A DNA stretch of 41,016 bases, taken from NCBI GenBank assembly GCA_017305555.1, contig JAFKKM010000049.1:1-41016 (forward strand), written 5' to 3'. The position numbers were made by a program, and so were the translations under genes. A model generated the notes under the pieces. The model had not been told where the DNA came from, did no database searches, and saw nothing but the letters and a program-made list of their open reading frames with translations. Every line of letters begins with the position of its first letter. The first letter of the stretch is position 1. Positions 1 through 41,016 of this stretch are shown piece after piece. The stretch is from Hyphomicrobiales bacterium. GTDB lineage: Bacteria; Pseudomonadota; Alphaproteobacteria; Rhizobiales; Xanthobacteraceae.

Positions 1-527
1 GCTCGGGCCTGTTCGTGGCGCCGAACTCGACCCAGATCATGAATTCAGTGCCGGCACGCGAGCGCGGCCAGGCGTCCGGCATGCGTGCCACGACCACCAA
101 TGCCGGGCAGGTGCTGTCCATCGGGCTGTTCTTCAGCCTGATGCTTGCCGGCCTCGCGGCCAGCCTGCCGCAGACCATGGAGGCCGGGCTGCTGGCACAG
201 CACGTGCCGGAGGCCGTCGCGCACCAGGTCGCCAACATGCCGCCGGTGGCCAGCCTGTTCGCCGCCTTCCTCGGTTACAACCCGATGGGCGAACTGATCC
301 CGGCCGACGTCCTGCACGCGCTGCCAGCGCAGAACGCGACGATCCTGACCGGCAACACCTTCTCCCCCGAACTGATGTCCGGCCCCTTCAAGCACGGGCT
401 GGTCTTCGCCTTCACCTTCTCGGCTGTCCTGTATCTCGTCGCCGCCTTCGCCTCCTGGCGCGGCGGCCGCCGTGTCGAGGTGGACCTGCCGGAGATGATG
501 GCGACGGAAGCGGCCGGCCGGCGGTAA
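1..527 (+). CDS. DHA2-type MFS efflux transporter, C-terminal fragment
   Basis: The reading frame is already open at the left edge (codons in phase from base 3), so only the last ~175 residues are visible; the GTG at 15 is internal and not a start. The segment MNSVPARERGQASGM followed by a hydrophobic helix resembles the late-helix region of 14-TM drug:H+ antiporters of the DHA2 branch. A second hydrophobic segment (around residues 130-150 of the visible part) precedes a charged cytoplasmic tail. It is an inner-membrane protein that would export small molecules or drugs by proton exchange. The next gene starts about 100 bp downstream, so it probably belongs to a different unit. The family is fairly clear; the substrate is unknown. 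Confidence 0.7.
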   Translation, partial: SGLFVAPNSTQIMNSVPARERGQASGMRATTTNAGQVLSIGLFFSLMLAGLAASLPQTMEAGLLAQHVPEAVAHQVANMPPVASLFAAFLGYNPMGELIPADVLHALPAQNATILTGNTFSPELMSGPFKHGLVFAFTFSAVLYLVAAFASWRGGRRVEVDLPEMMATEAAGRR

Positions 528-624
528 TCGCTGGCTCCGCGTCCGCGCCGGGTTTTCATTCGCGTCCCATCCCTGTAAACCGCCAACGCGGTCGCGGCCG
601 GTCATACATTTCGGGAGGTCCTGC

Positions 625-1365
625 TTGTCCAGTTTCGTCAGTGTCGCCAGGCAAGGCGATGTCGCCGTCATCACCATCGACAATCCTCCGGTCAACGCGC
701 TGAGCTTTCATGTCCGCGAGCCGCTGATGCAGGCACTGGTCTCGCTGCGCGACGATCCGTCGGTGGCGGCCATCGGGATTGCCTGCGCCGGCAGGACCTT
801 CGTCGCCGGCGCCGACATCACCGAATTCGGCAAGCCGATGCAGCAGCCGGAACTGCGCGCCATCGTGGCCGTGTTGGAAGCCATCGCCAAGCCGACCGTG
901 GCGGCGATCCACGGCACGGCCCTGGGTGGCGGGCTGGAACTGGCTCTGGGCTGTCATTTCCGCGTCGCCGACGCCGGCGCCAAGGTCGGCCTGCCCGAAG
1001 TCAAGCTCGGCTTGCTGCCGGGCTTCGCCATCGTTCGGCTGCATAACATCGTCGGCCGGGCGAAAGCGAAAGAACTCAGCATCCTGGGCGATCCGATCAG
1101 CGCGGCCGAAGCCGAGCGGATCGGGCTGGTGCTACGCGTCGTGCCGCACGACACGCTGATGGCAAATGCCATGGAGTTTGCCGAGCGGATCGCCGCCAAG
1201 CCGCGGCTCGCGGTGGCAATGGCGAAATCTTTCTACAACAGCGGCCTCGGCGGCGACGAAATGCGCCATGCCGTCGACGGCTTCCCACTGTTGATGATGC
1301 ATGAGGATGCGCGCGAAGGCGTCAGCGCTTTTCTCGAAAAGCGTAAGCCGAAATTCAAGGATTAA
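625..1365 (+). CDS. Enoyl-CoA hydratase/isomerase (crotonase) family protein
   Basis: A 246-residue crotonase-fold protein, close to the usual ~255. The start is TTG at 625, chosen because GGGAGG lies at 613-618 and no ATG fits. The oxyanion-hole segment AGRTFVAGADI (about 55-65) and GTALGGGLELALG (97-109) are present. Glu105 and Glu125 sit where crotonases carry the two catalytic glutamates. The usual 'LLPGAGGTQRLPR' block is replaced here by LLPGFAIVRLH, which is atypical. It would hydrate a 2-enoyl-CoA in the cytosol or act on a related CoA thioester. It is 8 bp from the downstream hydrolase gene and leads a run ending in an acyl-CoA ligase and a Liv-type importer, so a role in breaking down an imported acid as its CoA ester is likely. 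The exact substrate cannot be read. Confidence 0.85.
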   Translation: MSSFVSVARQGDVAVITIDNPPVNALSFHVREPLMQALVSLRDDPSVAAIGIACAGRTFVAGADITEFGKPMQQPELRAIVAVLEAIAKPTVAAIHGTALGGGLELALGCHFRVADAGAKVGLPEVKLGLLPGFAIVRLHNIVGRAKAKELSILGDPISAAEAERIGLVLRVVPHDTLMANAMEFAERIAAKPRLAVAMAKSFYNSGLGGDEMRHAVDGFPLLMMHEDAREGVSAFLEKRKPKFKD

Positions 1366-1373
1366 ACGCGCCC

Positions 1374-2231
1374 ATGCAGCGACGAAGCTTCAAAGGTGCG
1401 CAGGGTCAGACAATAGTCGCTGAAGCCGTTGGCGAAGGGTCGCCGGTGTTGCTGGCGCACGGCGGCGGACAGACCCGCGCCGCGTGGTCGAAGGTGTCGC
1501 GCGCGCTGGCGAAGGCCGGCTATCAGGCCATCGCCATCGACATGCGCGGCCATGGTGAAAGCGAATGGTCGCCGTCCGGCGCCTATCACTTTTCCGACTT
1601 CGCGGCGGACCTCATCGCGATCGCGGATACGCTGCAAGGCAAGCCTGCCGTGGTCGGCGCATCGCTCGGCGGGCTTGCCGGGCTGTTGGCCGAAGGCGAA
1701 TTGCGGCCCGGCATCTTCTCGTCGCTGACGCTTGTGGATGTGACGCCGCAACTGGAGCCGGAGGGTGTCGCCCATATTCTCGGCTTCATGGCCGCGCATA
1801 TCGACAAAGGCTTTGCCACGGCCGACGAAGCCGCCGCTGCCATCGGCGCCTATTTGCCGCATCGGAAACAGCGCGGGCCGTCGGGGACACTGGAGCGCTA
1901 CTTGCGCAAGTGCGACGACGGGCGGCTACGCTGGCATTGGGACCCGCAATTCATCACCATCGCGAATCGGACGCCACCGGAGGATTCCGAAGCGCGCTTT
2001 GCCGCCGCTGCGCGCCGGTTGCACCTTCCTGTTCACCTGATCCGAGGCGCATCCAGCAACCTGGTGACGACCGAGGCGGCGCAACAATTTCTCGCCTTCG
2101 CACCGCACGCGACCTATACCGACATCGTCGGTGCCGGACACATGGTCGTGGGCGACCGCAACGACGCTTTCACCGAAGCCATCGTCGGATTCCTGCGCAA
2201 ACAAACATCGACCTCGCGCGTGCATTCATGA
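1374..2231 (+). CDS. Alpha/beta-hydrolase fold enzyme
   Basis: A 285-residue alpha/beta hydrolase. AHGGGQTRAAW near residue 29 supplies the oxyanion-hole HGG, GASLGG places the nucleophile at Ser97, and GAGHMVVGDRND puts the catalytic His near 256; the acid residue is not pinned down. There is no signal peptide, so it is cytosolic. The ATG at 1374 lies 8 bp after the hydratase stop with only a weak AAGGA upstream, consistent with co-transcription. The family covers esterases, lactonases, C-C hydrolases and epoxide hydrolases. Next to an enoyl-CoA hydratase and an acyl-CoA synthetase, a thioester or ester hydrolase in the same catabolic route is plausible but inferred. A 146-bp gap to the next gene has no recognisable gene or terminator. 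Confidence 0.85.
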   Translation: MQRRSFKGAQGQTIVAEAVGEGSPVLLAHGGGQTRAAWSKVSRALAKAGYQAIAIDMRGHGESEWSPSGAYHFSDFAADLIAIADTLQGKPAVVGASLGGLAGLLAEGELRPGIFSSLTLVDVTPQLEPEGVAHILGFMAAHIDKGFATADEAAAAIGAYLPHRKQRGPSGTLERYLRKCDDGRLRWHWDPQFITIANRTPPEDSEARFAAAARRLHLPVHLIRGASSNLVTTEAAQQFLAFAPHATYTDIVGAGHMVVGDRNDAFTEAIVGFLRKQTSTSRVHS

Positions 2232-2377
2232 TGTTCGCGTTCTTTGGGCCATTTCACCATCTACGCCGAATATCGCGCTTGCGTGAAAATCTGGCGCTGG
2301 TTAGCTTAACCATCAAAGCCTTCAAAGAAAGGCTATCACCTTCTGATGTGCGCCGCCCGCGCGGAGCCTGATTGTAG

Positions 2378-3196
2378 ATGACGGACGGAGACGACAAGTT
2401 GAGGGGCGCTCAGGGAAGTGCCGGTCCTGTGCTGGAATGCAGGTCCGTCGAACGTCGGTTCGGCGGCATCGTCGCGTTGAACGGGATCGACCTCCAGATC
2501 AATCGCGGCGAGATCTTCGGTCTCGTCGGGCCGAACGGGTGCGGCAAAACGACCCTTACCAACGCCATCACCGGATTCTATCCGCCGCAGCGCGGCAACA
2601 TCCTGCTCAATGGCAACGACATCACTGGCCTCGCTCCGCACAAGGTGGCGCGCCTGGGTGTCGCGCGCACGTTCCAGAATCTTGCGCTGTTCAACGGCAT
2701 GAGCGTGCTCGACAACATTCTGCTCGGCCGCCACGTCCACATGCATTCCAGCGTGCTGCGCACCGCCGGCTACTGGTGGCTGGCGCGCAGCGACGAAACC
2801 GCCAATCGCGCGGCGGTTGAGGAGGTCATCGACTTCCTGCAACTAGAGAGCGTGCGTGACGAACTGGTCGACGGCATCCCGATCGGCCTGAAGAAGCGCG
2901 TCGAACTCGCGCGCGCCCTCGCCGCCGAACCGAGCCTCCTGATTCTCGACGAGCCGATGGCCGGCATGAATCAGGAAGAAAAAGAATACATGGCGCGCTT
3001 TATCCTCGATGCGCGGGACGAGCGAAATGTCACGGTGCTGCTGATCGAGCACCACATGGACGTCATTACCGGCATCTGCGACCGCATGTTGGCGCTGAAC
3101 TACGGTGCGATGATCGGCTCCGGCATCCCGGCGGAGGTCGTTGCCGATCCCCGCGTGGTGGAAGCCTATATCGGAGGCGCTCATGCAGCCCACTAA
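2378..3196 (+). CDS. Liv-type ABC transporter ATP-binding protein, LivG-like (system 1)
   Basis: A 272-residue ABC ATPase with Walker A GPNGCGKTT (about 51-59), Walker B LLILDEPMAGMN and the H-loop EHHMD. Like other LivG proteins it has extra sequence between Walker A and the signature. The expected LSGGQ signature reads IPIGLKKRVELARAL, a degenerate form that I remember from LivG paralogues paired with acyl-CoA synthetases. It would power import through LivH and LivM at the inner membrane, pairing with LivF. Its 3' end overlaps the start of the synthetase gene by 14 bp, indicating translational coupling. The class is secure; the substrate is unknown. Confidence 0.9.
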   Translation: MTDGDDKLRGAQGSAGPVLECRSVERRFGGIVALNGIDLQINRGEIFGLVGPNGCGKTTLTNAITGFYPPQRGNILLNGNDITGLAPHKVARLGVARTFQNLALFNGMSVLDNILLGRHVHMHSSVLRTAGYWWLARSDETANRAAVEEVIDFLQLESVRDELVDGIPIGLKKRVELARALAAEPSLLILDEPMAGMNQEEKEYMARFILDARDERNVTVLLIEHHMDVITGICDRMLALNYGAMIGSGIPAEVVADPRVVEAYIGGAHAAH

Positions 3197-5126
3197 CGGC
3201 GGCGCCTCCACGAAAGCGGCCACAACTTGGGATTTCGGCGCCGACACCACCTTAAGTCGCCTACTCGCCAAGAACGCCGAGGTATTTCCCGGCGACATCG
3301 CCATGCGGGAGAAAAGCAAGGGCATCTGGCAGGAGATGACATGGCAGCAGGTGCTCGACACCATGCTGCAATTTGCTGCCGGCCTCGAAAGCCTCGGATT
3401 CAAGGCCGGCGACGTGCTGCTCGTGGTCGGCGACAATCGGCCGCGCCTTTATATCGGCATGATTTCAGCCGGCGCGCTCGGTGGCTACGCCATGCCGGCG
3501 TTTCCCGATGCCACGCTCGACGAAGTCCGCCATTTCGTCCATGAAGCCGACGCCCGTTTCGTCCTCGCCGAGGATCAGGAACAGGTCGACAAGATGCTCG
3601 ACCTACGTGAACAAGGCGCCAGTATCGCGCACATCGTCTACGACGATCCGCGCGGCCTCGCGGTCTACCCGTTTCCGGGGTTGGTCTCGTGGGATGCGCT
3701 CTGTGCCAAGGGCGAAGAACGCTTAAAGGCGGAATCCGGATTGCGCGAAGCCCTGATCCAGCGCGCAACACCGGACGGCCCGGCGGTGTTCGTTCATTCG
3801 TCTGGCTCGACCGGCAAGCCCAAGGGCATCGTGCTGTCGCACCGCAACCTGCTGTCGGGCGTGCGCAACGCCTATCACGGCGGTGCGTTCGATTTTGGTG
3901 AAACCATCCTGGCCTATCTGCCGATGGCCTGGGTCGGCGACTTCGCCGTCACCGTCGCGGCCGGCGTCGCGCTGCGCTTCACCATCAACATTCCGGAGAA
4001 GCAGGAAACAGTGCTGCAAAACCTGCGCGAGGTGGCACCGACGTTCTACCTCGCCGCGCCGCGAAGCTGGGACAACATGCTCACCACGATTCAGGTGCGC
4101 ATGGAGGATTCCACGCCGCTGAAGAAGGCGATCTACAAGTTCTTCATGGCGTCGGCGCTGGCGGCCGAGCGCCGCAAGCTCGAAGGCGGACAACCGACGC
4201 TGAAGGAAATGCTGCTCGGCCCGCTCGGCGAGTGGCTGGTTTACGGGCCGATCAAGGATCAGTTCGGCCTGTCGCGCTTGCGCGGCGCCTTCACCGGCGG
4301 CGAAGCGATGGGCGAAGATACTTTCGTGTTCTATCGCGCGCTCGGCATCAAGCTGCGACAACTCTACGGCCAGACCGAAAGCAGCGCCTACAACGCGCTG
4401 CAAAGCCCGGACGAGGTGCGACTGCATACCGTCGGCCGCCCCTTCCCCGGCGTCGACGTGCAGATCAGCGAGGCCGGCGAAATCCTGATCCGGTCCGGCA
4501 GCGTGTTCAGCGGCTACTTCAAACAGGAAGCCGCCACACGCGAGGCGCTGCGCGACGGTTGGCTGCATACCGGCGACGCCGGCTATCTTGAACCCAACGG
4601 CCACCTCGTGGTGCTGGGCCGCTTGTCGGACGTGGTCCACACCGCCAAGGGCGAGCGCTACATCCCGAACTACATCGAGAACCGCCTCAAGTTCAGCCCC
4701 TACATCAAGGAAGCCGCCGTGCTCGGCGCCGACCGCGACACATTGGCAACGCTGATCTGCATCGACAAGGAAGCCGTCGGCTTCTGGGCCGAACTGCGCG
4801 GCATCTCCTACATGTCCTATGCCGACCTGTCGCAAAAGCCGGAAGTCGCGGCCCTCATTCTCGAAGCGGTAAAGCACGTCAACCGCACGCTGCCGGAAGC
4901 GCTGCACCTCAAGCGCTTCGTTAACCTGCACAAGGAATTCGACGCCGACGACGGCGAAATCACTCGCACGCGCAAGATCCGCCGCAACGTCGTCGAGGAT
5001 CGCTACGCGCCGATCATTCACGCCATCTACGACAACCAGAAAAGCGTCTTGATGAAAGCCCAGATCACCTACGAGACCGGCGAAGTCGGCGTGATCGAGC
5101 GCACGCTTTCGGTGCAGGAGGTCTGA
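3183..5126 (+). CDS. AMP-binding long-chain acyl-CoA synthetase (FadD-like)
   Basis: A 647-residue ANL-superfamily ligase. The ATG at 3183 was chosen over an earlier in-frame ATG because GGAGG lies just before it; this leaves a 14-bp overlap with livG. Motifs in order: the P-loop SSGSTGKPKG (about residue 205), LYGQTES, GWLHTGDAGYLEPNGH with the TGD core, and the C-terminal basic motif ITRTRKIRRNVV carrying the likely catalytic Lys. The length and the VVLGRLSDVVHTAKGERYIP segment fit the long-chain/eukaryote-like FadD branch. It forms acyl-AMP and then acyl-CoA from a carboxylic acid, ATP and CoA. Lying between livG and livH of one importer, it probably activates the imported acid. Fatty, aromatic and alicyclic acids all remain possible. 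Confidence 0.9.
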   Translation: MQPTNGGASTKAATTWDFGADTTLSRLLAKNAEVFPGDIAMREKSKGIWQEMTWQQVLDTMLQFAAGLESLGFKAGDVLLVVGDNRPRLYIGMISAGALGGYAMPAFPDATLDEVRHFVHEADARFVLAEDQEQVDKMLDLREQGASIAHIVYDDPRGLAVYPFPGLVSWDALCAKGEERLKAESGLREALIQRATPDGPAVFVHSSGSTGKPKGIVLSHRNLLSGVRNAYHGGAFDFGETILAYLPMAWVGDFAVTVAAGVALRFTINIPEKQETVLQNLREVAPTFYLAAPRSWDNMLTTIQVRMEDSTPLKKAIYKFFMASALAAERRKLEGGQPTLKEMLLGPLGEWLVYGPIKDQFGLSRLRGAFTGGEAMGEDTFVFYRALGIKLRQLYGQTESSAYNALQSPDEVRLHTVGRPFPGVDVQISEAGEILIRSGSVFSGYFKQEAATREALRDGWLHTGDAGYLEPNGHLVVLGRLSDVVHTAKGERYIPNYIENRLKFSPYIKEAAVLGADRDTLATLICIDKEAVGFWAELRGISYMSYADLSQKPEVAALILEAVKHVNRTLPEALHLKRFVNLHKEFDADDGEITRTRKIRRNVVEDRYAPIIHAIYDNQKSVLMKAQITYETGEVGVIERTLSVQEV

Positions 5127-5129
5127 GTC

Positions 5130-6017
5130 ATGGATATCCTGCTGCTCCTGGAATCTGCTCTCAACGGCGCGCTGGTCGGCCTGATGTACTCGCTGGTCGC
5201 GATGGGCATCGTACTTATCTACAAGTCCTCATCCGTGCCCAACCTCGCGCAGGGCGCGATGGTGATGCTGGCCGGCTACGTCATTCTCGCCTTCTCCAAC
5301 CAGCTCGGCTTGCCCTTGTGGGCGGCGATCCCGCTCGGCATCGTCACCATGTTCATCATCGGCGTCGGCATCGAGCGCGTAGCGCTTCGGCGGCTGGCGG
5401 GCCGCCCGATCATCATGATCCTGATGATGACGCTGGGCATTGAAATCTTCCTCCGCGCCGGCTCGATGACGATCTGGGGCGGCACCTCGCGGCCGCTGCC
5501 GCTCGGCATCAGCGACGCACCGCTGTTTCTCGGGCCGCTCCTGATCAACCGCGCTTACGCGGTCGGCGCCGGCGTCGCTGTCGCGATGTTCGTGCTGCTG
5601 GTGCTGTTCTTCCGCACCCGGATCGGCGTGGTGCTACGCGCGATTTCGGACGATTATACCGCGGCGTGGTCGGTCGGCATTTCGGTCGAGCGCGGCGTGG
5701 CGCTGTCATGGGCGATCTCGGCGGTGGTGGCGACCATTGCCGCGGTATTGTGGGGATCGGTGCAGGGCGTCGATCAATCGCTGGCACTGCTGCTGCTCAA
5801 AGGCGTCACCGTCGCCGTGCTGGGCGGACTCGACAGCATCGGCGGCGCGTTGCTCGCCGGCATCCTACTCGGCATCGTCGAAGGACTGGCCTCCATCGTG
5901 CTCGATCCCCTGCTCGGCGGTGCCAGCCGCGAGCTGGTCGACGCCGCGATGCTGATCCTCACCATCATGCTGCGGCCGCACGGCCTGTTCGGCCGTCACG
6001 ACATCGAGCGGGTGTAA
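5130..6017 (+). CDS. Liv-type ABC permease, LivH-like (system 1)
   Basis: A 295-residue, very hydrophobic inner-membrane permease with about eight predicted helices, the normal size for LivH. The N-terminal GALVGLMYSLVAMGIVLIYK and the C-terminal MLILTIMLRPHGLFG are hallmarks of the family. CAGGAGG precedes the ATG at 5130, which lies 3 bp after the synthetase stop. It would form the translocation channel with the LivM protein encoded 4 bp downstream. Confidence 0.93.
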   Translation: MDILLLLESALNGALVGLMYSLVAMGIVLIYKSSSVPNLAQGAMVMLAGYVILAFSNQLGLPLWAAIPLGIVTMFIIGVGIERVALRRLAGRPIIMILMMTLGIEIFLRAGSMTIWGGTSRPLPLGISDAPLFLGPLLINRAYAVGAGVAVAMFVLLVLFFRTRIGVVLRAISDDYTAAWSVGISVERGVALSWAISAVVATIAAVLWGSVQGVDQSLALLLLKGVTVAVLGGLDSIGGALLAGILLGIVEGLASIVLDPLLGGASRELVDAAMLILTIMLRPHGLFGRHDIERV

Positions 6018-6021
6018 GATC

Positions 6022-7095
6022 ATGCTGTTTCGTCAAGCCGGCATTCTTCACACCAATTACGCTCAGGACCGGGCGCTGTTTCCGATCCCCGCCGACCGCT
6101 GGATGATCGGCGGACTATTGTTGCTGGCCGCTGCCGCGCCGTTCTACATGAGCACGCTCTACCTCAGCAGCTATATGCTGCCGTGGCTGGTATGGACCGC
6201 CGCCGCGCTTGGCCTGAATCTTATCCTTGGCTGGGCCGGACAGTTTCACTTAGGCTACGCAGCGGTGATGGGCATCGGCGCCTATGCCGCGGTTCACGCG
6301 CAGCGCAATGGCGTGCCGTGGGAAATCGCCATCGTGCTGGCCGGATTGACGGCAGCGGTGATCGGCAGCGTCTTCGCTTTCGCCGCGCTACGTGTCAAAG
6401 GGCTCTATCTTGCGCTTTCGACGCTCGCCCTGCAATTCGTGATGGACTGGACCATCTCCCACGTTCCCGCCATCTCCGGCGGCACGCAAGCGACGCTGCA
6501 AGCGCCGGATATCCGCATCCTCGGCCAGGCGGTGACATCGGACGCGGGGCTCTATTATGTCGCGCTGGTGTGGTGCGTGCTGGTCACCACCTTCATGCTG
6601 AACCTGCGGCGCACAGCACTCGGCCGCGCGCTGGTCGCGGTGCGGGAGAAGGATTACGCCGCCGCCGTGATCGGCGTGAACAGCTTCTATTTCAAGCTGG
6701 TGGCGTTCGCGACCTCCTCCTTCATCGCCGGCGTCGGCGGTGCGATCCTGATCGGCACGTTCTATCACGCCGTCACGCCGGAACAGTTCTCCGTCGACGT
6801 CTCGATCCAGGCGCTGGCGATGGTGATCGTCGGCGGCCTTGGCAGCATCATCGGCAGTTACTTCGGCGCCGGCTTCATCCTGCTGATGCCTGGCGTGATG
6901 AATACCTTCATCTCGTGGCTGACGGCACAGTTCGGCTTCTCGCTCGGCATCGAGACGCTGGCTCATTTGCCCCACGCGCTTTACGGGGCGCTGATCATCG
7001 GCTTCCTGCTGATTGAACCGCTCGGACTTGGCAAAATCTACGGCAACATTCGCGATTACCTGCTCGTCTGGCCCTTCGGCTACGTCAAGAAATAG
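6022..7095 (+). CDS. Liv-type ABC permease, LivM-like (system 1)
   Basis: A 357-residue permease with about ten hydrophobic segments. The GLNLILGWAGQFHLGYAAVMG block near residue 65 is the LivM signature (Gly-Gln-Phe/Leu-Ser/His-Leu-Gly). The first ~30 residues are a hydrophilic extension. It starts 4 bp after livH and pairs with it to make the channel. The C-terminal tail (LGKIYGNIRDYLLVWPFGYVKK) is longer than in the minimal family form and is common in the acyl-CoA-synthetase-linked subgroup, as I remember it. Confidence 0.92.
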   Translation: MLFRQAGILHTNYAQDRALFPIPADRWMIGGLLLLAAAAPFYMSTLYLSSYMLPWLVWTAAALGLNLILGWAGQFHLGYAAVMGIGAYAAVHAQRNGVPWEIAIVLAGLTAAVIGSVFAFAALRVKGLYLALSTLALQFVMDWTISHVPAISGGTQATLQAPDIRILGQAVTSDAGLYYVALVWCVLVTTFMLNLRRTALGRALVAVREKDYAAAVIGVNSFYFKLVAFATSSFIAGVGGAILIGTFYHAVTPEQFSVDVSIQALAMVIVGGLGSIIGSYFGAGFILLMPGVMNTFISWLTAQFGFSLGIETLAHLPHALYGALIIGFLLIEPLGLGKIYGNIRDYLLVWPFGYVKK

Positions 7096-7102
7096 CGCAA
7101 CC

Positions 7103-7918
7103 ATGACAGCCATGACCGAAAATCCCACCGAAGAGGTTCTGACGCTCAACAACGTCGAAGTGGTCTACGACTACGTCTCATTGGCGATCAAGGGCGTGTC
7201 GCTCGCCGTTCCGAAGGGCGGGATGGTGGCGCTGCTCGGCGCCAACGGCGCCGGCAAGAGCACCACCCTGAAATCGATCAGCGGCTTGCTAGCGGCCGAG
7301 CGTGGCGAAGTGCGGCGCGGCGAGGTGAAATTCCAGGACCGGAACATCAGCGGCCTGATGCCGCAGGATCGCGTCAAGCTCGGCATCGCGCATGTGCTGG
7401 AAGGCCGCCGCGTGTTTGAGCACCTCACACCAGACGAGAACCTGATCGCCGCTTCCGCCGTGCGTAGCCGTCACGACGCCGCCCGCAACAAGGATCGCGT
7501 CTACAGCTATTTTCCCCGCCTGTTCGAGCGCCGTAGCAGCGCCGCCGGCTATCTCTCCGGCGGCGAGCAGCAGATGCTGGCGATCGGTCGTGCACTGATG
7601 ACACAGCCGAAGCTCTTGATGCTGGACGAGCCCAGCCTCGGCCTCGCGCCGTTCCTGGTGGCGGAGATTTTCCAGATCCTCAGCCGCATCAATCGCGAGG
7701 AAGGGCTGTCGGTGCTGCTGGTGGAGCAGAATGCCATCGCCGCACTCGAGATCGTCTCGCACGGCTACCTAATCGAGAGCGGCCGCATCGTCATGCACGA
7801 TACAGCAGAGGCGCTGAAGAAAAATCCCGACATTCAGGAGTTCTACCTCGGAGGTGCGGAAAACAAGAATTTCCGCGACATCAAGCACTACCGCCGCCGC
7901 AAACGCTGGTTGACGTAA
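7103..7918 (+). CDS. Liv-type ABC transporter ATP-binding protein, LivF-like (system 1)
   Basis: A 271-residue ABC ATPase. The ATG at 7103 (MTAMTENPTEE) is preferred because it follows the livM stop by 7 bp; an upstream in-frame ATG would overlap livM by 83 bp. It shows Walker A GANGAGKST, the signature YLSGGEQQMLAIGRAL, Walker B LLMLDEPSLGLAP and a VEQN H-region-type motif (LLVEQN) typical of LivF. A C-terminal extension of about 25 residues (GGAENKNFRDIKHYRRRKRW) goes beyond normal LivF length. It supplies the second nucleotide-binding subunit of importer 1. Confidence 0.92.
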   Translation: MTAMTENPTEEVLTLNNVEVVYDYVSLAIKGVSLAVPKGGMVALLGANGAGKSTTLKSISGLLAAERGEVRRGEVKFQDRNISGLMPQDRVKLGIAHVLEGRRVFEHLTPDENLIAASAVRSRHDAARNKDRVYSYFPRLFERRSSAAGYLSGGEQQMLAIGRALMTQPKLLMLDEPSLGLAPFLVAEIFQILSRINREEGLSVLLVEQNAIAALEIVSHGYLIESGRIVMHDTAEALKKNPDIQEFYLGGAENKNFRDIKHYRRRKRWLT

Positions 7919-7997
7919 CAGCGGCGCCTGCCAAACTCACTTCAAGCTAAACCAAGAAAACGACCATTCCACCGTCCGAACAAGGGAGGACACAAAC

Positions 7998-9245
7998 ATG
8001 AAACTAAGATCGATCATCGGCGGTCTCGCGCTGATGCTGACCAGCAGCATGGCCGCGCACGCCGCCGATCCGGTGAAGTTCGCGCTGTGCTACGACCTCA
8101 GCAAAGCTTACACCTTCGTCACCCCGCAGGTGGCGCAGGCAGCCAAGGACTATGCCGACCTGCTCAACGCCAAGGGCGGCCTCGAAGGTCACCCGATCGA
8201 GGTGATCGTGCAGGATCACGGCAACGAGCCGCAGCGCGGCATCGAATGCTACGAGCGGCTGAAGCGCGAGGGCGTCATGGTGTTCGACATGCTGTCGACG
8301 CCGGTGTCGCGCGCGGTGCTGCCGCGCGTCATGAAGGACGGCAACATCCTGATGCAATCGTTGGCCGGTCGCGGCGACGCTGTTGACGGCGATGTGTTCA
8401 AGTGGGTGTTTCCGATTGGCCCGACCTATTGGGGCCAGGCCGCCAACGACATCGGCTACATCAAGCAGATGTCCAAGGGCAACCTGAAGGGCGTCAAGGT
8501 CGCCTTCGTCTACGTCGACTATCCGTTTGGCCAAGAGCCGATCGGTATTTTGAAGACGCTGGCGCAGAAGGAAGGCTTCGACCTGCAACTGTTCCCCTAT
8601 CCCCTGCCCGGCAACGACCAGGCCTCCGCCTGGACCCAGGTTCGCCGCTTCAATCCGGACTGGATTATCAGCTGGAGCCTATCGAACATGCACGTCATCG
8701 CTTCGCGTGAAATGAAGCGGAACGGCATCTCGCTCGAGAAGTACATTGGGGTAAACTGGTTCAACGAAGTCGACATCAAAAACATCGGAGCCGATGCCGC
8801 CAAGGGCATGAAGCGCGGCACCAACGTCGCCGGCGGATCGACCCAGCCGTTGGTGCAGGAGATCATCAAGGAACTTTACGACAAGGGCAAAGGCAACGGC
8901 GACCGCAAACATCTTGAGGACGTGTATTACAACACCGGCCTCGCGATCTGGTCGATCGGCTTCGAGGGCGCACGTCTCGCCATCAAGAAGGACGGCTGGC
9001 CGCTGACTCCGCAGAAGCTCAAGGATGGCCTCGAGAGCATCAAGGGCTTCGACGCTAACGGCCTGATGGCGCCGGTGACAGTGACCGCCTCGGATCACGG
9101 CGGCGGCGGCAAGACCCGCATCGAAATGTGGGACGGCGCCAAATGGGTGCCGCAAACCGACTGGATCGCTTCGTTCCCCGAAGAAGTCTGGAGCGTTGTG
9201 AAGGAGCAGTCGGCGGCCTACGCCAAGTCCGACGCGAACAAGTAA
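7998..9245 (+). CDS. Periplasmic substrate-binding protein of Liv-type importer 1
   Basis: A 415-residue type I periplasmic binding protein. The signal peptide has a basic N-terminus, the hydrophobic stretch IIGGLALMLTSSMA, and probable cleavage after AHA (about residue 23). GGGAGGAC precedes the ATG at 7998. Phrases such as CYDLSKAYTFVTPQVAQAAKDYADL and GWPLTPQKLKDGLESI fit the HAAT ligand-binding family (LivJ/LivK-like). It captures the substrate in the periplasm and delivers it to the channel. It ends the operon, and a terminator follows within 60 bp. Confidence 0.93.
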   Translation: MKLRSIIGGLALMLTSSMAAHAADPVKFALCYDLSKAYTFVTPQVAQAAKDYADLLNAKGGLEGHPIEVIVQDHGNEPQRGIECYERLKREGVMVFDMLSTPVSRAVLPRVMKDGNILMQSLAGRGDAVDGDVFKWVFPIGPTYWGQAANDIGYIKQMSKGNLKGVKVAFVYVDYPFGQEPIGILKTLAQKEGFDLQLFPYPLPGNDQASAWTQVRRFNPDWIISWSLSNMHVIASREMKRNGISLEKYIGVNWFNEVDIKNIGADAAKGMKRGTNVAGGSTQPLVQEIIKELYDKGKGNGDRKHLEDVYYNTGLAIWSIGFEGARLAIKKDGWPLTPQKLKDGLESIKGFDANGLMAPVTVTASDHGGGGKTRIEMWDGAKWVPQTDWIASFPEEVWSVVKEQSAAYAKSDANK

Positions 9246-9259
9246 GCGCCAGAAGCATA

Positions 9260-9290
9260 CGTCATGGTCGGGCTTGTCCCGGCCATGACG
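9260..9290. repeat. REP-like palindrome
   Basis: An almost perfect palindrome: CGTCATGGTCGGG, a CTTGT centre, then CCCGGCCATGACG. It lies just after the binding-protein stop. Its core (GGGCTTGTCCCGG-type) matches the short dispersed palindromes I remember from Bradyrhizobium-type genomes. It may add to transcript 3' stability. Confidence 0.65.
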
Positions 9291-9301
9291 ATGACAGTCA
9301 A

Positions 9302-9336
9302 AAGCCTCGTTTCCGCATCGGAAGCGGGGCTTTTTT
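9302..9336 (+). terminator. Rho-independent terminator of operon 1
   Basis: AAGCCTCGTTTCCG (9302-9315) pairs with CGGAAGCGGGGCTT (9319-9332) across a CAT loop, with two G-U pairs, and is followed by six T residues (9331-9336). The next gene is convergent and ends at 9362, so this closes the first importer operon; part of the stem could also serve the opposite strand. Confidence 0.8.
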
Positions 9337-9361
9337 CATTCGTTGCTTACTGCCAGACACT

Positions 9362-10306
9362 CTATCGCCCCGGCGTTCCACCGATTTGTTCGAACACCGT
9401 TTCGCAGGTCATCAGATCGAGATGGCCGCCACCGGCATTCTTGAAGAAGGTGATGTCGCTCATAGAACGGCGACCCGCCACCGCTCCGCCGGCAAGGTCG
9501 TAGAGATCGCCGAGCACGTCGGCCTCGGCCATCACACCGCTCGCGATCGGTTGAAGGATATCGCCGACGCCGTGGAATGCCGTCTCGCGACGGTCCACGA
9601 ATACGCGTGCGCGCCGCACGGCGTCGTCATCCGCCTCGCGAGTTTGCGGTGTATAGCCGCCGACCAGATCAAGATGAACGCCCGGCTTGAGGCTGGTGCC
9701 CTTGATCAGCGGCGTGTGGGAGCGCGTGCAGGTCGAGATGAGATCGGCCTTGCGTGTCGCCGCGTCGAGATCGGTAACGACCTCCGCCCGAAGGCCGTCC
9801 CGCGCCAACCGGGTCGCCAGCTCGGAGGCTCGCTTTTGATCGCGATTCCAGATCAGCACCCGCGCGAGCGATGGCCGCACCACGCGATGCGCTTGCACCA
9901 GCCACCACGACATCTTGCCGGCCCCGACCACCAGCATGGTTTCCGGTTCCGGATTGGCGAGCAGCTTGGCGCCCAACGCTGAGTCAGCGGCAGTCCGCCA
10001 GTGCGTGATCGAGGTACCATCGATCGCCGCCAGCGGCTGCCCGTCGGTGCCGTCGAACAACACGCAGACCGCCTGCACCGCCGGCAACGCGCCAGCGGCG
10101 AGATTGGAGGGAAAGCTGGTAAACATCTTGCTGAGCATGTAGCGGCCGGGATCGACCGCGCTGCGGATCACGTATTGCGCCGCCTCATTGCCCATGAATC
10201 CATCGAGAATTTCGATCTTCGTCCGACGATGCGCAGCCTCCATCGCCGCGATCAGCACCGGAAACGAGAGCGCGCCCGCCACCTCGGCATCGCTGACAAA
10301 TCGCAT
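9362..10306 (-). CDS. Ornithine cyclodeaminase / mu-crystallin family protein
   Basis: A 314-residue protein of the OCD/mu-crystallin family, close to its usual ~320. The Rossmann NAD(P)-binding motif TMLVVGAGKMSWWLVQAH lies mid-protein and is followed by VLIWNRD. The early segment YVIRSAVDPGRYMLSKMFTSFPSN and the late LVGGYTPQTREADDDAV match the family substrate- and cofactor-contacting regions. Members deaminate ornithine to proline, reduce cyclic ketimines, or act as amino-acid dehydrogenases. It is the last gene of the second importer operon, 33 bp after the AllA-like gene, suggesting a nitrogen-containing imported substrate. The specific reaction cannot be decided here. Confidence 0.85.
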   Translation of the reverse strand: MRFVSDAEVAGALSFPVLIAAMEAAHRRTKIEILDGFMGNEAAQYVIRSAVDPGRYMLSKMFTSFPSNLAAGALPAVQAVCVLFDGTDGQPLAAIDGTSITHWRTAADSALGAKLLANPEPETMLVVGAGKMSWWLVQAHRVVRPSLARVLIWNRDQKRASELATRLARDGLRAEVVTDLDAATRKADLISTCTRSHTPLIKGTSLKPGVHLDLVGGYTPQTREADDDAVRRARVFVDRRETAFHGVGDILQPIASGVMAEADVLGDLYDLAGGAVAGRRSMSDITFFKNAGGGHLDLMTCETVFEQIGGTPGR

Positions 10307-10339
10307 TGCACCTCCCGGATTCCGATTCCACCGCGTCCG

Positions 10340-10855
10340 TTAGACGATCTCAATCGTCATCGGCGGGACAACTTCTTCGCAATCGCGGGCGTCGCCCGCT
10401 TCCCACATCAGCATCGACAACACAGCAGAGCCATCGAGCGCGATCAATGGCGAGTGCCACACACCTGCGCGATAATGGATCATAACATCATCACCAGCGG
10501 CGAATGCTTGCGCCCGCGCAGCGTCGGGTTTCCCGTCCGCGCCGTCAGGCGCCACCGCCAGCAGAAGCCGCTCGCAACGGATCGGAATGAACACCTGCGA
10601 CGTCAGCACGTGGCGTTCGAAACAGGCCAGCGTGAATGGCAGCGATGACGGCTTGAGATGATAGACATCGAGCACCGGCCGCGTAGCCGCGGCATCGCGC
10701 GCGAGATCGCCGATCCCGGGAACGCGCCGGCCGCGGTCCTGATTGACGGCACGTCCCCCCCCCGCACCGATCGCCGCCAGCGAGCCGAACGGCGCAAACG
10801 CTTCCGCTGTCAGCGGCTGCGCGCGGAGACGGAGAGGATTCTGCGCGACCGCCAT
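10340..10855 (-). CDS. Ureidoglycolate lyase-like protein (AllA family)
   Basis: About 171 residues from the ATG at 10855 (MAVAQNPLRLRAQPLTAEAF), chosen because it follows the livF stop by one base (TGA-G-ATG) and gives the normal family N-terminus. The PLTAEAFAPFGSL start, the FERHVLTSQVFIPI centre and the HYRAGVWHSPLIAL segment with its histidines are AllA-like features of this small cupin-fold family. AllA releases urea from ureidoglycolate at the end of allantoin breakdown. No other allantoin gene is nearby, so here it may act on a different ureido or alpha-hydroxy acid. It is translationally linked to livF and the OCD-family gene. Confidence 0.75.
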   Translation of the reverse strand: MAVAQNPLRLRAQPLTAEAFAPFGSLAAIGAGGGRAVNQDRGRRVPGIGDLARDAAATRPVLDVYHLKPSSLPFTLACFERHVLTSQVFIPIRCERLLLAVAPDGADGKPDAARAQAFAAGDDVMIHYRAGVWHSPLIALDGSAVLSMLMWEAGDARDCEEVVPPMTIEIV

Positions 10856-10856
10856 C

Positions 10857-11600
10857 TCAGAAATTAATGCCGAGCCATTGCTTGACCTGCTCATGCAGAT
10901 CGCCGGCGAAATCGGCGGGCTCGCCGGAGGCAGTGATTTCACCCAAGCTCAACACATAGATACGATGCGACATCGCTATCACGCGCCGCACGTTGTGGTC
11001 GACCAGCAGGATCGCCATCTCCTCCGCCGCGAATAGGCGAATCCATTCAAACACTTCCTCGACGATCTTCGGCGCGAGGCCGATGGAAGGCTCGTCGATC
11101 AAACACAGGCGCGGCCGCATCAGCCACGCCTTGGCGAATTCCACCATCTTCTGCTGGCCGCCGGACAAATCACCGGCCTGCGCCCGGAGCTTCACCCGCA
11201 ACGCCGGAAACTTTTCCAGCATCGCCTCGAAGCGTTGCTCGATCTCGCGCCGCGCCGGCGTGCCGGTCGCGCGCGACAGGCTTTCCAGCGGCAGCCGCAG
11301 ATTTTCCGTCACGGTCATGAACGGAAACAGGCTGGATTCCTGCGGGATGTACCAGATGCCCCGCGCGCTCAATTTATGCGGCTCCAGTCCGGTGATGTCG
11401 CCGCCCTCATACATCACCTTGCCCGCCTTCGGCTTGAGGAAGCCGCAGATCGCCTTCATCACAGTCGACTTGCCGGCGCCGTTGAGCCCAATCAGGCCGG
11501 TGATACGACCGGCATCGACGTTGAGGCTCAGGTCGCGCAGCACGTCGATATCGACGCTGTAGCCCGCGGTGACGTGATCGAGGGTCAGTACAGCACTCAT
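10857..11600 (-). CDS. Liv-type ABC transporter ATP-binding protein, LivF-like (system 2)
   Basis: A 247-residue ABC ATPase with Walker A GLNGAGKST, signature DLSGGQQKMVEFAKAW, Walker B LCLIDEPSIGLAP and H-loop LLVDHNVR. Its ATG overlaps the livG stop by four bases (ATGA). It acts as the second ATPase of importer 2 at the cytoplasmic face of the inner membrane. Confidence 0.92.
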   Translation of the reverse strand: MSAVLTLDHVTAGYSVDIDVLRDLSLNVDAGRITGLIGLNGAGKSTVMKAICGFLKPKAGKVMYEGGDITGLEPHKLSARGIWYIPQESSLFPFMTVTENLRLPLESLSRATGTPARREIEQRFEAMLEKFPALRVKLRAQAGDLSGGQQKMVEFAKAWLMRPRLCLIDEPSIGLAPKIVEEVFEWIRLFAAEEMAILLVDHNVRRVIAMSHRIYVLSLGEITASGEPADFAGDLHEQVKQWLGINF

Positions 11601-12316
11601 GCCGCCTGCCCTCCGAGATACGCCTCGATGACGCGCGGATCATTCAACACTTCGCGCGTCGTGGCATCGATGATGACATCCCCCGCGTTCATGCACACCG
11701 CGCGTGGACAGAGCTCGACCACCACTGGCATGTCGTGACTGACCAGAATGAAAGTCTGCCCCTTCTCGTGACGCGCGCGGATAAAATCACCCATGATCTC
11801 CTTCATGGTCGGGTGTACGGCGGCGAACGGCTCGTCGAGCAACGCAATACGCGGCGGCACCATGAAGCAGACACCGAATTCCAGGAGCTTCATCTGGCCG
11901 CCCGAGAGTTGCCCGGCATCGAGATGGCGGATCACGTCGAGCCGCAATTCGCTGATCAACGCATGGGCGCGCGCCAAAGCCTCATCGGCGCCGAGCCCCA
12001 GCGCACGGCCTGCCACCAACAGATTGTCGATGACGTTCATGCGGCGAAACACGCGGGTAAGCTGGAACATGCGCATCACGCCGCGGTGCGCGAGCCGCTC
12101 CGGCGTCAGGCCCTGGCAAGGCACGTTGTCGAGCAGGATTTCACCACCGTCCGGATCCGCCAGACCACTGAGAATGTTGAGCAGCGTGGTCTTGCCCGAG
12201 CCGTTGGGGCCGATCAAACCGACCAATTCGCTGGCCGCGACATCGAACGACACGTTGTTCACGGCGACCAGGCCGCCGAACCGCTTGCTCACACCACGCA
12301 CGGACAAAAGTGTCAT
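11597..12316 (-). CDS. Liv-type ABC transporter ATP-binding protein, LivG-like (system 2)
   Basis: About 239 residues from the ATG at 12316 (MTLLSVRGVSKRFGG), chosen because it overlaps the livM stop by the common ATGA arrangement; an upstream in-frame ATG would run 42 bp further into livM. It has Walker A GPNGSGKTT, signature QLSGGQMKLLEFG, Walker B IALLDEPFAAVHP and H-loop VSHDM. The normal LivG Walker B continues 'DEPxAGLNP', so AAVHP is a mild variant. Confidence 0.92.
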   Translation of the reverse strand: MTLLSVRGVSKRFGGLVAVNNVSFDVAASELVGLIGPNGSGKTTLLNILSGLADPDGGEILLDNVPCQGLTPERLAHRGVMRMFQLTRVFRRMNVIDNLLVAGRALGLGADEALARAHALISELRLDVIRHLDAGQLSGGQMKLLEFGVCFMVPPRIALLDEPFAAVHPTMKEIMGDFIRARHEKGQTFILVSHDMPVVVELCPRAVCMNAGDVIIDATTREVLNDPRVIEAYLGGQAA

Positions 12317-13299
12317 GCCCGCCCCCAGCGTTGCACGGCCGCCCTGGCCAATCCCCACAGACCTTCGCGGAAGAAACGCGCAAAGATGACGACGAGCGCA
12401 GCGAACACCACGAGCTGATAACCGCCGACGTCACGCAGCCATTCCGACAATACGTAGACCAGGAACGCTGCGACCACCGGCCCCGCGAGCGTGCCCATGC
12501 CGCCGATCACCGTCATGCTGACGATCAGGCCGGTCTGGCCAATGAGGCCGAGTTCGGGCGTCACCAGTTCGGCGAAGTGCGCATAGAGCGCGCCTGCGAA
12601 ACCGGACGCCGCCGCCGAAATGGCGAACGCCGTCGTCTTCCAGAACACGACGTTGACGCCGGCGCGGCGCGCCGCGACCTCGTCGTCGCGGATCGCTTGC
12701 AGGAACAGCCCAGCCTTGGAGCGCAGCAGCATGTAGAACAGGATCAGCAGCACCACCAGCGCGCCAAGGAAAAGGTAGTACCAGCCGATACGGCTATCGA
12801 GCAGGCCCGCGACACCGAGCCCGAGATCGCCGCGCGTGATGTCGATGGAATTCGAGGCGACAAGGCGCATGATCTCGGCGAAACTCAACGTGGTGAGTGC
12901 GAGATACGGTCCGACGAGACGCAGCACGGCTCGGCCGAGCAGCAGGCCGACCAAACCCGACACCACTACCGCCGCAACGATGCCGAGCAGCGGTGGCACG
13001 CCGAAATAGTGATTGAGCAGGCCCGTGGTGTAGGCGCCGATCATGGCGAACGTCGCTGGCGCCAGCGAGAACTGTCCGGTATAGCCCGCCAGCAAATTCC
13101 AGGCACCGGCAAGGATCGCGAAATACATCGAGACGATCAGCACGCCGAGCCAATAGGGATTGCTGACGCCGAGCGGGATCAGCGCGACGATAGCCATCGC
13201 CACCAGCGCGGCGCGAAATTCCACCGTTGTTTTGGTGTTGGAGAGTTGCACGCCGGAGCGATTGCCAGCGGGCGAAGTTGCAGATGACGGCGCCATCAC
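12313..13299 (-). CDS. Liv-type ABC permease, LivM-like (system 2)
   Basis: A 328-residue inner-membrane permease with the LivM hallmark AGAWNLLAGYTGQFSLAPATFAMIGAY and a late AGPVVAAFLVYVLSEWLR segment. A hydrophilic ~25-residue N-terminus precedes the first helix. It overlaps the livH stop by four bases. The C-terminus ends in a short Trp/Arg-rich tail. Confidence 0.92.
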   Translation of the reverse strand: MMAPSSATSPAGNRSGVQLSNTKTTVEFRAALVAMAIVALIPLGVSNPYWLGVLIVSMYFAILAGAWNLLAGYTGQFSLAPATFAMIGAYTTGLLNHYFGVPPLLGIVAAVVVSGLVGLLLGRAVLRLVGPYLALTTLSFAEIMRLVASNSIDITRGDLGLGVAGLLDSRIGWYYLFLGALVVLLILFYMLLRSKAGLFLQAIRDDEVAARRAGVNVVFWKTTAFAISAAASGFAGALYAHFAELVTPELGLIGQTGLIVSMTVIGGMGTLAGPVVAAFLVYVLSEWLRDVGGYQLVVFAALVVIFARFFREGLWGLARAAVQRWGRA

Positions 13300-14192
13300 A
13301 CCTCCCGCCCTTTTTCACCAAACAAACCTTGCGGACGGAACAGCAGGAACAGCATCAGCAGGATCAGACCGAACGCATCGCGATATTGGAACGAGATGTA
13401 CACCGCGCCGAAACTCTCGATCACGCCCAGGAACAGGCTGGCGATGATCGCGCCGGGCACCGAGCCCATGCCGCCCAGCACCACGATGATGTAGGACTTG
13501 ATCGCCGGGAAGATGCCGACGTCAGGCGAGGCATTGATCACCGGCGACAGCAACGCGCCGGCGAACGCCGCAAGCCCGCCCGACAGCATGAAGACGATGA
13601 CGCTCGCCTTCGCGGTATCGATGCCGGCAAGCGACGCGCCGAGCCGGTTCTGCGACACCGCGCGGATCTGTTGCCCCCAGAACGACCACTTGATCAGCGC
13701 CGCGGTGACGGCGATGACCGCGATGGCGATGCCGGCGGCGAGCAGCCGATGGCCGCTGATCAACACGGGGCCAAGCACCACGCGGCTGGTCTCCACCAGC
13801 GGCGGGCCGCGATAGGCATAAGGCCCGATCACCTTGTCGACGAAGTTGATCAGGAACAGCGAGAGACCGAAGGTGACGATCACCGCGTATTCGTCACGCA
13901 TCAATCCCCATGAGGTGTAGCCGGCATAGAGCGGACGCATCAGCGTCCGCTCCGTCAGCCAGCCGAGCAGCGCGCCGACTACGAAGGCGAGCGGCAACGC
14001 GATCCACACCGGCACGCCGAGCGCCAGCGCAATCAGCGTGTAGGCATAGGCGCCGACCATGTAGAACTCGCCATGGGCGAAGTTCACGATCTTCAGGATG
14101 CCGAAGATCAGCGACAGGCCGATGGCCATCAATGCGTAGAACACCCCCGTAATGAGGCCATTCACCGCGAGATCGACGTCAATACCACTCAT
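13296..14192 (-). CDS. Liv-type ABC permease, LivH-like (system 2)
   Basis: A 298-residue permease of normal LivH length. The N-terminal ITGVFYALMAIGLSLIFG and KIVNFAHGEFYMVGAY segments are strongly diagnostic, as is the terminal LLFRPQGLFGEKG. It starts 20 bp after the binding-protein stop and overlaps livM by four bases. Together with livM it forms the translocation pore. Confidence 0.93.
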   Translation of the reverse strand: MSGIDVDLAVNGLITGVFYALMAIGLSLIFGILKIVNFAHGEFYMVGAYAYTLIALALGVPVWIALPLAFVVGALLGWLTERTLMRPLYAGYTSWGLMRDEYAVIVTFGLSLFLINFVDKVIGPYAYRGPPLVETSRVVLGPVLISGHRLLAAGIAIAVIAVTAALIKWSFWGQQIRAVSQNRLGASLAGIDTAKASVIVFMLSGGLAAFAGALLSPVINASPDVGIFPAIKSYIIVVLGGMGSVPGAIIASLFLGVIESFGAVYISFQYRDAFGLILLMLFLLFRPQGLFGEKGREV

Positions 14193-14212
14193 GGGACTTG
14201 GTCAGCCCGCGC

Positions 14213-15442
14213 TTACTTCGCGGGCTTCCAGAGCTTGGCCGGATCGAGCGGCTGTCCAGCCTGCGACACCAGCGCGGAATCGCCGACCTTCTGATTCACC
14301 TCGGTGAGCTGGAAGGTCACGTAGGGCACGTCCAGCCACTGGTTGAAGGCGTAGCCCTTGTCCTTCGAGAAGGTGATCTCACCGCGAGTGCCGGTGTACT
14401 TGGTTTCGCCCAACGCCTTGATCAGCGCTCCGGAGTCGGTCGACTTGGCGCGCTTGATCGCATCCGCGATCAGGAAGAGCGAGTCGGCAGCCTGGAACAG
14501 CAGACGGTTCGGCTCGTTCTTGGTCTTCGCTGTGTAGGCTTCGCCGACCTGCTTGCCGAGCGCCGGCTGCGCCATCTTCGGATGATAGAGGCCGAACACC
14601 AGCATCCCTTTGCCGGCCTCCTTCACGTTCTGCCAGAAATCCGGATAGTCCGCGAGGCCCGAACCATCATAGAGCCAGGTCTTCGCCGACGGGGCGACAC
14701 CCTGCTCATAAAGCTGATTCATCATGATGTAGGCGGCCGGCGGCAGCATCAGGTTGATGATGGCGTCGGGGGCATTCGCGCGCATCGGCAGAATGGCCGG
14801 CAGGAAATCCTTCGAGGCGCGATCCAGCGTTTCGTACTTGTATTGAACGTCGGGCGCGATCTTCTTCAGCGCTTCTCCGATCGCCTTCGCAAGGCCGATA
14901 CCGTAGTCGGTGTTCTCGGCGATGGAGACGACGCGCTTGACGCCGAGTTCCTTCATCGTCGCGGCAGCGGCGGCCCCCACGCGGCTGTTGTAGTTGCCCG
15001 GATTGAAGACTTCCGGATAACCCTTCTCACGAATGACGTCCGACCAGCCGTTGGTGTTGATGTAGGGGATCTTGTAGCGGTGCGCGACTTCGATGCCGGC
15101 GAGCGCCGCCGAACTCTGGTGCTCACCGGTGATCGCCACCACCTTGTCGCGCGTCGCCAGCTTTTCGACGGCTGCGCGCGCCTTTTCCGGCAGCCCTTGG
15201 GTGTCTTCGATCACCAGTTCGATCTTGCGCCCATCCACGCCGCCTGCGTCATTGATGATTTTGGCGGCGACTTCGAGACCGTCCTTGACCTGGGTGCCCT
15301 GCACCACCGAGCCGGGGGGCGACTGCGTGATGGTGACGCCGACCTTGATCGGATCGGCAGCCTGCGCTCCGGCAACCGGAAGCATGATCGCCGCAACCGT
15401 CAGCGCGACACCCAGCATATCTCGACGCAGTAAACCTGCCAT
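14213..15442 (-). CDS. Periplasmic substrate-binding protein of Liv-type importer 2
   Basis: A 409-residue type I periplasmic binding protein. Its signal peptide (basic MAGLLRRD, hydrophobic MLGVALTVAAIMLPVAG) probably cleaves after AQA near residue 28. The mature start DPIKVGVTITQSPPGSVVQGTQVKDGLEVAAKIINDAGG and the later EHQSSAALAGIEVAHRYKIP are classic for the HAAT/LivK family. GGGGGAGG lies about 7 bp upstream of the start. It leads the second importer operon, which continues to the OCD-family gene at 9362. The ligand is unknown; the AllA- and OCD-like genes suggest a nitrogen compound. Confidence 0.93.
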   Translation of the reverse strand: MAGLLRRDMLGVALTVAAIMLPVAGAQAADPIKVGVTITQSPPGSVVQGTQVKDGLEVAAKIINDAGGVDGRKIELVIEDTQGLPEKARAAVEKLATRDKVVAITGEHQSSAALAGIEVAHRYKIPYINTNGWSDVIREKGYPEVFNPGNYNSRVGAAAAATMKELGVKRVVSIAENTDYGIGLAKAIGEALKKIAPDVQYKYETLDRASKDFLPAILPMRANAPDAIINLMLPPAAYIMMNQLYEQGVAPSAKTWLYDGSGLADYPDFWQNVKEAGKGMLVFGLYHPKMAQPALGKQVGEAYTAKTKNEPNRLLFQAADSLFLIADAIKRAKSTDSGALIKALGETKYTGTRGEITFSKDKGYAFNQWLDVPYVTFQLTEVNQKVGDSALVSQAGQPLDPAKLWKPAK

Positions 15443-15604
15443 TTCGTAACCTCCCCCTTCGGATCAGCATCCCTTGATGCTTGTTGTTCAGATCATGTTA
15501 CCGCAATTATGCGCAAGGACTCTTCGATTTGAAACATTATTTTCGTCTAAGGTCCGCGCGATTTTGCTGCATGTCTCGCGTTGCGAAATGCGACAACCTG
15601 CCAC
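15443..15604 (-). promoter_or_regulatory. Leader/promoter region of importer 2 with a TTGCGAAAT motif
   Basis: This 162-bp gap separates the asparaginase stop from the importer-2 binding-protein start. No terminator is obvious. The sequence TTGCGAAAT occurs at 15581-15589, inside GTTG-N10-CAAC. The same octamer occurs three times in the hpaC/marR promoter region at 24642-24717, which hints at a shared regulator. I could not define -35 and -10 boxes with confidence. Confidence 0.35.
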
Positions 15605-16618
15605 TCAGGCTGACGGCAGCGCCATCCGCAGGAAAGCGTCTCGCAACAGCTGACCTTGCAGTCCCGCGCCGAGGAGCAGCGCCAGCAGCAGTCGTGCCTT
15701 CAAGCCGCCCAGCGTTCCGCTGGGGATAAGACCGCGCCCGAGCAGATCGGTTTCCGAACCAGGAAAGCCATAGGTCTTGGCGAATACCGGTCCCGAAGCG
15801 ACACGCGAACTGAGGACGACCGGAAAGATCTCTGTCAGGCTCGCGAGCGCGTCGACAATCGCCGCCGGAACGTGCCCGACGCCCATCGCCTCGATAACAA
15901 GCCCGCGATAGCCGAGCGCCGGCAGGCCCGCGAGCATCCGGCCGTCATCGCCGAGGGCCGCCGTGATCAACGCGACCGGTTGATCCGTTCCGGCGTCGCC
16001 GCTGGCGATCACCGCGCTGCGCGTGACGCGCAGGTTGATCCGCGCAGCACCTTCGATGACGCTGCCGAGCGGCCCACCCGAAAGCGATGCGAACGTCGAG
16101 GGGAGAAACGTGCTCGCCTTCTGCACGAAGCGCGCGGCGTGAATGGTTTCGTTCAAGACCACCAGCGTTCCAAGTCCGCGCGCGGCCAAAGATGTGGCGA
16201 CGATGGCGCTGGCGAGCAGATTGGCTGGCCCGTCCGCGCCCGGCGCTTCCGCGCCCCGCATCGCGCCGGTGACGATCACCGGCTTGTCGCCGCCGACCAG
16301 GCAATCGAGCACGAATGCCGTTTCCTCGATGGTGTCGGTACCTTGAACCACAATGGCGCCAGCGATATCGCCGGCTAGTCTTTCATTTAGAAGTCGCGCG
16401 ACCTCGCGCAGATGCGCGAAGGTGAGCGACGGCCCGGGCAAACGGAACGGCGAAACCGCCTCGATCTCCGCCACCTCCGCCAACGCAGGCACCGCACGCA
16501 CAAGGTCGGCTCCGGTCAATGTCGGCACGATGCCGGGCCCCGCGCCCGACGTCATCGTGATCGTGCCGCCCAGCGAGACGAGCAAAATTTTGGGTTGCCC
16601 CGCTGAAACTGCCGCCAT
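15605..16618 (-). CDS. L-asparaginase family amidohydrolase
   Basis: About 337 residues from the ATG at 16618 (MAAVSAGQPKILLVSLGGTI); a start 18 codons upstream is possible. The first catalytic Thr lies in GGTI (Thr19), the second motif GTDTIEETAF (about 93-102) carries the Thr-Asp pair, and TGAMRGAEAPGADGPANL matches the third conserved block. The family hydrolyses asparagine or glutamine to the acid and ammonia. There is no clear signal peptide, so it is probably cytosolic. It sits 148 bp after the DUF2848 gene at the end of importer operon 3 and may release ammonia from an imported amide. It might instead have its own promoter. Confidence 0.85.
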   Translation of the reverse strand: MAAVSAGQPKILLVSLGGTITMTSGAGPGIVPTLTGADLVRAVPALAEVAEIEAVSPFRLPGPSLTFAHLREVARLLNERLAGDIAGAIVVQGTDTIEETAFVLDCLVGGDKPVIVTGAMRGAEAPGADGPANLLASAIVATSLAARGLGTLVVLNETIHAARFVQKASTFLPSTFASLSGGPLGSVIEGAARINLRVTRSAVIASGDAGTDQPVALITAALGDDGRMLAGLPALGYRGLVIEAMGVGHVPAAIVDALASLTEIFPVVLSSRVASGPVFAKTYGFPGSETDLLGRGLIPSGTLGGLKARLLLALLLGAGLQGQLLRDAFLRMALPSA

Positions 16619-16766
16619 TTTCAACTGTTCCCGATGCGTGGCGCGTCCGACCAAACGCAGCGTCGGCCACATCGACGCCCTAATGCGTTATAGCGTTTTC
16701 GGGCCGACTGAACAGTCGCCAACCCTGGCGCTCGCCTTAACCGCGTTCCGGTTTTCGGTCAGGCGC

Positions 16767-17447
16767 TCAGGACACCACGGGCAGCACATCGATGTCGTAG
16801 CCGTGCATCAGCGAGCGCTTCAGCACCGGATCGTGCAACTCCATCTCGAAGCGCGCGGCGGGGCGGATGCCCCCGATGGCGCCGGGCGTGCCGCAGAACA
16901 TCAGTGTGCCGGCCGGCAATGTGTCGGCGTTGGCATATTTGCGGATGAGGTCGCGCGGCGTGCGCAGGCTCGACACCGCACTCTCCTGATAGCGCGTACG
17001 TTGTCCATCGATGGTGGCCCATGAGCGCAGCACCAGATTGTCCCAATGGCCTTCGACCTCGGCATAGGACCAGAGCTGCCGCCCGACCGGCTTGCCGCAA
17101 AGCTGCTTCGACAATGCGATTCCGAAAGTCTCTGCCTTGCGATCGGTATGGTCGGAACCAATGCCGATCCACAAGCCGTCCGCCAGCGCGATCACCACCG
17201 GCTCGACCTCGCCGGAGCTATCGGGCCCGAGCACGACAAGCTTATCGGCCTGGGTCAACGTCTGCGCCGCGACACGATAGTAGAGCGGCGTGGTCGAAGG
17301 CCGCGGCACGCCAATGGCGGCCAGTTCCTCGATGTGATGCTCGATCGCCGCGACATCACGTCCCGCCCACCCGGCGATCACCAGCGTATCGATCGACAAT
17401 CCGATCCGGTCGGTCCCATTCTTCGTGATACGATCAAACTGCAACAT
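16767..17447 (-). CDS. DUF2848 family protein (FAH-like fold suspected)
   Basis: About 226 residues from the ATG at 17447 (MLQFDRITKNG), which gives a 14-bp overlap with livF; an upstream in-frame start would overlap livF by almost 200 bp. The segment IGSDHTDRKAETFGIALSKQLC, cut here to its features (Gly-Ser-Asp-His-Thr-Asp-Arg-Lys), the stretch YQESAVSSLRTPRDLI, and GTLMFCGTPGAIGGIRPA match what I remember of DUF2848. The FCGT and GIRPA elements and the C-terminal FEMELHDP resemble fumarylacetoacetate hydrolase-fold enzymes, suggesting a metal-dependent C-C hydrolase or decarboxylase. No function has been read directly. Its place after livF links it to the importer-3 substrate. Confidence 0.7.
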   Translation of the reverse strand: MLQFDRITKNGTDRIGLSIDTLVIAGWAGRDVAAIEHHIEELAAIGVPRPSTTPLYYRVAAQTLTQADKLVVLGPDSSGEVEPVVIALADGLWIGIGSDHTDRKAETFGIALSKQLCGKPVGRQLWSYAEVEGHWDNLVLRSWATIDGQRTRYQESAVSSLRTPRDLIRKYANADTLPAGTLMFCGTPGAIGGIRPAARFEMELHDPVLKRSLMHGYDIDVLPVVS

Positions 17448-18126
17448 TTTCGGTCCTCGGTGATCCTGCTTGTTCTGAAATCTCACCGCGCTCGATCTGC
17501 AAGGTGCGGTCTGCGATCGCATCAAGCAGCGCGGGCGTGGATTCGGTGATGAGCAGCGCCAATTCGGGGCGATGCTTACGCAGTTCGCCCAGCGTGCGCG
17601 CATAATCCAGCGCCAACGCCGGGGCAAGCCCCTGGAATGGCTCGTCGAGCAGCAGCACCTTGCGCGCCACCATCAGCGCGCGGCCAAGCGCAACCATCTT
17701 GCCCTGTCCGCCGGAAACACCGCCGCCTGGCCGCTTGCGCAGATCGCGCAACTGCGGGAGGAACGTGTAGATTTCCTCGAGCCGGCCGTTCAACTCGCCT
17801 TTGTCGAGATTGAGCGCGAGGCCCGGCAGCCGGATATTTTCCTCGATCGTCATCTCCGGAACCAGCCGGCGATCCTCCGGCGCATAGCCGATGCCTGCCC
17901 GCGCCCGATAATGCGCCGGGTGCTTGCGCAGATCGTCGCCATCGAGCCGAATATCGCCGCCATCAAGCGCAAGAAGTCCCATGATCGCCCGCAGCGTCGT
18001 GGTCTTTCCGGCGCCGTTGCGGCCAATCAGTATCGTGGTCTTGCGTTCGACGATCTCGCAGCTCACGCCGCGCAGCACGCGGACGCCTTCGATGGAGACT
18101 TGAACCTTGTCGAGAACGAGCGTCAT
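17434..18126 (-). CDS. Liv-type ABC transporter ATP-binding protein, LivF-like (system 3)
   Basis: A 230-residue ABC ATPase with Walker A GRNGAGKTT, signature GVSGGQGKMVALGRAL, Walker B VLLLDEPFQGLAP, and a TEST in place of the usual VEQN after Walker B (LLITEST). That loss of the H-loop His is unusual for LivF and could lower ATPase activity. It overlaps the livG stop by four bases and the DUF2848 start by 14. Confidence 0.9.
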   Translation of the reverse strand: MTLVLDKVQVSIEGVRVLRGVSCEIVERKTTILIGRNGAGKTTTLRAIMGLLALDGGDIRLDGDDLRKHPAHYRARAGIGYAPEDRRLVPEMTIEENIRLPGLALNLDKGELNGRLEEIYTFLPQLRDLRKRPGGGVSGGQGKMVALGRALMVARKVLLLDEPFQGLAPALALDYARTLGELRKHRPELALLITESTPALLDAIADRTLQIERGEISEQAGSPRTENVAV

Positions 18127-18869
18127 GCGACACCTACGACATTTTTCAGAACGCGTTCGTCCTTGAATACCTCATCGGGATGGCCCTGCGCCATGACGGT
18201 TCCGGCATTCCAGACCAGCACGCGATCGGCGTAACGCGCCACCACGTCCATGTCGTGCTCGACGAATAGCGCGGTGATGTTGCGAGTCCGCAGCGCGCTC
18301 ATCAGGGCCTCCATCAGCGAGAACCGCTCCAGCGTGCTGACGCCGCTGGTCGGCTCGTCGAGCAGCAGCAAACGCGGCTTCAGTGCCAGCGCCACGGCGA
18401 TGTCGAGCAGCTTGCGATGCCCCTCGGGCAAGGTACGGCTGACACGGTTCTTGTCGTCGCGCAGCCCGACCAGATCGAGCAACGCGGTCGCCTCCTCGCG
18501 TCGGGCGGGTAACGCCAGCGGACGCAGCATGGTCCAAAGACCGTCCTTGGCCGCAAGCGCCAGCATCATGTTGTCGAGCACGCTCTGGTCGGAAAAGAGC
18601 TGCGGAATCTGAAAGGCCCGCGCGACGCCACGCCGCGTGATGACACGCGGCGACAGCCCGGTGATGGCGCGGCCGTCGAGATGAATGCTGCCCGACTTCG
18701 GCCGGACGTAACCCGTGCAGAGATTGAGCAAGGTGGTCTTGCCCGATCCGTTCGGCCCGATCACGGCAAGAAACTCGCCTTCATTGATATCGAGACTGAC
18801 GCCGTCGGCCGCCTTCACGCCGTTGAACTCGACGTGCAGATCCCTCACCTGTAAGATGGACGCGCTCAT
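18123..18869 (-). CDS. Liv-type ABC transporter ATP-binding protein, LivG-like (system 3)
   Basis: A 248-residue ABC ATPase. Walker A is GPNGSGKTT, the signature region is the degenerate TLPEGHRKLLDIAVAL, Walker B is LLLLDEPTSGVST and the H-loop is VEHDMD. The C-terminal QGHPDEVFKDERVLKNVVG is typical of LivG. It overlaps livM by four bases (ATGA). Confidence 0.9.
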   Translation of the reverse strand: MSASILQVRDLHVEFNGVKAADGVSLDINEGEFLAVIGPNGSGKTTLLNLCTGYVRPKSGSIHLDGRAITGLSPRVITRRGVARAFQIPQLFSDQSVLDNMMLALAAKDGLWTMLRPLALPARREEATALLDLVGLRDDKNRVSRTLPEGHRKLLDIAVALALKPRLLLLDEPTSGVSTLERFSLMEALMSALRTRNITALFVEHDMDVVARYADRVLVWNAGTVMAQGHPDEVFKDERVLKNVVGVA

Positions 18870-19789
18870 TTCGCCGGCACCTCGCTACGCGTGAGAAGGC
18901 CGTACAGCCCTTTCGGCAAGAACATGATGACGCCGATCAGTGCCGCACCGACAATCAGGTTCCACGCATCGGTGAAGGCTGCCGCTTCGGTGTGAAGCAG
19001 TTCGAGGAAAAAGGCCCCGATGAATGCGCCCGGCACGCCGCCGATGCCGCCGAGCACGGCGACAAGAACGAGATGACCCGACGCCGTCCAGAACGCGAAA
19101 TCCGGCACCACACGCCCGATGGCAAATCCCGCGATCGCGCCACCCATTCCCGCCAGCACCGCAGAGACGATATAGGCAACCAGCAACACCGCCCAGACCG
19201 GAACGCCGAGATATTCGAGACGTACTTCATTGGTGTGGACTGCCGACAGCGCATGACCGAGGGGGCTGTCGAGATAACGATGGACAGCGAGCCCGACCAG
19301 CAGCATCAACGCGACGCTGCCGTAAAACAGCACCGCCTTGAAGGTCGGTTCGCTCAGCACGACGCCGAACACGGTTGGAACGGGAATGGTCATGCCGTCG
19401 GTACCGCCGGTGAGGCCGTAGAGCTTGGCGAACAGCGCGTAGAACACCATCGACACCGCGAGATTGAGCATCGCGAAAAAGATGGCGCGGTAGCGAATGA
19501 GAAACGCGCCGACCACCGCACCCGCCAGTCCAGTGACGACGACCGAGAGTACGAGCAGCACGCCGAAATCGGAAATGCCGCCGCGCGCAAGAAAGGCGAC
19601 GCCATAGGCGCTCGCCGCAAAGGACATCGCGTGCCCGATCGAAATCATGCCGGCGCGGAGCAGCACCGCGACGCCGAGCGCGGCCAAGCCCTTGGCGATG
19701 GCCATGGTCAGCACGAATTGCAGCCACGGCGCCGCCATCGGAGCCGCGACAATGGCGAGGATTGCAACAATCAGAAGTATGGCCCGCAT
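18866..19789 (-). CDS. Liv-type ABC permease, LivM-like (system 3)
   Basis: A 307-residue permease. ALGVAVLLRAGMISIGHAMSFAASAYG is the LivM-type Gly-Met-Ile-Ser-Ile-Gly-His block, slightly diverged from the usual GQ(L/F)SLGH. The late GIGGVPGAFIGAFFLELLHTE and MFLPKGLYGLL segments also fit. The start overlaps the livH stop by one base (TGATG). Confidence 0.9.
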   Translation of the reverse strand: MRAILLIVAILAIVAAPMAAPWLQFVLTMAIAKGLAALGVAVLLRAGMISIGHAMSFAASAYGVAFLARGGISDFGVLLVLSVVVTGLAGAVVGAFLIRYRAIFFAMLNLAVSMVFYALFAKLYGLTGGTDGMTIPVPTVFGVVLSEPTFKAVLFYGSVALMLLVGLAVHRYLDSPLGHALSAVHTNEVRLEYLGVPVWAVLLVAYIVSAVLAGMGGAIAGFAIGRVVPDFAFWTASGHLVLVAVLGGIGGVPGAFIGAFFLELLHTEAAAFTDAWNLIVGAALIGVIMFLPKGLYGLLTRSEVPAK

Positions 19790-20685
19790 CAGATTCTCCG
19801 CGTCGTGATCGCGCCGAACAGGCCGTAGGGGCGCACCAGCAAAACGATCAGCATCGCCGCATAGGGCGCAACCGCATCGAGTGACGGCACAAAATAGATC
19901 GCCAGCACGCGCGCGAGAGCGACGATCAAGGCGGCCAGTGCCGCGCCCTCGATCTGCCCGAGGCCACCGATGGCGGCCACCGCGAAGGCCAGCACCATCG
20001 TATCCGCGCCAAGGCCCGGAGCGACACCGGAGGTCGGCACCGCCAGCGCGCCGCCCAGCGCCGCCAGGAACACGCCGAGCGAGAAGGCGATAATGAAAAT
20101 CTTGTTGGTGTCGACGCCGATGGACTGTGCCATCTCGCGATCCGCGACAACGGCGGTGACCAGCCGCCCGAGCCGGCTGTGCTTGATCAGAAGCCGCAGG
20201 CCGAACACGACAATGACCGCCATCGCGACCAGAAACATCTGGTAGTTGAGATAGACCACGCCGCCAATGCTGGTGCTGCCCATCAGGCGCATCGGCGTAT
20301 CTTCGTAAAAGGACTGCACACCGAAAACCATGCGTTGCAGGTCTTCAAGGATCAGAAACAGGCCGAAGGTGATCAGGATCTGGACCGCTTCCGACTTGCC
20401 GTAGGTCCAGCGGATCAGCGTGCTTTCGATCAACGGGCCGAGCACCACCGCCACCAGCGCGGCGCTGAACAATAGCGCAACGAACGACAGATATGGATTC
20501 AGATGCCGGCTGACGATGAAGGCGCAGATCGACGCGGCGACGTAGGCACCGATCGAATAGAAGCTGCCGTGCGCCACGTTCAGCACGCGAAGCACGTTGA
20601 AAACCAGCGTCAGTCCCACCGCCGCGAAGAATATCAAGGCCGCGCTGGACAGCGTATCCAGCATCAGCGGAATGATGGCATTCAT
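19789..20685 (-). CDS. Liv-type ABC permease, LivH-like (system 3)
   Basis: About 298 residues from the ATG at 20685 (MNAIIPLMLDTLSSAALIFF); an in-frame ATG eight codons earlier lies within the upstream hairpin region and is less likely. FAAVGLTLVFNVLRVLNVAHGSFYSIGAY and the terminal LLVRPYGLFGAI are LivH hallmarks. Eight hydrophobic helices are expected. It is separated from the binding-protein gene by an 83-bp gap containing a strong hairpin. Confidence 0.92.
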   Translation of the reverse strand: MNAIIPLMLDTLSSAALIFFAAVGLTLVFNVLRVLNVAHGSFYSIGAYVAASICAFIVSRHLNPYLSFVALLFSAALVAVVLGPLIESTLIRWTYGKSEAVQILITFGLFLILEDLQRMVFGVQSFYEDTPMRLMGSTSIGGVVYLNYQMFLVAMAVIVVFGLRLLIKHSRLGRLVTAVVADREMAQSIGVDTNKIFIIAFSLGVFLAALGGALAVPTSGVAPGLGADTMVLAFAVAAIGGLGQIEGAALAALIVALARVLAIYFVPSLDAVAPYAAMLIVLLVRPYGLFGAITTRRI

Positions 20686-20707
20686 CGTCCGTTCCCCTTG
20701 GCCCTGC

Positions 20708-20740
20708 AACGCCTCCCGCGGATGTTCCGCGAGAGGCGTT
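20708..20740 (-). other. Intercistronic hairpin between binding protein 3 and livH
   Basis: AACGCCTC (20708-20715) pairs with GAGGCGTT (20733-20740), and GCGGA (18-22 of the block, 20718-20722) pairs with TCCGC (20726-20730) around a TGT loop, with a 2x2 internal bulge. No T-run follows on the minus strand. Such hairpins after binding-protein genes usually protect the upstream transcript, so that the binding protein is made in excess over the membrane subunits. Confidence 0.6.
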
Positions 20741-20768
20741 CAGGCCTGTGGCTTTCAGCCTGTCGGGC

Positions 20769-22067
20769 TTACTTGTAGCTGCCGGGCTTCGGCAGCGATG
20801 CCGCGAACTCCGGCTTCAGCGTCGAGATCCAGGCGATCGGGTCCTGCCCTTCCTTCGGCATCAGCACATCGCCGTTGTAGCGGACCATGTCACCGATCAC
20901 CGGGAAGCTCTGCTTCGGTGACTTTACGGTAACGCCGACGATCTGATCGACAATGCCATCACCATCAGGACGGGTGTGCATCTTGCCGGTCAGCGTCGTC
21001 ACCGCGCTTCCCTTCATGGCGTCCGCCAGTTCCGTGCGGCTCGGCCACTTGCCGCCGTTCTTCTTCATCGCGCTCTCGTAAGCCGCCTTCACATAGAGAA
21101 TGGCGTTGGCCATCTTGATCGAGGGGAATACCGGATATTCGCCGAAGCGCGCCTTGTAGGCTTCCGCGAATTTCTTTGTCTCCGGATTGGCTTCGGCATC
21201 CGGCGACATCCACCAGCCGTCGCCCAACACACCGACGATCACGCCCTCAGGGAGCGGCACGCGCTGAAGCACGGTCTCGCCGAGGGCGAGGATCACCTGG
21301 CTTGAGGTGAACAAGCCGCGCGGCTGCGCCTGCCGCACGAAGTTCTCGAGATCGGCGCCCCACAAGTTGGAGAACACGACATCCGGCCGCGCCGAGGTCA
21401 GGCGCGAAATCTCGGTCTGGTAATTCGGCGAGCCGAGCTTCGGAAACAGTTCAGCGACCACCTGAATATCCGGCTTCAATGCGTGCAGCGCCGCCTTGAA
21501 GATCTTCGCCGCGTCATGACCGAACGCGTAGTCCGGGTTGATGATCGCGACCGTCTTCACGTCCGGCTTCTTCGCCAGCAGATAGACGGCATAGGCAACG
21601 AATTCGGGAACGGTATTGCCGTTGGGGCGGAACACGTACTTGTTCTTGCCGTCCTGCAAAAGCTGATGAGTATCGCAGTTCCAACCGACGGTCGGCACCT
21701 GGAGTTGTTCGGCGATCGGCGCGAGCGCCAGACAGTTCGCGCTCGACAACGCAGCCAGCATCACCTGGTTCGTCGGCTCGGCAGCAAGACGACGATACTC
21801 GGTGATGACGCCCTGGGCACCCTGCGCCTCGTCCACATAGGTCGGCGTGATCTTAACGCCGCCGATGCCGCCGGCCGCATTGATCTGATCGATCATCAGG
21901 TCGGCCGCATTCTTGCCCGGCATTCCGTAAGCCGCCGCCGGGCCTGACGTGAAGGTGAAGATGCCGAGACCGAGCGACGCCGGCTTCTCCTGCGCCGAAG
22001 CAGGCATCGCGACACCGAGGCAGCTCGCCAGCGCGAACGCGGTAAGAACCGTTTTGAACTTCATCAT
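20769..22067 (-). CDS. Periplasmic substrate-binding protein of Liv-type importer 3
   Basis: A 432-residue type I periplasmic binding protein. The signal peptide (MMKFKTVLTAFALASCLGVA) probably cleaves after ASA near residue 25. The mature region FTSGPAAAYGMPGKNAADLMIDQINAAGGIGG and the later INPDYAFGHDAAKIFKAAL fit the HAAT family. Two adjacent ATGs occur at the start, with AGAGGGG just upstream. It lies between the cupin gene and livH in the same direction. The gene neighbours suggest an aromatic or phenolic ligand, which is inference only. Confidence 0.92.
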   Translation of the reverse strand: MMKFKTVLTAFALASCLGVAMPASAQEKPASLGLGIFTFTSGPAAAYGMPGKNAADLMIDQINAAGGIGGVKITPTYVDEAQGAQGVITEYRRLAAEPTNQVMLAALSSANCLALAPIAEQLQVPTVGWNCDTHQLLQDGKNKYVFRPNGNTVPEFVAYAVYLLAKKPDVKTVAIINPDYAFGHDAAKIFKAALHALKPDIQVVAELFPKLGSPNYQTEISRLTSARPDVVFSNLWGADLENFVRQAQPRGLFTSSQVILALGETVLQRVPLPEGVIVGVLGDGWWMSPDAEANPETKKFAEAYKARFGEYPVFPSIKMANAILYVKAAYESAMKKNGGKWPSRTELADAMKGSAVTTLTGKMHTRPDGDGIVDQIVGVTVKSPKQSFPVIGDMVRYNGDVLMPKEGQDPIAWISTLKPEFAASLPKPGSYK

Positions 22068-22130
22068 ATTTCCCCTCTCGAAATCATTTCGATTGTTATT
22101 TGGAAGGTCGCTCCGATATCGATCCGGCGC

Positions 22131-22511
22131 TTAGACCGGATCGAAGTAGTGGATTTCCATGAGCAGGCAGCCGTCGACCGATTTGAACGGGCCATGCGGC
22201 GCGTGCGGCGGGCGGCAGGCGTAGGTGTTCGGCGGGAAACTCTTGCCGCCCTCGCCGTTGGCGTCGTTGCCGACGATCAGGTCGCCGGAGACGAGATACA
22301 CTTCCTCCCAATATTCATGGGAGAACGGCGCGGTGGTGTAGACGCCCGGCGCGAAGCGCAACAGCCGCGTGCGGGTGCCGCGACGGTTGTCCTCGTCCAG
22401 CGCGCCGGACAGTATCTTCTGCTGGATGCCGGCCGGATAGCCCGCAGGGGTTTCCCAGCCGCTGTTCATGTCGAGCGTATAGAACTCGTCGTGCTTCTTG
22501 TTCACAGCCAT
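22131..22511 (-). CDS. Small cupin-domain protein
   Basis: A 126-residue single-domain cupin. The core segment TTAPFSHEYWEEVYLVSGDLIV has a His and Glu pair resembling the cupin-1 metal motif, and RPPHAPHGPFKSVDGCLLMEIHYFD supplies the second-motif histidines. There is no signal peptide. Small cupins of this kind include dioxygenases, isomerases and sensors. It lies 24 bp after hpaB and 63 bp before the binding-protein gene, so it is probably co-transcribed with the monooxygenase. It may process the hydroxylated product, but that is inference. Confidence 0.8.
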   Translation of the reverse strand: MAVNKKHDEFYTLDMNSGWETPAGYPAGIQQKILSGALDEDNRRGTRTRLLRFAPGVYTTAPFSHEYWEEVYLVSGDLIVGNDANGEGGKSFPPNTYACRPPHAPHGPFKSVDGCLLMEIHYFDPV

Positions 22512-22535
22512 CGGTTTGCTCCTTGAATTTGAAAA

Positions 22536-24011
22536 TCAGGCGGCCTTGCCCGCCGCAGCGGAGACGCCGTCGAGGTCGTAGGAATCGAGCATCCGTTGCA
22601 CCAGCGCATCGGACGCGGCCCAGTCGTAAGTGCGGTAGGAATGGCCCTTGGTCACGAAGGTCGCACCCGCATAGAACATCTCGTATTGCTGGTGCCGCGA
22701 GCCGAACTCGGAGCCGACCGCATCCCAGGCCAGCTTGTAGAACTTCACGCGATCATGGGAGTTCGCCTTCGGCGACTGCTGGGTCTTGCCGATCAGCGCC
22801 GCGATTTCCGGATTGCCGAAATCGGCAATCGAGGACGGCAGCATGATCATGCCGCCGCCGGCGAGTTCCCGCAGCGTCGAGAGCACGTGGCCATAAAGCT
22901 GCTGCGTCAGCACCTGCGCGGCGTACAGCGTATGCCGATGCGGGACGAAGTACGGGCCGACTTGCGAGCCCTTGGCTTCCATCGCCGCGACCAGCGCATC
23001 CACCATGCCGGTTTCCGCCGCAAGCTGCCCCAGCATCTCGCGCACCTGCGGAAACTGGGTAACGCCGTTCATCTCGGCGGTGCGATGCGCAAGCCCGGTC
23101 AGGAACTTCAGCTTGACGCTGAGGCGCACCATCGCCTGATAGTTCTGGTAGACGTGGCACGGCGTGGCGTGGAACTGCTTCTGGCACATCTCCACGCTGC
23201 CTTCGATGAAAACGCGATCCCACGGCACCTTCACGTCATCGAAGTAAAGTACCGAGTCGTTCTCGTCGAAGCGGCTCGACAGCGGATTGTCGAACACCGA
23301 CACCGCCGCATCCTCGTAGGACTTGCGCGACAGCATCTTGAGGCCCTTGGTGTTCATCGGGATCGCGAAGGACATCGCGTAACGTTCTTCACCCGGACGC
23401 ATCGGCTGAATGGTGGTGACGAACACCTCGTCAGCGACGACGCCGCCGGTCGCCAGCATCTTCGCGCCGCGTATCGTGATCCCTTCCGCATCCTGATCGA
23501 CGACGCCGGCGGTCAGGAACGGATCGGCCTGCTCGGCCGCGCCCTTGGAGCGGTCCGCCTGCGGATTGATGATGACGTAAGTGAGATAGAGATCGTTGTC
23601 GCGCGCATAACGATAGTAAGAGGCCAGTGCGTCGGCCCGCTTCGGATCGTAGGCCTTGAAGACGTCGAGGCCCATATACATACCGGCGATGCAGGAGGCG
23701 ACGTGATCCGGCGCGCGGCCCATGAAACCTGCATGGAGCGAGGCCCAGGCCTCCAGCGCCTTGCGACGCTCAACCAGTTCGGCATAGGACGCCGGCAACT
23801 GCCAGATGCGATTGGCGCGGCCGCCGCCTTCGTATTCGAAGGTCATCAGATCGCGATTGTCCGGCGCGCTGGCGAAATCGAACAGCGACGACATCGACGT
23901 CGCCACGTTGCGAAACGCGTGATGCTTGGTGACATCATGCACCACTTCGCCGTTGATGTAGATCGAACGGCCATCGTTGAGGCTCGATAGGTATTGCTTG
24001 GCAGAGCGCAT
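22536..24011 (-). CDS. 4-hydroxyphenylacetate 3-monooxygenase-type oxygenase (HpaB/PvcC family)
   Basis: A 491-residue FADH2-dependent oxygenase, counted from the ATG at 24011 (MRSAKQYLSSLNDGR), which has GGAGAA upstream; the open frame begins 22 codons earlier. SAKQYLSSLNDGRSIYINGE at the N-terminus, the central AKMLATGGVVADEVFV, FDDVKVPWDRVFIEGS and the late SSIADFGNPE are typical of the HpaB acyl-CoA-dehydrogenase-like fold. The class hydroxylates phenolic rings ortho to an OH using reduced flavin from a partner reductase, which is encoded next door. I have not assigned hpaB as the gene symbol because the substrate could be another phenol or a heterocycle. Confidence 0.88.
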   Translation of the reverse strand: MRSAKQYLSSLNDGRSIYINGEVVHDVTKHHAFRNVATSMSSLFDFASAPDNRDLMTFEYEGGGRANRIWQLPASYAELVERRKALEAWASLHAGFMGRAPDHVASCIAGMYMGLDVFKAYDPKRADALASYYRYARDNDLYLTYVIINPQADRSKGAAEQADPFLTAGVVDQDAEGITIRGAKMLATGGVVADEVFVTTIQPMRPGEERYAMSFAIPMNTKGLKMLSRKSYEDAAVSVFDNPLSSRFDENDSVLYFDDVKVPWDRVFIEGSVEMCQKQFHATPCHVYQNYQAMVRLSVKLKFLTGLAHRTAEMNGVTQFPQVREMLGQLAAETGMVDALVAAMEAKGSQVGPYFVPHRHTLYAAQVLTQQLYGHVLSTLRELAGGGMIMLPSSIADFGNPEIAALIGKTQQSPKANSHDRVKFYKLAWDAVGSEFGSRHQQYEMFYAGATFVTKGHSYRTYDWAASDALVQRMLDSYDLDGVSAAAGKAA

Positions 24012-24052
24012 CGGATGTTCTCCAGCGTGAAAGTTGAATGTCCAGAATTCGG

Positions 24053-24571
24053 TCAGTAATGGATCGGAAGCGGCCACTCGGGCTCGCGCTCGGTCTCATC
24101 GACCAGATCGCGATAGCGGCCCCGGAAGAAGATCAGCGGCATCGGCGTATTGGGGTGGGAAGCGTGACGAATGACCCGCACCACGAAGATCACATGGTCG
24201 CCGCCGTCGTAGTTGGCGTAAGGCTCGCACTCGAAATGCGCGAGCGCTCCTGAGATCAGCGGCGCCTCGGCGTGCCCCACCGTGGTCTTCACCCGATCCC
24301 ACTTGTTCGACAGCGCACGAGCGAATTTGTTGGAGATGCCTTCCTGCTCGCGCGCCAGCACGTTGATGGCAAAGCCCTTGGCCTCAAGCATTGCTCCCAG
24401 GCTGAGCGCCTTTCGATCGACGCTGAACAAAACGAGCGGGGGATCGACGGAAACGGAATTGAACGAACTCATCGTCATGCCGACAAGATCGTCGCCTCTG
24501 CCACGCGCGGTCACCACTGCGACGCCGGTCGCGAATTCTCCGAGTGTGCGCCTGAATTCGCGATCCTGCAT
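24053..24571 (-). CDS. Flavin reductase of the HpaC type (monooxygenase partner)
   Basis: A 172-residue flavin-reductase-like protein of normal size. FRRTLGEFATGVAVVTARG at the N-terminus, GMTMSSFNSVSVDPPLVLFSVDR and the FAINVLAREQEGISNKFA centre are family hallmarks. It uses NAD(P)H to reduce free FMN or FAD, which diffuses to the oxygenase. It is the first gene of the minus-strand operon, 41 bp ahead of the oxygenase gene and divergent from the MarR-type regulator. Confidence 0.88.
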   Translation of the reverse strand: MQDREFRRTLGEFATGVAVVTARGRGDDLVGMTMSSFNSVSVDPPLVLFSVDRKALSLGAMLEAKGFAINVLAREQEGISNKFARALSNKWDRVKTTVGHAEAPLISGALAHFECEPYANYDGGDHVIFVVRVIRHASHPNTPMPLIFFRGRYRDLVDETEREPEWPLPIHY

Positions 24572-24740
24572 ACCGCGTACCTGCCGTTGACGTTTCCGAC
24601 GGTTTCTTTATCTTTCTAGAATAGCTTTGTTGTAAAGCTAATTTGCGAAATGTCAACGACGGTTTGAGGAAATTATGTTTCGCAAACGCGCGCACGATTC
24701 ATGATAGATTGCGAAATCCGAGGAAAATGAGGGACTTACG
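24572..24740. promoter_or_regulatory. Divergent hpaC/marR control region with inverted repeats
   Basis: This 169-bp region separates two divergent genes. A 7-bp inverted repeat TAGCTTT-GTTGT-AAAGCTA spans 24622-24640, a shape and size typical of a MarR-family operator. TTTGCGAAA at 24642-24650, its complement TTTCGCAAA at 24678-24686, and ATTGCGAAAT at 24708-24717 form a second, three-copy set. The regulator encoded next to it is the natural candidate to bind at least one set. The region is also notably A/T-rich compared with its neighbours. Confidence 0.6.
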
Positions 24741-25331
24741 GTGCAATCCCCGTTGCTGACGACATCACGCCCCGAACTCCTGGACGACAGCGGCGATCAA
24801 ACGTTCCGGGAGCTTCTCTATGCTTACTTTGCGTTCGGGCGCAGTCTCGACGCCGCGCGGGCCAAATTCGCGGGTTATGCCGACCTGTCGACGACGCAAT
24901 ATCTGATCCTGATCGCCGTTATGCATTCGCGGCAGGATGAACCATTGGGAATCAATCAGCTCGCCGAGCGCCTGTATCTCAGCGGCGCTTTCGTTACCAT
25001 CGAGGTGAACAAGCTGGTGTCCGATGGACTGATCGAAAAAACCACGCACGCCGGCGATCGCCGTCGTGTGCAACTCGCGGTGACGCCGGCGGGCATCGAA
25101 CGACTGACGCGACTCGCCGCATTCCAGCGCCCGGTCAACGACGCACTGTTCAGAACTCTTTCGCGCGACGAGTTCAAGCAGTTGCTGCAACTCCTCAACC
25201 GCCTCGCCGCCGACGGCGATCAGGCGATCAAACTCGCCTCGCATATCGAGCGAACACTGGACTTCAGCGACAACGGACCGACCTCCACCACGACACGCGG
25301 CCGCAAGCGCAGCGCTGGACGATCCCGCTAA
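24741..25331 (+). CDS. MarR-family transcriptional regulator
   Basis: A 196-residue protein beginning at GTG 24741 (a GAGGGA lies about 8 bp upstream). The winged-helix region reads LGINQLAERLYLSGAFVTIEVNKLVSDGLIEKTTHAGDRRRVQLAVTPAG, with the wing 'DRRRVQLAVTPAG' diagnostic of MarR proteins. Helices on both sides would form the dimer interface. The C-terminal tail is basic (RGRKRSAGRSR). It faces the hpaC operon and probably represses it until a phenolic ligand binds. It may also control importer 2 through the TTGCGAAA motif, which is inferred only from the shared octamer. Confidence 0.88.
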   Translation: MQSPLLTTSRPELLDDSGDQTFRELLYAYFAFGRSLDAARAKFAGYADLSTTQYLILIAVMHSRQDEPLGINQLAERLYLSGAFVTIEVNKLVSDGLIEKTTHAGDRRRVQLAVTPAGIERLTRLAAFQRPVNDALFRTLSRDEFKQLLQLLNRLAADGDQAIKLASHIERTLDFSDNGPTSTTTRGRKRSAGRSR

Positions 25332-25649
25332 GGCACCCTGGCCCGCAGCATCCGACGGCGACATAGTCGGTCCTGATTTGAACGTCTCGCGGTTCGAAAC
25401 GTATCGCCGCAACGTGCATGTCAGTGCGCTATCGGCCACGGAACACGTGGTCCTCTCACGCGCTAATCGGAAATTGCGTTCATATTGACAGTATCGGCAT
25501 TTAGAACACGATAAAACATCAGCGTGTTTGATCCGCCTGCTCAAAATGAGCACGGCACCGACCAACTCGCGGATCGAACTGCTCGTGACGCAAGACCAAA
25601 TCAAGAACTGTCACGACAAAATAAGCTGATAATAAGGGGAGGAGACCTG
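25332..25649 (+). promoter_or_regulatory. 318-bp gap upstream of the OFA-family MFS gene
   Basis: No convincing gene was found here. TTGACA occurs at 25485-25490 and could be a -35 box, followed 17-18 bp later by a weak ACGATA/CGATAA element. An open frame entering from 25524 joins the MFS gene in phase, but it lacks any family sequence before the ATG at 25650 and is taken as untranslated leader. Confidence 0.35.
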
Positions 25650-27080
25650 ATGGAATTCACCGAACCGACGGCCTACAAGCGATCGCTGATCCCGTTTCTC
25701 GATCGCTCCCATTCGATAGCAAAGCCCGGCTTCTCGCGCTGGCTGGTGCCGCCGGCGGCGCTATGCGTGCATCTATGCATCGGACAGGCCTACGCCTTCA
25801 GCGTATTCAATCTGCCGATGACCAAACTGCTCGGCATTTCGGCATCCGCACCGGGCGACTGGAAACTGACCCAGCTGGGATGGATCTTCTCCATTGCGAT
25901 GCTGTTCCTCGGCATGTCGGCGGCCGTGTTCGGCCGCTGGGTCGAGGAAGGCGGACCACGCAAGGCGATGTTCACGGCGGGCGTCTTGTGGGCCGGCGGC
26001 TTCATGGTTTCGGCCATCGGCATCGCCCTGCACCAGCTCTGGATCATCTATCTGGGCTACGGCGTGCTCGGCGGCTGCGCACTCGGCATCGGCTACATCT
26101 CGCCGGTCTCGACGCTGATGAAGTGGTTTCCAGATCGTCCGGGGATGGCGACCGGGATGGCCATCATGGGCTTCGGCGGCGGCGCGTTGATCGCCTCGCC
26201 GCTGTCGGTCTGGCTGATGGGCAAGTTCGCCTCAACCACTGACGTCGGCGTGCTGAAAACCTTCATCGTTCTCGGTTGCGCCTACTTCGTCTTCATGATG
26301 GTCGGTGCGATGATTGTTCGCGTCCCCGCCCCGGGCTGGAAGCCTGACGGTTATGTGCCGCCGGCGGCTGCCACCAAGCTGATCACCAAGAACGACGTCT
26401 TCGTCTACGATGCGATCAAGACACCGCAGTTCTGGCTGATCTGGACGGTGCTGTTCCTCAACACCACTGCCGGCATTGGCGTGCTGGGCCAAGCTTCCGC
26501 GATGAGCCAGGAAATGTTCCCCGGCCACATCACGCCCATTGCCGCGGCCGGCCTGGTCGGTCTGATGAGCTTGTTTAATATGGGCGGTCGCTTCAGCTGG
26601 GCGTCGTTGTCGGACTACATCGGACGTAAGAACACCTACTTCGTCTATATGTGTCTCGGCTTCCTGCTCTACATCACCGTGCCCTACGCCGGCGGTAGCG
26701 GGAACGTCTACCTGTTCGTGTTCTGCTTCCTGATCATCGTCAGCATGTATGGCGGCGGCTTCTCGACGGTGCCTGCGTATCTCAAGGATATGTTCGGCAC
26801 GCGCTATGTCGGCGCCATCCACGGCATCCTGCTGACCGCATGGTCAGCTGCGGGTGTCGTCGGGCCGGTGCTCATCAACTACATCCGTGAGTACAACGTC
26901 ACCCACGGCGTGCCGAAGGCACAGGCCTACAACACGACCATGTACATCATGGCCGGACTGCTGGTGGTCGGCTTCATCGCCAACCTGTGCGTCAGGGCTG
27001 TCGACAAGCGCTTCCATATGAAGGCTGAAGACGACAAGATCCTCGACACGTCACTGGCGACCGCCGCCAGCCGCGCCTGA
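25650..27080 (+). CDS. MFS transporter of the oxalate/formate antiporter (OFA) family
   Basis: A 476-residue, ~12-helix transporter starting at ATG 25650, just after AGGGGAGGAG. The segments HLCIGQAYAFSVFNLPM, LGMSAAVFGRWVEEGGPRKAM and NMGGRFSWASLSDYIGRKN are typical of OFA/OxlT-related MFS proteins. It sits in the inner membrane and would exchange or co-transport small carboxylates. A second small gene (27162) follows closely and probably encodes its one-helix partner. A formate dehydrogenase lies a few kb away, but the region between the two contains a terminator and opposite-strand genes, so a formate-transport role is only a possibility. Confidence 0.87.
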   Translation: MEFTEPTAYKRSLIPFLDRSHSIAKPGFSRWLVPPAALCVHLCIGQAYAFSVFNLPMTKLLGISASAPGDWKLTQLGWIFSIAMLFLGMSAAVFGRWVEEGGPRKAMFTAGVLWAGGFMVSAIGIALHQLWIIYLGYGVLGGCALGIGYISPVSTLMKWFPDRPGMATGMAIMGFGGGALIASPLSVWLMGKFASTTDVGVLKTFIVLGCAYFVFMMVGAMIVRVPAPGWKPDGYVPPAAATKLITKNDVFVYDAIKTPQFWLIWTVLFLNTTAGIGVLGQASAMSQEMFPGHITPIAAAGLVGLMSLFNMGGRFSWASLSDYIGRKNTYFVYMCLGFLLYITVPYAGGSGNVYLFVFCFLIIVSMYGGGFSTVPAYLKDMFGTRYVGAIHGILLTAWSAAGVVGPVLINYIREYNVTHGVPKAQAYNTTMYIMAGLLVVGFIANLCVRAVDKRFHMKAEDDKILDTSLATAASRA

Positions 27081-27161
27081 TGCACATTTCTGAGGCGTCT
27101 CGCCCGTGCTTCGTGCGGGACGCCTCAATCGGCATAAACTTCTGAAATTCGGGAGGACACA

Positions 27162-27287
27162 ATGGACAATACGACCGTGCACAAGACATCGCCGATTCAA
27201 TTGGCCTTGGCATGGGGCTTCGTCGGCATTCCGCTCCTTGCCGGCGTCTGGCAAACCCTCATCAATGCGATGAAGCTGTTTCAATAG
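27162..27287 (+). CDS. 41-residue one-helix protein, probable MFS transporter small subunit
   Basis: A 41-codon gene with GGGAGGAC directly upstream of ATG 27162 and a TAG stop at 27285. After a polar start (MDNTTVHKTSPIQLA) comes one membrane-spanning helix (LAWGFVGIPLLAGVWQTL) and a short amphipathic end (INAMKLFQ). I remember small proteins of this form (Trp, Pro and 'GVWQT' features) annotated as MFS transporter small subunits next to OFA-family genes. It lies 81 bp after the MFS stop and before a terminator, so it is probably translated from the same transcript. It is too short for many gene finders. Confidence 0.75.
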   Translation: MDNTTVHKTSPIQLALAWGFVGIPLLAGVWQTLINAMKLFQ

Positions 27288-27342
27288 ATCAGCAAGGCGA
27301 AGAGCGAAGTTAAGCCGCACCAAATAGCCGGCCCTCACAATG

Positions 27343-27376
27343 AGCAATGCCCGCGCTAAGCGCGGGCATTTTCTTT
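27343..27376 (+). terminator. Rho-independent terminator after the MFS unit
   Basis: AATGCCCGCGC (27346-27356) and GCGCGGGCATT (27360-27370) form an 11-bp stem around a TAA loop, followed by a T-rich run (TTTTCTTT). It ends the MFS/small-protein transcript. The downstream half overlaps the left copy of a repeat that recurs at 35379. Confidence 0.8.
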
Positions 27377-27422
27377 GCGGCTTCCAATGCGCGCCAACGC
27401 GATGGTTCGGGAGGCGATCGCC
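27361..27422 (+). repeat. Left copy of ~62-bp imperfect direct repeat flanking the island
   Basis: This stretch resembles 35379-35440 in the same orientation: CGCGGGCA, TTTTCTTTGCGG, ATGCG(C)GCCA-CGCGATGG, and GGAGGCGATCGCC recur in order, with small indels. In the right copy it covers the last codons (Ala-Ile-Ala-Ser-stop) and the 3' trailer of the ModE-like regulator. Here the stop codon position reads CGA instead of TGA on the minus strand. It is probably a decayed duplicate of that gene end. Confidence 0.6.
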
Positions 27423-27608
27423 GCACCGGACACGAGCTGACGATGCACCGAGAGCCCAGATGCCACCAACATCATGTGCATCTCGGCTCCGGTAGAAACC
27501 GCGTTGAAAGTGCTTATCCAGGCGAATACGATGAAGTCACGTAACCCGTGAGTTTCGTGAGGCTCGATGACCGGCATCGGCCGGCCGTCTGGCAAGAGGT
27601 AAACCGCA
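27423..27608. other. Non-coding or decayed stretch before the selB remnant
   Basis: No gene can be supported in this 186-bp piece. A minus-strand open frame of 103 codons crosses it (27356-27667) and ends in Ala-Ile-Ala-Ser at the repeat, as the regulator at 35425 does. I see no other convincing similarity to that regulator, so I treat the frame as either a scrambled remnant or chance. Confidence 0.35.
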
Positions 27609-27770
27609 GCACCCGATGGCTCCTTCACGGCGGCGCTGTTGCGCGATCGCCTCGACAACGGCCGCAAGGTTGCGATACAGATTTACGAGTTTTTCGACCG
27701 GCATGGGCTCACCATTCGCCATGGCGGTTTTCATCGCATCAACAAGGACCGGCTCGATCTGTTTGGCAGA
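27609..27770 (+). pseudogene. Remnant of the 3' end of a selB gene (selenocysteine elongation factor)
   Basis: In one frame this reads PDGSFTAALLRDRLDNGRK, then VAIQIYEFFDRHGLTIRHG and INKDRLDLFG. This is how the last winged-helix domain of SelB ends: Phe-Thr-x-Ala, Arg-Asp-Arg-Leu-x-x-Gly-Arg-Lys, then Ile-x-x-Glu-Phe-Phe-Asp-Arg. The intact SelB at 28102 ends with the parallel but clearly different segment FTTSQARQALGTSRRVAIP and LLEYLDGRGWTRRIDG. The frame has a stop (TAA) at 27600 just upstream and no start, and the rest of SelB is absent, so only about 50 codons remain. It lies 40 bp before selC, the usual neighbour of selB. Identity by recall and by comparison with the intact copy. Confidence 0.6.
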
Positions 27771-27809
27771 TCGCCCATGTCAGGACGGATTGCGAAGATC
27801 GAAGTCAAT

Positions 27810-27905
27810 GGGAGAGCATCGTTCCCGGTGGGGCGTCCGGACTTCAAATCCGGGAAGGGTCGCGAGACGGTTCTTGGTGGGTTCGACTCCCATTCTCTTC
27901 CGCCA
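27810..27905 (+). tRNA. selC: tRNA-Sec (anticodon TCA), with encoded CCA
   Basis: About 96 nt with the oversized form of selenocysteine tRNA. The anticodon stem CCGGA (27837-27841) and TCCGG (27849-27853) frames the loop CTTCAAA, so the anticodon is TCA (27844-27846). The T-arm has stem GTGGG/CCCAT around TTCGACT. The acceptor pairs GGGAGAG with CTCTTCC (one G-U), giving 7 good pairs plus an eighth C-U mismatch. A G discriminator and CCA end at 27905. The long variable arm is also present. The tRNA reads in-frame UGA when charged and carried by SelB, and an in-frame UGA with a SECIS lies at 34615. No selA or selD is in the window. Confidence 0.92.
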
Positions 27906-27986
27906 ACCTAAGGAGCGCGCTCGGCGAGATGAGTATTCGACGTGAGAGCGCTCCGAGGCATTTGGATTCCCAGCAATCCTCCGAAT

Positions 27987-28045
27987 CTTCAAAAGCAGTG
28001 AGACGAAGTAACTCGCGCTCGCAGGCTCGATTCCTGCCCGCCCCT
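27987..28045 (+). other. Possible decayed 3' half of a second tRNA-Sec-like gene
   Basis: CTTCAAA, identical to the tRNA-Sec anticodon loop, occurs at 27987-27993. At 28021-28037 there is a perfect 5-bp T-arm, GCAGG-CTCGATT-CCTGC, followed by CCGCCCCT, which looks like a 3' acceptor strand. The 27 nt between loop and T-arm are near the length seen in long-variable-arm tRNAs. The anticodon stem does not pair and no 5' acceptor half was found, so it cannot be a working tRNA. It lies between selC and the intact selB. The rest of 27906-28101 shows only a 7-bp inverted repeat (GGAGCGC at 27912-27918, GCGCTCC at 27948-27954). Confidence 0.35.
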
Positions 28046-28101
28046 ATCAATTGCCGCGACCCCGACGCCGCCGAGGTCATCGACGGCCGGCGCGCCGCGC
28101 G

Positions 28102-29901
28102 ATGACGACCCACGTCGTCGCGACGGCCGGTCACGTCGACCACGGCAAGAGCACCCTGGTCCGCGCGCTGACCGGGATGGAGCCGGACCGCTGGGAAGAG
28201 GAGCGCCGGCGCGGACTCACCATCGACCTCGGTTTTGTCTGGACAACCCTCCCCTCCGGCCGGGAGGTCGCCTTCGTGGACGTGCCCGGCCACGGACGAT
28301 TCATCCGCAACGCGCTGGCCGGACTGGCGACGGCGCCGGTGGTGTGCTTCGTGGTGGCTGCGGACGAGGGCTGGTCGGCACAATCCTCCGACCATCGCGA
28401 TGCCATCGCAGCGCTCGGCATTCGCCACGGGATGATCGTGGTGACCAAGGCCGATCGCGCGCCCGACCTCGTAGCGGCAACTATCGAGCGTGCCCACCGC
28501 GAGTTCGCACACACCGGTCTGCGTGACGCGCCCGCGATTGCCGTATCGGCCGCACAGAACATCGGATTAGATACGTTCAGACAGATCCTCGATGACGTCC
28601 TGGCCAAAACGCCCGCGCCCGACGCCAGCGGGCGGCTGCGGCTGTGGATCGACCGCTCTTTCAGCGTCCCGGGGGCGGGCACGGTGGCGACCGGCACTCT
28701 TGTCGCCGGTACGCTGACCAAGGGTGACCGGCTCGTGGTGGTCGGCGATGGACGGGAGCCGCGCGAGGTCGTCGTCCGCGCCCTGGAATCGCGGGATAAG
28801 CCTGCCGATGCCCTCCGCCCCATGAACCGGGCCGCGGTCAACCTGCGAGGTGTATCCGCGGGGGACGTCCGTCGCGGTCAAGTCCTGACGACACCAGACG
28901 CCTGGCTTATGGCTACAATCGTCGATGTGCGCCGCATCGGCGGCGCCGCGCTCGACCAGGTGCCTACACAACTCACCGTGCATATCGGGACAGTCGCTGT
29001 GCCGGCTCGGCTGCGCTGCTTCGATGCCGAGCATGCCCGGATCATCCTCGACTGGCCGCTGCCGCTGATCGTGGGCGACCGATTGCTGCTCCGCGATCCG
29101 GCGCGTCACCTCGTGCTCGGCGGCGTTGGCGTGCTGGACCCTGATCCACCGCAACTCCCGCGCCGTGGGGATAGTGCGCGGCGCCGGATAGCACTGGCCG
29201 CCATGCCATCCGATGGCGACGTGTTGGCCAAGGTGGCGAGCCGTGGTGCTGTTGAAGTGAATGATCTGCGCCGGATGGGCCTCGTGGGTCCCGACGCCCT
29301 GCCGCCATCCGAGGTGCGTGAGTTCAACGGTTGGTGGGTGCACCTTCCCGCATATGACGCGTGGCGACAGCAACTGCGGGCACTGGTGGAGAGCGACGCC
29401 CAGCGGGATCAGCTCACGCCCGGCATCTCTCAAGGGGCCGTACGCGACGCCTTTGGTCCAGCCGCAGCACGCTTCATAGATCAACTGGTCGCGGATGCCG
29501 GCCTCGAGCAGCGCAATGGTTACGTCCGGCTCCCGCAGGCTCGCATCGACCTTGGTCGCGCCGAGGCCGGTGTCGTCAAGCTGGAGGCGCGGCTGCTCGC
29601 AAATCCATTCCTTGCGCCGCTAGCCGGCGATCTGACTGCTCTCGGCTTAGGGAGCCGCGAACTCGCCGCAGCCGAACGCGTCCGTCGGGTGCTGCGCCTT
29701 CAAGGAGGCGTGGTGCTGCTACCGTCCGCGCCGACGCTCGCGATCCAAGCCCTGGCACAACTGCGGCAACCGTTCACCACCAGTCAGGCACGGCAGGCCC
29801 TGGGAACCAGCCGCCGGGTAGCGATCCCGCTGCTGGAGTATCTCGACGGACGCGGCTGGACGCGCCGGATCGACGGCGAACACCGCGAGGTCGTGCGGTG
29901 A
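28102..29901 (+). CDS. selB: Selenocysteine-specific translation elongation factor SelB
   Basis: A 599-residue translational GTPase. The ATG at 28102 (MTTHVVATAGHVDHGKST) is preferred because the GTPase domain starts immediately; no strong ribosome site is seen. G1 is GHVDHGKS (10-17), G2 Thr40, G3 DVPGH (60-64, followed by Gly where most have Glu), and G4 TKAD (115-118). Two beta-barrel domains follow, then winged-helix repeats that bind the SECIS hairpin (ending near 599). It carries Sec-tRNA to ribosomes at UGA in the formate dehydrogenase mRNA encoded convergently at 32878-34875. The text EPDRWEEERRRGLTIDLGF and TTLPSGREVAFVDVPGH resembles actinobacterial SelB as I remember it, unlike the remnant before selC; this is unverified and would suggest transfer. 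Confidence 0.93.
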   Translation: MTTHVVATAGHVDHGKSTLVRALTGMEPDRWEEERRRGLTIDLGFVWTTLPSGREVAFVDVPGHGRFIRNALAGLATAPVVCFVVAADEGWSAQSSDHRDAIAALGIRHGMIVVTKADRAPDLVAATIERAHREFAHTGLRDAPAIAVSAAQNIGLDTFRQILDDVLAKTPAPDASGRLRLWIDRSFSVPGAGTVATGTLVAGTLTKGDRLVVVGDGREPREVVVRALESRDKPADALRPMNRAAVNLRGVSAGDVRRGQVLTTPDAWLMATIVDVRRIGGAALDQVPTQLTVHIGTVAVPARLRCFDAEHARIILDWPLPLIVGDRLLLRDPARHLVLGGVGVLDPDPPQLPRRGDSARRRIALAAMPSDGDVLAKVASRGAVEVNDLRRMGLVGPDALPPSEVREFNGWWVHLPAYDAWRQQLRALVESDAQRDQLTPGISQGAVRDAFGPAAARFIDQLVADAGLEQRNGYVRLPQARIDLGRAEAGVVKLEARLLANPFLAPLAGDLTALGLGSRELAAAERVRRVLRLQGGVVLLPSAPTLAIQALAQLRQPFTTSQARQALGTSRRVAIPLLEYLDGRGWTRRIDGEHREVVR

Positions 29902-29945
29902 GGGTCGATTTGCCCACAGCTGCGGCGGTTCATGTTTCCTCGGAA

Positions 29946-30033
29946 TCGTCATGCGCGGGCTTGACCCGCGCATCCATCCCAAAAGAGAAGTCTTCTCAAC
30001 GATGACGGATTGCCGGGTCAAACCCGGCAATGA
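29946..30033. repeat. Pair of REP-like palindromes between convergent genes
   Basis: Two hairpins with 9-bp stems: ATGCGCGGG-CTTGA-CCCGCGCAT at 29951-29973, and ATTGCCGGG-TCAAA-CCCGGCAAT at 30009-30031. The paired arrangement with GTCAT / GATGA flanks is what I remember as a REP/BIME-type unit in Bradyrhizobium-family genomes. It lies between the 3' ends of selB and the formate dehydrogenase operon and may act as a two-way transcription stop or RNA stabiliser. Confidence 0.7.
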
Positions 30034-30064
30034 CAGACATCCTTTCTGTCAAAAGCGAAACGCC

Positions 30065-31015
30065 CTAACCGTCGCCATCTTCTTTACGGCTCTGGACGTG
30101 CGAGAAGCCGAACCTGCCCTTGATGCACAAGTTACCGTGGCCGATGTCGTGATCGTGGGGCGACGTTACCTTGACGATCTTGTTGTCCTGGACGTGGAGG
30201 TTCACGTTGCAGCCGACACCGCAATAGGTACAGACCGTGGTGGTCTGCGTCTGCTGCGACTCGTCCCAAGTACCCTCTTCGCGCATGTCGTACTCTGATT
30301 TGAACGACAGGGCCCCCGTCGGGCATACCTCCACACAGTTGCCGCAGAAGACGCACGCAGAGTCCGGCAACTCAGCGGCGTACTCGGTGGATATCTGAGA
30401 GTCGAACCCGCGCCCCGCGATCTGGATCGCAAAGCTGTTCTGCCACTGGGATCCACAGGCGTCCACGCACTTGTAACAGAGGATGCACTTGCTGTAGTCG
30501 CGCACATAGAGGTCGTTATCGATCTTGATCGGCTGACACATCGTGTCCGCGACGCTGCCGTCCCCGGCGTGGTGCTCACCCGGCTCGTGGACGTCGCGCC
30601 TGCGGCTCTCGCCGGCTCTTTCACCGTAACGGTCCGGGTCGGCGTCGTAGCGCTCCATCCACTCAGGGATTCGCGGCGTGGTGGAGAGATCGACCGAAGA
30701 ACCGAGCAGTTCGAGCACGAGGCGACGGCTGTGACGGACCCGTTCACTGTCGGTCTTGACGACCATGCCGGGCTGCACCTTGCGGGAACAGGAGGGCACG
30801 AGGACGCGCGAGCCTTCGAGTTCAACCATGCAGACCCGGCAGGCATTCTTGGGCGTGAGGGTGTCGCCGTAGCAGAGCGTCGGCGTGTCTTTTCCCGCAG
30901 CGTTACAGGCAGTCAGGATGGTGCTCCCCTCCGGGACGCTGACCTCCTTGCCGTCGATGGTAATCGTGATCTGCCGGACAGGCGTATCCGTAGCACCCGT
31001 ATAGTGCACGTTCAT
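30065..31015 (-). CDS. Formate dehydrogenase Fe-S subunit (NuoG-like N-terminal half of the usual alpha subunit)
   Basis: A 316-residue iron-sulfur protein. A ferredoxin-like [2Fe-2S] domain has cysteines at about 48, 59, 62 and 76. Two [4Fe-4S] sites follow at C177/C180/C183/C187 and C221/C224/C227/C231. The last stretch, CTYCGVGCNV (262-271) through LCIKGRFGF (C297), is the [4Fe-4S] domain that normally starts a molybdopterin formate dehydrogenase. In most FdsA-type enzymes this whole part is fused to the catalytic domain; here it is a separate protein ending where the catalytic protein begins (its RLTEPLVR start). It would pass electrons from formate oxidation to the NuoE-F-like subunit. 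The start overlaps the preceding gene's stop by four bases. Confidence 0.88.
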   Translation of the reverse strand: MNVHYTGATDTPVRQITITIDGKEVSVPEGSTILTACNAAGKDTPTLCYGDTLTPKNACRVCMVELEGSRVLVPSCSRKVQPGMVVKTDSERVRHSRRLVLELLGSSVDLSTTPRIPEWMERYDADPDRYGERAGESRRRDVHEPGEHHAGDGSVADTMCQPIKIDNDLYVRDYSKCILCYKCVDACGSQWQNSFAIQIAGRGFDSQISTEYAAELPDSACVFCGNCVEVCPTGALSFKSEYDMREEGTWDESQQTQTTTVCTYCGVGCNVNLHVQDNKIVKVTSPHDHDIGHGNLCIKGRFGFSHVQSRKEDGDG

Positions 31016-32874
31016 CTGCTCTTGCTCTCCTCCAGCACACCGAGGCGGTCGATCGCCGACTCGACCGCATTCCAGGCGGCCTGACCAAGACCGCAGATCG
31101 AGGAATCCTTCATCACCAAACCAACATCGCGCAGGATGCGAATATCACGTCCTTTGGCCGCGGCATCGTGGCCGTTGTGCATAATGCGCAGCAACGCCTC
31201 CTCCTGACGCACCGTGCCGACCCGGCAGGGTACGCACTGGCCGCAGGATTCGTCGCGGAAGAAGCTCGCGATGCGCAACAGAATGCCGGACAGATCGACG
31301 GTGTCGTCGAAGGCCAACACCACGCCCGAGCCCAAGGTAGTGGCGTTGGCACGCGCGCCCTCGAAGGTGAGCGGGATGTGGAGTTCGTCAGCGCGCACAA
31401 ATCCGCCTGCCGCGCCGCCGAACAACACCGCTTGAAGGGTTCGGCCCTGCGGAACCCCACCGGCCAGTTCGAGAACCTCGCCCAAGGTCGCGCCGAACGG
31501 CACCTCGTAGACGCCGGGGCGCACGAGGTTGCCTGACACGCAGAACAGCTTGGGCCCGGTGGAGCCCTCGGTCCCGATCTTTGCGTACTGCGCGCCGCCT
31601 ATCTGCATGATCAGCGGCACGTTGCATAAGGTCTCGACGTTGTTCACCACCGTCGGCTTGTTGAAGAGTCCCTGCTCGAACGGGAAAGGCGGCTTGGAGC
31701 GCGGTTCGCCGCGATAACCCTCGATCGAGTTGAAAATCGCGGTCTCCTCGCCGCAGATGTAAGCGCCGGCACCGCGCCGGATTTCCAACTCGAAGCTCCA
31801 CCCGGTGCCCAGGATATCGGCACCCAGGAATCCGCGTTCGCGAACTCTTTCGATGGCGTTGCGCAACATCCGGAAGGCGCGCGGATACTCGCCGCGCAGA
31901 TAGATGTAGCCCCGCTCGGCGCCAATGGCGTAACCGGCGATGGTCATCGACTCGATCAATGCAAACGGATCGCCCTCGAGGATAGCGCGATCCTTGAACG
32001 TGCCGGGCTCGCTTTCGTCGGCGTTGCAGACGAGGTAACGCGGCGTCGCAGGCTGTTTGGCGGTACTCTCCCACTTGATACCGGCCGGGAACGCCGCGCC
32101 ACCGCGACCCATCAGCCGGGACTCCTTGACCTCACTGATGACCTGTCCGGGCCCCATCTCGAAGGCCCGCCGTAGTCCAGCGTAACCGTCGGTCGCGAGG
32201 TAGTCGTCGATGCTCTCCGGATCGACCCGACCGACGCGCTTGAGCAGCATCAAACCTTCTTGGCCGGCCTGCGGCACGGCCATCATCGGTGGCGCCTCGG
32301 CTGCAAGGGCCGCAGGGCCGACATTCAGCGCGAGGACGACTTCTTCGACGGTGGCGGGCCCAATCAGGTGCTCGTGAGGCGGATCGCCTGCCTCCACCGC
32401 CATTGCGGCCGGGGCGCGTTCGCACACACCGAGACAGGGGCTGTGCTTCCAGCCGGTCATGGCCGAGGCCGGACCCAACCGCTTCTCAAGGCTGGCGCAA
32501 ACTTCCTTGGATCCGCGAGCCATACAGGCGATGTCGGTGCAGACATGCACGACGCGCTTCGGCCGCGGATTGGTCGAGAACAGCGCATAGAACGTCGCGA
32601 CGCTATAGACGTCGGCTGCCGACACACTGAGTCGTTTTCCGATGTAGTTCAACGCGCCGGGACTGATCCAGCCGACGCGGTCGTTCACCGCGTGCAGCGC
32701 CTCCATGACGAGGTGTCGCCGGCTTCGTGCCGCATGGCCGGTGTGCGCGCGGCGGTGATCCTGTTCGTCACGTTCGCCGCCGTGCCAGCCGCCCTCACCG
32801 GGCCCACCAAGCCGCCGATCGATTGCCTCGCGTTCTTCCGCGAACGGCTCGGCGTTGGAGAACTTCAGGTCCAC
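31012..32874 (-). CDS. Formate dehydrogenase NAD-reducing subunit, NuoE-NuoF fusion (FdsG-FdsB type)
   Basis: A 620-residue fusion. The NuoE-like part carries [2Fe-2S] ligands at C112, C117, C147 and C151 (VCTDIACMARG and CLGVC). The NuoF-like part has GRGGAAFPAGIKW (256-268, FMN/NAD site), YICGEETAI, and [4Fe-4S] ligands at C544/C547/C550 (ESCGQCVPCRVG) with C594. It takes electrons from the Fe-S subunit through FMN to NAD+. Normally fdsG and fdsB are two genes; fusion is also known, for example in Methylobacterium Fdh1B as I remember it. The first ~55 residues are hydrophilic and low-complexity. It begins 3 bp after the catalytic gene. Confidence 0.92.
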   Translation of the reverse strand: MDLKFSNAEPFAEEREAIDRRLGGPGEGGWHGGERDEQDHRRAHTGHAARSRRHLVMEALHAVNDRVGWISPGALNYIGKRLSVSAADVYSVATFYALFSTNPRPKRVVHVCTDIACMARGSKEVCASLEKRLGPASAMTGWKHSPCLGVCERAPAAMAVEAGDPPHEHLIGPATVEEVVLALNVGPAALAAEAPPMMAVPQAGQEGLMLLKRVGRVDPESIDDYLATDGYAGLRRAFEMGPGQVISEVKESRLMGRGGAAFPAGIKWESTAKQPATPRYLVCNADESEPGTFKDRAILEGDPFALIESMTIAGYAIGAERGYIYLRGEYPRAFRMLRNAIERVRERGFLGADILGTGWSFELEIRRGAGAYICGEETAIFNSIEGYRGEPRSKPPFPFEQGLFNKPTVVNNVETLCNVPLIMQIGGAQYAKIGTEGSTGPKLFCVSGNLVRPGVYEVPFGATLGEVLELAGGVPQGRTLQAVLFGGAAGGFVRADELHIPLTFEGARANATTLGSGVVLAFDDTVDLSGILLRIASFFRDESCGQCVPCRVGTVRQEEALLRIMHNGHDAAAKGRDIRILRDVGLVMKDSSICGLGQAAWNAVESAIDRLGVLEESKSR

Positions 32875-32877
32875 AAC

Positions 32878-34875
32878 TCATCCTTCCTCATTCGCGGTCG
32901 CAAGCTCTTTGTCCGGGCGATCGCGATCGATGGTCTCGGCAACGGCGCTCTCTTGCGGCAGTTCCTCGTTGGTCTTCTCCACCTTGACCGCCGTCGCCTT
33001 GAACTCCGCAGTTTTGGAAATGGGGTCGTTCGCCTCGATAGTGAGCGCGTTGACGTCCATTTCGTCAGGGAAGTTGCAGGCCATGAAGAGTAGCCCGGGG
33101 CGCAAGCCGGGATCGCGACGCGCGGCTGCCAATACGGTTCCGCGGCGCGAAGATACCCGGACCACCTCGCCCTCATTGAGGCCGAGCCGAACCATATCCT
33201 CCGGCGAGATATCGACGCAGGCGCCAAGGCGGATCGGCGAGTTGAAGCCGCCGGACTGCACACCGGTATTGTAGTCGGTCAGTCGCCGACCGGTCGTCAG
33301 GCGCAGTGGAAACTCGTCGTTGAGCTTGTCGACCGGCAGTCTGTGCTCAATGATGCCGAACGGCGCCAGACGTCCGCGCTTCGCGGGATCCTTCTCCCAG
33401 AGCCGGCCATGCAGGAACGGTGACTCCGGTCCGTTCTCGTCGGGGAAAGGCCACTGCACTCCACCCCGTTCCTCGAGTATCCGGTAGGACATTCCATGGT
33501 GCGCCGGCGACACCGCACGCAGTTCGTCCCATATCTGCTCTGCAGTCTGTATCGGCCAGACGTGTCCCAGACGCTCCGCAATCAGGCGGATAATCTCGAT
33601 GTCGTCTTTCGCGCTCCCGGGCGGCTCCAGTGCCTTGCGCACGAGTTGGACCCGTCGTTCGCTGTTGGTGAAGGTCCCCTCGCTCTCGCACCACGCCGCT
33701 GTGGAGGGCAGCACCACATCGGCGAACGAGGCGGTCTTGGTGAGGAAGATATCCTGCACGACAAGGTGGTCCAGATTCTGCAATCGTCTGGCCACCGCCG
33801 TAGTATCGGCGTCGGACTGCACCGGGTTCTCACCGACGACGTAAACGCTGGTGAGATGTCCCTCGTCCATCGCCTCCATCATCTCCGAGAGCGTCAAGCC
33901 GTACTTCGGAGGCATCGTGACGCCCCACATGTGCTCGAACTTCGCCCGGTGCTCGGGATTCCCGACGTCATGGAAGCCCGGCAGATTTTTGGGGATTGCC
34001 CCCATGTCGCCACCGCCCTGGACATTGTTCTGGCCGCGCACCGGAACCAGGCCCGCACCCCAGCGCCCGACCTGGCCGGTGAGCAGCGCAAGATTGCAGA
34101 GCGCCCGCACGTTGTCGGTGCCGTTGTGATGCTCCGTGATGCCGAGTGTCCAGCACAGTTGCGCGCGTTCCGCCTTGGCGTAGTCGTGCGCGAGTTGACG
34201 GATCAACTCCGCCGGCACTCCCGTCTCACGGGAAGTGACTTCCAGAGTCCATGGCTCACACGCGGCGACGTACTCTTCGAACCCGACGGAGGCGTTCGCG
34301 ACGAATGCCTCGTTGACCAATCCGGCGTGGATGATCTCGCGACCGACACCATAGGCCAACGCAACGTCGGTTCCGACGTCGAGGCCGAGCCAAGAGTCAG
34401 CCCACTCCGCCGTCTTGCTGCGACGCGGATCGACTGCGTAGACTTTGGCTCCCTTGTGGATCGCCTTCAACGCGTGATGGAAGAAAATCGGATGTGCTTC
34501 TCGGGCATTGGAGCCCCAGAAGACAATCAGATCCGCATCTTCGATCTCGTTGTAGGACGAAGTACCACCGCCTGCACCGAACACCGTCACCAGACCGGCG
34601 ACGCTAGGAGCGTGTCAAGTTCGGTTACAGGAGTCGATATTGTTGGTCCCGATCACCGCCCGGGCGAACTTCTGGGCGATGAAGTTCAACTCGTTGGTCG
34701 CGCGGGAGCAGGAGAACATGCCGAACGCGTCGGGACCGTGAAGCTCGCGATTGCGGCGAAAGCCATCGGCCGCGCGACCAAGGGCCTCATCCCAAGAGGC
34801 AGGCCGCAGGACACCGTTATCGCGGACGAGCGGCTCGGTCAGTCGCGTATAGTTCTGCTTTGCCTGTCTGCCCAT
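32878..34875 (-). CDS. Selenocysteine-containing formate dehydrogenase catalytic subunit, read through an in-frame UGA
   Basis: One gene of about 665 codons, split in ordinary translation by a TGA at 34617-34615. Start ATG 34875 (MGRQAKQNYT) has GGGAGG upstream. The TGA is codon 87, in the context Asp-Ser-Cys-Asn-Arg-Thr-[TGA]-His-Ala-Pro-Ser-Val-Ala-Gly-Leu. This is the formate dehydrogenase active site, where Sec or Cys precedes His (Sec140-His141 in E. coli FdhF). After it come typical bis-MGD enzyme segments (NEIEDADLIVFWGSNAREAHP, VRGQNNVQGGGDMG) and the C-terminal molybdopterin-binding region (LRLTTGRRLTDYNTG). It oxidises formate to CO2 with Mo or W. It lacks its own N-terminal [4Fe-4S] domain, which is encoded in the gene at 30065. 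Confidence 0.93.
34586..34602 (-). promoter_or_regulatory. SECIS-like hairpin downstream of the UGA (34617-34615)
   Basis: On the minus strand GTCGCC (34602-34597) pairs with GGTGAC (34591-34586), with one G-U pair, around the loop GGTCT (34596-34592). The loop begins 18 nt after the TGA. In E. coli fdhF the SECIS loop is also GGUCU, and also 18 nt past the UGA, as I remember it. This is the element the SelB winged helices recognise. Confidence 0.85.
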
Positions 34876-34906
34876 GCCGGCCTCCCGTATGTTATTCGAT
34901 GTACTC

Positions 34907-34940
34907 CATATATCACGATCTATATCGATCCCGATATATG
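34907..34940 (-). promoter_or_regulatory. Palindromic candidate operator upstream of the formate dehydrogenase operon
   Basis: CATATATC (34907-34914) and GATATATG (34933-34940) are exact 8-bp inverted arms, and TATATCG-ATCC-CGATATA (34921-34938) is nested inside. It lies 32-65 bp before the start codon, where an activator or repressor would act. The ModE/FdsR-like protein encoded at 35425 is the obvious candidate. Confidence 0.5.
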
Positions 34941-35378
34941 AAGACGTGTGCACATGCCGACTCATGCCTTGTTCGATCACAAGCCGCATATCGTTGGTTC
35001 GGAACTACACTTCATGTAGCGATCGGGGAAACGATCGAGAACACCGCGATATTTTTGGGATCGTCGCGCGTAACGTTCCGGACAACTTTGTCGCCGAGAA
35101 ATCGCAGCATTTACATCAGCCGTTATTCAACGGTCTTGTGGCCCTTATGGTCAACTTTGCCTGGCTACCAATCTTGTAAAAAGTTCGCGATCATCATGGA
35201 GCGCGGCTCGATAGAGGGAATGAACCCTCTCGATACGACAAGCGCGTAGCTGCCAGAACCATCTCTCAGGCTTTCGTACGACGCAGATATCTTCGCAGAG
35301 CCGATCCCCCACTGCGCGAAAGCCACTCCAATGTGAACACCCGTACAATTGATGAAGGCGGGAAATACCCTGCTACAC
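34941..35378. other. Gap between the formate dehydrogenase start and the regulator 3' end
   Basis: About 440 bp with no gene I recognise. A minus-strand frame of 73 codons (35165-35386) has no family resemblance and no clear ribosome site, so I leave it out. Near 35020-35035 there is a small inverted repeat (CGATC-GGGGAAA-CGATC). The composition is less GC-rich than the formate dehydrogenase genes. The promoter of the operon should lie in its left part, but boxes are not clear. Confidence 0.4.
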
Positions 35379-35440
35379 GCGGGCACATTTTCTTTGCGGT
35401 CGTAACATGCGCCAGCGCGATGGATCAGGAGGCGATCGCC
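35379..35440 (+). repeat. Right copy of the ~62-bp direct repeat flanking the island
   Basis: This is the partner of 27361-27422 at roughly 80% identity by eye, in the same orientation, 8.0 kb apart. It covers the last codons, stop and trailer of the ModE/FdsR-like gene. On the minus strand the trailer contains TGCCC-N10-GGGTA, a weak hairpin that may be the gene's decayed terminator, whereas the left copy has a strong one. Confidence 0.6.
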
Positions 35441-36516
35441 TTCGCCTCGACGCTATCGAGAAAGCGTGGAACTGTGCTGACCGTGCCGGTGTTGACCGCG
35501 ATATAGCCAGGCAACATCGCGACCGCATCGTGAAACTCGCTGCCCTTCATAATTTCGAGCACGCGCTGCATTGGTTCGGTTTCGAGGAAGGCGCGACGGC
35601 AGACGAAGAAGTAATCCTCCGTCAGCAGCCGGATGAAATCGAGCCCGAACTGACGCGCGGCGGCTTCGACGCCGAAGCTGGCGTCGGCCATATCGCTCGC
35701 GACATAAGCAGCGACGGCGGCGTGGGTGAATTCAATGCGCTGGGCGCCGTTGATGGCCGCCTCATCCACCTTGTGCAGCGCCAGCAGTTGATTGAACAAT
35801 AGCCGCGTCCCCGAATCCGGATCGCGATTGACGAAGCGAACCTTGCGTTCGACCAGATCCTGAAGCGATTGCACGCCGAGCGGATTGCCGGGCTTGACCA
35901 TCAGTCCGAGTTCGCGCGTGACGAAATTGATCACGCGATATTCGCGCGGATCGAGCCACTCTTTACAAGCATCGACGCTTTGCTGGCGCAGCACACCGCG
36001 CGGCAGATGCACGCCCGACAGATCGCAGGCTCCCTGCGCCAACGATACCAGTGAATTCTGATTGCTGACATAGCGCAGGTCTATGCCGATGCCCGGCGTG
36101 CGATCGAGCAGTTCGCGCAGTTTCGGAACGGCAAAGCCATGGCTGGCATGAACGCGGATCACCGACGGGCCGCTGTGCAGGAACGGCTTGATCTCCGTCG
36201 AAAGCTCCTGCGCCAGATTTTCAAGCTGCGGGCCGAGCCGCGCCTGCAACCGCTGTCCGGCCCACACCAGTTTCTCGCCGAAGCTGGTGAGCGTGGTGCC
36301 CTTGCCCCGATGGGTCTCCACCAGCGGCACACCGAAGAAGTCCGACCACTGTTCGATCAGGCTCCAGACATGCCGGTAGGACAATCGCGCGTAGCTGGCG
36401 GCGCTGGTGAGCTTGCCGGTTTTCCGCACCTCGTTGAGAACGCCGAGCATCACCACGGCCGTTTGCGGGCTGCCCTCCTTGTGGAAGCGCCAGATGGTCT
36501 CGATTTCAATTTGCAT
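35425..36516 (-). CDS. ModE/FdsR-like regulator (LysR-type HTH plus periplasmic-binding-protein-like domain)
   Basis: A 363-residue regulator. An N-terminal winged HTH (about 20-95) reads VLNEVRKTGKLTSAASYARLSYRHVWSLIEQWSDFFGVPLVETHRGKGTTLTSFGEKLV, close to the ModE/LysR HTH type. From about 115 comes a PBP-like domain (VIRVHASHGFAVPKLRELL through LMVKPGNPLGVQSLQDLV and NRDPDSGTRLLFNQLL), the PBP_like family that resembles molybdate-binding and MolR/FdsR regulators. It would sense a small anion, for example molybdate or formate. It lies upstream of, and in the same direction as, the formate dehydrogenase operon, and is likely to control it. Operator-like repeats lie before its own start. Confidence 0.85.
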   Translation of the reverse strand: MQIEIETIWRFHKEGSPQTAVVMLGVLNEVRKTGKLTSAASYARLSYRHVWSLIEQWSDFFGVPLVETHRGKGTTLTSFGEKLVWAGQRLQARLGPQLENLAQELSTEIKPFLHSGPSVIRVHASHGFAVPKLRELLDRTPGIGIDLRYVSNQNSLVSLAQGACDLSGVHLPRGVLRQQSVDACKEWLDPREYRVINFVTRELGLMVKPGNPLGVQSLQDLVERKVRFVNRDPDSGTRLLFNQLLALHKVDEAAINGAQRIEFTHAAVAAYVASDMADASFGVEAAARQFGLDFIRLLTEDYFFVCRRAFLETEPMQRVLEIMKGSEFHDAVAMLPGYIAVNTGTVSTVPRFLDSVEAKAIAS

Positions 36517-36719
36517 CCGCGGTGCCTATTATGAAATGAAGATCATATATTGGCCTGGATCCCAGCATTTCATATTCGCGGGAAACGCTTCAATAGCTAT
36601 TATTGAAGATCACTTCATAAGTTAGGATATGATCTGAATTTCATATACTCGTGCTGCAATGCACGATGCCGGGCTGGACCGGCGCGAACCGACCTTTTAC
36701 GCCTAGGCCTATTCTGGGC
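36517..36719 (-). promoter_or_regulatory. Regulator promoter with three TATGA-N8-TCATA-type sites
   Basis: The region is A/T-rich. TATGA-N8-TCATA occurs as 36530-36547 (read on the minus strand, imperfect ends) and as the perfect ATATGA-TCTGAATT-TCATAT at 36627-36646. A third, weaker copy (TATTGA-N8-TCATAA) covers 36601-36620. A perfect palindrome CTTCAATA-GCTAT-TATTGAAG spans 36588-36608. Such repeats, ~12-110 bp upstream of the regulator start, suggest autoregulation. Only the last part (36650-36719) appears free of sites. Confidence 0.5.
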
Positions 36720-37988
36720 TCAGATCGCGACTTCCGACCGCATGAGCCGATCCGAGCCGACACCATTCCCGCCGACCTTATCGCCGTCGTGCTCGGGCGA
36801 TGACGGCGTCATCGCCTGCGCATAGCCCCGCGGATCGACGCGCCAATACAGTACCGTCACCACGGCGATACAGATCAGATGCAGCACCCAACCGGCCAGG
36901 AAGCTGCCGGTGATGTCGTGCAGAACAACAATAATCCATGGCGGGATCGCCGCGATCAGGAAACCGCCCCCTTGCACCAACGCGGACAACGCGCCGGCCT
37001 GCGTCGGATCCGGCAAGTGATCGAGCGCCACGATCATCGACAGTGCGAAACAACCGCCCAGCCCTGCCCCCAGCAAAATCGCCCAGACAATCGGCGCGGC
37101 TTCCGGCTGCAACGCAAGCCCGGCGAAACCGGCGGTCTGCATCGCCAGCGTCAACCAGAGCCACGGCCGCAAATCGTTGCTCCCGCGCGCCAACGTCGGC
37201 AGCAATAGCGCCGCGACGGCCTGACAGAGCGCCATGATCGCCAGGAGACTGCCGCTGGCAGCGCCTGTCCAACCATGCTCCTGATAGGACGGCGCGAGCC
37301 CACGCCACGCCGGTCGAATAACCGCCGTTGACGAGGCCGAAGCAAGCCATCAGCAGCCACGTCCGCGGCCGCCTGAGGAAACTTACCGCGCTTGTGCCGC
37401 CCTGTCGCCCCACACCGTCGCGGGGCAAATAGCAGGCCGCAAGAATCATCGCAGCCAATGCTGGCACGGCCATCCATGGCAAACCGGCGCGCCAGTTTCC
37501 AAACAGACCGGCGACGATCGGCGACGCCTGCGCGCCACCGCACCGCCCCCCATCAGCATCGCCGAATAGAGGCCCATCACCATGCCGACATGGCGCGGGA
37601 ACTGCTGCTTGACGATACCGGGAAAGACGGCCTGCACGATGGCGGCACCAAAGCCAAGCAGCGCCGCCGTAGCGACGATCTGCGCACCCGTGGATACAAA
37701 CAGCCGTAGAAACGATGCGAGACCGAGGACGGCGAGCGCAACGATCACCGCGCGCCGGGCGCCCACCCGCGCTTGCAGGAAAGGCCCTGCAAAAGCGAAG
37801 CAGCCCATCAGCAGCATCGGCACGAATGTCAGCAGCGCCATGCCTTGAAGACCAGGGCCGGTTTGCGCGCTCAGGTCTGCCGCCAACGGGCCGACACCAG
37901 TGATGAACGGCCGCAGATTGAGGCCGACCAGCGCGACCACCGCAAGCTGGAGCACAAGGTCAAGCCGTGACGAAGCACGGGACGTCAT
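36720..37988 (-). pseudogene. CynX/NimT-type MFS transporter, broken by two frameshifts
   Basis: The N-terminal part (start ATG 37988, MTSRASSRLDLVLQLAVVALVGLNLRPF, then GVGPLAADLSAQTG) is typical of the cyanate/nitroimidazole MFS branch. Reading continues only if the frame changes near 37530-37550, after MLMGGGA, into ASPIVAGLFGNWRAGLPWMAVPAL. It changes again near 37295-37300 (an extra base in a CCC run), after GGYSTGVAW, into LAPSYQEHGWTGAAS and the C-terminal half ending at 36720. Joined, the protein has ~410 residues and is full-length in content. The gene is therefore either a recent pseudogene or carries two sequencing errors. It follows the deaminase gene by 4 bp. Confidence 0.75.
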
Positions 37989-37992
37989 GTCG

Positions 37993-38466
37993 TTACCCCT
38001 GCTTGTCCTGGTTCCGCTTCCAATCCGCATAGATATCCGGATGCGGCTCGAGTCGAACCGGCTGGTAGCGGATCGTCATTCTCTGCTCGGCAAAGGGCTT
38101 GGCCAGATCGGCATAGACTGCGGCGGTCGACAGCCCATACGGCGCGCCGTCTTCATTAGAGTAGGCGTAGGCAACCTCGCCGACGCTGGCCATCCGCATC
38201 GCCGCCATACACATCGGGCACGGATGACCGCTGGCGTAAACCGCGCAGCCTTCGAGGTTCGGCGAACCGAGCTTGCCGCTGGCGGCACGTATCGCGGTCA
38301 ATTCAGCGTGCGCAGTCGGATCGTTGGTGCTGTGTATTTCATTCACGCCGGACGCGATCACCTCGCCGTTCTTGACCACGACCGCGCCGAACGGGCGCCC
38401 ACCCCTAGCGATATTGGCGTGCGCCAGCTCGATCGCCTCACACAGAAAGCGATTTGCATCCGACAT
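37993..38466 (-). CDS. Nucleoside/guanine deaminase-type zinc deaminase
   Basis: A 157-residue cytidine-deaminase-like protein. The zinc site is HAE (H53, E55) with PCPMC (C83, C86). The FGAVVVKNGEVIASGVNE region and the closing LEPHPDIYADWKRNQ fit the nucleoside/guanine deaminase (GuaD-like) branch. Family members deaminate guanine, cytosine or related bases in the cytosol. It lies between the ankyrin gene (14 bp) and the MFS gene (4 bp), so one operon is likely, importing and deaminating a base-like compound; this is inference. Confidence 0.85.
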   Translation of the reverse strand: MSDANRFLCEAIELAHANIARGGRPFGAVVVKNGEVIASGVNEIHSTNDPTAHAELTAIRAASGKLGSPNLEGCAVYASGHPCPMCMAAMRMASVGEVAYAYSNEDGAPYGLSTAAVYADLAKPFAEQRMTIRYQPVRLEPHPDIYADWKRNQDKQG

Positions 38467-38480
38467 TTTGTCTCCTTGCC

Positions 38481-39152
38481 TTATCGTGCGCTCGCCGCGA
38501 CCAGAATCTTTTCAATCGCCGCATATCCGTGGCTGCGCGCATGTTTCAACGGCGTCTCGCCCTTGTCGTCAGCGAGATTGACGTTGGCTCCGGCCTTCAC
38601 CAGCAATTCAACGATCCGCTGATGGCGCTCGCCGCCATTGCCGAGAATGATCGCCTCCAGCAGCGCGGTCCAATCGAGCCTATTGACGTGATCGACATCG
38701 ACACCCGCCTCGATCAGGGTGCGGACGGCTTCAACATGACCGCGCTCCGCCGCTGGAATGAGAGCGGTGCCGCCATAGCGATTGGTGCTCTTGAGATCAG
38801 CGCCGTGCGAGAGCGTCATCTTGAGAATTTCGAGATGGCCGCGTGCGCCCGCGTAGAGGTACGGGCTATCATCGATGTCGTCCTTGGCATTGACGTCGGC
38901 ACCGGCGTCAATCAACACTTTCGTGGCAGCAATCTGGTTGCCATGGGTGGCAACAAGCAGCGCCGTTGCTCCGGTGCGGTCGCGCGCATCGATCGCCGCC
39001 CCCTCGGACAGCAGCTTTTGAATGCCGGCGACATCTCCTTTGGCTGCCGCCGCGTGCATTGAGGTCTCGTTCATGGCCGCTCCCGATGCAACGGAGGAAA
39101 TGCACGCCAGCGCGAGAGATACAGCGCCTGTGACGAAGGAACGACGAAGCAT
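38481..39152 (-). CDS. Secreted ankyrin-repeat protein
   Basis: A 223-residue protein with an N-terminal signal sequence (MLRRSFVTGAVSLALACISSVASG, likely cleaved after ASG or nearby). The rest consists of about six ankyrin repeats with GADVNAKDD, GHLEILKM, RGHVEAVRTLIEAGVDVD and KAGANVNLADDKGETPL. Ankyrin domains bind proteins; a periplasmic location follows from the signal. It is the first gene of the operon with the deaminase and MFS genes and faces the LysR gene. Confidence 0.85.
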   Translation of the reverse strand: MLRRSFVTGAVSLALACISSVASGAAMNETSMHAAAAKGDVAGIQKLLSEGAAIDARDRTGATALLVATHGNQIAATKVLIDAGADVNAKDDIDDSPYLYAGARGHLEILKMTLSHGADLKSTNRYGGTALIPAAERGHVEAVRTLIEAGVDVDHVNRLDWTALLEAIILGNGGERHQRIVELLVKAGANVNLADDKGETPLKHARSHGYAAIEKILVAASAR

Positions 39153-39352
39153 TTTTCAATTCCGTTTCGGCTCGAGCCGATCGCGAGCGCGAACCCATTT
39201 CACGCCGCATCGGCCACACCATTCAAATAAGGGGTGACGCATGTATTTGAAAATTAAATGTATCGATTAATAATATTACATCTATGAATATCGATAAATA
39301 ACCCGAGGTAACCAGCGTTTCCCCCTCGCAACGACACTCAACGGCGGACCCC
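39153..39352. promoter_or_regulatory. Divergent ankyrin/LysR control region
   Basis: A 200-bp A/T-rich stretch. TATCGAT occurs at 39261-39267 and again at 39289-39295, with short A/T dyads between. LysR proteins usually bind such paired sites in the gap next to their own gene. No gene was found here. Confidence 0.45.
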
Positions 39353-40230
39353 ATGCTCGATCCACGCCTTTTGCGATCCCTGATCGCCATCGCCGATGCA
39401 GCAGCTTCGTTCACGCCGCCGAGCGCCTGAATATGACGCAATCCACCATCAGCCAGCAGCTTGCCCGACTCGAGGAGGCGGTGGGACAAACGCTGATCGA
39501 TCGCGCCGCGCGCCCGGTCGCACCGACGCCAGCGGGTGAACGCTTGCTTGGCTACGCCCGGAGAATCCTGGCGCTTCAGCAGGAGGCGGAAACAGTGCTC
39601 GGCGATCCGGCCGGCACGACATCGATCCGCATCGGCGTTCCCGAGGATATTGTGAGCGCTGCGATGGCAAAAGTATTCGGCGACTTTGCCAAGCGCCATC
39701 GCGAAATCAGGCTCGACGTCACCGCTGGACTGAGCCGCGATCTGACCAGACGCTATCGCACTGGTGAATTCGACATCGTCATCGTCAAGGAAGCGGAGGC
39801 CGGCGCCGATTGTCGCGCCACGTTTCCGGAGGCAATGGTCTGGTTCGAAAGCACCAGCACGCCGGGCAAGTGGTCCGATCCGATTCCGCTGGTCGCCTTC
39901 ACACCCGGCGGCCTTTATCGCGAGGCGATGTTCGAGCGGATCGAACATGAGCAGCGCCGCTGGTACATCGCCTTCTCCGGCAGCAGCCTTCACAATGTGC
40001 TGGTCGGGGTGGAAGCCGGGCTTGGCCTCTCGCTTCTGCCGAGAAGCGCCGCGGTCGGATATCGCGTTCGTCCGTATGCGGCGTTCGGCACCGAGCCTTC
40101 GATGGTCATGTCACTCTATGCCTGGGAGAATGCAGAGCCTGTGACTGAACTTGTCGAACGGATGAGCGCAGTGCTTGCCGCAAGGCTCGACAAACCCGAG
40201 CCATCACGACGTCCGAAGAACAGACGTTAG
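39353..40230 (+). pseudogene. LysR-family regulator with a frameshift in the HTH
   Basis: Reading from ATG 39353 gives MLDPRLLRSLIAIADA, then shifts out of frame near 39400-39408 and stops. In the other frame the sequence resumes as SSFVHAAERLNMTQSTISQ and QLARLEEAVGQTLIDR, then the effector domain to 40230. A single missing G (GATGCAGCAGC for GATGCAGGCAGC) would restore the HTH. The effector domain appears complete (PEDIVSAAMAKVFGDFAKRHREIRLDV to the C-terminus). A start at 39433 would lack helix 1 of the HTH. It is divergent from the ankyrin-deaminase-MFS operon. Confidence 0.75.
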
Positions 40231-40232
40231 TC

Positions 40233-40505
40233 CAGCAGGACGTCACCCGCGACAAACAACCTGCCCGCTCCAACGAACGGATCACGGGCACGGCTAGTCA
40301 TAACGAGACGCAAGGACAAGAGCTTGAGTATGCCGCGCGCATCTCACTCGACCGCACGGACATGCGGGTCGACGAAAAGCGCGTCAAACTCAGCCCCGGC
40401 ACGGCGGTAACGATCGAAATCAAAACGGGCTCGCGCCAAAATCATCAGCTATCTGCTGTCGCCACTAGCAAATTACCGCCGCGCTCCCGCTGCGAGAACG
40501 ATAGA
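40233..40505 (+). pseudogene. 3' remnant of an HlyD-type membrane-fusion protein, frameshifted
   Basis: In one frame it reads QQDVTRDKQPARS, ELEYAARISLDRTDMRVDEK and KLSPGTAVTIEIKTGSRQ, the C-terminal part of type I secretion HlyD proteins. After Gln the frame changes by one base in an AAAA run to IISYLLSPLANYRRAP, which is how such proteins end. No 5' part is present, so only about 90 codons survive. It begins 3 bp after the LysR stop. The 130 bp after it contain nothing recognisable. Confidence 0.65.
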
Positions 40506-40638
40506 GTCTCGGGTCTTGCTCGGCAGCTTTCTCAAGGCTTTACCGATTCTGATCCGTCGTCACATCGCCAATGCCGTTGATCATCTTCCGAAACATCATA
40601 CCGATCTTTCGGCAGTCATCACAGCGCACCGATCCGCT

Positions 40639-40876
40639 TTATCGGGGCACTAACGCAGTCGAGTTTGAAAATGACTCGCTCGCATCGACCGCTGGAAGAA
40701 GCGAGTTGCTGTTCGCTGGCTGCACCGGCAGAACGTTGTTCATGCCCCAGATCGCCGCCTGGGTTCGATTCTGGACCCGGATCTTCCGCAAGATCGCCTT
40801 GACGTGAACCTTTACGGTAGCTTCCGCGATATCGATCTTGCGTGCAATTCCCTTGTTGGAATTACCTTTGACGTTG
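40639..40876 (-). pseudogene. Fragment of a LuxR-type response-regulator C-terminus
   Basis: [20 protein letters not shown] and [25 protein letters not shown] are the C-terminal half of a LuxR/NarL HTH domain. The fragment runs to a stop at 40639, leaving an extra ~25-residue tail. Upstream it breaks off within a few codons of the IS-like sequence starting near 40876, so the gene has lost its N-terminal receiver domain and part of its HTH. Insertion of the IS is the likely cause. Confidence 0.65.
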
Positions 40877-41016
40877 CCCCCTTGGCTTGATCCAGTGTGA
40901 AGTAGACTCTGGCCCCACGACAAGGACCAGAGATGAAGCGCAACAGGTTCACCGAAGACCAGATCATCGGAATATTGAAGGAACAGGAGGCCGGGGTTGC
41001 GGTCGCCGATCTGTGC
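40876..41016 (+). mobile_element. Left end of an IS3-family insertion sequence (runs off the window)
   Basis: The sequence changes from the LuxR fragment to DNA leading into a transposase gene. A run of five C at 40878-40882 lies near the break and could mark the left inverted repeat, but the exact end cannot be fixed because the right end is outside the window. Confidence 0.6.
40933..41016 (+). CDS. IS3-family transposase OrfA, N-terminal 28 codons
   Basis: From ATG 40933 (AAGGACC nearby) the visible protein is [20 protein letters not shown] followed by GVAVADLC, at which point the window ends. This is the classic start of IS3-family (IS407-like) OrfA, a helix-turn-helix protein that pairs with OrfB by frameshifting to form the transposase. 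Confidence 0.85.

Follow-up and report, generated by a model that had tools for sequence, protein, structure and literature searches.

Has the selB gene of a Hyphomicrobiales bacterium been replaced by one from another phylum? The question is raised by contig C107 (JAFKKM010000049.1; 41,016 nt, analysed over its whole length and called the window here) of a draft assembly in 182 contigs. In the window, the end of one selB gene directly precedes a tRNASec gene (selC), and a complete SelB of another kind (SelB2) is encoded after it. From this arrangement, the first-pass annotation had proposed that the resident selB gave way to a foreign selB that arrived together with its client selenoprotein. 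The features of the locus are compiled in Table 1. The operon of the putative client, a formate dehydrogenase (FDH2; 30065-34989, minus strand), is convergent to selB2. The MFS transporter on one flank has a 76% identical copy that adjoins the FDH2 genes of genome G005, which lacks SelB2. A 96% identical copy of the regulator on the other flank stands beside the same FDH2 genes.

Table 1. Features of the sel locus in the window, with the basis of each assignment
Feature	Positions	Strand	Basis
MFS transporter, lactate or oxalate/formate type	25524..27080	+	Pfam MFS_1, NCBIfam SfMCT over cut-off
Remnant of an alphaproteobacterial selB (SelB1 type), last ~67 codons	27609..27809	+	Pfam, tblastn, DNA identity
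selC of resident (alphaproteobacterial) type, UCA anticodon, G73; second selC of the genome	27810..27905	+	ARAGORN, Rfam RF01852
Pseudo-selC2, decayed actinobacterial-type selC	27954..28049	+	Similarity to G265 selC2
selB2, intact actinobacterial-type SelB, 599 aa	ATG at 28102, stop ends 29901	+	NCBIfam selB, tree, dN/dS
FDH2 iron-sulphur subunit: 2Fe-2S, 4Fe-4S, split-off molybdopterin Fe4S4 domain	30065..31015	-	Pfam Fer2_4, Fer4_7, Molybdop_Fe4S4
FDH2 NAD-side subunit, NuoE-NuoF fusion	31012..32874	-	Pfam 2Fe-2S_thioredx, Complex1_51K, NADH_4Fe-4S
FDH2 catalytic subunit (formate dehydrogenase alpha), in-frame UGA (Sec) 34615-34617	32878..34989	-	NCBIfam Fdh-alpha
SECIS region immediately 3′ of the UGA, with GGUCU at the apex	34573..34614	-	Synonymous constraint, fold
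Regulator with LysR/ModE-type HTH and PBP-like domain	35425..36516	-	Domain matches

It was found that the gene after selC does encode a complete SelB. SelB2 matches the NCBIfam selB profile (TIGR00475) over its full length (residues 5-595; 273.6 bits, cut-off 242.25), and its domains are GTP_EFTU, GTP_EFTU_D2, Beta-barrel_SelB, and SelB-wing_3, that is, an EF-Tu-like GTPase, the SelB beta-barrel, and a winged-helix C-terminus. The best solved relative is SelB 5lzb (residues 5-594). Among the best 80 of 177 confirmed stretches (one genome per species), six relatives are non-actinobacterial and 81-87% identical (Afipia, Xanthobacteraceae MAG, Beijerinckiaceae MAG, and unplaced Hyphomicrobiales MAG), while the other 74 are actinobacterial and 47-63% identical. 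In a tree of 63 of the 107 extracted SelB sequences, the 12 SelB2 sequences form one clade (support 100) inside an actinobacterial fork of 43 rows (96), and the resident-type SelBs (SelB1) fall with proteobacterial SelBs. Thus, SelB2 lies inside the actinobacterial SelBs and not with the alphaproteobacterial ones, as the first-pass annotation had suspected. This tree and the FDH2 and SelA trees below are quick trees with SH-aLRT support only; for each of them, the program issued warnings about long terminal branches, chiefly those of outgroups, and about sequence composition. The window SelB2 pairs with that of G258 (81), while the SelB1 of the same genome groups with those of G002, G003, and G007 (100). 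These different partners, read from one quick tree, suggest that the SelB2 module moved among relatives. SelB2 is full-length in 12 of 12 genomes, and pairwise dN/dS of the window copy, the sole reference, against the 11 others is 0.14-0.20; SelB2 is under purifying selection.

Is the client foreign, too? SelB2 adjoins FDH2 in all 12 SelB2 genomes. The FDH2 catalytic subunit scores 639.7 bits against NCBIfam Fdh-alpha, below the cut-off of 666.25; positions 1-51 of this profile match the separate iron-sulphur subunit, the Fe4S4 domain being on its own polypeptide. FDH2 has the marks of a selenoprotein, namely an in-frame UGA at the catalytic Cys/Sec site, here in the motif NRT-U-HAPS, and a conserved hairpin after it. 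In the 12 SelB2 genomes, 3 of the 11 codons after the UGA vary synonymously versus 356 of 419 amino-acid-invariant codons elsewhere; with all 15 FDH2 genomes, the counts are 4 of 10 versus 356 of 407. This scarcity of synonymous changes indicates that the stretch is selected as RNA. GGUCU is found in 15 of 15 FDH2 loci, and in all but G220 (14 of 15) the minimum-energy fold places it in the loop of a hairpin.

In the family sample, FDH2 occurs in 14 of 391 genomes and SelB2 in 11 of 391, and the separately found G391 has both. At E values up to 1e-150, FDH2 was found in 25 of 394 sampled genomes of the actinobacterial class of G414; in the window's class, the only hit among 385 sampled genomes was the window's own. 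In the FDH2 tree of 40 rows (15 alphaproteobacterial, 21 of the 25 actinobacterial, and four outgroups), the alphaproteobacterial rows form one clade (99) whose nearest row is G414. Judging from the tree and the genome counts, FDH2 is of actinobacterial descent, which agrees with the proposal of a foreign client. The Sec site was read in 20 of the 25 actinobacterial genomes, those other than G442, G476, G492, G552, and G720: it is Cys in 19 of them and UGA followed by GGUCU in G414, whose actinobacterial selB is on a different contig. G414 is apparently an Intrasporangiaceae MAG.

What, then, is the piece of selB before selC? Its translation from 27639 onwards gives a match to Pfam SelB-wing_3 (40.7 bits, E 1.7e-10), and the piece is alphaproteobacterial by DNA identity; the stretch had been correctly recognised as the end of a SelB. 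Similarity to complete SelB1 begins at 27609 (tblastn, 64% to residues 590-687 of the SelB1 encoded on contig C153 of the same genome). The frame of the remnant crosses selC and reaches a stop codon at 27909-27911. This is explained by the nested overlap of selB and selC, which the available text of Mukai 2021 (PMC8124441) describes as an alphaproteobacterial trait. Over 27609-27911, the DNA is 80-83% identical to the selB1 end plus selC of seven relatives from two genera: G254 (82.9%), G258 (82.6%), G391 (81.6%), G220, G155, and two members of the window's genus, G001 (81.6%) and G004 (80.3%). The identity is only 73.9% to the genome's own C153 copy and 74-75% to the nearest kin of that copy (G002, G003, and G007). 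The remnant is thus closer to the selB1 of relatives, which argues against a recent origin from the present resident gene; that it is a copy of this gene was rejected. G007 also has a degenerate selB end and a resident-type selC (46.5 bits) upstream of selB2. A selB was lost at exactly this site, and the remnant may be either an import with the module or a relic of the lineage's older selB.

Contig C153 carries selA, a 267-residue ORF (which I take to be TPR/SEL1-like), selB, and selC in this order, with selD nearby. Its SelB1 is an open frame of 792 aa with no stops, and the resident formate dehydrogenase on the same contig also has a Sec UGA. Because this set is complete, SelB2 is an addition to the genome. 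The search for selA and selD that had been suggested thus yielded both, together with a complete selB and selC, and the idea that the genome lost its resident selB and that a foreign one took its place at this locus is not borne out. The layout, with a selB end immediately 5′ of selC and the foreign selB 3′ of it, does resemble such an exchange, and replacement has a parallel in two relatives described below. Against it stand the intact genes on C153 and the distance between the remnant and the C153 copy, so that replacement in this genome is very improbable unless C153 comes from another organism. What survives of the swap is the local loss: an older selB may have disappeared from the window site before or after the C153 set was in place. 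It might also be asked whether C107 and C153 come from different organisms through binning or contamination, in which case the two systems would not share a cell here. The fragmented draft would permit this, and G002 and G003, which have the nearest SelB1, lack SelB2 and FDH2. However, the genome has a completeness of 99.99 and a contamination of 0.31, the nearest FDH2 comes from the window's own genus (G007), and SelB1 and SelB2 coexist on single contigs in four relatives. I regard a mixture of organisms as hardly credible.

Diverse combinations of the two SelBs and FDH2 were found in the relatives. Ten of the 12 SelB2 genomes also have SelB1, and both SelBs are on one contig in G155, G220, G254, and G391. 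G391 has selB2, FDH2, selA, selB1, selC1, and selD in one stretch. The matching stretch of G006, G092, and G254 consists of selC2 (an actinobacterial-type selC), selB2, FDH2, selA, and selD, without selB1. The SelAs of these cassettes are alphaproteobacterial (SelA tree, 33 rows). In G006 and G092, no SelB1 was found, and each has one selA and one tRNA-Sec match over 50 bits, the selC2. Without SelB1, their resident-type SelA would have to serve the foreign tRNA and the foreign SelB. Thus, the state of the locus in relatives supports a selB replacement in these two genomes and not in the one studied here; by gene content, SelB2 would work with an alphaproteobacterial SelA and a foreign selC there. 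As the two genomes are apparently metagenome assemblies (99% complete), a SelB1 may have been overlooked.

FDH2 with the UGA and GGUCU also occurs in three genomes without SelB2 (G005, G181, and G320). The selB profile matched in all 14 control genomes and exceeded its cut-off in two of them, so matches below the cut-off were disregarded here; each of the three genomes gives a single SelB above the family cut-off, which is of the SelB1 type (cut by a contig end in G320, an 83% complete genome). They are nested at two places of the FDH2 tree, G005 with the window and G007 (90) and G181 and G320 with G006 (89). Two losses of SelB2 would be consistent with this pattern, as would transfers of FDH2 without SelB2. 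If FDH2 is made in these genomes, where only SelB1 was found, SelB2 is not strictly needed.

The tRNASec genes were compared next to this background. Rfam tRNA-Sec matches were listed down to about 29 bits. As the model matched every one of the 14 control genomes (five of them above the cut-off) and the sampled genomes also give matches of about 48-53 bits elsewhere, only matches over 54 bits or correctly placed ones were counted as selC. In some relatives, selC2 lies about 50 bases upstream of selB2. Among the 12 SelB2 genomes, selC2 is intact in four (G006, G092, G254, and G265; tRNA-Sec by ARAGORN, 70.6-74.9 bits), decayed or broken in six, and without trace in two (G007 and G391). The broken ones include that of G258, which reads as a tRNA-Arg with the anticodon UCG (54.8 bits), and that of G110, of which only pieces are left; decayed copies are found in G155, G220, G001, and the window. 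Over 88 bases, the window copy shares 76% identity with the intact selC2 of G265, but gives no ARAGORN tRNA and no RF01852 match among those listed at E up to 10. An intact selC2 is found in two of the two SelB2 genomes without SelB1 versus two of the ten with SelB1; that an intact selC2 goes with the absence of SelB1 is only suggestive with 12 genomes.

The selC that precedes the pseudogene is detected as a tRNA by ARAGORN and scores 72.4 bits with RF01852 (cut-off 47); the tRNA-Sec fold, the UCA anticodon, and G73 are all present. Two pairs of the model fold are non-standard, at the same positions as in the C153 selC and in four other resident-type selC genes. The window and C153 copies have three differences in the first 92 positions. 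Position 73 was read after an exact match to the preceding 24 bases and in an alignment of nine copies plus a degenerate one. The C153 selC has A73; the copy in the window has G73, as does every resident-type selC read in other genomes (14 of 14). A survey (PMC5330540) concluded, in the part of its text available, that G73 is essential. Provided that the assembly is correct at this base, a single position in a draft, the cell may draw its tRNASec from the window selC as the working copy. A bolder version holds that the imported locus took over the tRNA supply: the resident SelA would act on the window selC as the sole functional tRNASec of the cell, and two elongation factors from two phyla would share it, each retained chiefly for its own formate dehydrogenase. 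This I consider possible but doubtful.

Although 10 of the 12 genomes also have SelB1 and selC2 is decaying or gone in eight, SelB2 was kept, which suggests that the foreign factor is retained while its tRNA is expendable. I infer from this retention that SelB2 accepts the resident-type tRNASec. The reading that I prefer, with a probability of roughly 0.6, is that an actinobacterial Sec-decoding module, SelB2 plus FDH2, was added to a genome with a complete Sec system of its own. The resident SelA and SelD would make Sec-tRNASec on resident-type tRNA, and SelB2 would take it to the UGA of the FDH2 mRNA through predicted binding of the SECIS tipped with GGUCU. The selC of the module may have decayed because host-type tRNA can substitute for it. 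SelB2 would have been retained because it serves FDH2, with SelB1 as an adequate stand-in at least in some relatives. The selB end and selC would be the scar of another selB-selC pair once joined to the module, or of the lineage's older selB. With a foreign SelB and a foreign selenium enzyme beside a complete own set, decoding parts of two phyla probably work in one cell.

How separate are the two decoding routes? The loop AGUUU is found in 10 of 10 resident-type formate dehydrogenase copies (L197, L199-L205, L207, and L208; no such gene was found in four other scanned stretches, L009, L195, L196, and L206), as GGUCU is in all FDH2 loci. This would suit a strict division in which SelB1 reads only the former and SelB2 only the latter. 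However, GGUCU is retained in the three genomes where only SelB1 was found, and the loops of nine actinobacterial formate dehydrogenases are GGUCU in five, AGUCU in three, and AGUUU in one (L016). The last is that of Arthrobacter ipis, which lies beside an actinobacterial SelB and has the loop of the resident enzyme. Because the loop classes overlap, I make no claim of orthogonality; strict SECIS specificity was rejected as the main reading and is quite improbable. The same overlap, and the nested FDH2 genomes without SelB2, could mean that SelB1 decodes FDH2 and SelB2 is a dispensable passenger that adds little. This is unlikely, less so than a strict division, since SelB2 has stayed full-length under low dN/dS while its selC decays in most genomes and since it is the only SelB found in two of the 12. 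Most likely, SelB2 decodes FDH2 alongside SelB1, and the two are not strictly separated, as far as gene content and loop sequences can tell.

That SelB2 and FDH2 arrived as one unit, as had been proposed, is less certain: the actinobacterial loci examined have SelB near a formate dehydrogenase other than FDH2, and the stretches taken around seven actinobacterial FDH2 genes gave no SelB. In seven of seven actinobacterial loci, selA lies between selC and selB, so selA was probably lost from the SelB2 module. A conjugative Arthrobacter plasmid on which fdh, selD, selA, and selB are annotated (RNA genes are not annotated) is a possible vehicle for the transfer. No plasmid record with at least 60% identity was found (143 records compared with SelB2 and 290 with the post-UGA catalytic part of FDH2).

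Horizontal transfer of Sec decoding as such is already published (PMC1794560, from the part available). In the accessible portions of the open-access literature, including PMC12013277, PMC13188914, PMC1780047, and PMC4342817, I found no report of an actinobacterial SelB in Alphaproteobacteria or of SelBs from two phyla in one cell. What is added here is that SelA, SelB, tRNASec, and the client of two phyla are mixed, lost, and kept independently. A dozen close relatives have both SelBs, the foreign one alone, or, with the same client, the resident one alone, and the foreign tRNA is intact or decayed. They form a natural experiment on which contacts are interchangeable (SelA-tRNA, SelB-tRNA, and SelB-SECIS), which is relevant to orthogonal selenocysteine decoding.

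Three known systems are close to this one. The nested selC of alphaproteobacterial selA-selB loci, as described in the available text of PMC8124441, recurs as the same overlap in the C153 locus and in the window remnant, but the window copy kept only the end of selB. The selC-selA-selB clusters near an FdnG-type formate dehydrogenase in Arthrobacter, Mycobacterium, Kocuria, and other Actinobacteria encode SelBs up to 63% identical to SelB2 over the full length (among the best 80 of 177) and have a selC2 of the same type; in the relatives, it is placed just upstream of selB2. Unlike these clusters, the module of the window has no selA between selC2 and selB2, its client is FDH2 and not FdnG, and its host retains a system of its own. 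Photobacterium profundum 3TCK has two complete sel operons in one genome according to the part of PMC5330540 available, and thus likewise more than one Sec-decoding set. As far as that account goes, the present case differs in that the factors come from different phyla and are tied to different clients, and in that tRNA, SelA, and SelB did not disappear together but separately, in different relatives.

The resident selC has A instead of G at position 73. In the overlapping selB frame, A73 gives CCA where CCG is otherwise read, encoding proline either way. This residue represents either a sequencing error or a loss of function. In the foreign, actinobacterial-type selC of Afipia sp. 1NLS2 (G258), the anticodon reads UCG and there are further changes; this tRNA has probably decayed, or it may, less likely, be a recoding tRNA.

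Counting an additional selA-selB-selC-selD set, G258 and G254 have three SelB each. The SelB of this set shares 54% identity with SelB1, the resident type, and no Sec client with the FDH motif was found within the stretch of the set.

In FDH2, the formate dehydrogenase adjoining selB2, the catalytic subunit is split, and the Fe4S4 domain is instead fused to the 2Fe-2S/4Fe-4S subunit. In two g35 genomes in which SelB2 was not found, GGUCU is retained in the FDH2 SECIS despite an altered 3′ stem side (GGUGCAC in place of GGUGACG). The spacer that separates selB2 from the FDH2 operon contains a palindrome-like sequence, present once in the window, which resembles a dispersed repeat of the organism's group.

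Coordinates of the features
Feature	Location	Strand
Resident selC (C153)	L009:8806-8901	
Foreign selC, Afipia sp. 1NLS2	L010:9853-9948	
Additional sel set, G254/G258	L195:6359-10931 and L196	
FDH2	window 30065-34989	-
Palindrome-like sequence	window 29950-29975	
Altered SECIS, G181	L224	
Altered SECIS, G320	L225	

An fdh-selD-selA-selB cluster, adjoined by a Tn3 transposase, lies on the conjugative Arthrobacter plasmid pYA7-1a (L287, NZ_CP110115.1).
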